64,000 bases of DNA from Thermomonas brevis (GTDB lineage: Bacteria > Pseudomonadota > Gammaproteobacteria > Xanthomonadales > Xanthomonadaceae), in the NCBI RefSeq assembly GCF_014395425.1, contig NZ_CP060711.1:1240001-1304000 (forward strand), in the 5' to 3' direction. Shown piece after piece: positions 1 to 64,000 of this stretch. The notes beneath the pieces were generated by a model. That model was not told where the DNA came from and searched no databases. It saw only the letters and a program-made list of their open reading frames with translations. Position numbers and translations under genes: made by a program. The number at the start of each line of letters is the position of its first letter. Positions within the stretch are counted from its first letter, which is position 1.

Positions 1-2637
1 GAAGCAGTTGTAGGGACGCCCGCTCTGGACCAGCAGGCTGGCGCCGAGCGTCCATTCCTCGGCCAGCTTGTAGGCGCCGAACACCTTCAGGCTGTGGCGG
101 CGGTCGTTCGGCAGGTAGCCGTAGCCGCCGTCCATCAGGCCGGGGAAGTCGAACGACGTGGTGATGCCGGCGTCGTCCTGGCCGTTGTCGGAACGCACGT
201 AGCCCTCGGTGTTGCCGACGCTCCTGGCCCAGGTGTAGGAGGCCTGCATCGACCACTTCTCGTCCCAGGAACGCTCGACGAACACTTCCAGCGCGCTGTA
301 CTTGCGCTTGGCCATCGGATAGCCCATCGCCGACGCCGGCACGTCCACGCGCACCAGCTTGCCGTCGCCCTTCAGGTCGGCGTTGATCGACAGGTCGTTG
401 CCGGGGTTGGTCAGGAAGCAGTGGCCGATGGCGTCGCGGATCGCCTCCGCCTCGTCCGGCGTGTAGCCGTTGGCGACCGCCCATTTCTGTGCGCCGGTGC
501 CGTCGCACACGTCGTCCATGCCCGACTTGAGGTTGCGGTGGATGCCGCGCAGGCCGAGCGACCATTTCTCGCTGAGCGCCAGCTGCATGCCCAGGATGTA
601 TTCGTCCTGGTACATCGGGGTCAGCTCGTTGTCCACCACGGCCTTCGGGTCGGGCACGTCGCCGTCGCCGGTGTAGAAGCGGTCGCCGATCTTCGTGCCC
701 AGGGTCGGCGCGCCGGTCGCCGGGTCGATGCCGGTGAAGGTGTAGTACTCGATGTAGTCCAGCTCCGAGCCGGCCAGGCGGACGTTGGTGTTCGCGTACA
801 CCGGGATGTAGTAGCGGCCGGCGTTGCCGAACACCTTCAGGCTGGAGTCGCCGCGCACGTCCCAGGAGAAGCCGAGCCGCGGCGCCCAGGTGTTCTTGAC
901 GTCGATGAAGGCGCCACCCAGCGAATTGAGGTTGGTGAACGATTCGTTGCGGATGCCGAGGTAGGCGAGGAAGTTGTCGGTGACGCTCCAGTTGTCCTCG
1001 ATGTACCAGGCGCTGTTCCTGGTCACGAAGCTGCCGCCGTTCTCGAAGTAGCGCAGGCGCACGACCTCGGTGATGCCGCCCGGCACCACCGCGCCGTTGC
1101 CGGGCAGCACCTGGCCGGCGATGACGTTGGAATAGCGCCAGTAGACGCCGCCGGGGGTTTCCGGCTCGTAGTCGGTGCCGGTGTACACGGAGCCGTCCAC
1201 CGTCGAGAACTCCTCGCGGTCCAGGCCGAAGCGGATCAGGTGGTCGCCGAGCGCCCACTCGCCGTCGAAGCGCCACGCCTTGCGCACGTCGCCGGCATTG
1301 GCGTCGGCCACCTGCCCGGTGCCGATCCAGCAACCCTGCACGCCCAGCGGGCCGACCGCGGCCGAACTGCGCGCATCCACCACCAGCGGGCACTTGGCCG
1401 AATTGGTGTCGGTGGCCCCGCGCGAATATTCGCCGCGCCCGTACAGCGCCGACAGGGTGAGGTTGTCGGTGATGTAGCCGTTCCAGCGCAGGACGTAGTT
1501 CTCGCCGCCGGTCTTCGCATAGCTGCGTCCGTTTTCGGTGCCGCCGCCCAGGCCCAGGTCGCCCGCCGTGCGCAGGTAGGTCACGGTGTCGGTTTCCAGC
1601 GTGTCGCGGAATGCGGTCAGCTCCAGGCTGTGGTCGTCGCTGATCTGCCAGTCGAGCTTCACCAGGCCCTGCGGCGAATCTTCCTTGATCATGCCGCTGC
1701 CGCCCTCGAAGATCTGGCCCTCGTCGTTCTTCTGACCCTGGTACAGGGCGAACACGAACAGCCTGTCCTTCACCAGCGGACCGCTCGCGTACAGGTTGTA
1801 GCGCAGCTCGTCGCGCTTGCCGCCCTCCTCGACCGTATAGCTGCCGTCGCGCTGCGGGTCATAGGCGAAGCGCAGGCCGCTGGCCAGCGAATCGGGGCTC
1901 CAGTAGACGTTGCCGCCGAATTTCCATTCGTTGGTGCCGCGCTTGGTGATCATGTTGATCACGCCGCCCAGCGAGCGCCCGAACTCCGCGCCGTAGCCGC
2001 CGGTCTTGACCTGCTGCTCGGCCAGCGCCTCGAACGGGATCTGGCTGAAGGCCAGGCCCTTGACGATGTTGGTGACGTTGAAGCCGTTGACGTAATAGAC
2101 GTTCTCGGCCACCGACGCGCCGCCGAACGAGGCCAGGTTGCCGAAGCGGTTGTCGCCGCGCACCGTGCCCGGCGCCAGCAGCGCCACGCTGGTGGCGTCG
2201 CGCCCCACCGGCAGGCGGTCGATCTGCGCTTCGGTCATGATCGTGGCGGATTCGACCGAGGACACGTCGATCGGGTTCACCACGCCGCTGCCGACCACGG
2301 TCACCGCGTCCAGCGTGGTGGCGTCGCCGGCGAAATCGACGCCGGTGGCGGTACCGACGTTGACCGTCACGCTGCGCGCCGCGCCGCCGTTGCGGCTCAG
2401 CTGGTACTGGCCGGTCGGCAACTGGGCGAAGCGGTAGCTGCCGTCGCCGCCCACGGTGATCGTGCGGCTGAAGCCGGTCGCCGGATTGCTGATGGTGAGG
2501 GTGTCGCCCGCGACGGCGCGGCCGGTCACCGCACCTGCGGTGTTGGTCTGCGCCTGCGCGCCGGCAGCGAAGCAAAGGGCTACGGCGAGGGCGAGCGCCT
2601 TGCGGCGCTGCCGGTTGGAACGGGTGTTGATCGTCAC
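1..2637 (-). CDS. Oar-like TonB-dependent receptor (C-terminus beyond window)
   Basis: Outer-membrane TonB-dependent receptor; 879 codons lie in the window and the frame is still open at base 1, so the end of the beta-barrel is missing. The start is a GTG at 2637 with GGAG 7 nt upstream. It encodes a signal peptide ending in AGAQAQ, a carboxypeptidase-regulatory-like (CarboxypepD_reg) domain at about residues 30-110, then a plug with QIDRLPVGRDATSVALLAPG and GGYGAEFGRSLGGVINMITK. The last visible residues, LLVQSGRPYNCF, are typical of Oar receptors. Its substrate is unknown; Oar proteins have been linked to protein or peptide substrates. It lies downstream of the AraC and HTH genes on the same strand, which may control it. 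Confidence 0.92.
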   Translation of the reverse strand, partial: MTINTRSNRQRRKALALAVALCFAAGAQAQTNTAGAVTGRAVAGDTLTISNPATGFSRTITVGGDGSYRFAQLPTGQYQLSRNGGAARSVTVNVGTATGVDFAGDATTLDAVTVVGSGVVNPIDVSSVESATIMTEAQIDRLPVGRDATSVALLAPGTVRGDNRFGNLASFGGASVAENVYYVNGFNVTNIVKGLAFSQIPFEALAEQQVKTGGYGAEFGRSLGGVINMITKRGTNEWKFGGNVYWSPDSLASGLRFAYDPQRDGSYTVEEGGKRDELRYNLYASGPLVKDRLFVFALYQGQKNDEGQIFEGGSGMIKEDSPQGLVKLDWQISDDHSLELTAFRDTLETDTVTYLRTAGDLGLGGGTENGRSYAKTGGENYVLRWNGYITDNLTLSALYGRGEYSRGATDTNSAKCPLVVDARSSAAVGPLGVQGCWIGTGQVADANAGDVRKAWRFDGEWALGDHLIRFGLDREEFSTVDGSVYTGTDYEPETPGGVYWRYSNVIAGQVLPGNGAVVPGGITEVVRLRYFENGGSFVTRNSAWYIEDNWSVTDNFLAYLGIRNESFTNLNSLGGAFIDVKNTWAPRLGFSWDVRGDSSLKVFGNAGRYYIPVYANTNVRLAGSELDYIEYYTFTGIDPATGAPTLGTKIGDRFYTGDGDVPDPKAVVDNELTPMYQDEYILGMQLALSEKWSLGLRGIHRNLKSGMDDVCDGTGAQKWAVANGYTPDEAEAIRDAIGHCFLTNPGNDLSINADLKGDGKLVRVDVPASAMGYPMAKRKYSALEVFVERSWDEKWSMQASYTWARSVGNTEGYVRSDNGQDDAGITTSFDFPGLMDGGYGYLPNDRRHSLKVFGAYKLAEEWTLGASLLVQSGRPYNCF

Positions 2638-2715
2638 TTCGGTTCTCCAGCGTGATGGTGGCGGTGAACCCGAAACCGCGGCGATGCGGCTTCAGGATTT
2701 CTTAACGATTCGATG

Positions 2716-3057
2716 CTAGGTGCGGCCCATACCGGTCCGCTTTGCCGGACTTGGCGGTATGCGCGATGCCGCGGACGGGTGCGCATCGCGCGCGCCGTTC
2801 GCTCGGCGCAACCAGGCCACTAGGCTGCCGGCCTCGCGCACGGGTTCCGTTTCCGCACGCGGCGGCGCCGGCAGCAGTCCGGCGGAGCGCTGGTGGGCGC
2901 GCGACGCGAATTCGCGGTAGCGACGCACCCAGAAGAACAGCGAACCTTCGCTGACGCCCAGCTCCGCGGCCACGTCGCAGACGCGGCAGCCGTCCTCGAC
3001 CACGCGGCGCACCGCTTCGACCTTGCGCGAAGCGGAATAGCGGAAGCACCGGTTCAT
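2716..3057 (-). CDS. Transposase-like HTH protein, translationally coupled to the AraC gene
   Basis: 113 aa. Residues about 8-50 form an IS3/IS911 OrfA-type helix-turn-helix (SASRKVEAVRRVVEDG, then VCDVAAELGVSEGSLFFWVRR). The remainder is Arg/Pro-rich and low complexity, without the leucine zipper or a downstream OrfB integrase. The ATG overlaps the TGA of the upstream AraC gene (ATGA), so the two are probably co-translated. No terminal inverted repeats or target duplication were seen, so this looks like a domesticated or remnant DNA-binding protein rather than a live IS. Function unknown; it may act with the AraC protein on the receptor gene 79 bp downstream. Confidence 0.7.
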   Translation of the reverse strand: MNRCFRYSASRKVEAVRRVVEDGCRVCDVAAELGVSEGSLFFWVRRYREFASRAHQRSAGLLPAPPRAETEPVREAGSLVAWLRRANGARDAHPSAASRIPPSPAKRTGMGRT

Positions 3058-3929
3058 CGCACGCTCCACGCGCATGCGGCGGCCGCGCCGCCCGCATCGC
3101 CGCCGCGCGCATGGCGCAGGCGATAGTCGGACGCGGTAGTGCCGAAGCGCGCGCGGAACGCGCGCGCGAAGCTGCACGGGTTGTCGAAACCGCAGGCGGC
3201 CGACACCTCGGTGATCGGCATGGCCGTGGTCGCCAACAGCCGGCGCGCGCGCTCCAGCCGCATCCGAGCCGAAAACTGCAACGGCCCGATCCCGTACAGC
3301 GCCTGGAACAGCTTGCTGAAATACCAGGGCGAGAAATGGATGCGCTGCGCCAGCTCGCCGATCCGCAGCCCGCCATCCACTTGTCCCTCCAGGCACAGCC
3401 GCGCGCGCTGCATGCGCAACAGCACCTGCCGCTTGCGGCGCTCGGAATGGCCGGGACAGCGCCCGATCCGATCGGCCAGATCGGCCTGCAGCGCGGCCAG
3501 AAACGCAGGCACCTCATCCGGGGCGTCGAGCGTGGCGGCGCCGTCGAAGGCCCCGCACGAGCGCCAGATCCGCAGCGCCTGCCCGCGCGCGCGCGGCGGC
3601 ATCCGGCCGCGCGCCGGAAACAGCAGTCCCGACTCCACGGCCACGCCCGGCGCCACGCCGACGCCCAGCAGCAACGTGCCAATGCGGCCCAGCGCGCGGG
3701 GCGCGGAGTCGCCGGCCAGCGAGATCCAGTCGCCGGGGCCGAGGACGAACTCTCCCTCGCGCGCCGACACATCGACCTGTCCGCGCAGCACCAGCCAGAG
3801 CACGGCGGCATGTCCCGCCGCATCCATCGAAACGGCGCCTGACGCGGCGGACAGATGCAGCCGGTTACCGGCGCCGGGCGTCGGAACGCACGGGCGGTTC
3901 CGCCCGGCGAAGGAAGGAATGGGAGGCAC
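3054..3929 (-). CDS. AraC family transcriptional regulator
   Basis: 291 aa. The N-terminal half is a cupin-like sensor region (VLGPGDWISLAGDSAP); the C-terminal ~100 residues are the double-HTH AraC domain, with IGELAQRIHFSPWYFSKLFQ and ITEVSAACGFDNPCSFARAF followed by FRARFGTTASDYR. The start is GTG at 3929 with a good AGGAG 6 nt upstream. The end overlaps the HTH gene by ATGA, and the TonB receptor follows on the same strand, so control of that receptor is the likely role. The inducer cannot be read from the sequence. Confidence 0.88.
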   Translation of the reverse strand: MPPIPSFAGRNRPCVPTPGAGNRLHLSAASGAVSMDAAGHAAVLWLVLRGQVDVSAREGEFVLGPGDWISLAGDSAPRALGRIGTLLLGVGVAPGVAVESGLLFPARGRMPPRARGQALRIWRSCGAFDGAATLDAPDEVPAFLAALQADLADRIGRCPGHSERRKRQVLLRMQRARLCLEGQVDGGLRIGELAQRIHFSPWYFSKLFQALYGIGPLQFSARMRLERARRLLATTAMPITEVSAACGFDNPCSFARAFRARFGTTASDYRLRHARGGDAGGAAAACAWSVR

Positions 3930-4034
3930 GGCCGGCTCCTGCGAAAGGGTCGGCCGCCATCACTGCGGCGAGCGGTTCGGAACGTCAGGAAATCCCGGCG
4001 AAAACCGCCCGAAATTTTTCCGAACCCTATGGAA
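3930..4034. other. Intergenic region with a 9-bp inverted repeat
   Basis: 105 bp between the CadC-like gene and the AraC start, both on the minus strand. It contains GGTTCGGAA (3974-3982) and its exact reverse complement TTCCGAACC (4018-4026), 35 bp apart. It could be an operator pair or a long-stemmed 3' structure of the upstream gene; there is no T-run. Confidence 0.4.
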
Positions 4035-6248
4035 TCAAAGGGTTGCCGAAGCCAAGTCCTTCAATGCGTCGAGATCCATCAGGCCGATATCGCTGTTTTC
4101 CTGCCCGGCGGTCATGCCCGCGTACAGCCATTTCCCGTCGCGCGACACCATCAGCGCCTGCGTCGGCACCCCGCGCCGGTCGGGGTCGAGGCAGCCGGGC
4201 GCGGCCTGCTCGCCGGGGCCGAGCCAATGCCAGTCCGCCAGGCATGCGGGCGCGGCCGTGCGCAGCGCGAACGGCCGCCCGGCCAGCACGCCCCAGCGGC
4301 GCAGCCAGTAGCCGGTCGGCCTGCGGTCATCCACCGACACGGGCGAGCGCAGATCCGGCCCGGCCCGCCACAGTCCCGGCTGCCCGACGCGCACGAAGTA
4401 CACGTTCCCGCTGTCGCGGTCGAAGCGCGCCTCGCCCACGTCGTCCAGCGTCGCCATCATCCGCATCGGCGCCGTCCCCACCACGATCCACAGCGACAGC
4501 CTGCCGGCGCCCCTGTCCACCACCAGCAACAAACGGTCGTCCGGCAGGTACTGGGCGAAATACGGCGTCGCATCCGCGACCGCCAGCACCCGCGACCGGC
4601 CGCTGGCGGCATCGACCTCGTACAGCCGCGGCCGATGCACGCCGTCCGCATCGGCCTCATCGCCGATCACCAGCAGGCGCCGGCTGTCATCCGACCATTG
4701 CGCGGGATGCCGGGCCACCGGCGTGATGCCTTCGATCATGCGCAGGTGTTCGGGTTGGTCGGGCTCGCCCAGCCACAGCCGCGCCTCGCGGCTGCGGTCG
4801 GAGAGGAAGGCCAGCAAGCGTCCGTCCGGCGAGGGCGACGGCAGCATGTCGTCGCCGGTCGAAGCGAACAGCGGCTCGGCGCGAACGCCCGCGCGCAACG
4901 GCAGCGGGTAGCGGAACATCGCGACGCGCGCGTCGTCGACAGCGAACACCATCGCGCCGCGCCGCGCCGCCACGTCCAGTCCGCTCGCCGGGAACCGCCC
5001 CAAAGCCCGCGTGAGGCCGCTGGCCAACTCGTGCCGGAACAGCTGCGGCGGATTGCCGAGGAAGCCGAACAGCAGCGCACGTCCGTCCGGCGTCCAGTCC
5101 CAGCCGGTGATGTTGCCCTGCAGGCGCGTGAGCCGCGTCGGCGCCCCGCCCGCCGCCGGCATCGCCCACAGGTCCGAATGGCTGAGGCCGCGACGGAATC
5201 CCAGCCGCGTGCCGTCCGGCGAGAAGCGCGGGTCGAAATCCACGCTGCCGGCGTCGGCCGGATACGCCATCGGCCGCCATTGCCCGCTGTCCAGGCGCAG
5301 CACCGACAGGCGTGCGGATGCGCCGCCTTCGGGCTTCAATCCCGCCACGATGCCCGTACCGTCGGGCAGCCAGTCGTAGCGGCCGTTGAGGCGGTCGCAG
5401 CGCCCCACCGCGCGGGTCGCGCCGCCGCTGGCCGGCATCAGCAGCAGTTCGCAGCCGCCGGTGTCGTCGATGCGGGCGAACATCAGCTGGCGTCCATCGG
5501 GCGACCAGCGCGGCAGGTGGTCGGAATGACCGGCCGGAGGCGCCGTCAGCTGGCGCGGCGGGGTCGGCTGCGCGGTCTGCACGAAAATCGCCGGCGCATC
5601 TTCCGGAGCACCCGGCGGCATCGCGTACGCCACCAGCGCGCCGTCCGGCGACAGCGCGGGCTGCGTTTCCGGGCCGGGGCGCGCCGTCAGCAATGTGTAG
5701 GGCAGATCGGTCGTCGGCGCATCGGCAGCGGCCTTCTCCGGCGGCGATGCCTGCGGCTTGCGCCAGTGCAGCGTTCCCCATGCCAGTGCCGCTGCCGTGG
5801 CCAAGCCCAGCAGCGCCACCATCCATCCGCGGCGACGGTCGCCCATCGTTCCGGCGGGAAGCGGGGCTTTCGGCATCGGCACCTCGGCGCCCCTCGACCA
5901 TTCGACATCCGCCAGCAGGCGATAGCCCGCCTTCGGAATCGTCTCGACATAGGCCGGCGCATCGCGGTCGTCGCCCAGCGCCTTGCGCAGCAGGGTGACG
6001 GCCTGCGTCACCACATCGTCGGTCGGCATGGTGCCCGCCCAGACCGAGTGCAGCAGGGCATCGCGGCTCACCACCTGCCCCGCGTGCTCGGCCAGCAGCA
6101 CCAGCACCGCCATCGACTTCACGGTGACGCGCGTTTTCGCACCATCGGCGCGCACGATCTCGCGCAGCGGCACGTCCACCGTGCACGCACCGACCCGCAG
6201 GCGATTCGCCGGCAGCGCATCGGTCGGGCCCGGTCGGTTGGGAGGCAT
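4035..6248 (-). CDS. CadC-like membrane regulator: winged helix plus TolB/WD40-like propeller
   Basis: 737 aa from the ATG at 6248. Residues ~15-117 are an OmpR/PhoB-type winged-helix DNA-binding domain (VKSMAVLVLLAEHAGQVVSR, then DDVVTQAVTLLRKALGDD and YVETIPKAGYRLL). One transmembrane helix follows at ~142-162 (WMVALLGLATAAALAWG). The rest is a periplasmic beta-propeller with repeated LSPDG, WSPDGRQL, FSPDGTRLGF and WTPDGRALLF blades. This is the one-component CadC/ToxR architecture: the membrane-tethered DNA-binding domain responds to a periplasmic signal. In-frame ATGs at 6285 and 6300 give slightly longer alternatives; no strong ribosome site separates them. Target genes are unknown. Confidence 0.85.
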   Translation of the reverse strand: MPPNRPGPTDALPANRLRVGACTVDVPLREIVRADGAKTRVTVKSMAVLVLLAEHAGQVVSRDALLHSVWAGTMPTDDVVTQAVTLLRKALGDDRDAPAYVETIPKAGYRLLADVEWSRGAEVPMPKAPLPAGTMGDRRRGWMVALLGLATAAALAWGTLHWRKPQASPPEKAAADAPTTDLPYTLLTARPGPETQPALSPDGALVAYAMPPGAPEDAPAIFVQTAQPTPPRQLTAPPAGHSDHLPRWSPDGRQLMFARIDDTGGCELLLMPASGGATRAVGRCDRLNGRYDWLPDGTGIVAGLKPEGGASARLSVLRLDSGQWRPMAYPADAGSVDFDPRFSPDGTRLGFRRGLSHSDLWAMPAAGGAPTRLTRLQGNITGWDWTPDGRALLFGFLGNPPQLFRHELASGLTRALGRFPASGLDVAARRGAMVFAVDDARVAMFRYPLPLRAGVRAEPLFASTGDDMLPSPSPDGRLLAFLSDRSREARLWLGEPDQPEHLRMIEGITPVARHPAQWSDDSRRLLVIGDEADADGVHRPRLYEVDAASGRSRVLAVADATPYFAQYLPDDRLLLVVDRGAGRLSLWIVVGTAPMRMMATLDDVGEARFDRDSGNVYFVRVGQPGLWRAGPDLRSPVSVDDRRPTGYWLRRWGVLAGRPFALRTAAPACLADWHWLGPGEQAAPGCLDPDRRGVPTQALMVSRDGKWLYAGMTAGQENSDIGLMDLDALKDLASATL

Positions 6249-6419
6249 GGCTTCTGTACTGCGCGCCGGAGGAACCGGAATCATAAGTGCGGCCGTCATG
6301 CCCTTGGCAAGCACGCGGCGCATCGCGGGCAGTTCCGGAGCATTCCGACAAACCGGGAAAAACGCTCCGACGCTCCGCTGGCATAGGCTGTCCGCCCACT
6401 CATCTTCGCCCTGCCCGCC

Positions 6420-7313
6420 ATGTCCTTCAGGATTCGCGCTTTGTTCCTGCTGCTCGCAATGCTGGCGACGCTTCCGGCGCATGCGCGCTGCGCGCTCTCC
6501 ACCGACGCGCACGATTCCCTGAAGCGCTGGAAAGCCGCCGGCTTCGACGTCGCCGACGCTGTGGGACGCAACGCTCGCGCGCTGGCGTTGGTGGATTGCC
6601 TGGGCGACGCCGATCCGTTCCTGCGCGACGGCATCGCCTTCGAGGCGCTTTCGAGCTGGATGCGCGGCGGCCTCCTCGACGATGCGTCGCTGCTTGCGAT
6701 CGAACCCCGGCTGCTGGCACAGCTCGATGGCGAAGACGGCGACGGCTTCCGCAAGCCGTTCGCGGCGCTGGTGCTGTCGGAAGTCGCGCGCACCGACCGC
6801 ATCCGCCCGTGGATGACGCAGGAGCAGCGCACGCGGTTGGTCGATGCCGCGGCGGCCTATCTGCGCTCGGTGCGCGACTACCGCGGCTATGTCGATGGCG
6901 AAGGCTGGCGGCACGGCGTCGCGCACGGCGCCGACTGGGCGATGCAGCTGGCGCTCAACGAAGCGCTGCAACCGGCGCAGGTGTCGGCGCTGCTCGATGC
7001 CGTCGGCAGCCAGTCGATGCCTGCCGACGATCGGGCCTATGCCTTCGGCGAACCCGCCCGGCTCGCGCGCGCGGCCGTCTATCTAATCGCGCGCGGCGAT
7101 CTCGAACAGACGGCAGTTGCGGCATGGCTGAACCGGCTGGTCTCTACACTCGGAACGCGGCCGGAAACCGATCCGCAGGCGGCATGGTGGACGCGGCGCG
7201 CGAACCTGGAGAACTTCCTCAATGCGCTGGGCAGCGCCACCGCAGTCAGCGCCAATCCGGCCCTGTCCGCGCTGGCCGGCGACATCCGCAAGACGCTGGC
7301 CGCCCTGCCCTGA
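6420..7313 (+). CDS. DUF2785 family exported protein
   Basis: 297 aa with a clear signal peptide (MSFRIRALFLLLAMLATLPA, cleavage after AHA). The mature protein is mostly helical and carries RDYRGYVDGEGWRHGVAHG, characteristic of DUF2785 proteins. It is divergent from the CadC-like regulator (171 bp between starts), making it a possible target, and ends 3 bp before the convergent channel gene. Biochemical function unknown. Confidence 0.75.
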   Translation: MSFRIRALFLLLAMLATLPAHARCALSTDAHDSLKRWKAAGFDVADAVGRNARALALVDCLGDADPFLRDGIAFEALSSWMRGGLLDDASLLAIEPRLLAQLDGEDGDGFRKPFAALVLSEVARTDRIRPWMTQEQRTRLVDAAAAYLRSVRDYRGYVDGEGWRHGVAHGADWAMQLALNEALQPAQVSALLDAVGSQSMPADDRAYAFGEPARLARAAVYLIARGDLEQTAVAAWLNRLVSTLGTRPETDPQAAWWTRRANLENFLNALGSATAVSANPALSALAGDIRKTLAALP

Positions 7314-7316
7314 CGC

Positions 7317-8003
7317 TTACCCGCGCGCGTCGCCGCGCACGATGGTCAGGCCGATCAGCCGCGACACCACCGCGGCGATGTAGCCCACGCCGGCGAACTG
7401 CTCCAGCATGGTCAGTACCTTGGCCGGCGCGGTCAGCGGCAGCGTGTCGCCCAGGCCGGTCGCCGACAGGTTGCTGAAGCTGTAGAACAGCAGATCGAGC
7501 CAGCGGCGCTGCCGCTCCGGTTCGATGCCGGAGAAGCTGCCGGGGAACCAGGCTTGGCAGACGAAATAGGCGTAGGCGAAGCCCCAGGCCAGCAAAGTGA
7601 AGGTCGCACCGGCGGCGAACAGTTCGTCGGAGGTGACCTTGTGGTCGCGCAGCATGTAGGCGATCAATCCGCCTGCGGCGTAGAAGTACAGCGCCGCCTC
7701 CAGCATCGCGGACACCGGCAGCAACGCGGCGTGCTCGAACAGCACGCCGAACACCGTCAGCACCATCGCCGGGATCGCCAGCAGCCAGCCGATCCAGCTC
7801 ATCAGCGGACTGCGCATCACCACCCACAGCGCCAGCGGCACCACCACCAGCGCGACCGCGCCGAACAGCAGGCGCCCGCCGCTGCCGTCGTTCATCAGCG
7901 GATAGAGCAGCAGGCTCAGCAACTGCGCCGCGAGCAGGAACGCGGACGGATGCCGCTTGACGATCACCCGCCAGCGGCGCGCGCGCCAGGATCCCATCTC
8001 CAT
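7317..8003 (-). CDS. Two-TM-pore (Ion_trans_2) potassium-channel-like membrane protein
   Basis: 228 aa with about five hydrophobic segments followed by a C-terminal pore loop between two helices. The selectivity-filter position reads TGLGD (residues 182-186) in the context FSNLSATGLGDTLP, instead of canonical TVGYG. The last helix (EQFAGVGYIAAVVSRLIG) matches the inner helix of Ion_trans_2 proteins. No RCK/TrkA-N domain is present. The altered filter makes K+ selectivity uncertain. Confidence 0.75.
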   Translation of the reverse strand: MEMGSWRARRWRVIVKRHPSAFLLAAQLLSLLLYPLMNDGSGGRLLFGAVALVVVPLALWVVMRSPLMSWIGWLLAIPAMVLTVFGVLFEHAALLPVSAMLEAALYFYAAGGLIAYMLRDHKVTSDELFAAGATFTLLAWGFAYAYFVCQAWFPGSFSGIEPERQRRWLDLLFYSFSNLSATGLGDTLPLTAPAKVLTMLEQFAGVGYIAAVVSRLIGLTIVRGDARG

Positions 8004-8031
8004 GGATTTCCCCCGCCGCCGGCGTCCCCGG

Positions 8032-8613
8032 TTACGGCGTGGCCCGGTACGGATACTTGACGAAGATGGCGGTGATGGCCTGGTCGATGCCGGCCATGCG
8101 CTTCTCCGCCGGCGTGTTCTTGCCCGCCACCGGCGCGCTGGCCGCGCCCGTCCACACCATGCGGTTGCGCTTGCCGTCGACCAGATCCACGGTCAGCGTG
8201 CCCTCGCGGTAGCGGCTCACCTGGGTTTCGTCGTACCACACCGGCACCGCGACGTAGCTGCGGCGGCGGTAGCTGTAGAACCACTGCACGTCGCTGCGCG
8301 GCACGCTCCAGACGGCGGTCTTGTCTTCCACCACGCCCTGGAAGTTGACCAGCAGGTCGGCGCCTTCGGCGGCGTAGCGGTAGCCGCGCGCTTCCATTTC
8401 GCGCTGCACGTCGGCACGGATGCGCTCGGAGATCCAGCTGGAATAGCCGGACTGCTCCATCGCGATCGGCTTGTAGAAGCCCCAGGTGCGGTACTGGCCG
8501 AAGTCGGCGGTGGGATCGGAATCGGTGCGCACCGTCGGACCGGTCGCGCAGGCGGAAAGCCCCAGCGTGGCGGCGGCCAGCAGGGCGCAGGCAAGGATTC
8601 GGATGGAACGCAT
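8032..8613 (-). CDS. DUF4136 lipoprotein
   Basis: 193 aa. The N-terminus MRSIRILACALLAAATLGLS is followed by the lipobox LSAC. The domain shows the DUF4136 signature: FGQYRTWGFYKP near the start, ADLLVNFQG in the middle and an AITAIFVKYP end. The start at 8613 is preceded by GGAGAG. Predicted outer-membrane or periplasmic lipoprotein of unknown function; it lies just 3' of the ATP synthase terminator. Confidence 0.85.
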   Translation of the reverse strand: MRSIRILACALLAAATLGLSACATGPTVRTDSDPTADFGQYRTWGFYKPIAMEQSGYSSWISERIRADVQREMEARGYRYAAEGADLLVNFQGVVEDKTAVWSVPRSDVQWFYSYRRRSYVAVPVWYDETQVSRYREGTLTVDLVDGKRNRMVWTGAASAPVAGKNTPAEKRMAGIDQAITAIFVKYPYRATP

Positions 8614-8691
8614 GGTGGCTCTCCCGGCGGGACGTCTTGGAGGATGATCGCACCGGCGTGAATACGGCGCATGAACGGCGGCCGGCGCCGC

Positions 8692-8721
8692 AAAAACGGA
8701 AGCCCCGCAGTGCGGGGCTTC
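8692..8721 (-). terminator. Rho-independent terminator of the atp operon
   Basis: On the minus strand GAAGCCCCGC and GCGGGGCTTC form a 10-bp stem (8699-8721) followed, after CG, by five T residues (8692-8696). It lies 26 bp after the atpC stop. Confidence 0.85.
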
Positions 8722-8747
8722 GCGTCGACCAACCGGATCGGGCCCGG

Positions 8748-9173
8748 TCAGTGGCGCAGGTTCTTGCGCAGGCGCTCCAGCGCCTGCAGCTGCGCGGTGA
8801 CTTCGGCCAGACGCTTCTGCGCCTCGGCGATCTCCATCGCCTCGCCGCGGTGGGCGATGATCCGCTCGGCCTCGTCCTTGGCGGCACGTACGGCGGCTTC
8901 GTCGATCTCGTCGGCGCGGACCGCGGTGTCGGCCAGCACGGTCACCACCGTCGGCTGCACCTCGAGGATGCCGCCGGAGATGGCGAAGTCCAGCTTCTCG
9001 CCGCCCGGCAGGGTGACGACGACCTTGCCCGGCTTCAGGCGGGTGATCAGCGGCGCGTGCTTGGGCGCGATGCCCAGCTCGCCGAGTTCGCCCGTGGCCA
9101 CGACCAGCTCGGCGTCGCCGTGGAAGATCTCGGCTTCGGCGCTGACGATGTCGCAACGGATGGTGGATGCCAT
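8748..9173 (-). CDS. atpC: F1Fo ATP synthase epsilon subunit
   Basis: 141 aa. The N-terminal beta-sandwich ([38 protein letters not shown]) and C-terminal two-helix segment match AtpC. It is a central-stalk subunit coupling c-ring rotation to F1 and inhibiting ATPase. Last gene of the operon, 32 bp after atpD. Confidence 0.97.
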
Positions 9174-9205
9174 CGTGATTCCTCAGGTTACGGGAAGCGG
9201 GCGGA

Positions 9206-11516
<2,311 letters not shown>

Positions 11517-11532
11517 CTCTTTTCTCTTTGCT

Positions 11533-11608
11533 CGTCATTCCCACGAAGGCGGGAATCCAGCGTCTTGATGTTCAACGTCCATGGACTCCCGCTTGCGCGG
11601 GAGTGACG
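11533..11608. repeat. 76-bp palindromic intergenic repeat between atpA and atpG
   Basis: The element begins CGTCATTCCC and ends GGGAGTGACG. Inner arms CGAAGGCGGGAATCCAG and TGGACTCCCGCTTGCG are imperfectly complementary, so the whole forms a long hairpin. It resembles the dispersed 'cgtcattcccgcg...gcgggaatgacg' palindromes abundant in Xanthomonadaceae genomes (REP/MITE-like). In the operon transcript it would fold between atpA and atpG. Confidence 0.75.
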
Positions 11609-11615
11609 GAATGAC

Positions 11616-13166
11616 TTACCAGCTACCGGTGGTCTTGAAGTCCTCGATGCCCTTCTTGAACGCGGCTTCGATTTCGTCGTTCCAGTTGCCGGTGGCCGCC
11701 ACGTCGCCCATCAGGCTGCCTGCGGTGTTGGCGAAGTGGGCCTGCAGGCCGGCTTCGAACGCCAGCACCTTGCCGACCGGCACGTCGTCCAGATAGCCCT
11801 TGTCCACCGCGTAGATCGACAGCGCCTGCTCGGCGACCGACATCGGTGCGTACTGCTTCTGCTTCATCAGCTCGGTCACGCGCTGACCGCGCTCCAGCTG
11901 CTTGCGGGTGGCGTCGTCCAGGTCGGAAGCGAACTGCGCGAACGCGGCCAGCTCGCGGTACTGCGCCAGCGCGATGCGGATGCCGCCGGACAGCTTCTTC
12001 ATGATCTTGGTCTGCGCCGCGCCGCCCACGCGCGACACCGAGATGCCGGCGTTCACGGCCGGGCGGATGCCGGCGTTGAACAGGTCGGTTTCGAGGAAGA
12101 TCTGGCCGTCGGTGATCGAGATCACGTTGGTCGGCACGAACGCGGACACGTCGCCGGCCTGCGTTTCGATGATCGGCAGCGCGGTCAGCGAACCGGTCTT
12201 GCCCTTGACGGCACCGTTGGTGAACTTCTCCACGTACTCCTCGGACACGCGCGCGGCGCGCTCCAGCAGGCGGCTGTGCAGGTAGAACACGTCGCCCGGG
12301 TAGGCTTCGCGGCCCGGCGGGCGGCGCAGCAGCAGCGAGATCTGGCGGTAGGCCACGGCCTGCTTGGACAGGTCGTCGTACACGATCAGCGCGTCTTCGC
12401 CGCGGTCGCGGAAGTATTCGCCCATCGCGCAGCCGGAGTAGGCGCTGATGTACTGCATCGCGGCCGACTCGGAGGCCGAGGCGGCGACGACCGTGGTGTA
12501 CGCCATCGCGCCGTATTCCTCGAGCTTGCGCACGATGTTGGCGATGGTCGAGTTCTTCTGGCCGATCGCCACGTAGATGCAGCGGATGCCGGAGGACTTC
12601 TGGTTGATGATGGCGTCGATGGCCAGCGCGGTCTTGCCGGTCTGGCGGTCGCCGATGACCAGCTCGCGCTGACCGCGGCCGATCGGGATCATCGAGTCGA
12701 CCGACTTGTAGCCGGTCTGCACCGGCTGATCGACCGACTTGCGCCAGATCACGCCGGGAGCAATCGTTTCCACCGGCGAGGTGGTCTTGGCGTCGATCGG
12801 GCCCTTGCCGTCGATCGGCTCGCCCAGCGCGTTGACCACGCGGCCCAGCAGCTCGGGGCCGGTCGGCACCGACAGGATCTGGCCGGTGGTCTTGGCCACG
12901 TCGCCTTCGCGCAGGTGCTCGTAGTCGCCCAGCACCACCGCGCCCACGGAGTCGCGTTCGAGGTTCAGCGCCAGCGCCGTGGTGCCGCCCGGCAGTTCGA
13001 TCATTTCGCCCTGCATCACGTCGGCCAGGCCGTGGATGCGCACGATGCCGTCGGACACCGAGGTCACGGTGCCTTCGTTGCGGGCTTCGGCGGAAAGCGC
13101 GACCTTCTCGATGCGGGTCTTGATCAGTTCGCTGATTTCGGACGGGTTGAGCGTGGTGGTGGCCAT
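11616..13166 (-). CDS. atpA: F1Fo ATP synthase alpha subunit
   Basis: 516 aa. Walker A GDRQTGKT lies near residue 170; [16 protein letters not shown] and the alpha-subunit signature [20 protein letters not shown] are present. It forms the non-catalytic nucleotide sites of F1. The gene is uninterrupted and 46 bp downstream of atpH. Confidence 0.99.
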
Positions 13167-13212
13167 CTTGGTTTCCTTGGTGCCGGCGTTGCCGCCCGCG
13201 TATGCAAATGAA

Positions 13213-13734
13213 TTAGTGCGACAGCGCCGTCTGCAGGCGCGCCAGCTTGCCCTTGATCGAGCCGTCGATGACGATGTCGCCGGCGTCGATCAGCGCGCCG
13301 CCGATCAGGCTCTCGTCGATCGCGGTCTCGACCTCGACGTCGCGACCGAAGCGCTTGCGCAGCGCGGCCTTGATCGTCTCCAGCTCGCCGTCCGCCAGCG
13401 TCGCGGCGGACGTGACCTTTACGCGCACCACGCGCTCGGCCTCGAAGCGCAGCTCGTCGAACAGGCCGGCGACTTCCGGCAGCAGCGCCAGGCGGCGGTT
13501 GTCGAACAGCAGGCCGAGCAGGTTGCGGAACGTCTCGTCCGCGCCTTCCGGCGCGAGCAGCGCGACCACGTCGGCGCGGGTCAGCTTCGGGTTGTCCAGC
13601 AGCACGGCGGCCTGCGGCTCGGCCGCGGCGCGGGCGGCGAAGCCCAGCGCGGCCGACCACGCCGGCAGCGCGCCGGCCTCGCGCGCCACCGAGAAGGCGG
13701 CGCGGGCGTAGGGACGGGCGAGGGTCAGGCTCAT
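13213..13734 (-). CDS. atpH: F1Fo ATP synthase delta subunit
   Basis: 173 aa, matching OSCP/delta: N-terminal [19 protein letters not shown] and C-terminal [20 protein letters not shown]. It joins F1 to the b-subunit peripheral stalk. It follows atpF after 10 bp. Confidence 0.97.
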
Positions 13735-13744
13735 CGTTCGGGCC

Positions 13745-14215
13745 TCAGAGCTGCGCGGCCAGTTCGTCGATCAGCGCCTTCTGGTCGTTGGCGTTGATCT
13801 CGCGCTTGAGCAGCTTCTCGGCGCCGGACACGGCCAGCGCGGACACCTGCTTGCGCAGGTCTTCCTTGGCGCGGTTGGCGGCGGCCTCGATCTCGGCCTC
13901 GGCCAGCGCCTTCTGGCGCGCGCCTTCGGCGATCGCGTCGGCCTTGGCGGCGTCGATCAGCGCGTTGGCGCGCTGGTGGGCCTGCTCGATGATCTCGTTG
14001 GCCTTGGCGCGGGCGGCCTTCAGCTCGTCGGCGACCTTGGCGTCGGCCTGCGCGAGATTCTTCTGCGCGTTGTCGGCGGCGGCCAGGCCTTCGGCGATCT
14101 TCTGCTGACGTTCCTCGATCGCCTTGATCAGCGGCGGCCAGATGAACTTGACGGAGAACCAGATGAGGATCGCGAACGAGATCATCTGGCCCAGCAGGGT
14201 GATATTCGGATTCAT
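13745..14215 (-). CDS. atpF: F1Fo ATP synthase b subunit
   Basis: 156 aa. One N-terminal membrane helix ([20 protein letters not shown]) containing VKFIWPPL, then a long charged Ala/Lys/Glu-rich coiled coil, as in the peripheral-stalk b subunit. A 130-bp spacer with three hairpins separates it from atpE. Confidence 0.97.
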
Positions 14216-14345
14216 GTCGTGACCTGACGTTCCAAAAGGCCCAGTGCGCCGGGCCTTTCAAGGCTGCGCTGCGGCGACATGCCGCAGCGCGGTGTTGCCG
14301 GCGCGCGCGTCCCGAAGGTTGCGCGCGCCTTGTCGCCCAGCGCGA
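14216..14345 (-). promoter_or_regulatory. atpE-atpF intercistronic region with three hairpins
   Basis: Three consecutive perfect stems: AAAGGCCC/GGGCCTTT (14235-14258), GCGCTGCGGC/GCCGCAGCGC with a GACAT loop (14266-14290), and GGCGCGCGC/GCGCGCGCC (14300-14329). On the minus strand the atpF-proximal stem is followed by TT, resembling a weak attenuator. They may protect the 3' end of the upstream I-B-E message or reduce read-through into atpF, raising the c subunit. The role is inferred. Confidence 0.6.
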
Positions 14346-15969
<1,624 letters not shown>

Positions 15970-16030
15970 TCAGCCGGTATCGGCACGGACTCGCGGGGCG
16001 GTTGCGAAAACCGTCCTGCGAAGCCGCCGA

Positions 16031-16060
16031 ATTATAGCAGGCGCTCTTTTTCACCGGCAA
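16031..16060 (-). promoter_or_regulatory. Sigma-70 promoter of the atp operon
   Basis: Perfect -10 TATAAT (16031-16036, minus strand) with -35 TTGCCG (16055-16060) and an 18-bp spacer. The expected start near 16024 gives a leader of about 75 nt before atpI. Confidence 0.75.
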
Positions 16061-16160
16061 CCGCCAAAAGCTGCCGGAATCCGCCGGAACTTCCCGTCGT
16101 GGCGCCTGTCACAACCGTGGCGTCCGCAACATCCTCGTCGATCCCCGTGCGGGCGTGCGC

Positions 16161-16196
16161 GAAGCCCCGGCCCGTCCCCGGCCGGGGCTTCTTTTT
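16161..16196 (+). terminator. Orphan Rho-independent terminator
   Basis: GAAGCCCCGGCC and GGCCGGGGCTTC form a strong stem followed by TTTTT (16192-16196) on the plus strand. No annotated plus-strand gene lies upstream; the next genes on both sides are transcribed away from it. It could end an unannotated small RNA. Confidence 0.65.
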
Positions 16197-16252
16197 GCGC
16201 GCCCGTCCGATCCGCCATGCAGGGCGCGGATCGCAGCCATCGACAGCCTCCA

Positions 16253-16281
16253 TTGGACAGCGCGCGCTCCGGCGGTAAGAT
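16253..16281 (+). promoter_or_regulatory. Promoter of the DUF2061 gene
   Basis: -35 TTGGAC (16253-16258), 17-bp spacer, -10 TAAGAT (16276-16281). The -10 overlaps the Fur-like palindrome, the geometry of a repressed promoter. Confidence 0.55.
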
Positions 16282-16299
16282 GAGAATAATTCCCATCTT
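16277..16299 (+). promoter_or_regulatory. Fur-like box over the DUF2061 promoter
   Basis: 23-bp palindrome with 11-bp arms around a central A (16288) and a single mismatch. Its core TGAGAATAATTCCCA (16281-16295) differs from the 7-1-7 Fur box TGAGAATnATTCTCA at one base. Fe2+-dependent repression is the natural inference. Confidence 0.7.
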
Positions 16300-16309
16300 C
16301 TAGGTCGCC

Positions 16310-16525
16310 ATGCGCAAGACCCTGAGCTTTGCCGCCCTGCACTTCACGGTGGCGTTTTCGGTCGGCTGGCTGATGACCGGCAGCTGGCTGGTCGGCGGCG
16401 CGCTGGCGCTGGTGGAGCCGGCCTGCAACACGGTGGTGTTCCACTTCCACGAGAAGGTATGGAAGCGGATCGAGGCGCGCCGCAACGCCAATCGCACGCC
16501 GGATCGGGACGTCGTCACGGCCTGA
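16310..16525 (+). CDS. DUF2061 small membrane protein
   Basis: 71 aa. DUF2061: two membrane helices (LHFTVAFSVGWLMTGSWLVG; GALALVEPACNTVVFHFHE) followed by a conserved HEKVWKRIE tail. Starts at an ATG 10 bp beyond the Fur-like palindrome. Function unknown; the operator suggests an iron-related role. Confidence 0.8.
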   Translation: MRKTLSFAALHFTVAFSVGWLMTGSWLVGGALALVEPACNTVVFHFHEKVWKRIEARRNANRTPDRDVVTA

Positions 16526-16528
16526 ACG

Positions 16529-16554
16529 AAAACGGCGCGGATCAGGCCGCGCCG
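16529..16554 (-). terminator. Terminator downstream of lpd
   Basis: On the minus strand CGGCGCGG/CCGCGCCG (16533-16554) form an 8-bp stem followed by TTTT. It lies 34 bp after the lpd stop and abuts the convergent DUF2061 gene. Confidence 0.65.
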
Positions 16555-16587
16555 TCGACGATGCCGCATCGGCGGATCGAGACCGCC

Positions 16588-18375
16588 CTACTTCTTCTTC
16601 GGGATGTACAGGTCGGTGATGCTGCCGTCGTACACCTCGGCCGCCATGCCCACCGACTCGCCCAGCGTGGGATGCGGGTGGATGGTGTGGCCGATGTCGT
16701 GCACCTCGCAGCCCATCTCGATGGCCAGCGCGATCTCCGAGATCAGCTCGCCCGCATGCACTCCCACTATCCCGCCGCCGATCACGCGGTGGCTGTCCTC
16801 GTCGAACACCAGCTTGGTGAATCCTTCGGTGCGCGACAAACCAATCGCGCGGCCGGACGCCGCCCACGGGAACTTGCCGACGCCGATCTTCAGGCCCTTG
16901 GCCTTCGCCTCGGTTTCGGTGACGCCGACCCACGCGATTTCCGGATCGGTGTAGGCCACGCTCGGGATCACCCGCGCCACCCATTCCTTCTTCTCGCCGG
17001 CGGCGACTTCGGCGGCCAGCTTGCCCTCGTGCGTGGCCTTGTGCGCCAGCATCGGCTGGCCGACCAGATCGCCGATGGCGAAGATGTGCGGCACGCTGGT
17101 GCGCATCTGCGCATCGACCGCGATCAGTCCGCGCTCGCCGACGCGCACGCCGGCCTTTTCGGCATCGAGCTTGCCGCCGTTGGCGCTGCGGCCCACCGCG
17201 ACCAGCACGCGATCAAACAGCTTGCCCTCGGGGATGCTGTCGCCCTCGAAGCTGCAGGCGATGCCGTTCTTCTGCGCCTTGGCTTCGACCACCTTGGTCT
17301 TGAGGTGGATGGCGACTCCCTGCTTCTTCAGGCGATCGGCCAGCGGCTTGACCAGATCGGCGTCCGCGCCGGGGATCAGCTGCGGCATGAACTCGACCAC
17401 GGTGACCTCTGCGCCCAGCGCGCGATAGACCGTCGCCATCTCCAGCCCGATGATGCCGCCGCCGACGACCAGCAGCTTTTTCGGCACGTCGGCGAGGTTC
17501 AGCGCGTCGGTGGAATCCATGACGCGCGGGTCATCCCACGGAAACGACGGCAGCTTCACCGGCTGACTGCCCGCGGCGATGATGCAATTGGCGAAGCGCA
17601 GCAGCTGCGTCTTGCCGTCGGCATCGGCGATTTCCAACTCATTTGCCGAGACGAACTTCGCCGTGCCCTGCACCGTCCGCACCTTGCGCTGCTTGGCCAT
17701 GCCGGCCAGGCCCTTGGTGAGCTGGCCGACGACTTTCTCCTTGTAGTCGCGCAGCTTGTCGATGCTGATGCGTGGTTTTCCGAAATCAACGCCGTAGTCG
17801 CTGGCGTGCGCGGCCTGCTCGATCACGTCGGCGGCATGCAGCAGCGCCTTCGACGGGATGCAGCCGACGTTGAGGCAGACGCCGCCAAGGGTGGCGTAGC
17901 GTTCGACCAGCACGGTGTCGAGACCGAGGTCGGCGCTGCGGAACGCGGCGGTGTAGCCGCCGGGGCCGGCGCCGATCACCACCATCGCGCATTCGACGTC
18001 GGCCTTGCGGCCCGAGGACGCGGCGGCCTGCGGGGCGAGCGCTGCCGGCTCCGCCTTCGCGGCCGGCGCGGCGGCAGGCTTCGGCGCTTCGGCCTTGGCC
18101 GGGGCGGGGGCCGTCGGCGCCGCCGCAGTGTCGCCCGCCACGCTCTCGATGACGGCGATCACGCTGCCTTCCGTCACCGTATCGCCCAGCTTCACCTTCA
18201 GCGCCTTGATCACGCCGTCGGCGACCGCCGGGACTTCCATCGTCGCCTTGTCGGATTCCAGCGTGACCAGGCCCTGGTCTTTCTTCACGCTGTCGCCGAC
18301 CGCCACCAACAGCTCGATCACCGGCACCTTGTCGTGACCGCCGATGTCCGGAACCTTGCTTTCGATGTCTGCCAT
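16588..18375 (-). CDS. lpd: Dihydrolipoyl dehydrogenase with N-terminal lipoyl domain (PDH E3)
   Basis: 595 aa, about 120 longer than plain E3. Residues 1-80 are a lipoyl domain with the lipoylated Lys in [10 protein letters not shown]; an Ala/Pro linker (~85-125) follows, then the flavoprotein with FAD motif [13 protein letters not shown], redox-active disulfide [16 protein letters not shown]-binding [17 protein letters not shown] and the C-terminal His-Glu pair in HPHPTLGE. It reoxidises dihydrolipoyl groups of pyruvate dehydrogenase. It follows aceF by 10 bp. Confidence 0.96.
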
Positions 18376-18385
18376 GTCGCGCTCC

Positions 18386-19795
18386 TTACAGCATGGCCCG
18401 ACGCAGGTCGGCCAGCAGTTGTCCCAGATAACTGGTGAAGCGCGCGGCGGCGGCGCCGTCGATCACGCGATGGTCGTAGCTCAGCGACAGCGGCAGCATC
18501 AGGCGCGGCTGGAACTGCTTGCCGTCCCACACCGGCTTGGTGTCGGACTTCGACACGCCGAGGATCGCCACCTCCGGCGCGTTGATGATCGGCGTGAACG
18601 CAGTGCCGCCGATGCCGCCCAGCGAGCTGATGGTGAAGCAGCCGCCCTGCATCTGCTCGGGCTTGAGCTTGCCGTCGCGCGCCAGCGCGGCCAGCTCGCC
18701 CATTTCCTTCGCGATCTCCACCACGCCCTTCCTGTCGGCGTCGCGCAGCACCGGCACCACCAGTCCGTTCGGCGTGTCGGCGGCGAAGCCGATATGGAAA
18801 TACTTCTTGAGGACGAGGTTGTCGCCCTCCAGCGAGGCGTTGAAGGTCGGGAACTTCTGCAAGGCCGCCACGCAGGCCTTGATGAGGAAGGCGAGCATCG
18901 TCACCTTGCCGCTCTTGCCGGCGGCGATGGCCTTGGCGTTCTCGTTGTTGAGGGCGACGCGCAGGGCTTCCAGCTCGGTGATGTCGGCCTCGTCGTGCTG
19001 GGTGACGTGCGGGATCATCGCCCAGTTGCGCGACAGGTTCGCGCCGGAAATCTTCTGGATGCGCGAGAGCGGCTTCGTCTCGATCTCGCCGAACTTGGCG
19101 AAGTCCACCTTCGGCCACGGCAGCAGGTTGAGGCCACCGCCGCCACCGCCCGACGCCGCCACCGGCGCGGCGATGCCGCCGGCCAACGCGGCCTTGACGA
19201 ACTTCTGCACATCCTCCCTGGCGATGCGTCCGCCGCGCCCGCTGCCCGCGACCTGCATCAGGTCCACGCCCAGCTCGCGCGCGAACAGGCGCACCGCAGG
19301 GCTGGCGTAGGGCACCTTGGCCGGCAGCACCGCGTCGGCCTCGAAGCGCATCGGCGGGATGCCTAGCTGGCCGGGTTCGGCCACCGGGGCCAGCGCCGGC
19401 ACCGGCGCGCCGCTTTCCACCGGCGCGGCGGCGGTTGTGATCGACTGTTGTGTCAGGCGGTCAGGCGTGACCGACACGGCCACCGGCTCGACCTTCGCGC
19501 CAGTTTCCGCGCTGGCGACTTCGGGGGCGGCAACCGGTTCGGCGCGCGCGGCCTCGGCGCTCTCGATGATTGCCACCAGCCCGCCCTCGGAGACGGTATC
19601 GCCCAGCTTCACCTTCACTTCCTTGATGACGCCGGCGAACGGCGACGGCACTTCCATCGTCGCCTTGTCGGATTCCAGCGTGACCAGGCCCTGGTCCTTG
19701 GTCACCGTGTCGCCGGGCTTGACCAGCAGTTCGATCACCGGCACGTCGTTGTGCCCGCCGATGTCGGGGACGCGCGCTTCCTTCAGCTCGGCCAT
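18386..19795 (-). CDS. aceF: Dihydrolipoyllysine-residue acetyltransferase (PDH E2)
   Basis: 469 aa. One N-terminal lipoyl domain ([10 protein letters not shown]), a peripheral-subunit-binding domain near residues 165-200 ([19 protein letters not shown]), and the acetyltransferase core with the catalytic motif [15 protein letters not shown] near the end. It transfers acetyl to CoA within the PDH core. A single lipoyl domain is fewer than in E. coli; the E3 has an additional one. aceE is not in the window. Confidence 0.95.
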
Positions 19796-19967
19796 GGCCG
19801 GGACTCCGCTAGGTGGGAAACCGCCATGTCAGCACATCCCGGCGCGCGGCACAAATCGCAGCGCAGCAATTCCCATGTTTTATCCGGGCAATTACATTCT
19901 CAGAGCGAAAAATAGCGGAAACCCGCTCACGGACACGCCGAACAGATGGTTTTCATCCCTGGCGAAA

Positions 19968-20863
19968 TCACGGATGTTCCGCTTCCGCATGCACCCGCTC
20001 CCGGCGCAACAGGTACAACCCGCTGGCGACGATGATCCCCGCGCCGACCCACGTCACCGCATCCGGCAGCACGCCCCACAGCAGCAGATCCAAGGCCACG
20101 CCCCAGACCAGCGCGGTGTATTCCAGCGGGGCGATGAGGGACGCCTCGCCGACCCGGAACGCCTCGGTGATGGTGTACTGGCCCAGCGCGCCGGCAACGC
20201 CGATCGCAGCGACGATCCACAGGTGCTCGCCGCGCAGCGCCACCCAGTCCGGCAGGGCCAGCGCCCCGCCCCCAGCGCCATCAGCGCCAGCAGCCAGAAG
20301 GTGATCGCCTGGGTGCTGTCGGTGCGCGCCAGCACCCGCACGGTGATCGCCGAGACCGCGTAGCCGAACGCCGCCAGCAGCACCGCGCCGCCGGCCAGGG
20401 TCAGCATGCCCTGCCCGGTCGGCCTCAGCACCACCAGCACGCCGAGCAGGCCGATGGCGATCGCCGTCCAGCGGCGCGGGCCGACCCGCTCGCCGAGGAA
20501 CGGCACGGACAGCGCGGTGATCATCAGCGGCGCGACGAAGAAGATCGAATAGGTGGTCGAAAGCGGCAGGCGCTTCAGCGCGTAGACGAAGCTCGCCATC
20601 ATCAGGATGCCCAGCGCGCCGCGCAGCAGGTGCAGCGGCCAGCGCACCCGCAGCAGCGCGCGCGGCCCCGCCGTCCACAGCGCCCAGGCCAGCACCAGCG
20701 GCAGCGACGCCGCCCCGCGCAGCGCCGCCACCTGGATCGGCGGGTAATGCGCGGACAGGGTCTTCAGGGCCGCGTCCATCAGCGCGAACAGCGCCACCGA
20801 GACCAGCATCAGCCAGAGGGCGCGGCGCGGCTGCGGATCGGGCATGGCGGGTTTCGGCGGCAT
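19968..20863 (-). pseudogene. EamA/DMT family transporter, frameshifted
   Basis: Two minus-strand frames together give a complete ~297-aa ten-helix drug/metabolite transporter: MPPKPAMPDPQPRRALWLML... to LLALMALG, then LPDWVALRGEHLW... to the end RRERVHAEAEHP. The frame changes at a C-run on the plus strand (20269-20273); adding one base there restores the whole protein. It is either a recent one-base loss or a homopolymer sequencing error. Duplicate EamA halves, with signature VFFVAP/GE motifs, indicate export of small metabolites. Starts at 20863 or 20845. Confidence 0.85.
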
Positions 20864-20911
20864 CCGTCCAGCATGCGGTAACCTGCGCGCCCCGTCACCG
20901 TGCCGAATGCC

Positions 20912-21394
20912 ATGCCTTCCTTCGACATCGTTTCCGAAGTGGATACCCACGAACTCACCAACGCCGTGGACCAGGCCAACCGCGAGCTGTCCACGCGCTT
21001 CGACTTCAAGGGCGTGGACGCGAAGTTCGTCCGCGAGGAGAACGTCATCAACCAATCCGCGCCCAGCGACTTCCAGTTGCAGCAGATGACCGACATCCTG
21101 CGCGCGCGGCTGATCGCGCGGAAGATAGACGTGCGCTGCCTGGAGTTCGGCGACGTGGAAACCAACCTGGCCGGCGCGCGCCAGAAGGTGACGGTGAAGC
21201 AGGGCATCGAGCGCGAGTTGGCGAAGAAAATCCAGGCCGCGCTCAAGGATGCCAAGTTGAAAGTGGATTCGCAGATCAACAGCGACAAGCTGCGCGTCAC
21301 CGGCAAGAAGCGCGACGACCTGCAGGCGGCGATGGCCCTGCTGCGCGGACAGGAGTTCGAACTGCCGCTGCAGTTCGACAACTTCCGCGATTGA
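20912..21394 (+). CDS. yajQ: YajQ family c-di-GMP-binding protein
   Basis: 160 aa. Starts MPSFDIVSEVDTHELTNAVD and ends LPLQFDNFRD, as in YajQ proteins, which have two RRM-like folds. In Xanthomonas a YajQ member binds cyclic di-GMP and modulates transcription. Divergent from the EamA gene. Confidence 0.95.
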   Translation: MPSFDIVSEVDTHELTNAVDQANRELSTRFDFKGVDAKFVREENVINQSAPSDFQLQQMTDILRARLIARKIDVRCLEFGDVETNLAGARQKVTVKQGIERELAKKIQAALKDAKLKVDSQINSDKLRVTGKKRDDLQAAMALLRGQEFELPLQFDNFRD

Positions 21395-21432
21395 TCGGCT
21401 CGCGCAAGCGCTCACCCGCAGAGACTGATCCG

Positions 21433-21990
21433 ATGACGCAGGACACCACATTCGACGCCGAAGCGATCGAAACCGGCGTACGCCGCTGGCTGGAACGCGC
21501 GGTGATCGGCCTGAACCTGTGCCCGTTCGCCAAGGCCGTGGTCGTGAAGCAGCAAGTGCGGATCGTGGTCAGCGACGCCAGCACCGAACGCGCCCTGCTG
21601 GAGCAATTGGGCGAGGAACTGGCGCTGCTGCGCGACACGCCCGTCGACGCCATCGACACTACCCTGCTGGTGCATCCGCAGGTGCTGGCCGACTTCCTCG
21701 ACTACAACGATTTCCTCGGCGACGCCGATGCGCTGGTCGAGGCGATGGAACTGGACGGCGTGCTGCAGGTCGCCAGCTTCCATCCGGACTACCAGTTCGC
21801 CGACAGCGCGCCGGACGACGCGGCCAACCTGACCAACCGCGCGCCGTATCCGATCCTGCACCTGCTGCGCGAGGCCAGCATCGACCGCGCGGTGGCGGCG
21901 TATCCGGAGCCCGACGCGATCATCGAACGCAACATCGCCACGGTGCGCGAGCTTGGCTTCGACGGCTGGGACAAGCTGCTGGAAGACTGA
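21433..21990 (+). CDS. DUF1415 family protein
   Basis: 185 aa cytosolic protein with the DUF1415 pattern: WLERAVIGLNLCPFAKAVVV, then VLQVASFHPDYQFADS and NRAPYPILHLLREASI, ending in NIATVRELG. The conserved Cys in NLCPFA and His in FHPDYQF suggest an enzyme or metal site. Function unknown. It is 38 bp downstream of yajQ and may be co-transcribed. Confidence 0.85.
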   Translation: MTQDTTFDAEAIETGVRRWLERAVIGLNLCPFAKAVVVKQQVRIVVSDASTERALLEQLGEELALLRDTPVDAIDTTLLVHPQVLADFLDYNDFLGDADALVEAMELDGVLQVASFHPDYQFADSAPDDAANLTNRAPYPILHLLREASIDRAVAAYPEPDAIIERNIATVRELGFDGWDKLLED

Positions 21991-22075
21991 AAGAACATCC
22001 CGGCGATCGCCGCTTCGCGGAAACGATCAACAGAACCCGAAACGGCGTCAGGCCGTCGACACAGCAGGAGGCTCC

Positions 22076-22327
22076 ATGAAGATTTCCTCCGGAAAAATCG
22101 CGCGCTTCTCCAGCGCCTTCGCGCTTGCCCTCCTTGCCGGCTGCTCCTCCAACGAACCGGGCCAGGCTGCAGCCATCGCCAACCCCGCGTCCGAGTATTG
22201 CGTCGAGCAAGGCGGCAAGCTCGAAATCGTCAGGGACGCCTCCGGCGAGAAGGGCATGTGCCACCTTCCCGACGGCACCGTCGTGGAGGAATGGGCGCTT
22301 TTCCGCCGCGACAACCCGCAGCGGTAA
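22076..22327 (+). CDS. DUF333 lipoprotein
   Basis: 83 aa preceded by a strong AGGAGG. Signal sequence then lipobox LLAGC, and the DUF333 core NPASEYCVEQGGKLEIV, followed by GMCHLPDGTVVEEWALFRR. Two Cys may form a disulfide. Envelope protein of unknown role. Confidence 0.9.
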   Translation: MKISSGKIARFSSAFALALLAGCSSNEPGQAAAIANPASEYCVEQGGKLEIVRDASGEKGMCHLPDGTVVEEWALFRRDNPQR

Positions 22328-22408
22328 ACGGCGGCATCCCGGCCAACGCAATCCACTCGACGACGACGCGCGGTGCGCACTGATGCGGGCAACAGCGCCC
22401 GCAAGACG

Positions 22409-23089
22409 TCAGGCGGCCAGGCGCGCTTCCAGCAACAGCCGCGCATCGTCCAGCGACGCGACGATGCGATGCCCCAGCGCGAGCGTGGTTTCATCCGGCG
22501 CCAGCAGATCCGGCACCTGCACCGGCGTCATGCCCGCCGCCAGCGCGGCGCGCACGCCGGTCGGCGAATCCTCCAGCACCAAGCAGAGGGCCGGCGCGAC
22601 GCCTAGCGTTGACGCCGCCAGCAGATAAACATCCGGTGCGGGCTTGGGCCTTTGCACGTCGCTGCTGGTGCAGACCGCATCGAAGTACGGCAGCAGCCCG
22701 GCGGCGGCCAGCTTGCGCATCGCCAGTGGGCGGCGGGTGGAGGTCGCCACCGCGCGCGGCATCCCGCGTGCGATCAGCCATTCCAGCAGCGCGACGACGC
22801 CCGGCCGATGGTCGATGCCGGCGTCGGCGACCGCGTCGTACAGGACTTCCGCATGCGCCAGCAGCGCCACGCCGGCCGCGTCGCCGATGTGGCCCGCGAG
22901 CAGGCGCCGGCACAGCCCTTCCCCGCCGCCGATCATCCGCAGCCACAGCGTGTCCGGCACGTCATGGCCGAGCTCCCGCGCGGCCTGCGCCATGCAGGCG
23001 TTGATCGCGCGCTCGCTGTCCAGCATCAGTCCGTCCATATCGAACAGCACCGCCTCGGGACGGAACGGCAGCGGCGCGACCGCGCTCAT
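22409..23089 (-). CDS. HAD family hydrolase (beta-phosphoglucomutase/GPH-like)
   Basis: 226 aa. HAD motif I FDMDGLMLDSE (nucleophile and acid/base Asp), motif II TST in AVATSTRRPLA, and motif III K with DD-type motif IV in KPAPDVYLLAA and CLVLEDSPTG. An all-helical cap lies between I and II. A phosphatase or phosphomutase on a small phosphosugar or nucleotide; substrate not deducible. The start overlaps the RsuA stop (ATGA). Confidence 0.9.
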   Translation of the reverse strand: MSAVAPLPFRPEAVLFDMDGLMLDSERAINACMAQAARELGHDVPDTLWLRMIGGGEGLCRRLLAGHIGDAAGVALLAHAEVLYDAVADAGIDHRPGVVALLEWLIARGMPRAVATSTRRPLAMRKLAAAGLLPYFDAVCTSSDVQRPKPAPDVYLLAASTLGVAPALCLVLEDSPTGVRAALAAGMTPVQVPDLLAPDETTLALGHRIVASLDDARLLLEARLAA

Positions 23090-23796
23090 GCCGTGTCCGT
23101 TGCGAACAGCACCGCACGCGCCGCATCGTCCAGCGTTCGCCACTCGCCGGCCGGCAGCTCGCCCAGCGCCAGCCCGCCGATACGTTCGCGATGCAGGGCG
23201 GCGACGTGGTTGCCGACCGCCGCGAACATCCGCCGCACCTGGTGGTAGCGGCCTTCGTGCAGGGTCAGCCGCGCGGTGCGCGCGTCGAGCGGCTCCAGTT
23301 CCGCCGGCAGCAGCGGCGTCTTCTCGCCGTCGAGCATGAGCGCGCCGCTGGCGAAAGCCGCCGCCTCGTCGCCGCGCAGTTCGTCCGCAAGCTGCGCCAC
23401 GTACACCTTCGGCAGCTTCGACTTCGGCGCGATGATCCGGTGCAGCAGCTGGCCGTCGTCGGTCAGCAGCAGCAGGCCGGAGGTGTCGCGATCCAGCCGG
23501 CCGACGGTGGACAGCGCCGGGCTGCGCAGGCGGAAGCGCGGCGGCAGCAGGTCGTACACGACGCGGCCCGGATCTTTGGTCGAGCAGGTGATGCCGACCG
23601 GCTTGTGCAGCATCAGCAGCAGGCCGGACGGCGGATCGAGCGGCTCGCCGTCGATGCGGATGGCGTCGTGCTCGACCCGGTCGTCGGCGTACAGCACCTC
23701 GCCCGCCGCGTCGGTGACGCGGCCTTCGCGGAACATCCACTGCACGTCCCGGCGGCTGCCGTAGCCGAGGTTGGCGATGTGCTTGACCAGCTTCAT
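23086..23796 (-). CDS. rsuA: 16S rRNA pseudouridine synthase, RsuA family
   Basis: 236 aa from ATG 23796, preceded by AAGGA. N-terminal S4 domain (MKLVKHIANLGYGSRRDVQW) and catalytic signature GRLDRDTSGLLLLTDDG with the nucleophilic Asp; GRYHQVRRMFAAVGNHVAAL near the end. Probably makes pseudouridine 516 in 16S rRNA; other RsuA/RluB members cannot be excluded. Confidence 0.88.
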   Translation of the reverse strand: MKLVKHIANLGYGSRRDVQWMFREGRVTDAAGEVLYADDRVEHDAIRIDGEPLDPPSGLLLMLHKPVGITCSTKDPGRVVYDLLPPRFRLRSPALSTVGRLDRDTSGLLLLTDDGQLLHRIIAPKSKLPKVYVAQLADELRGDEAAAFASGALMLDGEKTPLLPAELEPLDARTARLTLHEGRYHQVRRMFAAVGNHVAALHRERIGGLALGELPAGEWRTLDDAARAVLFATDTA

Positions 23797-23916
23797 TCGG
23801 ATTCCTTGCAACGTATCGATGTCATCCATGGCGAAACCATGCAGTCTCCGGACACCATGGCCCGGCCATCCATGGCCGGTCGTTCAAAGGCGCAGCAGAT
23901 GCCTTGAAGGCGTCCG

Positions 23917-24978
23917 CTAGGCGCGCGCCTTTTCACCTTCCACGATCTTGAAGCCGCCGTCCTGCGCGACGATGCGCACCCGCGCGAAGCCCGCGCCCAG
24001 CGCGTCCTCGTAGGGAAGATGGCGGTTGGCGACCAGCCACAGCCGGCCGCCGGGCTTCAGCGACGACGCGGCGGCGGCGATGAAGGCGCGGCCGATGTCG
24101 GGCCGCTCGCCGCGCCCCAGCGCGTGGAACGGCGGGTTGCAGACGATGGCGTCGAAGCGTTCGGCCACGCCCTGTTCGACGTCATGCCAGTGGAACGCCA
24201 CTGGGACACGAGCGTCCGCCAGGTTGCGCCGCGCCAGCGCCAGCGCGCGCGCGTCGGCCTCGAACAGGTCGAGCGAGGCGATCCGCGGGCAGCGCGCCAG
24301 CGCCTGCATCGACAGATAGCCCCAGCCCGCGCCGAAGTCGGCCACGCGGCCCTGCAAATCGGCCGGCAGCACGGCGGCGAGCATGGCCGAGGCGGCATCC
24401 ACGCGATCCCAGGCGAACACGCCGGGCCGGCTATGAAAGCCGCCGCCGGGCACGTCGGCCGAGGCGATCCGGCGCGGCGCGTCGAACTGCCGCCACTGCG
24501 CGACCAGCGCCGCATCGAAGGCCGCGCCGGGCTGCGTCCAGAACGTGCGGCAATGGAACTTGCTCTGCGCGGCGACGCCGCCGGCCAGTTGCTTCAGGTC
24601 GGCCTCGCGCGATTTCGCGCCTTCGTCGTTCGCCACCGCCGCGACCACCATGCCGCCCGGCGCTACCGCCACGCAGGCCTTCGCCAGCAGCGCGCGCGCT
24701 TCCTCGCGCTGGCGCGGCGGGAGTACCAGCGCCAGCGGGTAGGCGGCGTCCGGCAATGCGTCCTCGTCCAACAGGTCGATACCGAGGCGCTCCAGGCGTT
24801 CGGCTTCCGGCCGGAACGGTTGCGTCGCGACCAGCGCGGACGGACGCGCCGCGTGAAGGGCCGCGCCTTCGCGGGCGCGCAGGAACAGCACGCCGCCTTC
24901 GCCCGGCCAGCGCAGCGGGCCGTCGGCGAAGGGGTGCATGAGGGCGTCGAGGGGGTTGTCGCGCAGGCCGGAAGACAT
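23917..24978 (-). CDS. rsmC: 16S rRNA (guanine1207-N2)-methyltransferase-like protein
   Basis: 353 aa. Two Rossmann-like halves: an N-terminal degenerate domain and a C-terminal SAM domain with GRVADFGAGWGYLSMQAL (motif I) and the N2-guanine motif NPPFH (CNPPFHALGRG). Length fits RsmC. Preferred start ATG 24978; a TTG two codons earlier is also in frame. Confidence 0.88.
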   Translation of the reverse strand: MSSGLRDNPLDALMHPFADGPLRWPGEGGVLFLRAREGAALHAARPSALVATQPFRPEAERLERLGIDLLDEDALPDAAYPLALVLPPRQREEARALLAKACVAVAPGGMVVAAVANDEGAKSREADLKQLAGGVAAQSKFHCRTFWTQPGAAFDAALVAQWRQFDAPRRIASADVPGGGFHSRPGVFAWDRVDAASAMLAAVLPADLQGRVADFGAGWGYLSMQALARCPRIASLDLFEADARALALARRNLADARVPVAFHWHDVEQGVAERFDAIVCNPPFHALGRGERPDIGRAFIAAAASSLKPGGRLWLVANRHLPYEDALGAGFARVRIVAQDGGFKIVEGEKARA

Positions 24979-25079
24979 GGGCAAAGTTTACAGGCCCGTC
25001 TCTCGATGCCGTGCGCAGGGCACACCTTCCATCATTTCCGGAGGCGCAGGACTATCCGGAGAAAAATTCGGAGGTGATG

Positions 25080-25195
25080 CGTGCTCCTCCCCTTTGCGCG
25101 CAGCGCAAGGGGGAGGTTGGGAGGGGGTTGTTCTTGAGAAGCAAAAGCACCCCTCCCCAACCCTCCCCTTCGCCTGCGGCGAAAGGGAGGGAGTC
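25080..25195. repeat. Two G/C-rich REP-like stem-loops in inverted arrangement
   Basis: Stem-loop CTCCCCTTTGCGCG/CGCAAGGGGGAG (25086-25113) and stem-loop CTCCCCTTCGCC/GGCGAAAGGGAG (25163-25190), flanked inside by AGGTTGGGAGGGG and its complement CCCCTCCCCAACC. Such pairs are common between Xanthomonadaceae genes. It lies between the sigma operon 3' end and rsmC. Confidence 0.75.
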
Positions 25196-25201
25196 ATTCG
25201 C

Positions 25202-25648
25202 TCAAAAGGCCGGCGCGACCCACCGCCGCTTCATTGCGCCCAACCCCCAATTCCCCAGCAGGCAAACGGCAGCGGCGGCGCACCACCCCAGCGCCTCACC
25301 ACCGCCCGGCAGCGTCGCCGCCAGCGCCGCCGCCCAGCCGCGCCCGTACCAGGCCACGACCACCGCCGCCGATAGCGCGAACACGAAGCCCAGCCCGCGC
25401 AGCAGGCGCTGTTCCAGCAGCGTGGACGCCTCGGCCCGCGCGCGCGCCTGCGCGGCGGCGCTTCTCGCGACGGCAGTCGCGAAATCGGGCGGCAGGTCCA
25501 CCGGCGGCGCGCGGCGCAGCGCGCGGGCGATGCGCAGGTCGCCGGCATCGGCGTCGGGATCGCCCCGGCGCGCCTGCTCCTGCGCCAGCCAGCGCTGGGC
25601 GTCGATGGCATGCGCGGTGCGGTCGTGTTCGCGGTCGTGGGTGGTCAT
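25202..25648 (-). CDS. Membrane protein, probable anti-sigma factor
   Basis: 148 aa. The first ~85 residues are hydrophilic and cytoplasmic; two membrane helices follow (GLGFVFALSAAVVVAWYGRG; LGWCAAAAVCLLGNWG). No family recognised. Its ATG overlaps the stop of the ECF sigma gene (ATGA) and it has the size and layout of a membrane anti-sigma, so that role is inferred from context alone. Confidence 0.6.
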   Translation of the reverse strand: MTTHDREHDRTAHAIDAQRWLAQEQARRGDPDADAGDLRIARALRRAPPVDLPPDFATAVARSAAAQARARAEASTLLEQRLLRGLGFVFALSAAVVVAWYGRGWAAALAATLPGGGEALGWCAAAAVCLLGNWGLGAMKRRWVAPAF

Positions 25649-26211
25649 GCGGCGACTCCGATGCGCGGGGCGAGCAGCTCGCGCAATCTGTTGCGGCTGC
25701 GGAACAGGTGGCTCTTGATCGTACCGTCGGCCAGGCCGGTGATGGTCGCGATCTCGCCGATCGGCAGCTCTTCCAGGTGGTACAGGGTCAGGATCGTGCG
25801 CTGCAGCGGCGGCAGGCGCTCGATGGCGGCGTGCAGTTCGCGCTCGGCCTCGGCGCCGGCGTGCGCGGCGGCGAGGTCGAAGCCGTCGCCGATGTTGTCG
25901 AGCAGGGACAGGCCGTCCTCGTCGCCCGCCGGTTCCGCCAGCGGGATGCGCTTGCGCTCCAGGTGCCGCTTCGCCACCGAATAGGCCACCTGCCCGATCC
26001 ACGACTTCAGCGGACTGTCGAAGCGGTACTGGTGCAGGTAGCGATGCACGCGCAGGAAGGCGTCCTGGCACAGCTCGCGGGTGTCCTCGGGATGCCGGAC
26101 CATGCGCTGGATCACGTGCCAGCACAGCCCCTGGTAGTCGCGCACCAGCCGCTCGAACGCGCCGGGGCGGTTTTCGAGCACGGCTTCGACGAGGGCGCGA
26201 TCGGCATCCAT
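25645..26211 (-). CDS. ECF RNA polymerase sigma factor
   Basis: 188 aa. Region 2 is ARLVRDYQ-like: FERLVRDYQGLCWHVIQRMV, ELCQDAFLRVHRYL and SPLKSWIGQVAYSVAKRHLE. Region 4 is LPPLQRTILTLYHLEELPIG, IATITGLADGTIKSHLFRSR. No C-terminal extension. It co-transcribes with the probable anti-sigma gene and is divergent from the DUF6249 gene. A TGCAACC-N14-CGTATCCC promoter stands immediately upstream, implying autoregulation and a very short leader. Confidence 0.93.
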   Translation of the reverse strand: MDADRALVEAVLENRPGAFERLVRDYQGLCWHVIQRMVRHPEDTRELCQDAFLRVHRYLHQYRFDSPLKSWIGQVAYSVAKRHLERKRIPLAEPAGDEDGLSLLDNIGDGFDLAAAHAGAEAERELHAAIERLPPLQRTILTLYHLEELPIGEIATITGLADGTIKSHLFRSRNRLRELLAPRIGVAA

Positions 26212-26218
26212 CCGGCAT

Positions 26219-26247
26219 GGGATACGCCGAGGGGCCGGAGGGTTGCA
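26219..26247 (-). promoter_or_regulatory. Probable ECF-type promoter of the sigma operon
   Basis: On the minus strand TGCAACC (26241-26247), 14-bp spacer, CGTATCCC (26219-26226). The start is expected within about 5-8 nt of the sigma ATG at 26211, i.e. nearly leaderless, consistent with the lack of a ribosome site. Identical to the divergent plus-strand copy. Confidence 0.75.
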
Positions 26248-26268
26248 ACGGATTTCGAAATAATCGAC

Positions 26269-26297
26269 TGCAACCGCCCGCCGCCCGGCCGTATCCC
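26269..26297 (+). promoter_or_regulatory. Probable ECF-type promoter of the DUF6249 gene
   Basis: TGCAACC (26269-26275), 14-bp spacer, CGTATCCC (26290-26297) on the plus strand, 46 bp before the ATG at 26344, whose AAGGAG ribosome site is at 26332-26337. Confidence 0.75.
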
Positions 26298-26343
26298 TTG
26301 CCCCGAACGGCCAGCACGGCCGCCCGACCCCAAGGAGACACCC

Positions 26344-26670
26344 ATGAATTTCGAGCTGCTGATCCCGATCACCCTGTTCCTCTGCATCGCCTACTCGATC
26401 AAGGCCGTGGTCGATGCCCGCGTGCGCAAGCAGCTGGTCGCCAGCAACGGCGATCCCTCGCTGGTGCGCAACATCCTGGAAGGCGACGAAACCGCACGCC
26501 GCCTGTCCTCGCTACGCTGGGGCATCACCCTGGTGGCGCTGTCGCTGGGCTTCGGCATCGTCGAAGCGCGCGGCTGGGAGCAGATCACGCCGGGCGCGAT
26601 CGCGGTGCTGGTCGGCGCGCTGGGGCTGGGCAACCTGGTCTTCTTCGCGGTTTCGCGCAAGCTGCGCTGA
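26344..26670 (+). CDS. DUF6249-type membrane protein
   Basis: 108 aa with three hydrophobic helices (LLIPITLFLCIAYSIKAVVD; SLRWGITLVALSLGFGIVEA; PGAIAVLVGALGLGNLVFF) and a soluble loop RKQLVASNGD. Length and layout fit DUF6249 proteins, which are often next to ECF sigma genes. It shares a promoter sequence with the sigma operon, so it is probably an ECF target. Function unknown. Confidence 0.7.
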   Translation: MNFELLIPITLFLCIAYSIKAVVDARVRKQLVASNGDPSLVRNILEGDETARRLSSLRWGITLVALSLGFGIVEARGWEQITPGAIAVLVGALGLGNLVFFAVSRKLR

Positions 26671-26715
26671 TCGACTCCGGTATGCTGTCGGCCCCGCAAC
26701 GCCGACAGCATGCCC

Positions 26716-26982
26716 ATGTCCGACGCACCGCCCGACCGCCTTTCCAACGACCCGCGCAGCCCGTTCTACCAGCCGGAATTGCTGGAACGCGGCATCGGCA
26801 TCCGCTTCAACGGCACCGAGCGCAACAACGTCGAGGAATACTGCATCAGCGAAGGCTGGGTGCGGGTGCAGGCGGGCCGCTCGCTGGATCGCCGCGGCAT
26901 GCCGATGACGATGAAGGTCAAGGGCAGCGTGGAAGCGTGGTTCCTGGACGCCGCCGGGGAAGCCGAAACGCCGGCTGACTGA
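26716..26982 (+). CDS. DUF3297 family small protein
   Basis: 88 aa. DUF3297 pattern: DRLSNDPRSPFYQPELLERG, IGIRFNGTERNNVEEYC, EGWVRVQAGRSLDRRGMPMT and VKGSVEAWF. The start was taken at ATG 26716; an ATG two codons upstream is possible. A glutathione or cofactor role has not been established for this family. Confidence 0.8.
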   Translation: MSDAPPDRLSNDPRSPFYQPELLERGIGIRFNGTERNNVEEYCISEGWVRVQAGRSLDRRGMPMTMKVKGSVEAWFLDAAGEAETPAD

Positions 26983-27054
26983 TCGGCGCGGCGCACCTCC
27001 CGCCCGCGCTGCGGCGGGGGCACACTGCGGGCAGACCCCACGCGGAGAACGCCC

Positions 27055-27612
27055 ATGCACGCCAAGCTCACCGCATTCGCACTGGCCCTCGCGCTGGCCG
27101 GCTGCGCCTCCAGCGGCGGCGCCAACATGCTGTCCGCCGACGCCCCCCGCGCCCTGCCCGACGCCGGCCCGGTCGGCGTCGCTTGGGCCGACCCGGCCAC
27201 CTTCACCGAGCTGCGCCACAGCCGCAACCGCTGGGACAGCGAGCGCGGCAGCTGGCTGACCGATCTGGCCAAGTACATGCGCAAGCGCGCCGAAGCGCAG
27301 CTGCCGGCCGGCGAGCGCCTGCAGCTCACCATCGTCGACATCGACCGCGCCGGCGACTACGAGCCGTGGCGCCATCCGGGCCAGCAGGACATCCGCATCA
27401 TCCGCGACATCTATCCGCCGCGCATGACCGTGCAATACAAGCGCTTCGACGCCAGCGGCGCGGTGGTCGCGGAAGGCGAGCGCAAGATCACCGACCCGGC
27501 CTTCCTCGTCAACGCCGCGCCGTTCAACGACACCGATCCGCTGCGCTACGAGAAGCGGATGATCGACAGCTGGCTGCGCCGCGAGCTGCGCGAGCCGGTC
27601 GCGGCGCGCTGA
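27055..27612 (+). CDS. DUF3016 lipoprotein
   Basis: 185 aa. Lipobox LALAGC after a short signal sequence. DUF3016 features: VAWADPATFTELRH, GSWLTDLAKYMRKRAEAQLP and QLTIVDIDRAGDYEPW. Predicted periplasmic or outer-membrane lipoprotein, function unknown. Confidence 0.85.
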   Translation: MHAKLTAFALALALAGCASSGGANMLSADAPRALPDAGPVGVAWADPATFTELRHSRNRWDSERGSWLTDLAKYMRKRAEAQLPAGERLQLTIVDIDRAGDYEPWRHPGQQDIRIIRDIYPPRMTVQYKRFDASGAVVAEGERKITDPAFLVNAAPFNDTDPLRYEKRMIDSWLRRELREPVAAR

Positions 27613-27635
27613 ACCCACCGCGATGCGCCATGCGC

Positions 27636-27657
27636 GAAGCCGCCTGCGGGCGGCTTC
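27636..27657. terminator. Hairpin between convergent genes
   Basis: GAAGCCGCC and GGCGGCTTC (9-bp arms, TGCG loop) with GTCGTTT afterwards on the plus strand. It lies between the DUF3016 gene and the ECF42-type sigma gene and may end both transcripts, weakly. Confidence 0.5.
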
Positions 27658-27663
27658 GTCGTT

Positions 27664-28932
27664 TCAGGCGCAGGCGCAGGCGGCGGCGCGCGCCAGCAGC
27701 GTCTCGCGCTCGCGCGCATTGCCGGTCAGCGACGCCGCGCGAGCGAACTCGGCGCGCGCCTCGTCCAGCCGGCCCAGCTGCTGCAACAGGTCGCCGCGCA
27801 CCGCCGGCAGCGGCGCGTAGTCGCGCAGCTTCGCATCGACCGCGAGCGCGTCCACGATCGGCAGCGCCGACGCCGCGCCCTGCGCCCGCCCCACCGCGAC
27901 CGCGCGGTTGAGTTCGACCACCGGCGACGGCGCCACCCGCATCAGCCGCGCGTACAGCGCCGCGATCCCGGTCCAGTCGGTGTCCTCGAAGCGCAGCGCG
28001 CGCGCGTGGCAGGCCGCCAGCGCCGCCTGCAGCGCGTAGGCGCCGTCCGCACCGCCCAGCCGGCGCGCATGCTCCAGCGCCTGCAGGCCGCGCTGGATCT
28101 GCAGCCGGTCCCAGCGCGCGCGGTTCTGCTCGGCCAGCAGGATCGGTGCGCCGTCGGCCCGCGTGCGCGCGGGGATGCGCGAGGCCTGCAGCTCCATCAG
28201 CGCGAGCAAGCCGAACACTTCCGGCTCGCGCGGCAACAACCCGGCCAGCACCCGGCCCAGCCGCAGCGCCTCCTCGCACAGCGCCGGGCGCATCCAGTCC
28301 TCGCCGCTGGTGGCCGCATAGCCTTCGTTGAAGACGAGGTAGAGCACCTCCAGCACCGCATCGAGGCGCTCCGGCAGCTCCGCCTTGCGCGGCACCTCGA
28401 ACGGCACCCGCTTCTCGGCCAGCGTGCGCTTGGCGCGGACGATGCGCTGCGCCACCGTCGCCTCCTGCTGCAGGAAAGCGCGCGCGATCTCCGGCGTGGA
28501 CAGCCCGCCCAGCATGCGCAGGGTCAGCGCGACCCGCGACTCCATCGGCAGCGCCGGGTGGCAGCTGGCGAACAGCAGGCGCAACAGGTCGTCGCCGATG
28601 TCGTCGTCCGCGTAGCGCTGGGCATCGTCGCCTTGCATGTCGGCTCCGTGCAGCGTGAGTTCGATGCCGAATTCGTCCTGCTTGCGCGCATGCAGCAGGC
28701 GCTGGCGGACGTGGTCGATGCCCCGGTGCTTGGCCGCGGTCATCAGCCAGGCGGCCGGATTGTCCGGCACGCCTTCGCGCGGCCAGCGCTCCAGCGCGGC
28801 GAGCAGCACGTCCTGCGCCAGTTCCTCGGCGGTGTCGATGTTGCCGGTGATGCGGGCCAGCCGCGCCAGCAGCTTCGGCGATTCCATCCGCCACAGGGCG
28901 TCGAGACGGCGATGGAGGTCGTCGGCGTTCAT
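27664..28932 (-). CDS. ECF42-type sigma factor with C-terminal helical extension
   Basis: 422 aa, twice the usual ECF length. Region 2 (RITGNIDTAEELAQDVLLAA; PAAWLMTAAKHRGIDHVRQR) and region 4 (LRMLGGLSTPEIARAFLQQE) are followed by a ~230-residue DUF6596/TPR-like domain with VLEVLYLVFNEGYAATSGED and GADGAYALQAALAACHARA. This is the SigJ/ECF42 architecture, where the extension replaces an anti-sigma. Start ATG at 28932. It is the last gene of an operon after YCII and two VOC genes. Confidence 0.9.
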   Translation of the reverse strand: MNADDLHRRLDALWRMESPKLLARLARITGNIDTAEELAQDVLLAALERWPREGVPDNPAAWLMTAAKHRGIDHVRQRLLHARKQDEFGIELTLHGADMQGDDAQRYADDDIGDDLLRLLFASCHPALPMESRVALTLRMLGGLSTPEIARAFLQQEATVAQRIVRAKRTLAEKRVPFEVPRKAELPERLDAVLEVLYLVFNEGYAATSGEDWMRPALCEEALRLGRVLAGLLPREPEVFGLLALMELQASRIPARTRADGAPILLAEQNRARWDRLQIQRGLQALEHARRLGGADGAYALQAALAACHARALRFEDTDWTGIAALYARLMRVAPSPVVELNRAVAVGRAQGAASALPIVDALAVDAKLRDYAPLPAVRGDLLQQLGRLDEARAEFARAASLTGNARERETLLARAAACACA

Positions 28933-28977
28933 CCCGCCGATGACACCATCGCCCGCCCCCGCCACGCAAGCGGCCGC

Positions 28978-29385
28978 TTACTGCTGCGGCGCAGGCGCGG
29001 CGTCCATGTGGAACACGCCCCACTGGTGGCCGTCGAGATCGACGAAGGCCCAGGAGTACATGAAGCCGAGATCTTCCGGGTCGTGGCCTTCCGTCGCGCC
29101 GGCCGCGATCGCCTTGCGCACCAGCGCGTCCACCTCCTCCCGGCTGTCCAGCGACAGCGAGAACAGCGCCTCGGTGGCCTTGCGCGGATCGGTGATCGGC
29201 ACCTTGGACAAGGTGGAGAAGAACGATTCGGCCACCAGCATCACGCTGGTGCTGTCGTTGATGACCAGGGCGGCGCCGTTTTCGCTGGTGAACTGCGGAT
29301 TGAACGAGAAGCCGAGCGCCTCGAAGAAATCGACGCTGCGCTCCAGGTCCTTCACCGGCAGGGTGACGTAGAGATTGCGGGGCAT
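28978..29385 (-). CDS. VOC/glyoxalase family protein
   Basis: 135 aa. Betaalphabetabetabeta fold pattern: RNLYVTLPVKDLERSVDFFE, ALGFSFNPQF, GAALVINDSTSVMLV, and the closing FVDLDGHQWGVFHMD. Metal-binding His/Glu set is plausible but not confirmed. It sits between the second VOC gene and the ECF42 sigma gene. Confidence 0.85.
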   Translation of the reverse strand: MPRNLYVTLPVKDLERSVDFFEALGFSFNPQFTSENGAALVINDSTSVMLVAESFFSTLSKVPITDPRKATEALFSLSLDSREEVDALVRKAIAAGATEGHDPEDLGFMYSWAFVDLDGHQWGVFHMDAAPAPQQ

Positions 29386-29420
29386 GGGATGTCCTTTGTA
29401 TTGGATTGCGGAAGGTGCGA

Positions 29421-29864
29421 TCAGCCTTGCGAGGGCGTCCAGTCGGCGGCGGCCACGACGTTGATCATCCACGGCACGCCGAACCTGTCGACCAACGAGC
29501 CGAAGCCGGGCGACCAGAAGGTCTCGCCGAACGCCATCACCGTCCGGCCGCCTTCGGACAGCCGCTCGAACCAGCGCCGGGCCTCGTCCGCGTCCTCGGT
29601 GTGCAGGGTGACGTCGAAACCGTTCTTCGGCTTGTCCACGTTGGGCGCCCAGTCGGTGTCCATGTCGGCGCCCATCAGCGCCTGGTCGCCGACTTCGAGC
29701 CAGCAGTGCATGAGCCAGCTCTTGTACTTCTCGTCGGTCGGCATGCCCGGCGGCGCGTCGGCATACGCGAAGGCGGCGGTGATCCTGCCGCCCAGAACGT
29801 CGGCATAGAACTCGAACGCTTCGCGGCATTGGCCCCGGAAGCTCAGGCTGGTGACGATTTTCAT
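29421..29864 (-). CDS. VOC family protein (PhnB-like)
   Basis: 147 aa. PhnB/3-demethylubiquinone-type VOC layout: SLSFRGQCREAFEFYADVLG, GGRITAAFAYADAPPGMP and the end DRFGVPWMINV. Substrate unknown. Gap of 28 bp to the YCII gene and 35 bp to the next VOC gene. Confidence 0.85.
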   Translation of the reverse strand: MKIVTSLSFRGQCREAFEFYADVLGGRITAAFAYADAPPGMPTDEKYKSWLMHCWLEVGDQALMGADMDTDWAPNVDKPKNGFDVTLHTEDADEARRWFERLSEGGRTVMAFGETFWSPGFGSLVDRFGVPWMINVVAAADWTPSQG

Positions 29865-29892
29865 GATGTGGTTCTCCTCTGGCGGATAGTCG

Positions 29893-30312
29893 TCAATGAT
29901 CGAGGCGTTCGCGCAGGCGGTCTTCCCGCTCGCGCAGCTCGGGGATGAATTCGGCGCCGAAATCCTTCGAACAGAACAGCGGGCGGATTTCCAGCTCGGA
30001 CGGGCCGGGCATCGGGTTGGGGCAGCGCTTGGCCCATTCGATCGCCTCGTCCATCGAGCGAACCTCCCACAGCCAGAACCCGGCCACCAATTCGCGGGTT
30101 TCGGCGAACGGGCCGTCGATCACCCGCCGCTGCGGGCCGTCGAAGGCCACGCGCACGCCGCGCGAACTGGGATGCAGCCCCTCGCCGGCCAGCATCACCC
30201 CGGCGTTCACCAGCTCCTCGTTGAACTTGCCCATCGCCTCCAGCAGCTCGGTGCTGGGCATCGCGCCCGCTTCGGAATCGGCCGTGGCCTTCACCATCAC
30301 CATCACTTTCAT
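29893..30312 (-). CDS. YCII/DGPF domain protein
   Basis: 139 aa. Contains the DGPF signature in VIDGPFAETRELVAGFWLWE; N-terminus MKVMVMVKATADSEAGAMPS. YCII (DGPF) proteins occur with ECF42 sigma factors and are thought to be dehydratase-like or antioxidant proteins. First gene of the sigma operon, 44 bp downstream of an ECF42-type promoter. Confidence 0.88.
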   Translation of the reverse strand: MKVMVMVKATADSEAGAMPSTELLEAMGKFNEELVNAGVMLAGEGLHPSSRGVRVAFDGPQRRVIDGPFAETRELVAGFWLWEVRSMDEAIEWAKRCPNPMPGPSELEIRPLFCSKDFGAEFIPELREREDRLRERLDH

Positions 30313-30355
30313 GTCGTCCTCCGCGCGGGCGGCGTTGCCCGCTTGCATGGAAGGC

Positions 30356-30382
30356 GACGACCGGCGGCGGCCGGGATCGACA
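30356..30382 (-). promoter_or_regulatory. ECF42-type promoter of the YCII-VOC-sigma operon
   Basis: TGTCGA (30377-30382), 17-bp spacer, CGTC (30356-30359) on the minus strand. TGTCGA at -35 with CGA/TC at -10 is what I recall as the motif reported for ECF42 sigma factors. Confidence 0.65.
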
Positions 30383-30415
30383 CGTCCGAAAAAATTCTTT
30401 CGCGCATTCAGTTTG

Positions 30416-30442
30416 TGTCGACCGAACCGGGCCGGCATCATC
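30416..30442 (+). promoter_or_regulatory. ECF42-type promoter of the divergent YCII gene
   Basis: TGTCGA (30416-30421), 17-bp spacer, CATC (30439-30442), one mismatch from the minus-strand copy. It stands 27 bp before the ATG at 30469. Confidence 0.45.
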
Positions 30443-30468
30443 CGCGGGCCATTCCCGCGGAGCGCGCG

Positions 30469-30846
30469 ATGCAGTACCTGACCCTGATCCACATCGATCC
30501 GGCGCTGCTGGCCGAACTGCCGCAGGACGACTACGACCGGCTGATGCGCGGCTGCTTCGAGAAGGCCGACGCCCTGCGCGACGCCGGCCACCTGCACGGC
30601 TCGCAGCAGCTGCTGGAGCCGGACACCGCGCGCACCCTGCGCGTGCGCGACGGACTGGCGCGGATCACCGACGGCCCGTTCGCCGAGACGCGCGAGTTCC
30701 TGGCCGGCTTCAACCTGATCGAGGCCGAGTCGATGGACGCGGCGATGGAGATCGCCCGCCAGTTCCCGTGGTCGCGCTTCGGCAGTATCGAGGTTCGCCC
30801 GGTGCGCGACATGCAGGCGGTGCGCGAGCGGGTGGGCGCGGCCTGA
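30469..30846 (+). CDS. YCII/DGPF domain protein
   Basis: 125 aa. DGPF motif in RITDGPFAETREFLAGFNLI; starts MQYLTLIHIDPALLAELPQD. Distinct from the minus-strand YCII protein but same family. Divergent from it across 156 bp that carry two TGTCGA motifs, so probably in the same regulon. Confidence 0.88.
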   Translation: MQYLTLIHIDPALLAELPQDDYDRLMRGCFEKADALRDAGHLHGSQQLLEPDTARTLRVRDGLARITDGPFAETREFLAGFNLIEAESMDAAMEIARQFPWSRFGSIEVRPVRDMQAVRERVGAA

Positions 30847-30942
30847 GCCGCGGGAAAGCCTGACCCCGATCCGCGCCGCGCGCCGACGGCGCCGCCGCGC
30901 TACGGGCGCGATGCTGGTTCCACGCCCGCATCGAGCCTCGTC

Positions 30943-31809
30943 ATGGAGCCGCGCACCGCCCTGCTTGCCCTGCTGCTGTCGACCGCGCTGCTGTCGCCAT
31001 CGCCCGCGTTCGCGTCGTCCTCGCTGCCCGCGCCGATGCTGGCGACCCGCTTCCACGACAGCGGCGATCTCTCCACCTGGCTGGTCAGCGAAAAGCTCGA
31101 CGGCGTGCGCGCCCGCTGGGACGGCCGCCGGCTGCTGACCCGCAACGGCGATCCCATCGACGCGCCGGGCTGGTTCACCGCCGGCTGGCCGGCGCAGGCC
31201 ATCGACGGCGAACTGTGGATCGCGCACGGCCGCTTCCAGCAGGTCAGCGACCTGGTGCGCGCCCTGCGCCCGGACGAGGCCGGCTGGCGCACCGTCCGCT
31301 TCATGGCCTTCGATCTGCCCGGCAACGCCGGCGCGTTTTCGCAGCGCGCAAACCGCCTGCGCTCGCTGGTCGCGCAGGCGAACGCGCCGCAGCTGCACGC
31401 CATCGCGCAGACCAGCATGAACAGCCGCGCCGCGCTCGACGCCCGCCTGCACGCGGTGGTGGCCGCTGGCGGCGAAGGGCTGATGCTGCATCGCGCGAAC
31501 GCCCACTACCGCGGCGGGCGCAGCGACGACCTGCGCAAGTACAAGCCCGCCGACGATGCCGAGGCCCGCGTCGTCGGCTACCGCCCCGGCCAGGGCAAAT
31601 ACGCCGGCATGGTCGGCGCGCTGCTGGTGGAGGACGCGCACGGCCGCCGCTTCGCGCTGGGAAGCGGCCTGTCCGACGCCGAGCGCCGGCATCCGCCACG
31701 CCAGGGCCAGTGGGTCACCTTCCGCTACAACGGCCTGACCGCCAAGGGCACGCCGCGCTTCGCCCGCTATCTGCGCGTGCGCGGGGAGTTGCCCCGCGCA
31801 CGCGACTGA
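30943..31809 (+). CDS. Periplasmic ATP-dependent DNA ligase (Lig E type)
   Basis: 288 aa. A signal peptide (cleavage near AFA-SS) precedes a minimal ligase: nucleotidyl-acceptor Lys51 in EKLDGVRAR, motif III-type AIDGELWIA, motif IV-type GGEGLMLHRA, motif V KYKP, and an OB fold with VVGYRPGQGKYAGMVG. No zinc-finger or extra domains. Lig E enzymes join nicks in DNA outside the cytoplasm, linked to DNA uptake or biofilm. Confidence 0.9.
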   Translation: MEPRTALLALLLSTALLSPSPAFASSSLPAPMLATRFHDSGDLSTWLVSEKLDGVRARWDGRRLLTRNGDPIDAPGWFTAGWPAQAIDGELWIAHGRFQQVSDLVRALRPDEAGWRTVRFMAFDLPGNAGAFSQRANRLRSLVAQANAPQLHAIAQTSMNSRAALDARLHAVVAAGGEGLMLHRANAHYRGGRSDDLRKYKPADDAEARVVGYRPGQGKYAGMVGALLVEDAHGRRFALGSGLSDAERRHPPRQGQWVTFRYNGLTAKGTPRFARYLRVRGELPRARD

Positions 31810-31822
31810 CTCGCTCACTGAC

Positions 31823-33231
31823 TCACCGCCCCAGCGGCATCCGCGCGGTGTAGTAATCGACCAGTCGCTCCACTTCCGGCGGATCGAGGTTGGCGAGGCC
31901 GATCACGATCTCGTCCTGCGCCGGAAAGAGTTCCAGCGCGCCGTTCATCCCTTCCGCACCGCCGCCGTGGCCGAAGCCGGCCACGCCCTGGCGCTCGCCG
32001 ACCATGAAGCCGTAGCCGTACCACGGTGTCTGCCGGCGCGTGGCCTCGGCCAGCAGCGCGGGCGGCAGCAGCTTGCCGGCGCGCAGCGCGCGAGCGAACT
32101 TCAGCAGGTCGGCCGCGGTGCTGTAGCCGCCGCCGGCCGCGGTGCCGCGGTGCCGCGGTATGGCAGGGTGCCGGCGGCGTCGATCCATTTGCCGTCCTTG
32201 CGCGTGTAGGCATGCGCGCGTCCAGGCACCTCGGCGTCCTCCGGCAGCGAACCGGTGTCGCGCATGCCGGCGGGCGCGAAGACGTGCTGCTCGACGTAGT
32301 CGTAGTACGACTGCCCGCTGACGTGCTCGATGATGTCGCCCAACAGCACGTAGCCGTAGTTCGAGTATTCGTAGCCCTTGCCCGGCGGCTGGGTCGGGCC
32401 GCGCGCCCCGTACAGGCGCACGTAGTCGTCATGGGTCTTCAGCGACAGCCGATGCTTGTCGAACTCGGGCCCGAAGATGTCGCCGGTGCCACCGGCGTGC
32501 GTCAGTAACTGGCGGATCATGACCTTGGCGATTTCCGCGTTCGGATAGCCCGGCAGGTACTGGCCGACGCTGCCGTCCAGCGACAGCTTGCCGGCATTCA
32601 CCAGTTGCAGCACGGCCACCGCGGTGAACATCTTGTCCATCGAACCAAGACGGAACCTGGTGTCCAGTGTCACCGGCGTGCCGGCGGCGCGATCCGCGAG
32701 CCCCCACGCGCGCTGCAGCAGCACCTCGTCGCCATGCGCGACCAGCAGCACGCCGGAAAACGCATCCTTCGCCGCGTCCGCGTCCGCCTTGGCGGCCAGC
32801 GCCGTGATCGCGCGCGCATGGTCCAATCGCGGAATGCGCAGGTCGGCGGGCCGTTCGATCGCCTCGATATCCAACGCCAGCGGCTTGCCCTCGCGCAGCG
32901 TCACCCGCGCGACGGTTTCCGATTCCGCCTCCTGCACCAGCGCGCGCGCCGATCCCGGCGCGGACGGCTCGCGCCGAAGCAGGCGGAAACCGCCGGTCTG
33001 GCCGTGGAAATCAAGCATGCCGTTCACGTCGAACGTGGGCAGATAGCGATCGCGGAACGCTTCCAGCCGCGCGTGATCGTTCGCGTTGAAGGCGTCGAGC
33101 CACGCGTCCAGCGCCTGTCGCGCGGGATCGCTGGCAGGCGCGATGGCCTGGGCTGCGGCAGGCGCCGTTGATTGAGCGTGCGCCGCCAGGGGTAGCAGCG
33201 CGGCGAGAAGCAAGGCGAAGCAACCGGCCAT
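31823..33231 (-). pseudogene. Serine hydrolase (beta-lactamase/class C type) broken by an 8-bp duplication
   Basis: A 460-residue-scale exported hydrolase is split over two frames. Frame 1 (33231 to ~32155) has signal peptide ...AAHAQS, active-site SxxK in RLGSMDKMFTAV, the YSNYG Tyr motif (YEYSNYGYVLL) and stops at 32101. Frame 2 contributes GGGYSTAADLLKFARALRAG and GHGGGAEGMNGALEL. An extra copy of the 8-bp unit (two tandem copies, 32139-32154) causes the shift; removing one restores a continuous protein. Broken copy of a family whose intact member lies at 40398. Confidence 0.88.
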
Positions 33232-33383
33232 GATGCGATTCCGGAGAAAGGTGCTTATCCGGATACGGTCGGCGCACGGCCGGTTGCATGCTTCTACTCC
33301 CGACGCACACCGGGTGGCACCACCCGATGCGCGCTTTCACGCCGAACGGCGCGACCGGCAAGCCGCGCTGCCGCGTTGCGCCG

Positions 33384-34145
33384 TCAGGGCTTGCGGTACA
33401 GATGCACGAAACGATCCGTCTTGCCGCGGATCGCCGGATCGAACACGTTCTTGCTGTGGTCGTCGGCCGGGTTGCGCAGCATCGGCATCGCCGCTTCCCA
33501 TTGCAGGCCGTGCTTGCGGAAGTCGGCGATGGCGAACTGTTCGTCGATGCGGTGCAGGGTTTGCGCATCATTGCTGCCGGTGCCGGACTTCGCGCTGTGG
33601 TCCACCACCAACAGCACGCCGCCGGGCTTGAGCGCGCGCACGATCTGGTCGAGGAACTGGCCGGCGTCGATCTTCGGCCAGCCTTCCTTCTCGTCCACCC
33701 AGTAGAGGTCGTGGTAGGACATCACGATCACCGCGCCGTCCAGCACGTTCTCGCCCATGCCCAGCGCGTCGCTGGGGCCGACGACGTGAACCACGTTGGG
33801 CAGGCGGTCGTTGGCGAGGCGCTCGGCCAGCGCCTTCTTGCCGAAGGCCTCGTAGCCGGTGTTGTTGACCAGCAGCACCTTGCCGTTCGGACCGACGATG
33901 CCGGACAGGATCTCGCTGTAGTAGCCGCCGCCAGCCAGCAGGTCGGCCACGGTGTCGCCGCGCTTGAACTTCGCCAGCGCCAGTACCTCGGCGGGCTTGT
34001 CGCGGGCGTCGCGCTCGCGGTCGGCGGCGCTGCGCGCGGGATTGGCGAGCACGCGCTCGATGCCGGCGGATTCGTTGATGCTGACGCCGGCGCAGCCGGA
34101 CAGCGTGGCGACGGCAAGGCAGGTGGCAAGCAGGGGCAAGCGCAT
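33384..34145 (-). CDS. Exported methyltransferase-like lipoprotein
   Basis: 253 aa. Lipobox LSGCAG after MRLPLLATCLAVATLSGC, then a Rossmann methyltransferase domain: FKRGDTVADLLAGGGYYSEI (motif I), VVHVVGPSDALGM and DHSAKSGTGSNDAQ. The combination of a predicted lipoprotein signal with a SAM-binding fold is odd, since SAM is cytoplasmic. It may be inactive or bind another ligand. Ends 153 bp from the pseudogene. Confidence 0.8.
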   Translation of the reverse strand: MRLPLLATCLAVATLSGCAGVSINESAGIERVLANPARSAADRERDARDKPAEVLALAKFKRGDTVADLLAGGGYYSEILSGIVGPNGKVLLVNNTGYEAFGKKALAERLANDRLPNVVHVVGPSDALGMGENVLDGAVIVMSYHDLYWVDEKEGWPKIDAGQFLDQIVRALKPGGVLLVVDHSAKSGTGSNDAQTLHRIDEQFAIADFRKHGLQWEAAMPMLRNPADDHSKNVFDPAIRGKTDRFVHLYRKP

Positions 34146-34295
34146 GGCGGGTTCCCGGTGGATGTTTCGCGCATCATGCGCCATCCGCGTCTGCGGGCGC
34201 GGGCCGGAGGTCATGCGCGAAGGCATGCGGGACTCGGCCGTTCATCCGCGCCGTTAGCAGATCGGCACGTCCGGCACGCGCCGCCTGTTTCGAGG

Positions 34296-35522
34296 TCAGT
34301 CCGTCGCAGCGACGCCCGTCGCCAATGCCGCACGCCGCTCGCGCCGCGCGACCAGATACACCAGCAGCCCGCCCACCGCCGTCGCCGCGCCGACATAGCC
34401 GGTCGAAGTCCAGCCGTAGCCGGCGGTGATCGCCATCCCGCCCAGCCACGGGCCCAGCGCATTGGCGGTGTTGAAGGCGGAATGGTTGGAGGCCGCCGCC
34501 AGCGTCTGCGCGTCGCCGGCCACGTCCATCAGGTGCGATTGCAGGATGGTGGCGAGCGCGCCCATCGTGCCCACCGCCAGCACCGCCGGCAGCACCGTCC
34601 ACACCGAATGCGCCGCCCACGGATACAGCAACAGGACGGCGATCGACCACAACAGCACCAGCGCCGCGGCGCGGAAGCCGAAGCGGTCGAACAGCCAGCC
34701 GCCGGCCAGCGATCCCACGATGCTGCCGACGCCGAACACCACCAGCCCGGCCGGCACGAAGGCTTCGCTGACGCCGGTCACCTGCACCAGCGTCGGCGGC
34801 AGGTAGCTGAACACCGCGAACATGCCGGCAAAGCCAATGGCGCCGATGCCCAGCGCCAGCCACACCGGCGCGCGGTTGAAGGCGCGCAGTTCGCGCCTGG
34901 CGTCGGTGCGCGGCGCGCCCATGCCGGACGGCAGGCGCCACGCGGTCATCGCCACGGTGGCCAGCGCGATCGCCGCCACCAGCACGAACGCCACCCGCCA
35001 GCTCCACGTCTGTCCCATCCACGTCGCCAGCGGATTACCCACCAGCAGCGCCACCGACAGTCCCAGCATCACCTTGCCGACCGCGATGCCGCGCTGCTCC
35101 GGCGGGCTGACGTGCGCGGCCACCAGCGCCGCCACGCCGAAGTAGGCGCCGTGCGGCAAACCGGCGACGAAGCGGAACGCCATCATCCAGTGGTAGGACG
35201 GCGACAGCGCGCTGGCCAGGTTGCCGACCGCGTAGAAGCCCATCAGGCACAGCAGCAGGCTGCGGCGGCGCATGTTCGCGCCGAGGATCGCCAGCAGCGG
35301 CGCGCCCACCACCACGCCCAGCGCGTAGGCGCTGACCACGTGGCCAACCTGCGGCTCGGTGACGCCGAAGCCGCGCGCGATCTCGCTGATCAGGCCCATC
35401 ACCACGAATTCGCTGGTGCCGATGGCGAAGCCGCCCATCGACAGTGCGAACAGCACCCACGCGGCCTGGCGCGGGGTCAGCGGGGCGTGCGGGGGTGGCG
35501 CGGTTCCGGTGGCAGTCGTCAT
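34296..35522 (-). CDS. MFS transporter (arabinose/purine-type exporter)
   Basis: 408 aa with twelve hydrophobic helices. FALSMGGFAIGTSEFVVMGL and the cytoplasmic loop LGANMRRRSLLLCLM after helix 2 follow the sugar-efflux/AraJ-YdhP branch of MFS. Exports a small molecule of unknown identity. Start ATG 35522; an ATG five codons earlier (35537) also fits. Confidence 0.9.
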   Translation of the reverse strand: MTTATGTAPPPHAPLTPRQAAWVLFALSMGGFAIGTSEFVVMGLISEIARGFGVTEPQVGHVVSAYALGVVVGAPLLAILGANMRRRSLLLCLMGFYAVGNLASALSPSYHWMMAFRFVAGLPHGAYFGVAALVAAHVSPPEQRGIAVGKVMLGLSVALLVGNPLATWMGQTWSWRVAFVLVAAIALATVAMTAWRLPSGMGAPRTDARRELRAFNRAPVWLALGIGAIGFAGMFAVFSYLPPTLVQVTGVSEAFVPAGLVVFGVGSIVGSLAGGWLFDRFGFRAAALVLLWSIAVLLLYPWAAHSVWTVLPAVLAVGTMGALATILQSHLMDVAGDAQTLAAASNHSAFNTANALGPWLGGMAITAGYGWTSTGYVGAATAVGGLLVYLVARRERRAALATGVAATD

Positions 35523-35695
35523 CCGCGCATTGTGCATCGCAACATCCCCGGCATGGCGTGAATACGATCGCAGCGCGCGCTTCGGCGCGCCGATCCCCGC
35601 GTTCGTCGCCGGGCCGGCGGCTTCGTCGCACGTCCGCTTCCGCCTGCGGCCGACGCGGCTATCCTCGCCGCCATCCACTCCGCGACCCGACCTCC

Positions 35696-36943
35696 ATGTT
35701 CAAGAAGCTGTTCTTCCTCCTGCGCATCGCCACCGCCTGGGGCCTCGGCGTGATGCTGGTGGTCGGGCTGTACTCCGCGCTGCCGCTGATCGGCCAGCTG
35801 GAGTTCCCGGCCATCCTGTTCTCGCTGTTCACCATGAGCCTGGTGATCGCCGGCGCGTTCTCGCACCTGCACCGGGTGCGGCTGATCGCCGGGCGGGTCG
35901 ACAACGAGACGCTCGACAACCGCCAGAAGCGGATCATCGAAATCCCGCTGGAAGCCGGCGAAGCCTTCGACCTGGTCGATGCCGCGATCCGCGAGCTGCC
36001 CGGCGTCGAAGGCGTGCGCAGCGCGCGCGACAGCCTGCAGGTGCGGGCGAAGATCGCGCGCCCGCACCTGTACGGCGAACCGCCGCTGCGGCGCTGGAAC
36101 CCGCTGCTCTGGTTCGCGCCCGACTACAACCAGCTGCAGGCCACGGTGACGCCGGCCGGCGACAGCGGCCGCGTGACCCTGATCTGCGAGCCGGAAAGCC
36201 CGGCGTGGAGCGACTGGTTCCTGGTCGACGACGGCACCAACTTCGAGAACGCCGAAGCCATCGCCCGCGCGATCACCCGTCGCATTGGCGAGCGCCGCCG
36301 CGGCGAACGCGCCAGCGCCGCGCAGACGGCCACCGAGAAGGAACTGACCGAGGCCAAGCTGCATCTGCTGCACGCGCAGGTCGAACCGCACTTCCTCTAC
36401 AACACGCTGGCCAGCGCGCAGCTGCTGACCCGCAGCGACCCGGCCCGTGCCGAGGCGATGCTGGGGCACCTGATCCAGTACCTGCGCCGCTCGCTGCCGA
36501 ACGCCGAGGACGACATGTCCACCTTGGGCATGGAGCTGGAACGCGCGCTGGCCTATCTCGAAATCCTGAAGATCCGCATGGGCGACCGCCTCGCCGTGCA
36601 GGTGGAGGTGCCGCAGGCGCTGCGCGCCACCCCGCTGCCCGCGATGATGCTGCAGACGCTGGTGGAGAACGCGATCAAGCACGGGCTGGAGCCGCGCACC
36701 GGCGGCGGCACCGTGTGGATCCGCGCGCACCGCGACGACGGCGGGGTCGCGGTGACGGTGGCCGACGACGGCGAGGGCTTCAACAGCAAGACCAGCGGCA
36801 CCGGCATCGGCCTGAAGAACGTGCGCGAGCGCCTGCGCCTGCGCTATGCCGGCGGCGCCAACCTGTCGGTGATCGCCAACTTCCCCAGCGGCGTGGCCGC
36901 CACGATCACCGTGCCTTCCAACGGAGCCGGCCGCCATGACTGA
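35696..36943 (+). CDS. LytS/YehU-family sensor histidine kinase
   Basis: 415 aa. Two N-terminal membrane helices (~1-60), a ~130-residue cytoplasmic part, then His_kinase (PF06580) with H-box HAQVEPHFLYNTLASAQLL (His232) and an HATPase_c domain with NAIKHG, DDGEGF and GTGIGLKNVRER. The C-terminus overlaps the response-regulator start by 8 bp (ATGACTGA), so the pair is co-translated. Confidence 0.93.
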   Translation: MFKKLFFLLRIATAWGLGVMLVVGLYSALPLIGQLEFPAILFSLFTMSLVIAGAFSHLHRVRLIAGRVDNETLDNRQKRIIEIPLEAGEAFDLVDAAIRELPGVEGVRSARDSLQVRAKIARPHLYGEPPLRRWNPLLWFAPDYNQLQATVTPAGDSGRVTLICEPESPAWSDWFLVDDGTNFENAEAIARAITRRIGERRRGERASAAQTATEKELTEAKLHLLHAQVEPHFLYNTLASAQLLTRSDPARAEAMLGHLIQYLRRSLPNAEDDMSTLGMELERALAYLEILKIRMGDRLAVQVEVPQALRATPLPAMMLQTLVENAIKHGLEPRTGGGTVWIRAHRDDGGVAVTVADDGEGFNSKTSGTGIGLKNVRERLRLRYAGGANLSVIANFPSGVAATITVPSNGAGRHD

Positions 36944-37724
36944 AACCCATCCGACCAAGACCTGGACCTGCGTCGTCGCCGAGGACGAAGCGCTGCTGCG
37001 GCAGGCGCTGGTGGCCGAACTCAAGCGCGCCTGGCCGGCATTGCAGGTGCTGGCCGAATGCGAGGACGGCGCCAGCGCGGTGGAAGCGCTGGCCGAGCAC
37101 CAGCCCGACGTCGCCTTCCTCGACATCCGCATGCCCGGCCTGACCGGCCTCGAAGTGGCGCAGGTCGCCGCCGAGGCCAGCCCGCGCACGCAGATCGTGT
37201 TCGTCACCGCCTACGACCAGTACGCCATCGACGCCTTCGAGCGCGGCGCGATCGACTACCTGCTCAAGCCGGTGAAGCCCGAGCGGCTGGCCGCCACCGT
37301 CGAACGCCTGCAGGCACGCGACGCGTTGCCGGATGCGGCGTCGCTGGCGGCGTTGCTGGACAAGCTGGGCGCGCTGCCGAAGCAGGCCGGCGCGGTGGAG
37401 CCGCTGACCTGGCTGACCGCCAGCGCGGGACGGGAGACGAAGCTGATCCTGATCGACGACGTCGCCTATTTCCGCGCCGACCAGAAATACACCACGGTGG
37501 TCACCGCCGACGGCGAAGCACTGCTGCGCAGCTCGCTGCGCGAACTGCTGCCGCGGCTGGACGGCACCCTCTTCAAGCAGATCCATCGCTCCACCATCGT
37601 CAACCTGAAGGCCATCGCCGGCATCGTCCGCGACGACAGCGGACGCGGCACCGTGCGGCTGAAGCAGCGCCCGGAAACGCTGATCGTCAGCCAGCCGTTC
37701 ATGGCGCTGTTCAAGCACATGTAG
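36936..37724 (+). CDS. LytTR response regulator
   Basis: 262 aa. Receiver domain with Asp63 (VAFLDIRMPG), Thr in FVTAYD and Lys in LLKPVKP; C-terminal LytTR DNA-binding domain with DDVAYFRADQKYTTVVTADG and QIHRSTIVNLKAIAGIVR. Partner of the upstream kinase; targets unknown. Confidence 0.95.
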   Translation: MTETHPTKTWTCVVAEDEALLRQALVAELKRAWPALQVLAECEDGASAVEALAEHQPDVAFLDIRMPGLTGLEVAQVAAEASPRTQIVFVTAYDQYAIDAFERGAIDYLLKPVKPERLAATVERLQARDALPDAASLAALLDKLGALPKQAGAVEPLTWLTASAGRETKLILIDDVAYFRADQKYTTVVTADGEALLRSSLRELLPRLDGTLFKQIHRSTIVNLKAIAGIVRDDSGRGTVRLKQRPETLIVSQPFMALFKHM

Positions 37725-37875
37725 GCCTGCCCGTGCCGCGCCATGCCGTGCGCGTCGAACGTGCGCGAGGCGCCGGCGGAGACGGTCCACAGGAAGGATG
37801 CGCGGCACGACGCCCGCATCCGCAACAGCCACGGCGCCACGCCTCCCGCGCGGCGCGCCACCACGGGACATTCCA

Positions 37876-38253
37876 ATGGCCGAGCTCGTCATGATCGCCC
37901 GACTCCTGCTTTCCCCGCTGCTGCTGATCCTGTCCGCCTGCGGCGTCGGCGGCACCAGCTACAGCAACCGCATCGGCAGCAACGGCCACGACGTGCTGTA
38001 CAGCAAGGCGCACGTGAAGGACGGCGTCGCCCGCTTCGAATGCAAGGCCAGCGACAGCGGCGCCTGCCACTACACGCTGTACCCGGATGCCTGCGCCGGC
38101 AAGGCGGACTGCACGCTGGCGCCGCTGCAACGCTTCAGCGTGGCGCGCGGGGAAACCCGCCAGGTCGCGGGGCTCGACGCGTTCCGCGTCTGCGTCGGCA
38201 TCGACGCCGCCGCGCTGGGCCCGGACTGCCAGCCGGCCGGCAAGGCGCCCTGA
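37876..38253 (+). CDS. Hypothetical lipoprotein
   Basis: 125 aa. Signal segment LLLSPLLLILSAC then GVGG; mature part has five Cys in FECKASDSGACHYTLYPD and neighbours, suggesting disulfides. No family recognised. It begins 151 bp after the response regulator and could be a member of its regulon; not shown by sequence. A start five codons downstream (37891) is possible. Confidence 0.6.
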   Translation: MAELVMIARLLLSPLLLILSACGVGGTSYSNRIGSNGHDVLYSKAHVKDGVARFECKASDSGACHYTLYPDACAGKADCTLAPLQRFSVARGETRQVAGLDAFRVCVGIDAAALGPDCQPAGKAP

Positions 38254-38415
38254 CGGCGGTCCGAAACGCTGCGCCTGCTGCTGGGCGCGGCCGCGCGCTT
38301 CGAACTGCTGCCGCGTCGGCCACGACCGCAAGGCGCTCCACCGCATTCTTTCAATAGGTGCTGGACGCGTCGCGCTGAAGCGTTCGCGTCATCGCCCAGC
38401 GCCTACCATGGGCGC

Positions 38416-39021
38416 ATGAACTACCTCGCCCACGCCTGGCTGGCGCGACATTCGGACGACGCCATTCTCGGCGCGCTGCTCGGCGATTTCGTGTTCGGAC
38501 AGAGCGCGCTGCCGGACTGGCCGGCGCCGGTGCGCGTCGAGATCGTGCGCCACCGCCGCATCGACCGCTATACCGACGACCATCCGGCGGTGGTCGCCGC
38601 GCGCGGCCTGTTCGACGCCGCCGGCCTGCGCCGCTATGCCGGGATCGTGCTGGACGTGTATTTCGACCATTGCCTGGCGCGCGGCTGGACGCGCTGGAAC
38701 GCCGCGCCGCTGGCCGGGTTCACCGCGCGCGTCTATCGCATCCTGTCCGAACGCCGCGCGGAGCTGCCGCCGCGGCTGGCCGCCATCGCGCCGCGCATGG
38801 CCGCGCACGACTGGCTGGGGTCGTATGCGCATCGCGAAAGCGTGGACCACGCGGTGCGCGGCATCGCCACGCGGCTGTCGCGCAACGGCGAGAAGCTGGT
38901 GGCCTGCCTGGACGTGCTGCGCGCCAACGAGGACGCGGCGCAGGCGGCGTTCGAAGCGTTCTTCCCGGATCTCGTCGAGGCCGCGGCGCGGATGCGGGAC
39001 GCGCTCCGCGTCGACGATTGA
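38416..39021 (+). CDS. acpH: ACP phosphodiesterase, AcpH family
   Basis: 201 aa. AcpH/YajB pattern: MNYLAHAWLARHSDDAILGA, LLGDFV, HRRIDRYTDDHP and IVLDVYFDHCLAR, the HD-like metal site residues. Removes the phosphopantetheine arm from acyl carrier protein. Confidence 0.88.
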   Translation: MNYLAHAWLARHSDDAILGALLGDFVFGQSALPDWPAPVRVEIVRHRRIDRYTDDHPAVVAARGLFDAAGLRRYAGIVLDVYFDHCLARGWTRWNAAPLAGFTARVYRILSERRAELPPRLAAIAPRMAAHDWLGSYAHRESVDHAVRGIATRLSRNGEKLVACLDVLRANEDAAQAAFEAFFPDLVEAAARMRDALRVDD

Positions 39022-39048
39022 CCGATCGGGCAGACGAAGCGCGGGGCT

Positions 39049-39390
39049 TCAGTCTTCGAGCACCAGCGTCAGCGGCTTGCCCTGGCGCAGCACCTTGAAC
39101 GTCACCGGCTGGTCCGGCTTCAACGCCTTCCAGTAGGACTGGACGTCCTTGGCCTTCCGGCCCGGCACCGGCTGGGCGTTGATCTGCACGATCTCGTCGC
39201 CCTGCTGCAGCTTGCAGTCGAATCCCGGCTTCACCGACTTCATGGAGCGCACCGTCAGCTTGTCCAGGGTGGGATTGAGGAAGAACCCGCTGGTGACCGG
39301 ATTGATGTCCAGCTTGCAGTTCCCCGCGTGGCCCGCGAGCGGCAGGACGAGGAGAGCCAGGACGCTCGCGGCGAGGAACGGAGTCTTCAT
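39049..39390 (-). CDS. Exported PDZ-domain protein
   Basis: 113 aa. Signal peptide ending AGHAG, then a single PDZ-like domain (GFDCKLQQGDEIVQINAQPV, PVTFKVLRQGKPLTLVLED). One Cys in the mature N-terminus (GNCKLDINP) and one in FDCKLQQ could pair. Periplasmic, with unknown partner. Confidence 0.8.
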   Translation of the reverse strand: MKTPFLAASVLALLVLPLAGHAGNCKLDINPVTSGFFLNPTLDKLTVRSMKSVKPGFDCKLQQGDEIVQINAQPVPGRKAKDVQSYWKALKPDQPVTFKVLRQGKPLTLVLED

Positions 39391-39454
39391 GGGTGCGATT
39401 CGGAAGGGTTGAAGGGGAAAGGGTGGCGGGACGATACCCGAAATCCTTCCCGGT

Positions 39455-39646
39455 TCAGCGGCAGCGGAACAGCGCCGGCTGCGAGGCCACGTAGCTGCGG
39501 GTGCGGACGTAGCCGCTGCTGCGGCCGTAGCCGATGCCGAATTCGCGTTCACCGGCGGCGCGCGGCTGGAATTCGCGGGCGTTGGCGCTGCGCTCGCTCT
39601 TGCGGCGTTCGACGAAGACCGGACGGGGGAGCTGGGACGTGAACAT
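39455..39646 (-). CDS. 63-aa basic hypothetical protein behind a YtrA-type operator
   Basis: 63 aa, Arg-rich (MFTSQLPRPVFVERRKSERS ... SYVASQPALFRCR). AGGAGG lies 6 nt before the ATG at 39646, so translation is credible. No family recognised. A 22-bp GTGT(G)TTA-N6-TAATACAC inverted repeat sits 18 bp upstream, suggesting tight control. Confidence 0.55.
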   Translation of the reverse strand: MFTSQLPRPVFVERRKSERSANAREFQPRAAGEREFGIGYGRSSGYVRTRSYVASQPALFRCR

Positions 39647-39663
39647 GACTGCCTCCTGAATTA

Positions 39664-39685
39664 GTGTGTTAGTAATGTAATACAC
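39664..39685 (-). promoter_or_regulatory. GntR/YtrA-type operator candidate
   Basis: Inverted repeat GTGTGTTA-N6-TAATACAC on the plus strand, 7 of 8 pairs matched. With the flanking base it reads AGTG-N16-CACC on plus (GGTG-N16-CACT on minus), close to the GGTG-N16-CACC site I recall for a YtrA-subfamily regulator in Xanthomonas citri. Confidence 0.55.
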
Positions 39686-39789
39686 CAGACCATTGCGGAC
39701 ATGGGCAGGAAGTCATGGTCGCGACTCAGGCAGAGAGCCCGGCAGGGAGCGGTTCAGCTATCCTGCCCGCCCGTCCTCAGGGAAGTTCG

Positions 39790-40401
39790 ATGCCGCACGC
39801 CGCCATCGCGTTGAAACGCTGCTTCTGGGTCGACGGCTCGGCGCTGTACGACGCCTACCACGACCACGAATGGGGCCGCCCGGTGACGGACGACGTGCGC
39901 CTGTTCGAGAAGATCTCGCTGGAAGGCTTCCAGGCCGGCCTCAGCTGGATCACCATCCTGAAGAAGCGCGAACGCTTCCGCGCCGTCTTCGACGGCTTCG
40001 ACTTCCACAAGGTCGCCGGCTACACCCAGCGCGACGTGGCGCGCCTGCTGGACGACGCCGGCATCGTCCGCCACCGCGGCAAGATCGAAGCAGTAATCCA
40101 CAACGCCGGCCGCGCCATCGAGCTGCAGCGCGAATTCGGCACGCTGGCGCGCTATTTCTGGCGGTACGAAGTGGACGTGTCGAAGCGCCCGAAACAACTC
40201 ACCCAGGACGTCCTGCGCGGCATCACCACCGCGCCCGAAGCCATCGCCCTGTCGAAGGACCTGAAGAAGCGCGGCTGGAAGTTCGTCGGCCCCACCACGC
40301 TGTACGCCTTCATGCAGGCGATGGGGCTGGTCAACGACCACCAGCACGACTGCTTCGCCCGCAAATCCGTGGACGATGCACGCAAGGAGCTCTCCCGATG
40401 A
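39790..40401 (+). CDS. tag: DNA-3-methyladenine glycosylase I
   Basis: 203 aa. Tag signature: RCFWVDG near residue 10, HDHEWGRPV, FEKISLEGFQAGLSWITILK, and the final zinc ligands in NDHQHDCFARK. Removes 3-methyladenine in base-excision repair. Start ATG 39790 after GGAAG. Overlaps the next gene by ATGA. Confidence 0.95.
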   Translation: MPHAAIALKRCFWVDGSALYDAYHDHEWGRPVTDDVRLFEKISLEGFQAGLSWITILKKRERFRAVFDGFDFHKVAGYTQRDVARLLDDAGIVRHRGKIEAVIHNAGRAIELQREFGTLARYFWRYEVDVSKRPKQLTQDVLRGITTAPEAIALSKDLKKRGWKFVGPTTLYAFMQAMGLVNDHQHDCFARKSVDDARKELSR

Positions 40402-41621
40402 CGCACCGCATGCCTCTGCTGTTCCCGCTGGCCCTGCTCGCCTGCATCGGCATCGCGCAAGCCGCCGAACCGGCGCCCGCTTCGCCGCAGGCGCGCGTGC
40501 GCGTGGCCTTCGACCGCGACGGCGAAACCGGCGTGCGCGCCGAGGGCCTGGCCGACGTGGCCGCCGGCCGCGCGCTGACCGCCGACGATCCGGCGCGCAT
40601 CGCCTCGGTCAGCAAGCTGGTCACCACCATCGGCGCGCTGCGGCTGGTCGAAGCCGGCAAGCTGTCGCTCGATGCCGATGCCTCCGTCCTGCTCGGCTTC
40701 CCGCTGCGCAACCCCGCCTTCCCGGACGCGCCGATCACCCTGCGCATGCTGCTCTCGCACACCTCCAGCCTGACCGACGACGCCGGCTACTGGAACGTGC
40801 CGCTGGGCGAGGACATCCGCCTCATCACCGGCAAGCCCGAGGCCTGGGACGCGAAGCACGCGCCGGGCACCTACTTCCGCTACACCAACCTCAATTTCCC
40901 GCTGGTGGCGCAGGCGATGGAACGCGCCAGCGGCGAACGCTTCGACCGGCTGATGCGGCGGCTGGTGCTGTTCCCGCTCGGCATCGACGCCTGCTTCAAC
41001 TGGTCGGGCTGCAGCGACGGTGCGGTCGCGCGCGCGGTGGTGCTGTACGACGAAGCCGGCAAGCCGCAGAAGGACGACCTGCACGGCAAGCGTTCGTCCT
41101 GCCCGGTGATCGAAGCCCGCGACGGCAGCTGCGACCTGTCGCGCTGGCAGGCGGGCGTGAACGGCACCCTGTTCTCGCCGCAGGGCGGCCTGCGCATCTC
41201 CGCGCGCGGGCTGTCCCGCATCGGCCGGATGCTGCTGGGCGACGGCGAGCTGGACGGCGTGCGCGTGCTGACGCCCGCCTCGGTGGCGCTGCTGGCGACA
41301 CCGGTGTGGCGCTACGACGGTAGCAACGGCGTGATCGGCGAGGAGGACGAGCCCAACCGCGGCGGCTTCTTCTGCGCCTACGGACTGGCGACCCAGCACC
41401 TCGCGCAGGGCGACGGCAAGACCTGCCGCGACGATCTGTTCGGCGACGGCCGCGCGCGCATCGGCCACAGCGGCAACGCTTACGGGCTGCTTTCTGGCCT
41501 CTGGATCGACCGCGTCGCCGGCACCGGCGTCGCCTATTTCGCCACCGGCGTCGCCAACGATTCCAGCGGCGCGCATTCCAACTTCAGCGCCACCGAGGAA
41601 CAGGGCGCGACCGGCTGGTAA
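40398..41621 (+). CDS. Exported serine hydrolase (beta-lactamase-like)
   Basis: 407 aa, signal peptide ending GIAQAAEP. SxxK active site SVSKLVTT, a YTNLNFPL Tyr motif, and the C-terminal HSGNAYGL replacing KTG. Four Cys (CFNWSGC, CPVIEARDGSC). Possible peptidase or esterase; true beta-lactam hydrolysis is not implied. Paralog-like partner is the broken gene at 31823-33231. Confidence 0.88.
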   Translation: MTHRMPLLFPLALLACIGIAQAAEPAPASPQARVRVAFDRDGETGVRAEGLADVAAGRALTADDPARIASVSKLVTTIGALRLVEAGKLSLDADASVLLGFPLRNPAFPDAPITLRMLLSHTSSLTDDAGYWNVPLGEDIRLITGKPEAWDAKHAPGTYFRYTNLNFPLVAQAMERASGERFDRLMRRLVLFPLGIDACFNWSGCSDGAVARAVVLYDEAGKPQKDDLHGKRSSCPVIEARDGSCDLSRWQAGVNGTLFSPQGGLRISARGLSRIGRMLLGDGELDGVRVLTPASVALLATPVWRYDGSNGVIGEEDEPNRGGFFCAYGLATQHLAQGDGKTCRDDLFGDGRARIGHSGNAYGLLSGLWIDRVAGTGVAYFATGVANDSSGAHSNFSATEEQGATGW

Positions 41622-41639
41622 ATGCAACGTTTTTGCCCC

Positions 41640-41654
41640 TCCCCTTCAAGGGGA
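41640..41654. repeat. Short palindrome between convergent genes
   Basis: TCCCCTT-C-AAGGGGA: perfect 7-bp arms, between the serine hydrolase stop and the TrmH stop. No T-run follows on either strand. Confidence 0.5.
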
Positions 41655-41665
41655 AGGAGAACAGC

Positions 41666-42559
41666 TCAGCCGCGCGCCCAGGCGGCCAGCAGCACCGCCG
41701 TCGCCGATGCGACGTTGAGGCTTTCCACCGCGCCGCTGCCGGGGATCGACAGGCGCATGTCGCAGGCGGCGGCGAGCTCCGCCGACATGCCCTCGCCTTC
41801 CGCGCCGAGCACGTAGACCAGCCGCCGCGGCAATTCCGCCGCGAACAGATCCTCGCCTCCGCGCACCACGGTGGCGGCAAGCGTGAAGCCCGCGCCGCGC
41901 AGCTGGGCGATGCTGTTGTCCTCGCGGCCCAGCCGCACCATCGGCACCGCTTCCGCGCCGCCTTCGGCCACGCGCGCGGCCGCACCGGACAGCGCCAGCG
42001 TCGAATGCTTCGGCAGCAGGATCGCGTTGATCCCGAAATGCGCCGCGCTGCGCAGGATCGCACCGAGGTTGTGCGGATTGCCCACGCCGTCCAGCCACAG
42101 CGCGCACTGCGGGCCGGCCGGCAGGTCGCGCAGCCAGGTGGACAGCGGCAACGGCTCCTCGCGCAGCACCTCGGCGACGACGCCTTCGTGGTGCGCGCTG
42201 GCTGCGAGCTTCTGCAAATCTCCGTCTTCGACCACGCGATAGCCGACGCGGTGGGCGACGCACCACTTCAGCAGCGGCTGCAACTGCGGAATGCGCGACT
42301 CCAGCAGATAGAGCTTGCGCAGCGCCTGCGGCCGGCGCTCGAACATCGCGCGCACCGCGTTCAGCCCGTAGAGACGCAGCTCCGCGTCGCGGCGTTCGCG
42401 CGCGGGATGCGCGGGCACGTCTTCGGTTTGCGCGTCGTGGCGCGGCATCGCATCGCGCGAGGTTTCGTGGCGCGGCGCGTGCCGCTGTGGCGGCGCGCCC
42501 TCGCGCGGCGGACGCGGGCCGCGCGGCTTCCACGGGGAGTTGCCGTCGCGATCACGCAT
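41666..42559 (-). CDS. TrmH/SpoU-family RNA methyltransferase
   Basis: 297 aa. Disordered Arg/Pro-rich head (~1-60), a substrate-binding domain (LYGLNAVRAMFERRPQALRK), then the SPOUT knot: WLDGVGNPHNLGAILRSAAH (Asn, Gly, Arg), VYVLGAEGEGMS and LSIPGSGAVESLNVASATAV. Probably a 2'-O-ribose methylase of rRNA or tRNA (RlmB/TrmH group). The ATG overlaps the RND permease stop by 8 bp. Confidence 0.9.
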   Translation of the reverse strand: MRDRDGNSPWKPRGPRPPREGAPPQRHAPRHETSRDAMPRHDAQTEDVPAHPARERRDAELRLYGLNAVRAMFERRPQALRKLYLLESRIPQLQPLLKWCVAHRVGYRVVEDGDLQKLAASAHHEGVVAEVLREEPLPLSTWLRDLPAGPQCALWLDGVGNPHNLGAILRSAAHFGINAILLPKHSTLALSGAAARVAEGGAEAVPMVRLGREDNSIAQLRGAGFTLAATVVRGGEDLFAAELPRRLVYVLGAEGEGMSAELAAACDMRLSIPGSGAVESLNVASATAVLLAAWARG

Positions 42560-45500
42560 GTCCGCCCGCCTGCGGGGTTTCCGCTTCCAATGTGTCAAGC
42601 TTGTGCGCCAGTTCTTCCGGCGAGCGCGTGTACTTCGCCAGCAGCGCGTAGAACGCCGGCACCACGAACAGCGACAGCAGGGTCGAGAAGGTGACGCCGA
42701 AGATCACCACGATGCCGATGGTCGCGCGGCTGGCCGAACCCGGCCCGCCGAACACCACCAGCGGCACCGCGCCCATCACTGTCGCGATCGAGGTCATCAG
42801 GATCGGGCGCAGGCGCACCGACGCGGCCTCGACGATGGCGTCGTGCACCGACTTGCCGGCGTCGCGCAGCTGGTTGGCGAACTCCACGATCAGGATGCCG
42901 TTCTTCGCCGCCAGGCCCACCAGCATCACGATGCCGATCTGCGAGAACAGGTTGACCGTGCCCTTGGTCACCCACAGGCCGATCAGCGCGCCCAGCACGC
43001 CCAGCGGCACGGTCAGCATGATGACCAGCGGATGCAGGAAGCTCTCGAACTGCGCCGCCAGCGCCAGGTACACGATCAGCAGCGCCAGCGCGAAGGTGAC
43101 CAGCACCTCGCCGCCCGACTGCTGCAGTTCGCGCGCCTCGCCCTTCCAGCTGATCTGCGCGTAGTCCGGCAGGCTGGCGCGCGCGGTCTGCTGCGCCCAC
43201 GCCACCGCGTCGCCCAGCGGATAGCCCTGCGCCAGCCGCGCGCTGAGGGTGATCGAGCGCAGGCGGTTGAAGCGGTTGAGCGTGCCCGGCTCGGCGATCT
43301 CCTTCAGCGTGACCAGGTTGGACAGCGGCACCAGCGAGCCGTCGCCCGCGCGCACCTGCAACGCGTCCAGCGCGGCCACCGAATCGCGGCCCTTGCGGTC
43401 GGCCTGCAGCATCACGTCGTATTCCTCGCCGTTGTCGACGAAGGTGGTGACGCGCACGCCGCCCATCATCGTCTCCAGCGCCGCGCCGATCGCCGCCGCC
43501 GACACGCCGATGTCGGCCGCGCGCGCCTTGTCCACCACCACGCGCATCTGCGGGCGGGTTTCCTTGTAGTCGGAATCCGCGCCGACCAGGCCCGGGTTGT
43601 CCGCCATCTTCGCCAGCATGATGTCGCGCCAGGCCGACAGTTCCTTGTAGTCCGGCCCGCCCAGCACCATCTGGAACGGCTGCCCGCGGGTGCGCACCAG
43701 CCCGCCGCCCGCCTGCGTGCGCACGCGCACGCCGGTCAGGCCGGCGAACTTCTTCTCCAGCTCGGCGGCCAGCTCCACCGTGCTCTGGTCGCGCTTGCCC
43801 CAATCCTGCAGGAAGATCATCGCGCGGCCGGTATGCATCTCCTGGCTGGCGCCGAAACTTCCGGGCACGCGCGGGTTGGCGCGCAGGATCGGCTTGTCCG
43901 GCCCGGTCTCGCCGGCGAGGATCGCCTCCACCTGCTTCATCTGGCCGACGGTGTAGTCGAAGCCGGCGCCTTCCGGGCCTTCCATCGTCAGCTGGAACGC
44001 GCCGCGGTCCTCGGTCGGCGCCAGCTCGGTGGGCAGCAGCTTGAACAGCAGCACCAGCCCGACCACCGCCGCCAGCATCAGCGCGCCGAACAGGCCGGCG
44101 CGATGCACGTGGCGGTCCAGCACGCGGCGGTAGCCGCCGGCCAGGGTCTGGAAGCGCGCGTTGATCCATTCGCTGACGCGGTTGCCGTGCACCGCGTGCG
44201 GGCCGGTGTGCGGGCGCAGCAGTTTGCTGGCCATCATCGGCGTCAGGGTCAGCGCGACGAAGGCGGAGATCGCCACCGCCGCCGCCAATGCCACCGACAG
44301 CTCGCGGAACAGGCGGCCGGTGTTGCCCTGCAGGAAGCCGACCGGCAGGAACACCGCCACCAGCACCGCGGTGGTGGCGATCACCGCGAACGCCACCTGC
44401 GCGGTGCCGCGCTTGGCCGCGACCAGCGCCGGTTCGCCCAGGTCGACGCGGCGCTGGATGTTCTCCACCACCACGATGGCATCGTCCACCACCAGGCCGA
44501 TGCACAGCACCAGCGCCAGCAGGGTCAGCAGGTTGATCGAGAAGCCGAACGCGTACAGCGCGATGAACGAGGCGATCACGCACACCGGCACGGTCACCGC
44601 CGGGATCAGCGCCGCGCGCACGCTGCCGAGGAACAGCCAGATCACCAGCAGCACCAGCACCAGCGCTTCCAGCAGGGTGTGATAGACGCGCTCCACCGCC
44701 GCCGAGATGAAGGTGGTGCTGTCGTAGGCGACGTAGATGTCGGTGCCCTTGGGCAGCGTCGGGCGGATGCGGTCGGCCTCGGCCTTGGCCGCGTCGGCCA
44801 CTTCCAGGCTGTTGGCGGTGGAGGTCTTGACGATGCCGATGCCCAGCGCCGGCTCGCCGTTGCTGTGGTAGTAGGCGCGGCGCTCGGCCGACTCCAGCGC
44901 GACCCGCGCCACGTCGCCGAGACGCACCACGTAACCATCCTTACCCTTGCCCAGCGGCAGCTGCGCGAACTGCCCGGGGCTGGTGTAGTCGCGCGCCACG
45001 CGCAGGATGAAGTCGCGGTTGGTGGACTCCAGGCTGCCGGCGCCCAGCTCGACGTTCTCGGCGCGCAGCGCGCTCTCCACGTCGGCGGCGGTCAGCCCGC
45101 GCGCGGCCAGCGCGTCGCCGTTGAGCCACACCCGCATCGCGTAGCGCTGGCTGCCGCCCAGCCGCACCTGCGCCACGCCCTCCAGGCTGGAGAAGCGGTC
45201 GACCAGGTAGCGCTGCGCGTAGTCCGACATCTGCATCTGATCCATGCCGGTAGAGCGCAGGTTGAACCAGATGATCGGGTCGGAATCGCTTTCCACCTTG
45301 CTGATCTCGGGCGCGTCGGCCTCCTCCGGCATGCGGTCGGCGACCCGGCTGACCGCGTTGCGCACGTCGTTGGCGGCGGCCTCGATGTCGCGCGAGGCGA
45401 AGAACTCGATGCTGATCCGCGAGCTGCCGTTCTGGCTGTTGGAATCGATGGTGTTGATGCCCTCGATGCCGGCCAGCGCGTCTTCCAGCGGCTTGGTGAT

Positions 45501-45686
45501 ACGAGTCTCGACGACGCCGGCGGAGGCGCCCGGATAGTCCACCTGCACCGAGACGATCGGCGGATCGATGGCCGGCAGCTCGCGCAGGGTCAGGCGCAGG
45601 AACGACATCGTGCCCAGCACGATCAGCAGCAGGCTCATCACCACGGCCAGCACCGGCCGCTTGATGGAAAGGTCGGACAGCTTCAT
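42552..45686 (-). CDS. RND efflux permease (HAE1 family)
   Basis: 1044 aa. Two sets of six helices with large periplasmic loops; MKLSDLSIKRPVLAVVMSLL start, the proton-relay DD in LVLCIGLVVDDAIVVVENIQ, and a matching second half. Inner-membrane H+/drug antiporter forming a trimer. The adaptor precedes it by 3 bp; no outer-membrane channel gene is nearby, so a TolC-type partner must be elsewhere. Confidence 0.96.
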   Translation of the reverse strand: MKLSDLSIKRPVLAVVMSLLLIVLGTMSFLRLTLRELPAIDPPIVSVQVDYPGASAGVVETRITKPLEDALAGIEGINTIDSNSQNGSSRISIEFFASRDIEAAANDVRNAVSRVADRMPEEADAPEISKVESDSDPIIWFNLRSTGMDQMQMSDYAQRYLVDRFSSLEGVAQVRLGGSQRYAMRVWLNGDALAARGLTAADVESALRAENVELGAGSLESTNRDFILRVARDYTSPGQFAQLPLGKGKDGYVVRLGDVARVALESAERRAYYHSNGEPALGIGIVKTSTANSLEVADAAKAEADRIRPTLPKGTDIYVAYDSTTFISAAVERVYHTLLEALVLVLLVIWLFLGSVRAALIPAVTVPVCVIASFIALYAFGFSINLLTLLALVLCIGLVVDDAIVVVENIQRRVDLGEPALVAAKRGTAQVAFAVIATTAVLVAVFLPVGFLQGNTGRLFRELSVALAAAVAISAFVALTLTPMMASKLLRPHTGPHAVHGNRVSEWINARFQTLAGGYRRVLDRHVHRAGLFGALMLAAVVGLVLLFKLLPTELAPTEDRGAFQLTMEGPEGAGFDYTVGQMKQVEAILAGETGPDKPILRANPRVPGSFGASQEMHTGRAMIFLQDWGKRDQSTVELAAELEKKFAGLTGVRVRTQAGGGLVRTRGQPFQMVLGGPDYKELSAWRDIMLAKMADNPGLVGADSDYKETRPQMRVVVDKARAADIGVSAAAIGAALETMMGGVRVTTFVDNGEEYDVMLQADRKGRDSVAALDALQVRAGDGSLVPLSNLVTLKEIAEPGTLNRFNRLRSITLSARLAQGYPLGDAVAWAQQTARASLPDYAQISWKGEARELQQSGGEVLVTFALALLIVYLALAAQFESFLHPLVIMLTVPLGVLGALIGLWVTKGTVNLFSQIGIVMLVGLAAKNGILIVEFANQLRDAGKSVHDAIVEAASVRLRPILMTSIATVMGAVPLVVFGGPGSASRATIGIVVIFGVTFSTLLSLFVVPAFYALLAKYTRSPEELAHKLDTLEAETPQAGGHA

Positions 45687-45689
45687 GGC

Positions 45690-46775
45690 TTACTTCTTCG
45701 CGCCGTCGGCGGCGGGCGCGCTGCCGCCTTCCGCCACCTTCGCGCCCGGCTGCAGCTTGCCGGTGCCCTCGACGACGATGCGCTCGCCGGCGCGGATGCC
45801 GTCCTTCAGCATCACCTTGCCGGGGATGCGCCCGCCCACGACCACGTCGGCCTTCTCCACCGTGTCGTCCGGCTTCACCCGCCAGACGAAGGTTTCGGTG
45901 CCGATCTGCTGCACCGCCAGCTCCGGCACCACCAGCGCCGGCCGGGTGCCGCGCACCAGCGCCACCTCGACCAGCATGCCGGGCTTGAGCAGGCGCTCGG
46001 GATTGGCGAACTCGCCGCGCACGGTGACCGCGCGGGTGGCGACGTCGAGCCGCGCCGACACGGTGGCGACGCTGCCGTCGAAGCGGCGGCCCGGATACGC
46101 GCCGGCGCCGCCGGTCAGCGCTTGGCCCGGCGCGATTTCGGCCAGCTCGGTTTCCGGCACCGGGAAATCGACGTAGACGCGGGCGATGTCGTCCAGCGTG
46201 GCGATCGCGGTGCCCGGCGTCACCAGCGCGCCGGGGCTGACCTGGCGGATGCCGAGCACGCCGGCGAACGGCGCGCGGATCACCCGGTCGGAGAGATTGG
46301 CGCGAATTTGCGCGGCCTGCGCGCGGGCGGCGTCGCGGGTGGCGCGGGCGGTGTCCAGCGACGCGTGCGCCACCAGCTGCTGCTTCACCAGCTGCTCCAT
46401 CCGCCGGAACTGCTGCTCGGCGTCCTTCTGCGTGGCCTCGGCCGCTGCCAGCGCGGCCTGCTGCTGCTGGCCGCTCAACGTCACCAGCGGCGCGCCGCGC
46501 GCGACCTCCTGGCCGCTTTCGAAATGCACCTGCTGCACGGTCTCGCTGACCTTGGCGGTCACCGTCACCGCCTCGTGCGCCTGCACCGTGCCCAGCGCGC
46601 GCAGGGTGTCGCTCCAGTCCTGCTGCTGCACGGTCTGGATCTCCACCGGCACCGGCTGGTTGCCGCGCCCGCCGCCCGGCCCGCCCTGGCCTGGCGCGGC
46701 CTGCTTGCCGCAGGCGCAAAGGGCGAGGGCCGCGCAGGCGGCGAACAGCGGGGAAACGCGGCGGATCTGCGGCAT
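45690..46775 (-). CDS. RND periplasmic adaptor subunit
   Basis: 361 aa from ATG 46775. Lipobox ALCACG, then HlyD-like hairpin and lipoyl regions (VTAKVSETVQQVHFESGQEV; SDRVIRAPFAGVLGIRQVSP) and a membrane-proximal domain. MexA/AcrA group. Operon with the permease. Confidence 0.93.
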   Translation of the reverse strand: MPQIRRVSPLFAACAALALCACGKQAAPGQGGPGGGRGNQPVPVEIQTVQQQDWSDTLRALGTVQAHEAVTVTAKVSETVQQVHFESGQEVARGAPLVTLSGQQQQAALAAAEATQKDAEQQFRRMEQLVKQQLVAHASLDTARATRDAARAQAAQIRANLSDRVIRAPFAGVLGIRQVSPGALVTPGTAIATLDDIARVYVDFPVPETELAEIAPGQALTGGAGAYPGRRFDGSVATVSARLDVATRAVTVRGEFANPERLLKPGMLVEVALVRGTRPALVVPELAVQQIGTETFVWRVKPDDTVEKADVVVGGRIPGKVMLKDGIRAGERIVVEGTGKLQPGAKVAEGGSAPAADGAKK

Positions 46776-46892
46776 GGCGCGGCTCTTGCGGGGGCCCGCG
46801 ATTCTAGCCGGTGCGGATGAAGCGCCTCCTGTGCCATCGGCTGGGCCGGGCGCTGTCAACGCGGGCCGCGCCGGTGCGTTCCCCGACCCGGC

Positions 46893-47243
46893 TCACAGTC
46901 CGCCGAACGCCAGCCAGGCCGCCAGCGCCAGCAGGCCAAGCACGATCATCACCCAGCGCAGGTGGCCGGGCGCCTCGCCCATCACCACCGTCGGCGTGCG
47001 GTTGTGGGCGTGCAGCGCCTGCGCGGCGCTGCGGGCGTGCGACTGCAGGCCGTGCAGGTCGGCGGCGGCCCGCTGCAACCCGTCCTTCATCGCGGGATTG
47101 CGGCTCACCGCCTGCGCCTCGACGTACTGCATCGCCTCGCGCAGCGAACCGGCGCCGGCCTCGCGCACCAGCTTCACCGCGGCGAGCTTGTCGCCCCGCG
47201 CCAATGCCTGCATGACCTGCGCCGCCAGAAATTCGTCCGCCAT
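46893..47243 (-). CDS. L7/L12-CTD-like protein with C-terminal membrane anchor
   Basis: 116 aa. Residues about 1-45 (QVMQALARGDKLAAVKLVRE, then AGAGSLREAMQYVEAQA) resemble the C-terminal fold of ribosomal protein L7/L12; a C-terminal helix WVMIVLGLLALAAWLAFGGL is a membrane anchor. It is not a ribosomal protein. Such tethered L7/L12-like proteins are of unknown function. Confidence 0.65.
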   Translation of the reverse strand: MADEFLAAQVMQALARGDKLAAVKLVREAGAGSLREAMQYVEAQAVSRNPAMKDGLQRAAADLHGLQSHARSAAQALHAHNRTPTVVMGEAPGHLRWVMIVLGLLALAAWLAFGGL

Positions 47244-47305
47244 CGCTGCTCCCCGCGTCGATGATCGGAGCATACGACGCAATCGCGGCGGGGAGTCGAA
47301 AACGA

Positions 47306-47334
47306 AAAACGCCGGCGCGGAGCCGGCGTTTTTT
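47306..47334 (-). terminator. Terminator of the fba transcript
   Basis: AACGCCGGC/GCCGGCGTT with a GCGGA loop; T-runs flank both sides (TTTTTT on plus, TTTTT on minus), so it works for the minus-strand fba transcript and possibly in reverse. Confidence 0.8.
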
Positions 47335-47388
47335 CGCTGTCATCCTTCGCTGTGTTTCAGGACGACGGCGGCGCGATGCGCGGGAAGA

Positions 47389-48393
47389 TCAACCCTCCCA
47401 TTGCCCCAATGCCGCCAGGCCGTTCGCCTTCGCGCGCTCGAACACCGTCTGCTGCGCCTTGGCCCAGTTGCCGGCCATGTCCTTGGCCCACAGGCCCAGC
47501 GCGGCCTGCTGCATCGCGCGGCCGTAGGAGAACGACAGCGGCCACGGATTCGGACCCATGCGGTTCATCGCGTCGAGGTGCGCGGTGGCGTCCTCGTCGC
47601 TCTGGCCGCCGGACAGAAACACGATGCCCGGCAGGATCGCCGGCACCGCCGACTTCAGGCACATCAGGGTGGATTCGGCCACTTCCTCGACGCTGGCCTG
47701 CTCCGCGCAGCCCTTGCCCGGCACGACCATCGAGGCCTTCAGGATGGTGCCTTCCAGCATCACGTTCTGGTTGTACAGCGCGTCGAACAGCGCGCGCAGG
47801 GTGACCTCGGTGACCTCGTAGCAGGTCTCGATGTCGTGGTCGCCGTCCATCAGCACCTCGGGCTCGACCATCGGCACCAGGCCCTGCTCCTGGCACAGCG
47901 CCGCGTAGCGCGCCAGCGCGTGGGCGTTGGCCTCGATGCAGGTGCCGGAGGGCATGTCCTCGCCGATGGTGATGACCGCGCGCCACTTGGCGAAGCGCGC
48001 GCCGAGCTTGTAGTACTCCTTCAGGCGCTCGCGCAGGCCGTCCAGGCCCTCGGTCACCAGCTCGCCGGGGAAGCCGGCCAGCGGATGCGTGCCCTTGTCT
48101 ACCTTGATGCCCGGGATCATGCCGTGGTCGGCCATGTACTTGGCGAACGGCACGCCGTCGCGGGTGGACTGGCGGATGGTCTCGTCGAACAGGATCGCGC
48201 CGGACAGGTACTGGTTGACGTTGGGTGCGGTCAGCAGCAGCTCGCGGTAGGCGCGGCGGTTTTCCTCGGTGCACTCGATGCCGACGCCGTCGAAGCGCTT
48301 CTTGCAGGTGCTGGAGGATTCGTCGATGGCGATGATGCCCTTGCCCGGGGCGACCATGGCGCGGGCGGTTTCGGCGAGTTGTTCGATGCTCAT
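47389..48393 (-). CDS. fba: Class I fructose-bisphosphate aldolase
   Basis: 334 aa. Class I Schiff-base enzyme: GKGIIAIDESSSTCKKRF, KVDKGTHPLAGFPGELVTEG, and the catalytic Lys region LEGTILKASMVVPGKG. Cleaves fructose-1,6-bisphosphate to DHAP and G3P. Start 48393. Confidence 0.97.
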   Translation of the reverse strand: MSIEQLAETARAMVAPGKGIIAIDESSSTCKKRFDGVGIECTEENRRAYRELLLTAPNVNQYLSGAILFDETIRQSTRDGVPFAKYMADHGMIPGIKVDKGTHPLAGFPGELVTEGLDGLRERLKEYYKLGARFAKWRAVITIGEDMPSGTCIEANAHALARYAALCQEQGLVPMVEPEVLMDGDHDIETCYEVTEVTLRALFDALYNQNVMLEGTILKASMVVPGKGCAEQASVEEVAESTLMCLKSAVPAILPGIVFLSGGQSDEDATAHLDAMNRMGPNPWPLSFSYGRAMQQAALGLWAKDMAGNWAKAQQTVFERAKANGLAALGQWEG

Positions 48394-48425
48394 GGCTGGC
48401 GGTCCGGCGGCGGGAAAGACCGCGA

Positions 48426-49319
48426 TTATAGCCGCCGGGCATACAGGTCGGCTTCGCCGGCCGGCCGCGTCTTGAACCGCTTCACGCCCCAGTCGTAGGC
48501 CTCCGGCGCCCGCCGCACGCGGGCTTCCACCCAGGCGTTGTAGCGGGCTGCCGCGGCGACGCCGTCGCGGCCGGGGAAGTCCGGCAGCGGCGGTTCGAAC
48601 ACCAGCGCGTAGCGGCCGTCGGGCAGCGGCCGGGTCCAGGTCGGGACGATGGTGCCGCCGGCCCGGCGCAGCAGCACCGGCATCGCATCCAGCGTGGACG
48701 CGGCGACGCCGAAGAAGGGTGCGAACACGTTGCGCACGCGGACGTTGACGTCCGGCGTGTACACGGCGGCCTCGCCGCGATGCACGGTGGCGCAGAACGC
48801 GTGCAGGTCGCTGCGCGCGATCGTCCCGCCCAGCCGCTGGCGGCGGCGGGCGTTGATTTCGCCGTCGACGCCGGCGTCGCGGAACGCGCGCACGATGGGG
48901 CTGACGGGAATCCCCGCCAGCTGCCGGATCGCGCGCATGTGCAGCTCGCTGCCGTGGAAATGCGCGCCCAGGATCACCACGCCCCGGCCCTGCGCGACGG
49001 CGCCGCGCAGGTGCTCCAGGCCCTCGACCTCGTACAGTTCCTCGACGCGCAGTTCGTCCGCGTACCAGGCGGCGCAGGCGTCGAGCAGGCCCTTCACGTT
49101 CGCCACCAGCATGCGGCCGAGCAGCGCCTCGCGCTCCCGCTCCGGCATGTCGGGGAAGCACAGCCGCAGGTTGGTGCGGGCGACACGCCGGCGCTTGGCG
49201 GCCAGCACGGCGGCGACCGGCGCCAGCCAGCGCGCCAGCGCCAGCCGTCGCGCCGGCGTCCTGCCCGCGACCCAACCGGCCAATGCGCGGAAGGCCCGCA
49301 CCCGCAACGACATGCTCAT
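48426..49319 (-). CDS. LpxL/HtrB-type lysophospholipid or lipid A acyltransferase
   Basis: 297 aa. N-terminal hydrophobic anchor; HX4E acyltransferase motif HFHGSE (His120-Glu125) in VILGAHFHGSELHMRAI; KRRRVARTNLRLCFPDM. Probably secondary acylation of lipid A on the cytoplasmic side of the inner membrane. It sits between fba and pyk. Confidence 0.88.
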   Translation of the reverse strand: MSMSLRVRAFRALAGWVAGRTPARRLALARWLAPVAAVLAAKRRRVARTNLRLCFPDMPEREREALLGRMLVANVKGLLDACAAWYADELRVEELYEVEGLEHLRGAVAQGRGVVILGAHFHGSELHMRAIRQLAGIPVSPIVRAFRDAGVDGEINARRRQRLGGTIARSDLHAFCATVHRGEAAVYTPDVNVRVRNVFAPFFGVAASTLDAMPVLLRRAGGTIVPTWTRPLPDGRYALVFEPPLPDFPGRDGVAAAARYNAWVEARVRRAPEAYDWGVKRFKTRPAGEADLYARRL

Positions 49320-49375
49320 CGCCGAATGATTACATGCGCGAGATCACATGCGCGGCGGCGCGCTGCCGCCCGGCG

Positions 49376-50872
49376 TCAAAGCTCGCCGAGCCCGGTGGCG
49401 TAGCCGTCGACGCCGACTTCCAGCAGGCGCAAGGTGTTGGTGGCGCCGTGGGTCTGCATGTGCTCGCCGCTGGTGAAGACCACGCGGTCGCCCGGCGCCA
49501 GCAGGCCGGCCTCGACCAGCAGCCGGATGGCGCCGCGCGCGGCTTCGCGCGGGGTCTGGCCGCGGCTGTCGTAGTCCATCGGGAACACGTCGCGCATCAG
49601 CGCCATGCGCCGGCGCGCGTGCGCGTGATGCGAGAACGCGTAGATCGGCACCGCCGAGCGGAAGCGCGACAGGTAGCGCGCGGTGCCGCCGGATTCGGTC
49701 ATCGCCACCACCGCGCGCACGCCGATGTGCTCGGACAGGAACATGGTCGCCATCGCGATGGCCTGGTCGGCGCGCTCCAGCCCGCGCCGCGCCTTCTCGA
49801 AGTCGATGTCGGAGGCGAACTGCCGCTCGGCGCCGCGGCAGATCCGCGCCATCGTCTCCACCGCGCGCGCCGGCCAGCTGCCGGCGGCGGATTCCTGCGA
49901 CAGCATCACCGCGTCGGTGCCGTCGATCACCGCGTTGGCGACGTCCAGCACCTCGGCGCGGGTCGGCATCGGGCTGTCCACCATCGACTGCAGCATCTGC
50001 GTCGCGGTGATGACCACCTTCTCGCGCGCCACCGCCTCGCGGATGATCTTCTTCTGCAGGCCGGGCAGCTCGGCGTCGCCGATCTCCACGCCCAGGTCGC
50101 CGCGCGCCACCATCACCACGTCGCTGGCCTCGACGATCTCGGCCAGGTTCTCGATCGCCTCGGCGCGCTCGATCTTCGACACCAGCGCGGCGCTGCTGCC
50201 GTGCGCCTTCGCCACCCGCCGCGCCTCGTGCATGTCCTCGGCGTTGCGGCAGAACGAGACGGCGATGAAGTCCACCTGCATGCCGGCGGCGACCGCGATC
50301 AGCTCGCGGTCGCGCTCGGTGATCGCGCCCAGCGACAGCCCGCCGCCCTGCTTGTTCAGGCCCTTGCGGTTGGACAGCACGCCGTCGTTGAGCACGGTGG
50401 TGACGATGCGCTCGCCTTCCACCGCGTCCACCTGCAGCTGCACCAGGCCGTCGTCCAGCAGCAACACGTCGCCGGGCTTCACGTCCCCCGGCAACTCGAG
50501 GTAGCTGACGCCGATCTGGCTCACGTCGCCGGGCGGCGCGTCGAGGCGGGCGACCAGGTCGAAGCGGTTGCCGGCCTTGAGCTGCACCTTGCCGTCGGCG
50601 AAGGTCTCGATGCGGATCTTCGGCCCCGGCAGATCGGCGAGGATGCCGACCTCGCGGCCGATCTTCGCGGCCATCGCCCGCACCGCCTCGCCGCGCGCGA
50701 CCTGCGCGGACGGGTCGCCGTGCGAGAAGTTCAACCGCACCACGTCCACCCCCGCGCGCAGCACCGCCTCCAGCACTTCCGGCGGATCGGTGGCCGGGCC
50801 GAGGGTGGCGACGATGCGGGTGTGGCGGCGTTGTTCGGAGGCGGCGGGAGCGGTCATGGACGGCGATGACAT
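49376..50872 (-). CDS. pyk: Pyruvate kinase
   Basis: 498 aa. TRIVATLGPATDPP start, VDVVRLNFSHGD, the catalytic Lys in LVSKIERAEAIENL, VMVARGDLGVEIG and ITATQMLQSMVDSPMPTRAE. Forms pyruvate and ATP from PEP and ADP. Confidence 0.98.
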   Translation of the reverse strand: MSSPSMTAPAASEQRRHTRIVATLGPATDPPEVLEAVLRAGVDVVRLNFSHGDPSAQVARGEAVRAMAAKIGREVGILADLPGPKIRIETFADGKVQLKAGNRFDLVARLDAPPGDVSQIGVSYLELPGDVKPGDVLLLDDGLVQLQVDAVEGERIVTTVLNDGVLSNRKGLNKQGGGLSLGAITERDRELIAVAAGMQVDFIAVSFCRNAEDMHEARRVAKAHGSSAALVSKIERAEAIENLAEIVEASDVVMVARGDLGVEIGDAELPGLQKKIIREAVAREKVVITATQMLQSMVDSPMPTRAEVLDVANAVIDGTDAVMLSQESAAGSWPARAVETMARICRGAERQFASDIDFEKARRGLERADQAIAMATMFLSEHIGVRAVVAMTESGGTARYLSRFRSAVPIYAFSHHAHARRRMALMRDVFPMDYDSRGQTPREAARGAIRLLVEAGLLAPGDRVVFTSGEHMQTHGATNTLRLLEVGVDGYATGLGEL

Positions 50873-50948
50873 CGTTGTCAGAGATGATCGCCAACGCTAC
50901 CACAGCCCTGCGGCGCGGGAACGCCGTCGCAGGGCACTGCAATCGACT

Positions 50949-52127
50949 TCAGCCGGCGCGCGCTTCCAATGCCGCCACCGCCGGCAGAGGCTTGCCTTCC
51001 AGGAACTCCAGGAACGCGCCGCCGCCGGTGGAGATGTAGGAGACGTCGGAGGCGATGCCGAACTTGTCCACCGCCGCCAGCGTGTCGCCGCCGCCGGCGA
51101 TGGAGAAGGCGCGGGACGAGGCGATCGCGCGCGCCACCGCTTCGGTGCCGGCCGCGAAGGCGTCGAACTCGAACACGCCGACCGGGCCGTTCCAGACCAC
51201 GGTGCCGGCCTTGGCGATCATTTCCGCGTAGCGCTCGGCGGTGGCCGGGCCGATGTCGAGGATCATGTCGCCCTCGCCCACCGCGTCCACCGGCTTGACC
51301 GTGGCCGGCGCGTCGGCGGCGAAGGCCGGCGCGACCACCACGTCCACCGGCAGCGGAATCTCCGCGCCGCGCGCCTTCGCGTCGGCCATGATGTTTTTCG
51401 CGGTGTCGAGCAGGTCCATTTCCACCAGCGACTTGCCGACGCCGTGGCCCAGCGCGGCGATGAAGGTGTTGGCAATCCCGCCGCCGACGATCAGCTGGTC
51501 GACCTTGCCGACCAGGTTGCCCAGCAGTTCGAGCTTGGTGCTGACCTTGCTGCCGGCGACGATGGCCAACAGCGGGCGCGCGGGGTTCGCCAGCGCCTTG
51601 TCCAGCGCGTCGAGCTCGGCCATCAGCAGCGGGCCGCCGCAGGCGATCGGAGCGAAGCGGATCGCGCCGTGGGTCGAGGCCTGCGCGCGGTGCGCGGTGC
51701 CGAAGGCGTCCATCACGAACACGTCGCACAGCGCGGCGTACTGCTTCGACAGCGCCTCGTCGTCCTTGCCCTCGCCGACGTTCATGCGGCAGTTCTCCAG
51801 CAGCACGAGCTGGCCCGGTGCGACTTCGACGCCGTCCGTCCAACCCTTCACCAGCGGCACGTCGCGCGCCAGCAATTCGGACAGGCGCGCGGCCACCGGC
51901 GCCAGCGAATCGGCTTCGCTCCACACGCCTTCCTTCGGCCGGCCGAGGTGCGAGGTCACCATCACCGCCGCACCCTTCTCCAGCGCCAGCTTCAGCGTCG
52001 GCAGCGAGGCGAGGATGCGCTGCTCCGAAGTGATGTGGCCGTTGCCGTCGATCGGCACGTTCAGGTCCTGGCGGATCAGCACGCGCTTGCCGGCGAGGTC
52101 GAGATCGGTCATGCGGAGGATGGACAT
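50949..52127 (-). CDS. pgk: Phosphoglycerate kinase
   Basis: 392 aa. [20 protein letters not shown] start, [52 protein letters not shown] and [16 protein letters not shown]. Transfers phosphate between 1,3-BPG and ADP. Transcribed towards pyk. Confidence 0.98.
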
Positions 52128-52405
52128 GGGGGTTCCTGCGTGGGCGAAGACGGCCATTGTCCGGGTCGGTGGCGGGCGTCGCAAACGGGAGCGACCCTCA
52201 TCCGCCTTCGGCACGTTCTCCCGCTGGGAGAAGGAAACGCGGGGCGCTTTCTGTTCCCCGCTGAAAAGAGGATGCCGGCTGCGGCGCATGAGCGCCCGCG
52301 AGCAAAGCCGGCCCGAAGGACGAACGCGATGGCGGCGTGCGTCAGGCGGATGAAAGACGCTTTTCGAGCAAAGGGAGCCGATGCCGAAGCAGGCCCCACC
52401 CCGCC
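52128..52405. other. Intergenic region with a REP-like hairpin
   Basis: 278 bp between pgk and the DUF3999 stop. TTCTCCC/GGGAGAA (52216-52232) with a GCT loop, in the context CCTTCGGCACGTTCTCCC that recurs in Xanthomonadaceae genomes. No other feature recognised. Confidence 0.55.
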
Positions 52406-53755
52406 CTATTTTTTTCGCAGGAGCGAGAGCGCGAATCCCGCCACCAGCGCCGCGCCGGTCACCAGCAGCGCCCACAGCAGCCAGCGCTTCCAGTCGGCGC
52501 GCGGCAGCGCTTGCAGCGCGGCGTCGCCGGCCTGCGCCTGGCGCGCGCCGAGCGTGGCGGCCGCCGGCTGCCAGTCCTTGCCGCGCGCGGTGCGCAGGGC
52601 ATCGACCAGCTGCGGCAGCGGCGAAACCGGCCGCGCGGCGCGCGCGCTGCCGGCCAGCAGGGCGAACGGCGGCTGGCCTTCGGCGAGGAACACCACGGTT
52701 TCCGGGCGATAGCCGAGGCGCAGCAGCGGCGCCTCGATCGCGCTGCCGTCGCGCGTGCGCAGCCGCCATTGGCGGTCGCGCGACAGGCCGTGCAGCGGCT
52801 GCGGCGGCGAGCGGCTGGACTGGCCGCCGCTGTCCACACGGTAGGCGACCCACGGCGATGCCGCTTCGCGCCACGCGGCGTCGGCGCCGTCGCGGCTTTC
52901 GAGCAGCCAGCTGCGGGTGCTGTTGCCGGCCACGGTCACGTCGGCGGCCTCGACCGGGAAGCGGCCTTCCAATGCGTATTCGAAGGCCACGCCGTCGCGC
53001 CCCTCGATGCGGCGGCCGCGCAGTTCCTCCCATTGCAGCGCCGGCGCGGCGACGTGGCCGGCCAGCTCCGCGCGCACGTCGGTCAGCGCCAGCGGCGCGG
53101 GCTGGCGCGCGTTCGGCAGCAGGCGCAGGTACTTCGCGCGCACGCCCGACAGGACGATGCGGTCTTCGACGATGCGGCGATCGCCGTTGCGCAGCTGCAG
53201 CAGCCGGCCGTCGGCTTCGACCTCGCGCCACTGGCGCAGGTCGTCGGACGCGCCGACGCGATAGCCGCGGTCGAACGCCTCCGCATCCAACCAGGCGAAG
53301 CGCAGCGCGACGACCGGCTCGCGCAGGCGGCTGGCGTCGATCACGAAGCCGTTGTCGCCAGCCGCGCCGGCATCCGCGCCGCGCAGCTCGACCCGGCGCA
53401 GGCTGCCGTCGGTGGCGATTTCGCTGATCGCGGCGATGTCGAGCGTCGCCGCGCCGGCATCGCCCGGCAGCGGGAACCACGGCAGCGCGACGCTGTCGCC
53501 GGCCTGCGCCAGCGGTGCGTCGGGCGGGAACACGGCGGTGGCGACGGGCGCGCCGTCGGCGTTCACGACCACCAGGTCGCGCAGGCCGGGCGACTGCATC
53601 TGCCGATACACGCTGGCGTCGAGCACCACCCTGTAGGCGCCGCCGTCGCCGCGTTCCAGCGCCAGCGGCCAGCGTCCGGCGTAGTCGTCGCCGACCGCCG
53701 CCAACGCGGCCAGCGGCAGCGCCAGCAGCCATGCCCATCGCGTCATCGTCTTCAT
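52406..53755 (-). CDS. DUF3999 family envelope protein
   Basis: 449 aa. Signal peptide ([20 protein letters not shown]), beta-rich periplasmic body, and one C-terminal membrane helix ([20 protein letters not shown]). DUF3999 members are paired with DUF2339 proteins. The ATG overlaps the DUF2339 stop (ATGA). Confidence 0.85.
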
Positions 53756-56454
53756 GCGGACACCTCCGTCGCATCCTCGTCGGCGCGCTTCGGCGGCGCC
53801 GGCGCGAAATAGCCCACCACCGTGCATAGCAGGCCGTAGGCGATGAACGAGCCGATGCCGAGCAGGTTGCCCAGGTGCTGGCGGTCCACCAGCACGAGTT
53901 TCGCCAGCACCACGCCCATCAGCACCGCGCCGGCCAGCCACAGCATGCGCTGGCCGCGCTTCGACCCCACCACCCAGCCGATCACGCCCAGCACGCTCCA
54001 GATCACGGTCAGGCTGGTCTGCGCCAGGCTGGTCGAGAGCAGGCCGTCGCCCCACGGTTCGCCGCCCCAGTGGTGCACGGTGCGCAGCACCAGCGCGGTC
54101 ACCCAGGCGAAGGCCAGCGCCGCCAGCAGCACGATGCGACGCGGCGGCAGCGTGCGCGCATCGCCCAGCTGCCAGCGCAGCGCCAACGCCAGCGCGGCGA
54201 GCTGGGCCAGCTCCAGCGGATTGAGCAGCGGCAGCCACGGCAGCGGCGCGGCGTCGCCGGCCTGGAACAGCGCGCCCAGCCACCACAGCGCGAGCAGCGC
54301 GAACACCACCGACAGCAGGCGTTCGCGCCAGCCGTCGAACAGGTCGCCGAGCGGCGTCGCCACCCACGCCCAGCGCAGCAGCGCCAGCGCCGCCGTCGCC
54401 AGCCACGGCAGCGCGACCAGCGCGATGCGCCAGCCCTCGCCCATCGCCTCGAACCGTCCCGGCAGCCACGTCAGCAGCAGGCTGGCCGCCAGCGGCCAGA
54501 CCATCCACATCACGAACTGCGCGACCGGCGCCATCGTCTTGTCGTCGCTGTCGCGCAGGCACAGCAGGCCGCGCAGGCCCAGCGCCACGTACGCCAGCCA
54601 CGCCCACAGGCCGTAGCCGGCGAACGGCTGCTGGTGCGCCGCGCTCTGCCACAGCGCCAGCGGGATCGCCGAGGCCAGCGCGGCCAGCGTCGTCCACGCC
54701 AGCGCGCGCGCCGGGCTGCGGCGATGCGCTTCCGCCGCCAGCCAGCCGGTGAGCGCGGCGAAGGCGAGCAGGGCGTCGGGCACGACGCCGTCGGCGAGGA
54801 AGGCGTCGATCTCGTGCACGCCGTTGCCCAGCCACCACAGCAGCGCCCAGCCGTAGTACGGGCCGGCGACGTCGTCGCGGCGCGCGGCGCGATAGGTCCA
54901 CGCGCTGGCGAAGCCGGCCAGCGCGATCAGCAGCGCGCCCATGAAGCCGGCGTTGGCGAACATCGCCCCGTCCGTCGCGCTGCCGTCCAGGCCGATGGCG
55001 AACGCGACCGCCGCCGCCAGCTGCAAGCCCGCGCCGGCGAACTGCGGCAGCCGCCGCTGCCGGCGCAGCCCCAGCCACGCCAGGCCCGCGCCTTCCAGCG
55101 CGAACACGCTGGCGGTGGCGCGCGCCGACAGCGCCAGCGGCACCGCCAGCGTGGCGAAGCCCACCGCCAGCATCGCGTAGGCCTGCACCAGCACGCCGTA
55201 GTCGCGACGCCGCCGCAGCCACCACGCCAGCGCGACGTACAGCGCGCCGAGGCCCAGCGCGCAGAACGCCAGCGGCATGCGCTGGCCTTCCAGCAGGCCG
55301 GCCTGCAGCGAGAACGCCACCAGCGGCACGCCGAACAGCAGGCAGCCGTCGATGGCGTCGCGCCGGCCGGGCGGCTGGCGGCGCGCGAACAGCAGCGGGA
55401 TCGCCAGGTAGAACAGGAAGAACAGCGCGAGGAACGGCTGCGTGCTGGCGTATTTCTCCGGCGCGTAGTCCAGCGCGCCCCAGACCGTGCCGATGCCGAA
55501 GGTGAAGGCGAAGCCCAGCAGATTGAGCAGCCGCCACGCCTTGCGCCAGGCGATGCCGACGATGGCCGCGTTCAGCACCGCGTAGTAGGAGAACAGCGCG
55601 ACGTGATTGCCGCCGCCGGTGGACAGCCAGATCGGCGCGAGGAAGCCGGCCAGCAGCGCGAACACCGCCAGCGCCTTCGCGTCCTGCAACACCGCCAGCA
55701 CGCCCGCGCCCGCCACCAGCACGATGCTGAGCGCGAACGCCGCGCCCGCCGGCAGGAAGCCGAACATCTTGAACGCCGCGAACACCACCAGCAGCAGCAC
55801 GCCGATGGCGCCGCCCTGCAAACTCAACGCGAAGCTGCGGTTGCTCTCGCGCTTGCGCCAGGCGAACGCCAGCGCGCCCAGCGCGGCGGCGGCGACGCCG
55901 GCCAGCCGCAGCTCCGGCGGCAGCGTCAGCCAGCCCTGGTCGGCCGCGTACTTCAGCAGCGCGGCGACGCCGGCGAACAGCACCAGCATGCCGATCTTCA
56001 CCGGCACGTTGCCGACGCTGAACCAGCGTTTCACCGCACGGAAGGCGAGCGTGACCACGTCCGGGCGCGCGGGCTCGGGAGTCGGCGCCGGACGCGGCGG
56101 CAGCGGTCGTGGCGGTAGCGACGCTTCGGCGGCAGCCGGACGCGCGGGCGGCGGCGATGGCGCGGAAGGCTGCGGCTCAGCGCGCTCCACCGGCGCAGGC
56201 GCGGATGGCGCCACAGGCGGCGACGGCGACATCTGCGGCGATGGCGGCGCCTGCCGCATCCAGTCGTCCAGCGTGGGCTCGGCAGGCGCCGCCGCGCGCA
56301 CCGTGTCCGATGCCGGCCGCCGGCGCAGCTGCGCCACTTCCGTCTCCAGGTCGGCCACGCGCCGCTTGAGCCCAGAGACGGACACCAGCGCTACCACCAG
56401 CAGCACCGGCACCGCCAGGACCGCCAGCACCAACAATCCGATCAGACCTTCCAT
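53752..56454 (-). CDS. DUF2339 multi-spanning membrane protein
   Basis: 900 aa from ATG 56454. N-terminal helix and coiled coil ([20 protein letters not shown]), a Pro-rich linker (~60-135), then about two dozen hydrophobic helices (PF10101 style), starting [20 protein letters not shown]. Function unknown. Co-translated with DUF3999. Confidence 0.9.
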
Positions 56455-56544
56455 GCCGTCCCCATCCGTTGCCGATCCCGTCATCGGCCGGATGCAGGAT
56501 ACCGGCGAACCGCGCGCTGTCGCCGCCCCGGCCCGCGCGCCGGG

Positions 56545-58224
56545 TCAATCGCTGATGCCGTCGCGCCCCGCCGCCTTGGCCCGGTACAGCGCGGCGTCCG
56601 CGCGCTTGAGGATGTCCTCGATCTCGGCATCGCCCGGCTCCAGCGCCGCCACGCCCACGCTCACCGTCAGCCGGCCCTTGAGCGAGCCGGCGTGCACGAT
56701 GTCGGCGTCGCGCACGCGCTGGCAGACGCGCCGGCCCACGTGCATCGCCTGTTCATGGGTGGTGGCCGGCAGGAACACGATGAACTCCTCGCCGCCGGGC
56801 CGCGCCAGTACGTCGTCGGAATGCAGCAGCGCACTGCGCACCGCGCCGGCGAACCGGCGCAGCGCGCTGTCGCCCTCGGCGTGGCCGTAGAGGTCGTTGT
56901 AGAGCTTGAAGTGGTCGATATCGAGGGCGAGCACGGCCAGCGGCTTGCCGCTTCCAGCAGCTTCTTCCCACAGCCGCTCGCCGGCCTCGACGAAGCCGCG
57001 GTAGTTCAGGCTGCCGGTCATGGCGTCGGTGCGGCTGAGCCGGTCCAGCTCGGCCACCGCGCGGCGCAGCGAATCGGTGCGCGCGGCGATCACGTTCTCG
57101 CGTTCGTCCAGCACCTGCTGCAGTTCGTCGAAGGCGGCGTTCATCCGCGCGCCGAGTTCGCCGATGCCGGCGGCCAGCGGCTGCAGTTCCTCCGGCAAGG
57201 TGTCCGCCTGGGTCGGGCCGAGCCTGCCGCCCAGGGCGTAGCCGCGCAGGCTCGCGAGCAGGTAGCCCATGCTCTTGCGCAGCAGCTGGCGCTGCCGCCA
57301 CAGCGCCCACAGCACGCCCAGCAGGGTGGCCGCCACCAGCGCGGCCAGCAGCAGCATGCGCGACAGGATCGGCGCCAGCAGCTGGCCATGCGGCGCCACC
57401 AGCACCAGCGTCCAGCCGTTGCGCATGGCGACCGCCTGCACGTAGGCCTTGTCGCCGTCGCGCAGCAGGCCCTCGCGCAGGGTGGCGTGGCCCGCTCTGT
57501 CCGGCTCGACGGCGGTGCGGCGGATCGCCTCGCCGGCCGCACCGGCGTCCTCCAGCAGCGCCAGGCGCAGGCGGTCGCCGGCATAGACCACGCGGCCCGC
57601 GCGGTCGAGCAGCAGCAGTTCGAGGTTGCGCCGCGCCAGGCTCTCGGCGCTCAGCCGGACGAAGCCCTGCACCGGGATCTCCGCCTGCAGCGCGCCCTCG
57701 AAGCGGCGCCCGCGCACCAGCGGCGCGGACACGCCCACCACCGCTTCGCTGCCGTAGGCGCGGCGCTGGTAGACGTCGGACACGTAGGGGCGGTACTGGC
57801 TGCGCGCCGCGTTGAACCAGTCCTCGTCGGACACCAGCCCCGCGATCGGCAGCAGCGTCCGCCCGCGCGCGTCGCGCACCGCGACCACGTCGCCGTGCGC
57901 GTCGACCTGCAAGGCGCGCAGCATCGCCGGATACACGTACAGCAGCCGCGCCAGTTCCTCGCTGCGCACCGCCGGGTCTTCCGACATCCGGTCGGCCAGC
58001 AGGCGCACGCCGGCCAGCTGCGCGTCCAGGAAGTCGTCGATGACGCTGGCGCTCAGGCGCGCGTTGGCGTCCAGCCGCAGCAGCAGGTCTTCGCGATTGC
58101 GCTGCCACTGGCTCAGCAGCAGCGCCGCGCCGAACAGCAGCACCGGCAGCAGCGCGGTCAACACCAGTCCTTGCGCCAGCCGCCGGCGCAGGCTCCACGG
58201 TGGTTTGGCCGCCGGTTCGATCAT
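56545..58224 (-). CDS. Diguanylate cyclase with periplasmic dCache-like sensor
   Basis: 559 aa. Membrane helices at ~20-38 and ~288-308 enclose a periplasmic sensor (~40-285). A GGDEF domain ends the protein with GGEEF at 477-481. The RxxD inhibitory-site arginine is replaced by His468 (HSDD), so product inhibition through that site is unlikely. Start ATG 58224 follows AGAAGG; an upstream ATG at 58281 is less likely. Confidence 0.9.
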   Translation of the reverse strand: MIEPAAKPPWSLRRRLAQGLVLTALLPVLLFGAALLLSQWQRNREDLLLRLDANARLSASVIDDFLDAQLAGVRLLADRMSEDPAVRSEELARLLYVYPAMLRALQVDAHGDVVAVRDARGRTLLPIAGLVSDEDWFNAARSQYRPYVSDVYQRRAYGSEAVVGVSAPLVRGRRFEGALQAEIPVQGFVRLSAESLARRNLELLLLDRAGRVVYAGDRLRLALLEDAGAAGEAIRRTAVEPDRAGHATLREGLLRDGDKAYVQAVAMRNGWTLVLVAPHGQLLAPILSRMLLLAALVAATLLGVLWALWRQRQLLRKSMGYLLASLRGYALGGRLGPTQADTLPEELQPLAAGIGELGARMNAAFDELQQVLDERENVIAARTDSLRRAVAELDRLSRTDAMTGSLNYRGFVEAGERLWEEAAGSGKPLAVLALDIDHFKLYNDLYGHAEGDSALRRFAGAVRSALLHSDDVLARPGGEEFIVFLPATTHEQAMHVGRRVCQRVRDADIVHAGSLKGRLTVSVGVAALEPGDAEIEDILKRADAALYRAKAAGRDGISD

Positions 58225-58267
58225 TCGATGCCTTCTACCATAGGCACGCCGGGCGCACAGCCCGCGC

Positions 58268-58281
58268 TTGATCCAGGTCAT
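58268..58281 (+). promoter_or_regulatory. FNR-like box before the CopD-like gene
   Basis: TTGATCCAGGTCAT; consensus TTGAT-N4-ATCAA. Its centre is 42 bp upstream of the ATG at 58317, with a -10-like TAAGCT (58305-58310) between, consistent with class II activation of a leaderless mRNA. Confidence 0.5.
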
Positions 58282-58316
58282 GCGGGGCGCGCGGGCCCGC
58301 GGCGTAAGCTGGCGCC

Positions 58317-58760
58317 ATGGCTTCGTGGTATCCGCTGATCCTGCTGCTGCACCTGTCCTGCGCCATCGTGTTCGTCGGCGCGGTGTGCTTCGAGGTGCTG
58401 GTGCTGGAGTCGTTCCACCGCAGCTTCGACCACGCGCTGATGGAACGGATCGAAGCGGCGGTGATGGCGCGCGTGCGCCGCTTCATGCCGGTGGTGGTGG
58501 CGCTGCTGTTCCTCAGCGGCTTCGCCCTGTTCGACATCCGCTGCAACGGCTTCGCCTGCATCGGGCCGACGTTCGGCTGGGGCTGGCTGCTGCTGCTCAA
58601 GGCGGCGCTGGCGTTCGCGGTGCTGGCGGTGTTCATCGGCGCGATCCGCGCGGGGCTGCGCGGCGGCATGGATCCGTGCCGGTTCCGCCACACCCATCGC
58701 ATCGTGCTGGCCCTGATGGTCGGCATCGTGGTGCTCGCCAAGCTGATGTTCTACGTCTGA
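58317..58760 (+). CDS. CopD-like four-helix membrane protein
   Basis: 147 aa with four membrane helices; starts WYPLILLLHLSCAIVFVGAV, His-rich loops and HTHRIVLALMVGIVVLAKLM at the end. Resembles CopD/NnrS-associated proteins of haem-copper metabolism. No ribosome site precedes the ATG. Convergent with the globin. Confidence 0.75.
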   Translation: MASWYPLILLLHLSCAIVFVGAVCFEVLVLESFHRSFDHALMERIEAAVMARVRRFMPVVVALLFLSGFALFDIRCNGFACIGPTFGWGWLLLLKAALAFAVLAVFIGAIRAGLRGGMDPCRFRHTHRIVLALMVGIVVLAKLMFYV

Positions 58761-58775
58761 TCGGCGGTCGCGCCG

Positions 58776-59219
58776 TCAGCCGCCGCGCAGCAGCGGCAGG
58801 CGCGGCCCCAGCGGCAGCGGTTCGCGTCCCGGCTCCGGCAGCCCCAGCCCGTAGCGCAGGCTGCGGCCGATGCGGCTGGCGTATTCGTGCACCAGCTCGG
58901 CCTGCGCCGGCGCCAGCAACTCGTCGGCGGTCGCGCGCCACAGCTCCAGCCACTGCACGAAGTGGCGGGTGGTGATGGGATGGCCGTGGTGCGCCGCCAT
59001 CGGATTGCCGCGGTAGGTGCCGGCGCGCAGGATCACCGAGGTCCAGAACGAGGTGAGCAGGCGCTTGTGCGCCGGCCAGTCGTGCACGGCGGCGTTGAAC
59101 ACCGGGCCGAGGTCGGAATGCGCCTGGATGCGGTCGTAGAAGCGGTCCACCAGCGCTTCGATCTGCTCGAAGCCGGGGATCGCGCCGTCGGTGTCCGGCG
59201 ATGCGTCGGTCTGGTTCAT
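58776..59219 (-). CDS. Group III truncated haemoglobin
   Basis: 147 aa. VDRFYDRIQAHSDLGPVF helix B/C region (Tyr28) and the proximal His in ITTRHFVQWLELW (His86), with PAHKRLLTSFWTSVILRAG, typical of group III trHb. Binds O2/NO or sulfide; may act in microaerobic stress. It is downstream of gap. Confidence 0.85.
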   Translation of the reverse strand: MNQTDASPDTDGAIPGFEQIEALVDRFYDRIQAHSDLGPVFNAAVHDWPAHKRLLTSFWTSVILRAGTYRGNPMAAHHGHPITTRHFVQWLELWRATADELLAPAQAELVHEYASRIGRSLRYGLGLPEPGREPLPLGPRLPLLRGG

Positions 59220-59329
59220 GCGGTCCGGGTCATGCTGCTTGCGGTCCTCGCGGCGCGGCGTGCGCCGACGGCTCGCCATTATCGCCTGCCGCGTGCAGGC
59301 GGCCTTGACGCGGCATCGCGCGACCGCGG

Positions 59330-59361
59330 AAACGCGAAGCCCCGCGCGTGGCGGGCTTCGC
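59330..59361 (-). terminator. Weak terminator downstream of gap
   Basis: GCGAAGC/GCTTCGC with inner GGGC/GCCC pairs, followed by GTTTCC on the minus strand. Confidence 0.5.
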
Positions 59362-59381
59362 GGCATCGAATGGATGGCGGC

Positions 59382-61408
<2,027 letters not shown>

Positions 61409-61417
61409 TCGCGCGTC

Positions 61418-61924
61418 TCAGCCGCCCGCTTCCACCACCGCGCGGCCGTTGAGCTGGCGGAAGGTGAAGCGGTAGTCCTGCGTGAACGGCAGCGGCTCCA
61501 CCTGCCTGCCGGTCACGCGCTTGAGCGGGAAGAACGTCCAGCCCCGCACCGCCGCCAGCACCGCGTCGGCGAACGCCGCTTCGCCGCCGCCATCTTCGAC
61601 GATGCGCGCGTCGGCCACCTTGCCCGCGCCGTCGACGATCAGCCGTACGACCAGCGTCACCGGCGGCAGGCGCCGGTCCAGCAATGCGGGCGGGTATTCC
61701 GGCTTCGCGTTCTCGCGCACCGGCAGCGGGCTCAGGTAGCTGCTGCCGGGCACCGGCTGGTAGCGCGCGCTCTCGTCCGCCGCGTCCACGATCTCCGCGC
61801 TGACTGCGCCATCGGCGGCGTAGCCTTCGCGCGGCTCCGGCGCACGCGGCGACGAGGCGCAGCCGGCGGCGAGCATCGCGGACAACGCACCGGCCAATGG
61901 AACGCGGAGAACGACGAAACGCAC
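61418..61924 (-). CDS. Lipoprotein with TonB C-terminal domain
   Basis: 168 aa. Lipobox AAGCAS, then a TonB-C domain (EYPPALLDRRLPPVTLVVRL; FADAVLAAVRGWTFFPLKRV). Lacks a transmembrane N-terminal anchor typical of TonB. Starts 3 bp after the M56 gene, so is in the same operon. Confidence 0.8.
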   Translation of the reverse strand: MRFVVLRVPLAGALSAMLAAGCASSPRAPEPREGYAADGAVSAEIVDAADESARYQPVPGSSYLSPLPVRENAKPEYPPALLDRRLPPVTLVVRLIVDGAGKVADARIVEDGGGEAAFADAVLAAVRGWTFFPLKRVTGRQVEPLPFTQDYRFTFRQLNGRAVVEAGG

Positions 61925-61927
61925 GGC

Positions 61928-63862
61928 TCAGCTTCCGCGCGCGTCGGCAGTCGGCTGGGAATAGAAGTCCGAACCGTTCCCCGCGCCGCCCTGCGGCCCG
62001 AAGCCCAGCGGCACGCGCACCCGGCCGGCCACCGGCTGACCCTGCTTGAGCGCGGGCTCGAAGCGCCACTGGCGCACCGCGTCCAGCGCGGCGGCATCGA
62101 ACACGCCGGCCGGGCTCGACTGTTGAATCGTCACGCGGGTCGGCTTGCCCCGCGCATCGACATCGACCAGCAGCACCACGTTTCCGGAAATGCCCTGCTT
62201 CTTCGCCGCAGCCGGATACGCGGGCGGCATCGTCGCCGCGATCCGGGCCGGACGTTCGCCGACCTGCGCATCGGCAGGTTCGTCCATCGCGAACTCGACC
62301 GGCACCCGCACCTTGCCGGCTACCGGCTGGCCCTGCTTCATCGCCGGATTGAACCGCCACTTCTCCGCCGCTTCCTGCGCGGCGACATCGAGCCGCGCAT
62401 CGCCGGAGGAACGCTCGACCTTCACGTCGATGACGCCACCCTGCGCGTCAATGGCGACCACCAGCACTGTCACGCCGGTCTTGCCTTCCTTCAGCGCGTC
62501 GGCGGGATAGCGCGGCGGATGCAGCGCGCGCGATTCGTCCAACACTTGTCCCGGTTGGAGGGTATCGCTCTTGGTCGGTGCTGGCTTGACGGAGAGGGTT
62601 TGGCTGGATGCCGACGCGTCGGTTAACGTGACATCGAGTCGCAGCCCCTTGAATGCCTTGCTTCCATCCTTTGCCTGGATCTCGGAACCGAGTTGGACGG
62701 CAGCCGGCTTGCCGCTCAGCACGACCAGCGACGGCGCCGCGATCCGCTTCCCGTCCTCGTCTATGTCCATTTTCAGTGCCAGCGCGGGCTGGCCTTGATG
62801 CTCGATGCGCGACACGGTTCCGGCAATGGCGAAGTGCTTGCCGCCTGCATCCGTTTTCAATGAAAACGGCTTGTCCGCCTCGCTCACGATGCGCAGCGCC
62901 CGCGGCGCCTCCTCGTCCACCCGCAACACGATGTCGGCGGCGATCCCATCTGCCGGGACGGCCACCGGCACCGCCGGCTGCGCTGCCCATGCGGCATAAC
63001 CACCACCCAGCAACATGCAGAGCAGAACACCGCTGCCCGCCCGGCGCCGTGTTGTCGATACGGAAGATGCAAGCATGGCGATTCTCTCCTTGAGCGGATG
63101 GCCGAAGCCGAAGTGGCAACCCAGCGGCGCGGTCTGCAGCGCGAGCTGGGCGTTGAGCAGGGCGTCGCCGTAATGGCGGCGCTGCCGTGGGTGGGCCGCG
63201 AGCACGTCGGCGTCGCAGGCCAGTTCCTGGTCGTGGCGCATGCGCGCGGCGGCCAGGTGGAACAGCGGGTCGAACCAGAACAGGCAGCGCAGCAGCGCGG
63301 CGGCGGCGTTGGCCCAGGCGTCGCGGCGGGCGATGTGGCGGCGCTCGTGCGCCAGCACCAATGCCTGCTGGACGGCATCGAAGCGGGTCTCGAAATCGGC
63401 GGGCAGCACCACCTGCGGATGCCACAGGCCGAGCGTCGCCGGCAACCCCGCGTTCGTGGCCTGCGCGCGCAGCGCGTCGCCGTGCGGCAGCAGAGGGCCG
63501 AGGCTGCGGCGGAACGCGATCTGCGTGCGCCACAGCCACGCGGCGGATGCCGCGGCTCCGAACAACCACAGCCCAAGCAGAAGGCTGCTCCCGTCGAGGC
63601 CGCCCTGCGCGGGCGCGGCCGGCGCGGCGAACACCGGCGGCAGCACCAAGGCCTGCGCCACCTGCGTGCGCCCGACATCGACGGTCGCGGCCGGCAGCAG
63701 CGTCGCCAGAATCGCCAGCGGCGCCAGCAGCCACAGCGCATACGCCGCCCGCGCGCCGAACGCGCGACGCAGCGGCCGGCGCAGGACCAGCACCAGCAGG
63801 ATCGCGGCGCTGCCGGCGAGCGTGGCTTCGACCAAGCCCTGCAACAGCTCATTGCTTGCCAT
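61928..63862 (-). CDS. BlaR1-type M56 metallopeptidase with two TonB C-terminal domains
   Basis: 644 aa. Membrane-embedded M56 protease: helices at ~15-32, 42-60, 92-110 and ~285-300, zinc motif HERRH (His172, His176) and ELACDAD (Glu213). The extracytoplasmic part lacks a penicillin-binding sensor; it carries two near-identical TonB-C repeats (KWRFNPAMKQGQPVAGKVRV, then QWRFEPALKQGQPVAGRVRV). Probably cleaves or signals to the BlaI-type repressor encoded just upstream. Overlaps that gene by 14 bp. Confidence 0.93.
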   Translation of the reverse strand: MASNELLQGLVEATLAGSAAILLVLVLRRPLRRAFGARAAYALWLLAPLAILATLLPAATVDVGRTQVAQALVLPPVFAAPAAPAQGGLDGSSLLLGLWLFGAAASAAWLWRTQIAFRRSLGPLLPHGDALRAQATNAGLPATLGLWHPQVVLPADFETRFDAVQQALVLAHERRHIARRDAWANAAAALLRCLFWFDPLFHLAAARMRHDQELACDADVLAAHPRQRRHYGDALLNAQLALQTAPLGCHFGFGHPLKERIAMLASSVSTTRRRAGSGVLLCMLLGGGYAAWAAQPAVPVAVPADGIAADIVLRVDEEAPRALRIVSEADKPFSLKTDAGGKHFAIAGTVSRIEHQGQPALALKMDIDEDGKRIAAPSLVVLSGKPAAVQLGSEIQAKDGSKAFKGLRLDVTLTDASASSQTLSVKPAPTKSDTLQPGQVLDESRALHPPRYPADALKEGKTGVTVLVVAIDAQGGVIDVKVERSSGDARLDVAAQEAAEKWRFNPAMKQGQPVAGKVRVPVEFAMDEPADAQVGERPARIAATMPPAYPAAAKKQGISGNVVLLVDVDARGKPTRVTIQQSSPAGVFDAAALDAVRQWRFEPALKQGQPVAGRVRVPLGFGPQGGAGNGSDFYSQPTADARGS

Positions 63863-64000
63863 CGTCGATCTCCTCCAGCAGCTTGCGCAGTTCGGCGATG
63901 TCCTTGCGGCTCAGCTTCCGATGCGCGGAGAAATGCGCGACCAGCGGCGCGACGCGGCCGTCGAACAGGCGCTCCAGCAGGCCGCGGCTTTCCTCCAGCA
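63849..64000 (-). CDS. BlaI/MecI family repressor (C-terminus only)
   Basis: Last 49 residues in the window: ERLFDGRVAPLVAHFSAHRK and LSRKDIAELRKLLEEIDD, the dimerisation end of BlaI/CopY regulators. The DNA-binding N-terminus is outside. Partner of the M56 sensor, overlapping it by 14 bp. Confidence 0.88.
   Translation of the reverse strand, partial: LEESRGLLERLFDGRVAPLVAHFSAHRKLSRKDIAELRKLLEEIDDGKQ

Follow-up and report, generated by a model that had tools for sequence, protein, structure and literature searches.

A conserved paired promoter motif between an ECF sigma operon and a DUF6249-like gene in Thermomonas brevis suggests an autoregulated, near-leaderless module

What do two identical promoter-like elements control when they stand between a sigma factor gene and a gene for a membrane protein? 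This arrangement occurs in a 64,000-nucleotide stretch of Thermomonas brevis DNA, which was analysed as a whole and is called the window here. TGCAACC-N14-CGTATCCC is found in it without mismatch once on each strand (Table 1). The two copies are separated by 21 bp, together cover 79 bp and lie back to back between the ECF sigma gene and the DUF6249-like gene. The initial annotation had located both copies correctly but described the promoters as flanking the two genes, whereas they are situated between them. An AAC core in the -35 element and a CGTA -10 element are common in ECF promoters, and autoregulation of ECF sigma factors is well known. Our reading, to which we assign a probability of about 80%, is that this intergenic region serves the autoregulatory control of an ECF sigma/anti-sigma operon, translationally coupled and with no leader or almost none, and of the divergent DUF6249 gene. 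Judged from sequence comparison, it is very probable that the sigma factor activates this ECF regulon, its own gene included.

Table 1. Features of the window that belong to the proposed module and its predicted regulon.
Feature	Position	Strand	Evidence and remarks
Presumed anti-sigma factor, 148 aa	25202..25648	-	overlaps sigma stop by 4 nt (ATGA); helical model
ECF sigma factor, 188 aa	25645..26211	-	Pfam Sigma70_r2 and r4 over cut-off; TIGR02937; 80 orthologous loci
Sigma-side promoter (putative)	26219..26247	-	TGCAACC 26247-26241, CGTATC 26226-26221; conserved in 77/81 loci
DUF6249-side promoter (putative)	26269..26297	+	TGCAACC 26269-26275, CGTATC 26290-26295; motif before 67/79 DUF6249 genes
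DUF6249-like membrane protein, 108 aa, three predicted helices	26344..26670	+	sub-threshold PF19762; homologue in 80/80 loci
PF00144 serine hydrolase, predicted regulon member	32101..33231	-	ATG 30 nt past CGTATC; PF00144 E 9e-53
Third motif site	33260..33288	-	one mismatch to the 8-base -10 block of the initial annotation, which did not list this site; before the PF00144 serine hydrolase

The sigma protein matched Sigma70_r2 and Sigma70_r4_2 over their cut-offs and contains regions 2 and 4 only, as is characteristic of ECF (group 4) sigma factors. It scored 91.9 bits against TIGR02937 (cut-off 42.9), and the closest PDB chains are ECF sigmas. All scores against the listed equivalog models were under the respective cut-offs.

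The paired motif exceeds chance. With up to 3 mismatches allowed, 4 matches were obtained in the window against 1.53 expected, and 4 were reached in 9 of 100 shuffles; the loose pattern is therefore not significant in the window, in contrast to the exact one. Across the genome to which the window belongs (3.4 Mb), the full pattern of the initial annotation returned 2 exact sites, both at the sigma/DUF6249 locus, 3 sites with one mismatch and 3 with two. Since these 8 sites compare with 5 for the reversed control, only close matches are meaningful. The two-mismatch sites (L006-L008), being at background level, were dropped. The trimmed motif TGCAACC-N14-CGTATC gave 5 sites against 0 reversed controls. 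A looser pattern, with a gap of 15-17 nt between GCAAC and CGTAT, was rejected, as it matched at 10 sites, 5 of them already covered by the strict motif, with 7 matches for the controls.

Is the motif kept where the sigma gene is kept? The ortholog set comprised the best 80 of 82 loci encoding sigma relatives, mostly from Lysobacterales. In the 300 bp 5' of the sigma gene in the 80 loci, both strands considered, the distance between GCAACC and CGTAT was 14 nt in 118 cases, and any other value from 6 to 24 nt was seen once. TGCAACC-N14-[CG]G[TC]ATC faced the sigma gene in 77 of 81 loci (the 80 and the window), a count that is not one of independent cases, as the species are related. The pattern had been expected to precede orthologous sigma genes, and it does so with a constant spacer. 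The remaining loci are L041, L056, L065 and L095, the last of which carries TGCAACC-N14-CGTCTC with an ATG at 10 nt.

We next compared motif and sigma over 149 genomes of the family, which contained TGCAACC-N14-CGTATC at 112 sites (12 controls). Where the sigma gene was present, defined as a match at E <= 1e-50, the motif was found in 47 of 56 genomes (104 sites, 5 controls); where it was absent, in 7 of 93 (8 sites, 7 controls), which is the background level. This co-occurrence corresponds to a Fisher p of 4.6e-22 with kinship ignored. Those inspected among the 9 sigma-bearing genomes that lack the exact motif mostly show drifted forms of the -10 block. A shared two-block motif that precedes the sigma gene and its presumed targets and tracks the sigma across genomes is the pattern expected of an autoregulated ECF promoter.

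Twenty further loci with a more diverged sigma or no exact motif, plus some already-known cases, were also inspected. These belong partly to the same species as the first set; L188 reads like L047, and L187 like L056. TGCAACC was present within 130 nt in 16, and 15 of these 16 retained an ATG at 8-11 nt, with the -10 block drifted in most (TGTATC, GGTATC, GGTCTC and others). No TGCAACC was found within 130 nt of three homologues at 42-44% identity (L178-L180). Note that three genomes of one genus, each without a close sigma match, share a motif site (L133 in G004, and sites in G056 and G084); this may be a chance match in a conserved gene.

The suggestion that the -35 sequence is uncommon was not upheld, as GCAACC -35 sequences are among the S. 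coelicolor sigma-E promoters listed in the accessible part of PMC6767563. GCAAC is absent from the main text of the ECF promoter model paper PMC3817407, in which the logos are given in figures.

The unexpected result, and the most important point of the initial annotation, concerns the start codon that follows the sigma-side promoter. In the window, the sigma ATG (26211) is 9 nt past CGTATC, which leaves no space for a Shine-Dalgarno sequence. All 77 sigma-side promoters have an ATG (76) or GTG (1, in L086) 8-12 nt past the -10 hexamer, at a distance of 9 nt in 45, 10 in 24, 11 in 4, 8 in 3 and 12 in 1. A start codon in this interval was found in 0 of 64 DUF6249-side promoters and, in the same loci, after 12 of 210 CGTATC hexamers elsewhere. 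On the sigma side, the codon shares the sigma frame in 62 of the 77 and precedes the beginning of the tblastn match by 0 to 30 residues. These data agree, across the loci, with the suggestion that the mRNA would be almost leaderless. In S. meliloti, every mapped leaderless start was AUG, and non-AUG starts were called inefficient, in the portion of PMC3616915 at hand; the GTG of L086 is odd for this reason. Locus L186 has the motif with only a TTG at the place of the start codon.

How long might the sigma leader be? At the S. meliloti ECF promoter SMc01149, the transcription start was mapped by two methods 8 nt after CGTC, according to excerpts of PMC6180224. By comparison, the sigma leader would measure 2-6 nt, and 3-4 nt in most loci, but not zero. 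DUF6249-side promoters contain a conserved tract with purines at 9-10 nt, the place that the AUG occupies on the sigma side; if these purines mark the start of transcription, the leader would be zero. Either predicted length leaves no space for a Shine-Dalgarno sequence. One M23 peptidase gene (G099, L142:201-1379, +) likewise has its ATG 9 nt past the hexamer, and the near-leaderless layout is thus not wholly limited to the sigma gene.

In 15 of the 77 loci, the conserved start codon is out of frame with sigma and opens a minicistron. Its TGA overlaps the in-frame sigma start by 4 nt in all 15 (ATGA, GTGA or TTGA). The minicistron is exactly six codons long in 13 of these loci and fifteen codons in L077 and L079; L181, one of the further loci, has its own six-codon minicistron with ATGA. 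In a rapidly built tree of sigma protein sequences, trimmed near the conserved start of the domain, the minicistron label requires 9 changes, or 8 without the four motif-lacking loci, and at least 4 are forced by well-supported branches. By eye, several minicistrons of the MTGE type contain GGTGA, a possible weak Shine-Dalgarno sequence for the sigma start, and the need for coupling would therefore be less there.

A second overlap follows at the end of the sigma gene. In 79 of 79 loci the start of the next gene and the sigma stop share 4 nt; L037, in which no such gene was found and which ends about 60 nt after the match, is outside this number. Overlaps of the kind that marks translational coupling are thus present in 79/79 sigma/anti-sigma pairs and 15/15 minicistron/sigma pairs, and the operon would be both leaderless or near-leaderless and translationally coupled.

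The product of this next gene is presumed to be an anti-sigma factor. It adjoins sigma with a 4-nt overlap, and its model (pLDDT 87) consists of two short helices and, C-terminal to them, two long ones that are hydrophobic by eye, a layout that fits membrane-bound anti-sigma factors. A W-x-x-Q-E motif is conserved near the N-terminus. The protein varies fast, with a mean column identity of 31% (window and 60 of 79 sequences), compared with 62% for the DUF6249-like protein (window and 44 of 79). It had no Pfam match at E <= 0.1 and no Foldseek match in the PDB at E <= 0.001, and the best PDB profile match was transketolase at E 0.12. With neither profile nor fold of an anti-sigma factor, the proposed role rests on position, overlap and architecture. 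Just past the end of the gene, at 25080-25200, two facing inverted repeats rich in CTCCC/GGGAG were noticed by eye, perhaps a terminator or a repeated element.

On the other side of the intergenic region, the DUF6249-like ATG (26344) is 48 nt past CGTATC and preceded by AAGGAGA. The family label, given initially without qualification, needs some: the window protein scored 25.7 bits against PF19762, under the curated cut-off of 33, while all 45 aligned relatives matched at E <= 0.01 (best 1.9e-9). The model of the protein (pLDDT 81) had no PDB match at E <= 0.001. Because neither this fold nor that of the anti-sigma candidate matched at this threshold, the folds argue for no function. The gene is present in all 80 loci, on the strand opposite to sigma in 78; in L041 and L065 it shares the strand of sigma and lies upstream. 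The motif was found within 160 nt of 67 of the 79 DUF6249 genes with a settable start (L082 was left out), in agreement with the second copy having been assigned to this gene. Its distance to the start is 32-94 nt, except in L093 (1 nt), where the chosen start is probably wrong. In L041, the motif is 34 nt 5' of the DUF6249-like gene that lies upstream of sigma. Of the 79 genes, 38 agree with a crude Shine-Dalgarno pattern, and a clear Shine-Dalgarno sequence is therefore not universal among them.

A class-wide scan of 229 genomes yielded 7 DUF6249 matches in 6 genomes, 4 of them over the cut-off. An ECF-like sigma was encoded within the flanking 1.5 kb of 6 of the 7, the window's own included. 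Among the five pairs outside the genome of the window, the ECF gene is downstream on the same strand in four and divergent in one. Inspection by eye of the DUF6249 genes outside the order revealed no AAC...CGTA-like string of the TGCAACC-motif form. A literature search on DUF6249 returned nothing related; the present association gives the family a link to ECF signalling.

A genome search for the regulon had been proposed as a check. The motif was found at sigma and DUF6249 as anticipated, but the predicted regulon is wider than this module. The 5 sites in the genome of the window precede sigma, DUF6249, two PF00144 serine hydrolases and one M23 peptidase. Sigma-bearing genomes hold 27 exact sites besides those of sigma and DUF6249, and 26 were inspected, three of them in the window's genome. 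A plausible gene, with frame and start chosen by hand, begins no more than 60 nt away at 20 of the 26, and the distance is usually close to 30 nt. From the sigma-less genomes, 5 of 8 motif sites were inspected and one product was profiled, a PF00144 hydrolase 122 nt away (L134). Pfam searches with 20 predicted products, L134 included, identified PF00144 in 8, M23 in 4 and alpha/beta hydrolase or S33 in 3; M61, GNAT and HlyD occurred once each, and 2 had no match. The recurring theme is enzymes with apparent signal peptides, mostly hydrolases and peptidases. The regulon is thus predicted to extend past the module to secreted-type hydrolases. The precise motif allows this small regulon to be read in related genomes. 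Note that the PF00144 frame of the window covers profile positions 10-216 of 329 and ends early in the domain. A frame at 31823-32188 (-) looks by eye like the remainder, and the gene (31823-33231, -) may therefore have been broken in two by a frameshift or an error in the sequence.

From the motif, its spacing and conservation, the position of the start codon and the overlaps, all of which were compared directly across loci, we infer the following sequence of events. The freed sigma would recognise TGCAACC-N14-CGTATC and transcribe its own operon, the DUF6249 gene and a few secreted-type hydrolase genes. The sigma-side transcript would begin at the AUG or no more than a few nt from it, making the mRNA leaderless or nearly so, and ribosomes would load on this 5'-terminal AUG. 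In most genomes it would be the sigma start itself; in some it would open a minicistron, usually of six codons, with a stop overlapping the sigma start. The presumed anti-sigma would be translated across the second 4-nt overlap, and we propose that one 5'-terminal start therefore sets the levels of both proteins.

Could the short distance between promoter and sigma gene be mere compactness? The locus would then be an ordinary autoregulated ECF module, its minicistrons untranslated and its protein derived chiefly from some other promoter or start upstream. ECF systems are indeed often autoregulated and often have divergent targets, as exemplified by S. meliloti RpoE7 in excerpts of PMC6180224. 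However, compactness explains neither why all 15 loci with the sigma start elsewhere keep a start codon at 8-12 nt nor why this holds for none of the 64 DUF6249-side promoters of the same intergenic regions, and we regard this account as unlikely.

It is quite improbable, in our judgement, that another ECF sigma in the cell acts on the motif, with the present sigma as a target instead of the activator. The genomes do carry several ECF genes, and weaker second sigma matches occur in some, but the motif follows this sigma over the 149 genomes (the test above, with kinship ignored) and the strongest motif sites are at its own gene. Two mirror-oriented copies within 79 bp could also be taken for an operator bound by a DNA-binding regulator. 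We rejected this explanation and leave it the slightest of chances: each copy consists of two blocks with a constant 14-nt spacer and faces a gene in fixed orientation, the AAC and CGTA blocks are of ECF type, and single copies elsewhere are about 30 nt 5' of genes.

The autoregulatory reading can be taken a step further, though here we are tentative and would not expect to be right in most such cases. The circuit may be a feedback loop gated through one 5'-terminal AUG, with selection keeping the leaderless start and not the sigma N-terminus. Output of sigma and the presumed anti-sigma would then depend on ribosome state, such as the availability of 70S particles or the levels of initiation factors, instead of on Shine-Dalgarno initiation. 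Upon frame drift, a six-codon minicistron with an ATGA overlap would replace the direct start. If this is true, the ECF loop joins an envelope signal with a translational-state signal.

No paper describing the module was found by title or abstract in a search largely without subscription journals. The sections of PMC6180224 available to us present S. meliloti RpoE7 as similar in that sigma activates its own promoter and divergent genes and has its anti-sigma downstream; sigma and motif differ, and no 5'-terminal start codon or minicistron is described in these sections. Two related cases are documented in the excerpted text of PMC4921905: M. tuberculosis sigEp1 yields a leaderless ECF mRNA tied to WhiB7, and S. 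coelicolor SigR' is an N-terminally extended form made from its own SigR-dependent promoter. The operon as proposed here would resemble them in a leaderless ECF transcript and an N-terminal length set by the transcription start. They differ in coming from Actinobacteria; moreover, sigEp1 is not linked to self-activation, and a minicistron is not mentioned in that text.

Functional 5'-terminal uAUGs have been reported in E. coli, where, in the part of PMC4965119 consulted, they open a short ORF and are able to recruit ribosomes and to influence the cistron that follows. These uAUGs are on SD-bearing mRNAs, whereas the present case is a conserved start that belongs to a single ECF operon and comes with a 4-nt overlap. 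ATGA-type overlaps between neighbouring genes are familiar from translational coupling (PMC6728339, excerpt); in contrast, in 15 of the present loci a minicistron-sigma overlap is followed by that of sigma and anti-sigma. According to portions of a review on leaderless translation (PMC9031893), the 70S ribosome binds a 5'-terminal or nearly terminal AUG, little is understood of how this is regulated, and the MazF model was not reproduced. Added here to the known leaderless ECF mRNA (M. tuberculosis sigE) and the E. coli uAUGs is a strictly kept start codon, presumed to be 5'-terminal, with minicistron variants. If true, a conserved ECF operon of Gammaproteobacteria that is leaderless or nearly so, and in which frame changes have repeatedly given rise to minicistrons of constant length overlapping the sigma start, would be a natural mutational series on the purpose of leaderless translation.

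A second ECF-like sigma is encoded in the window at 27664-28965 (-). This protein of 433 aa has a long C-terminal part, and its neighbours appear by eye to be of the glyoxalase and YCII types, a layout like that of S. meliloti RpoE10, group ECF42, as given in the available text of PMC6180224.
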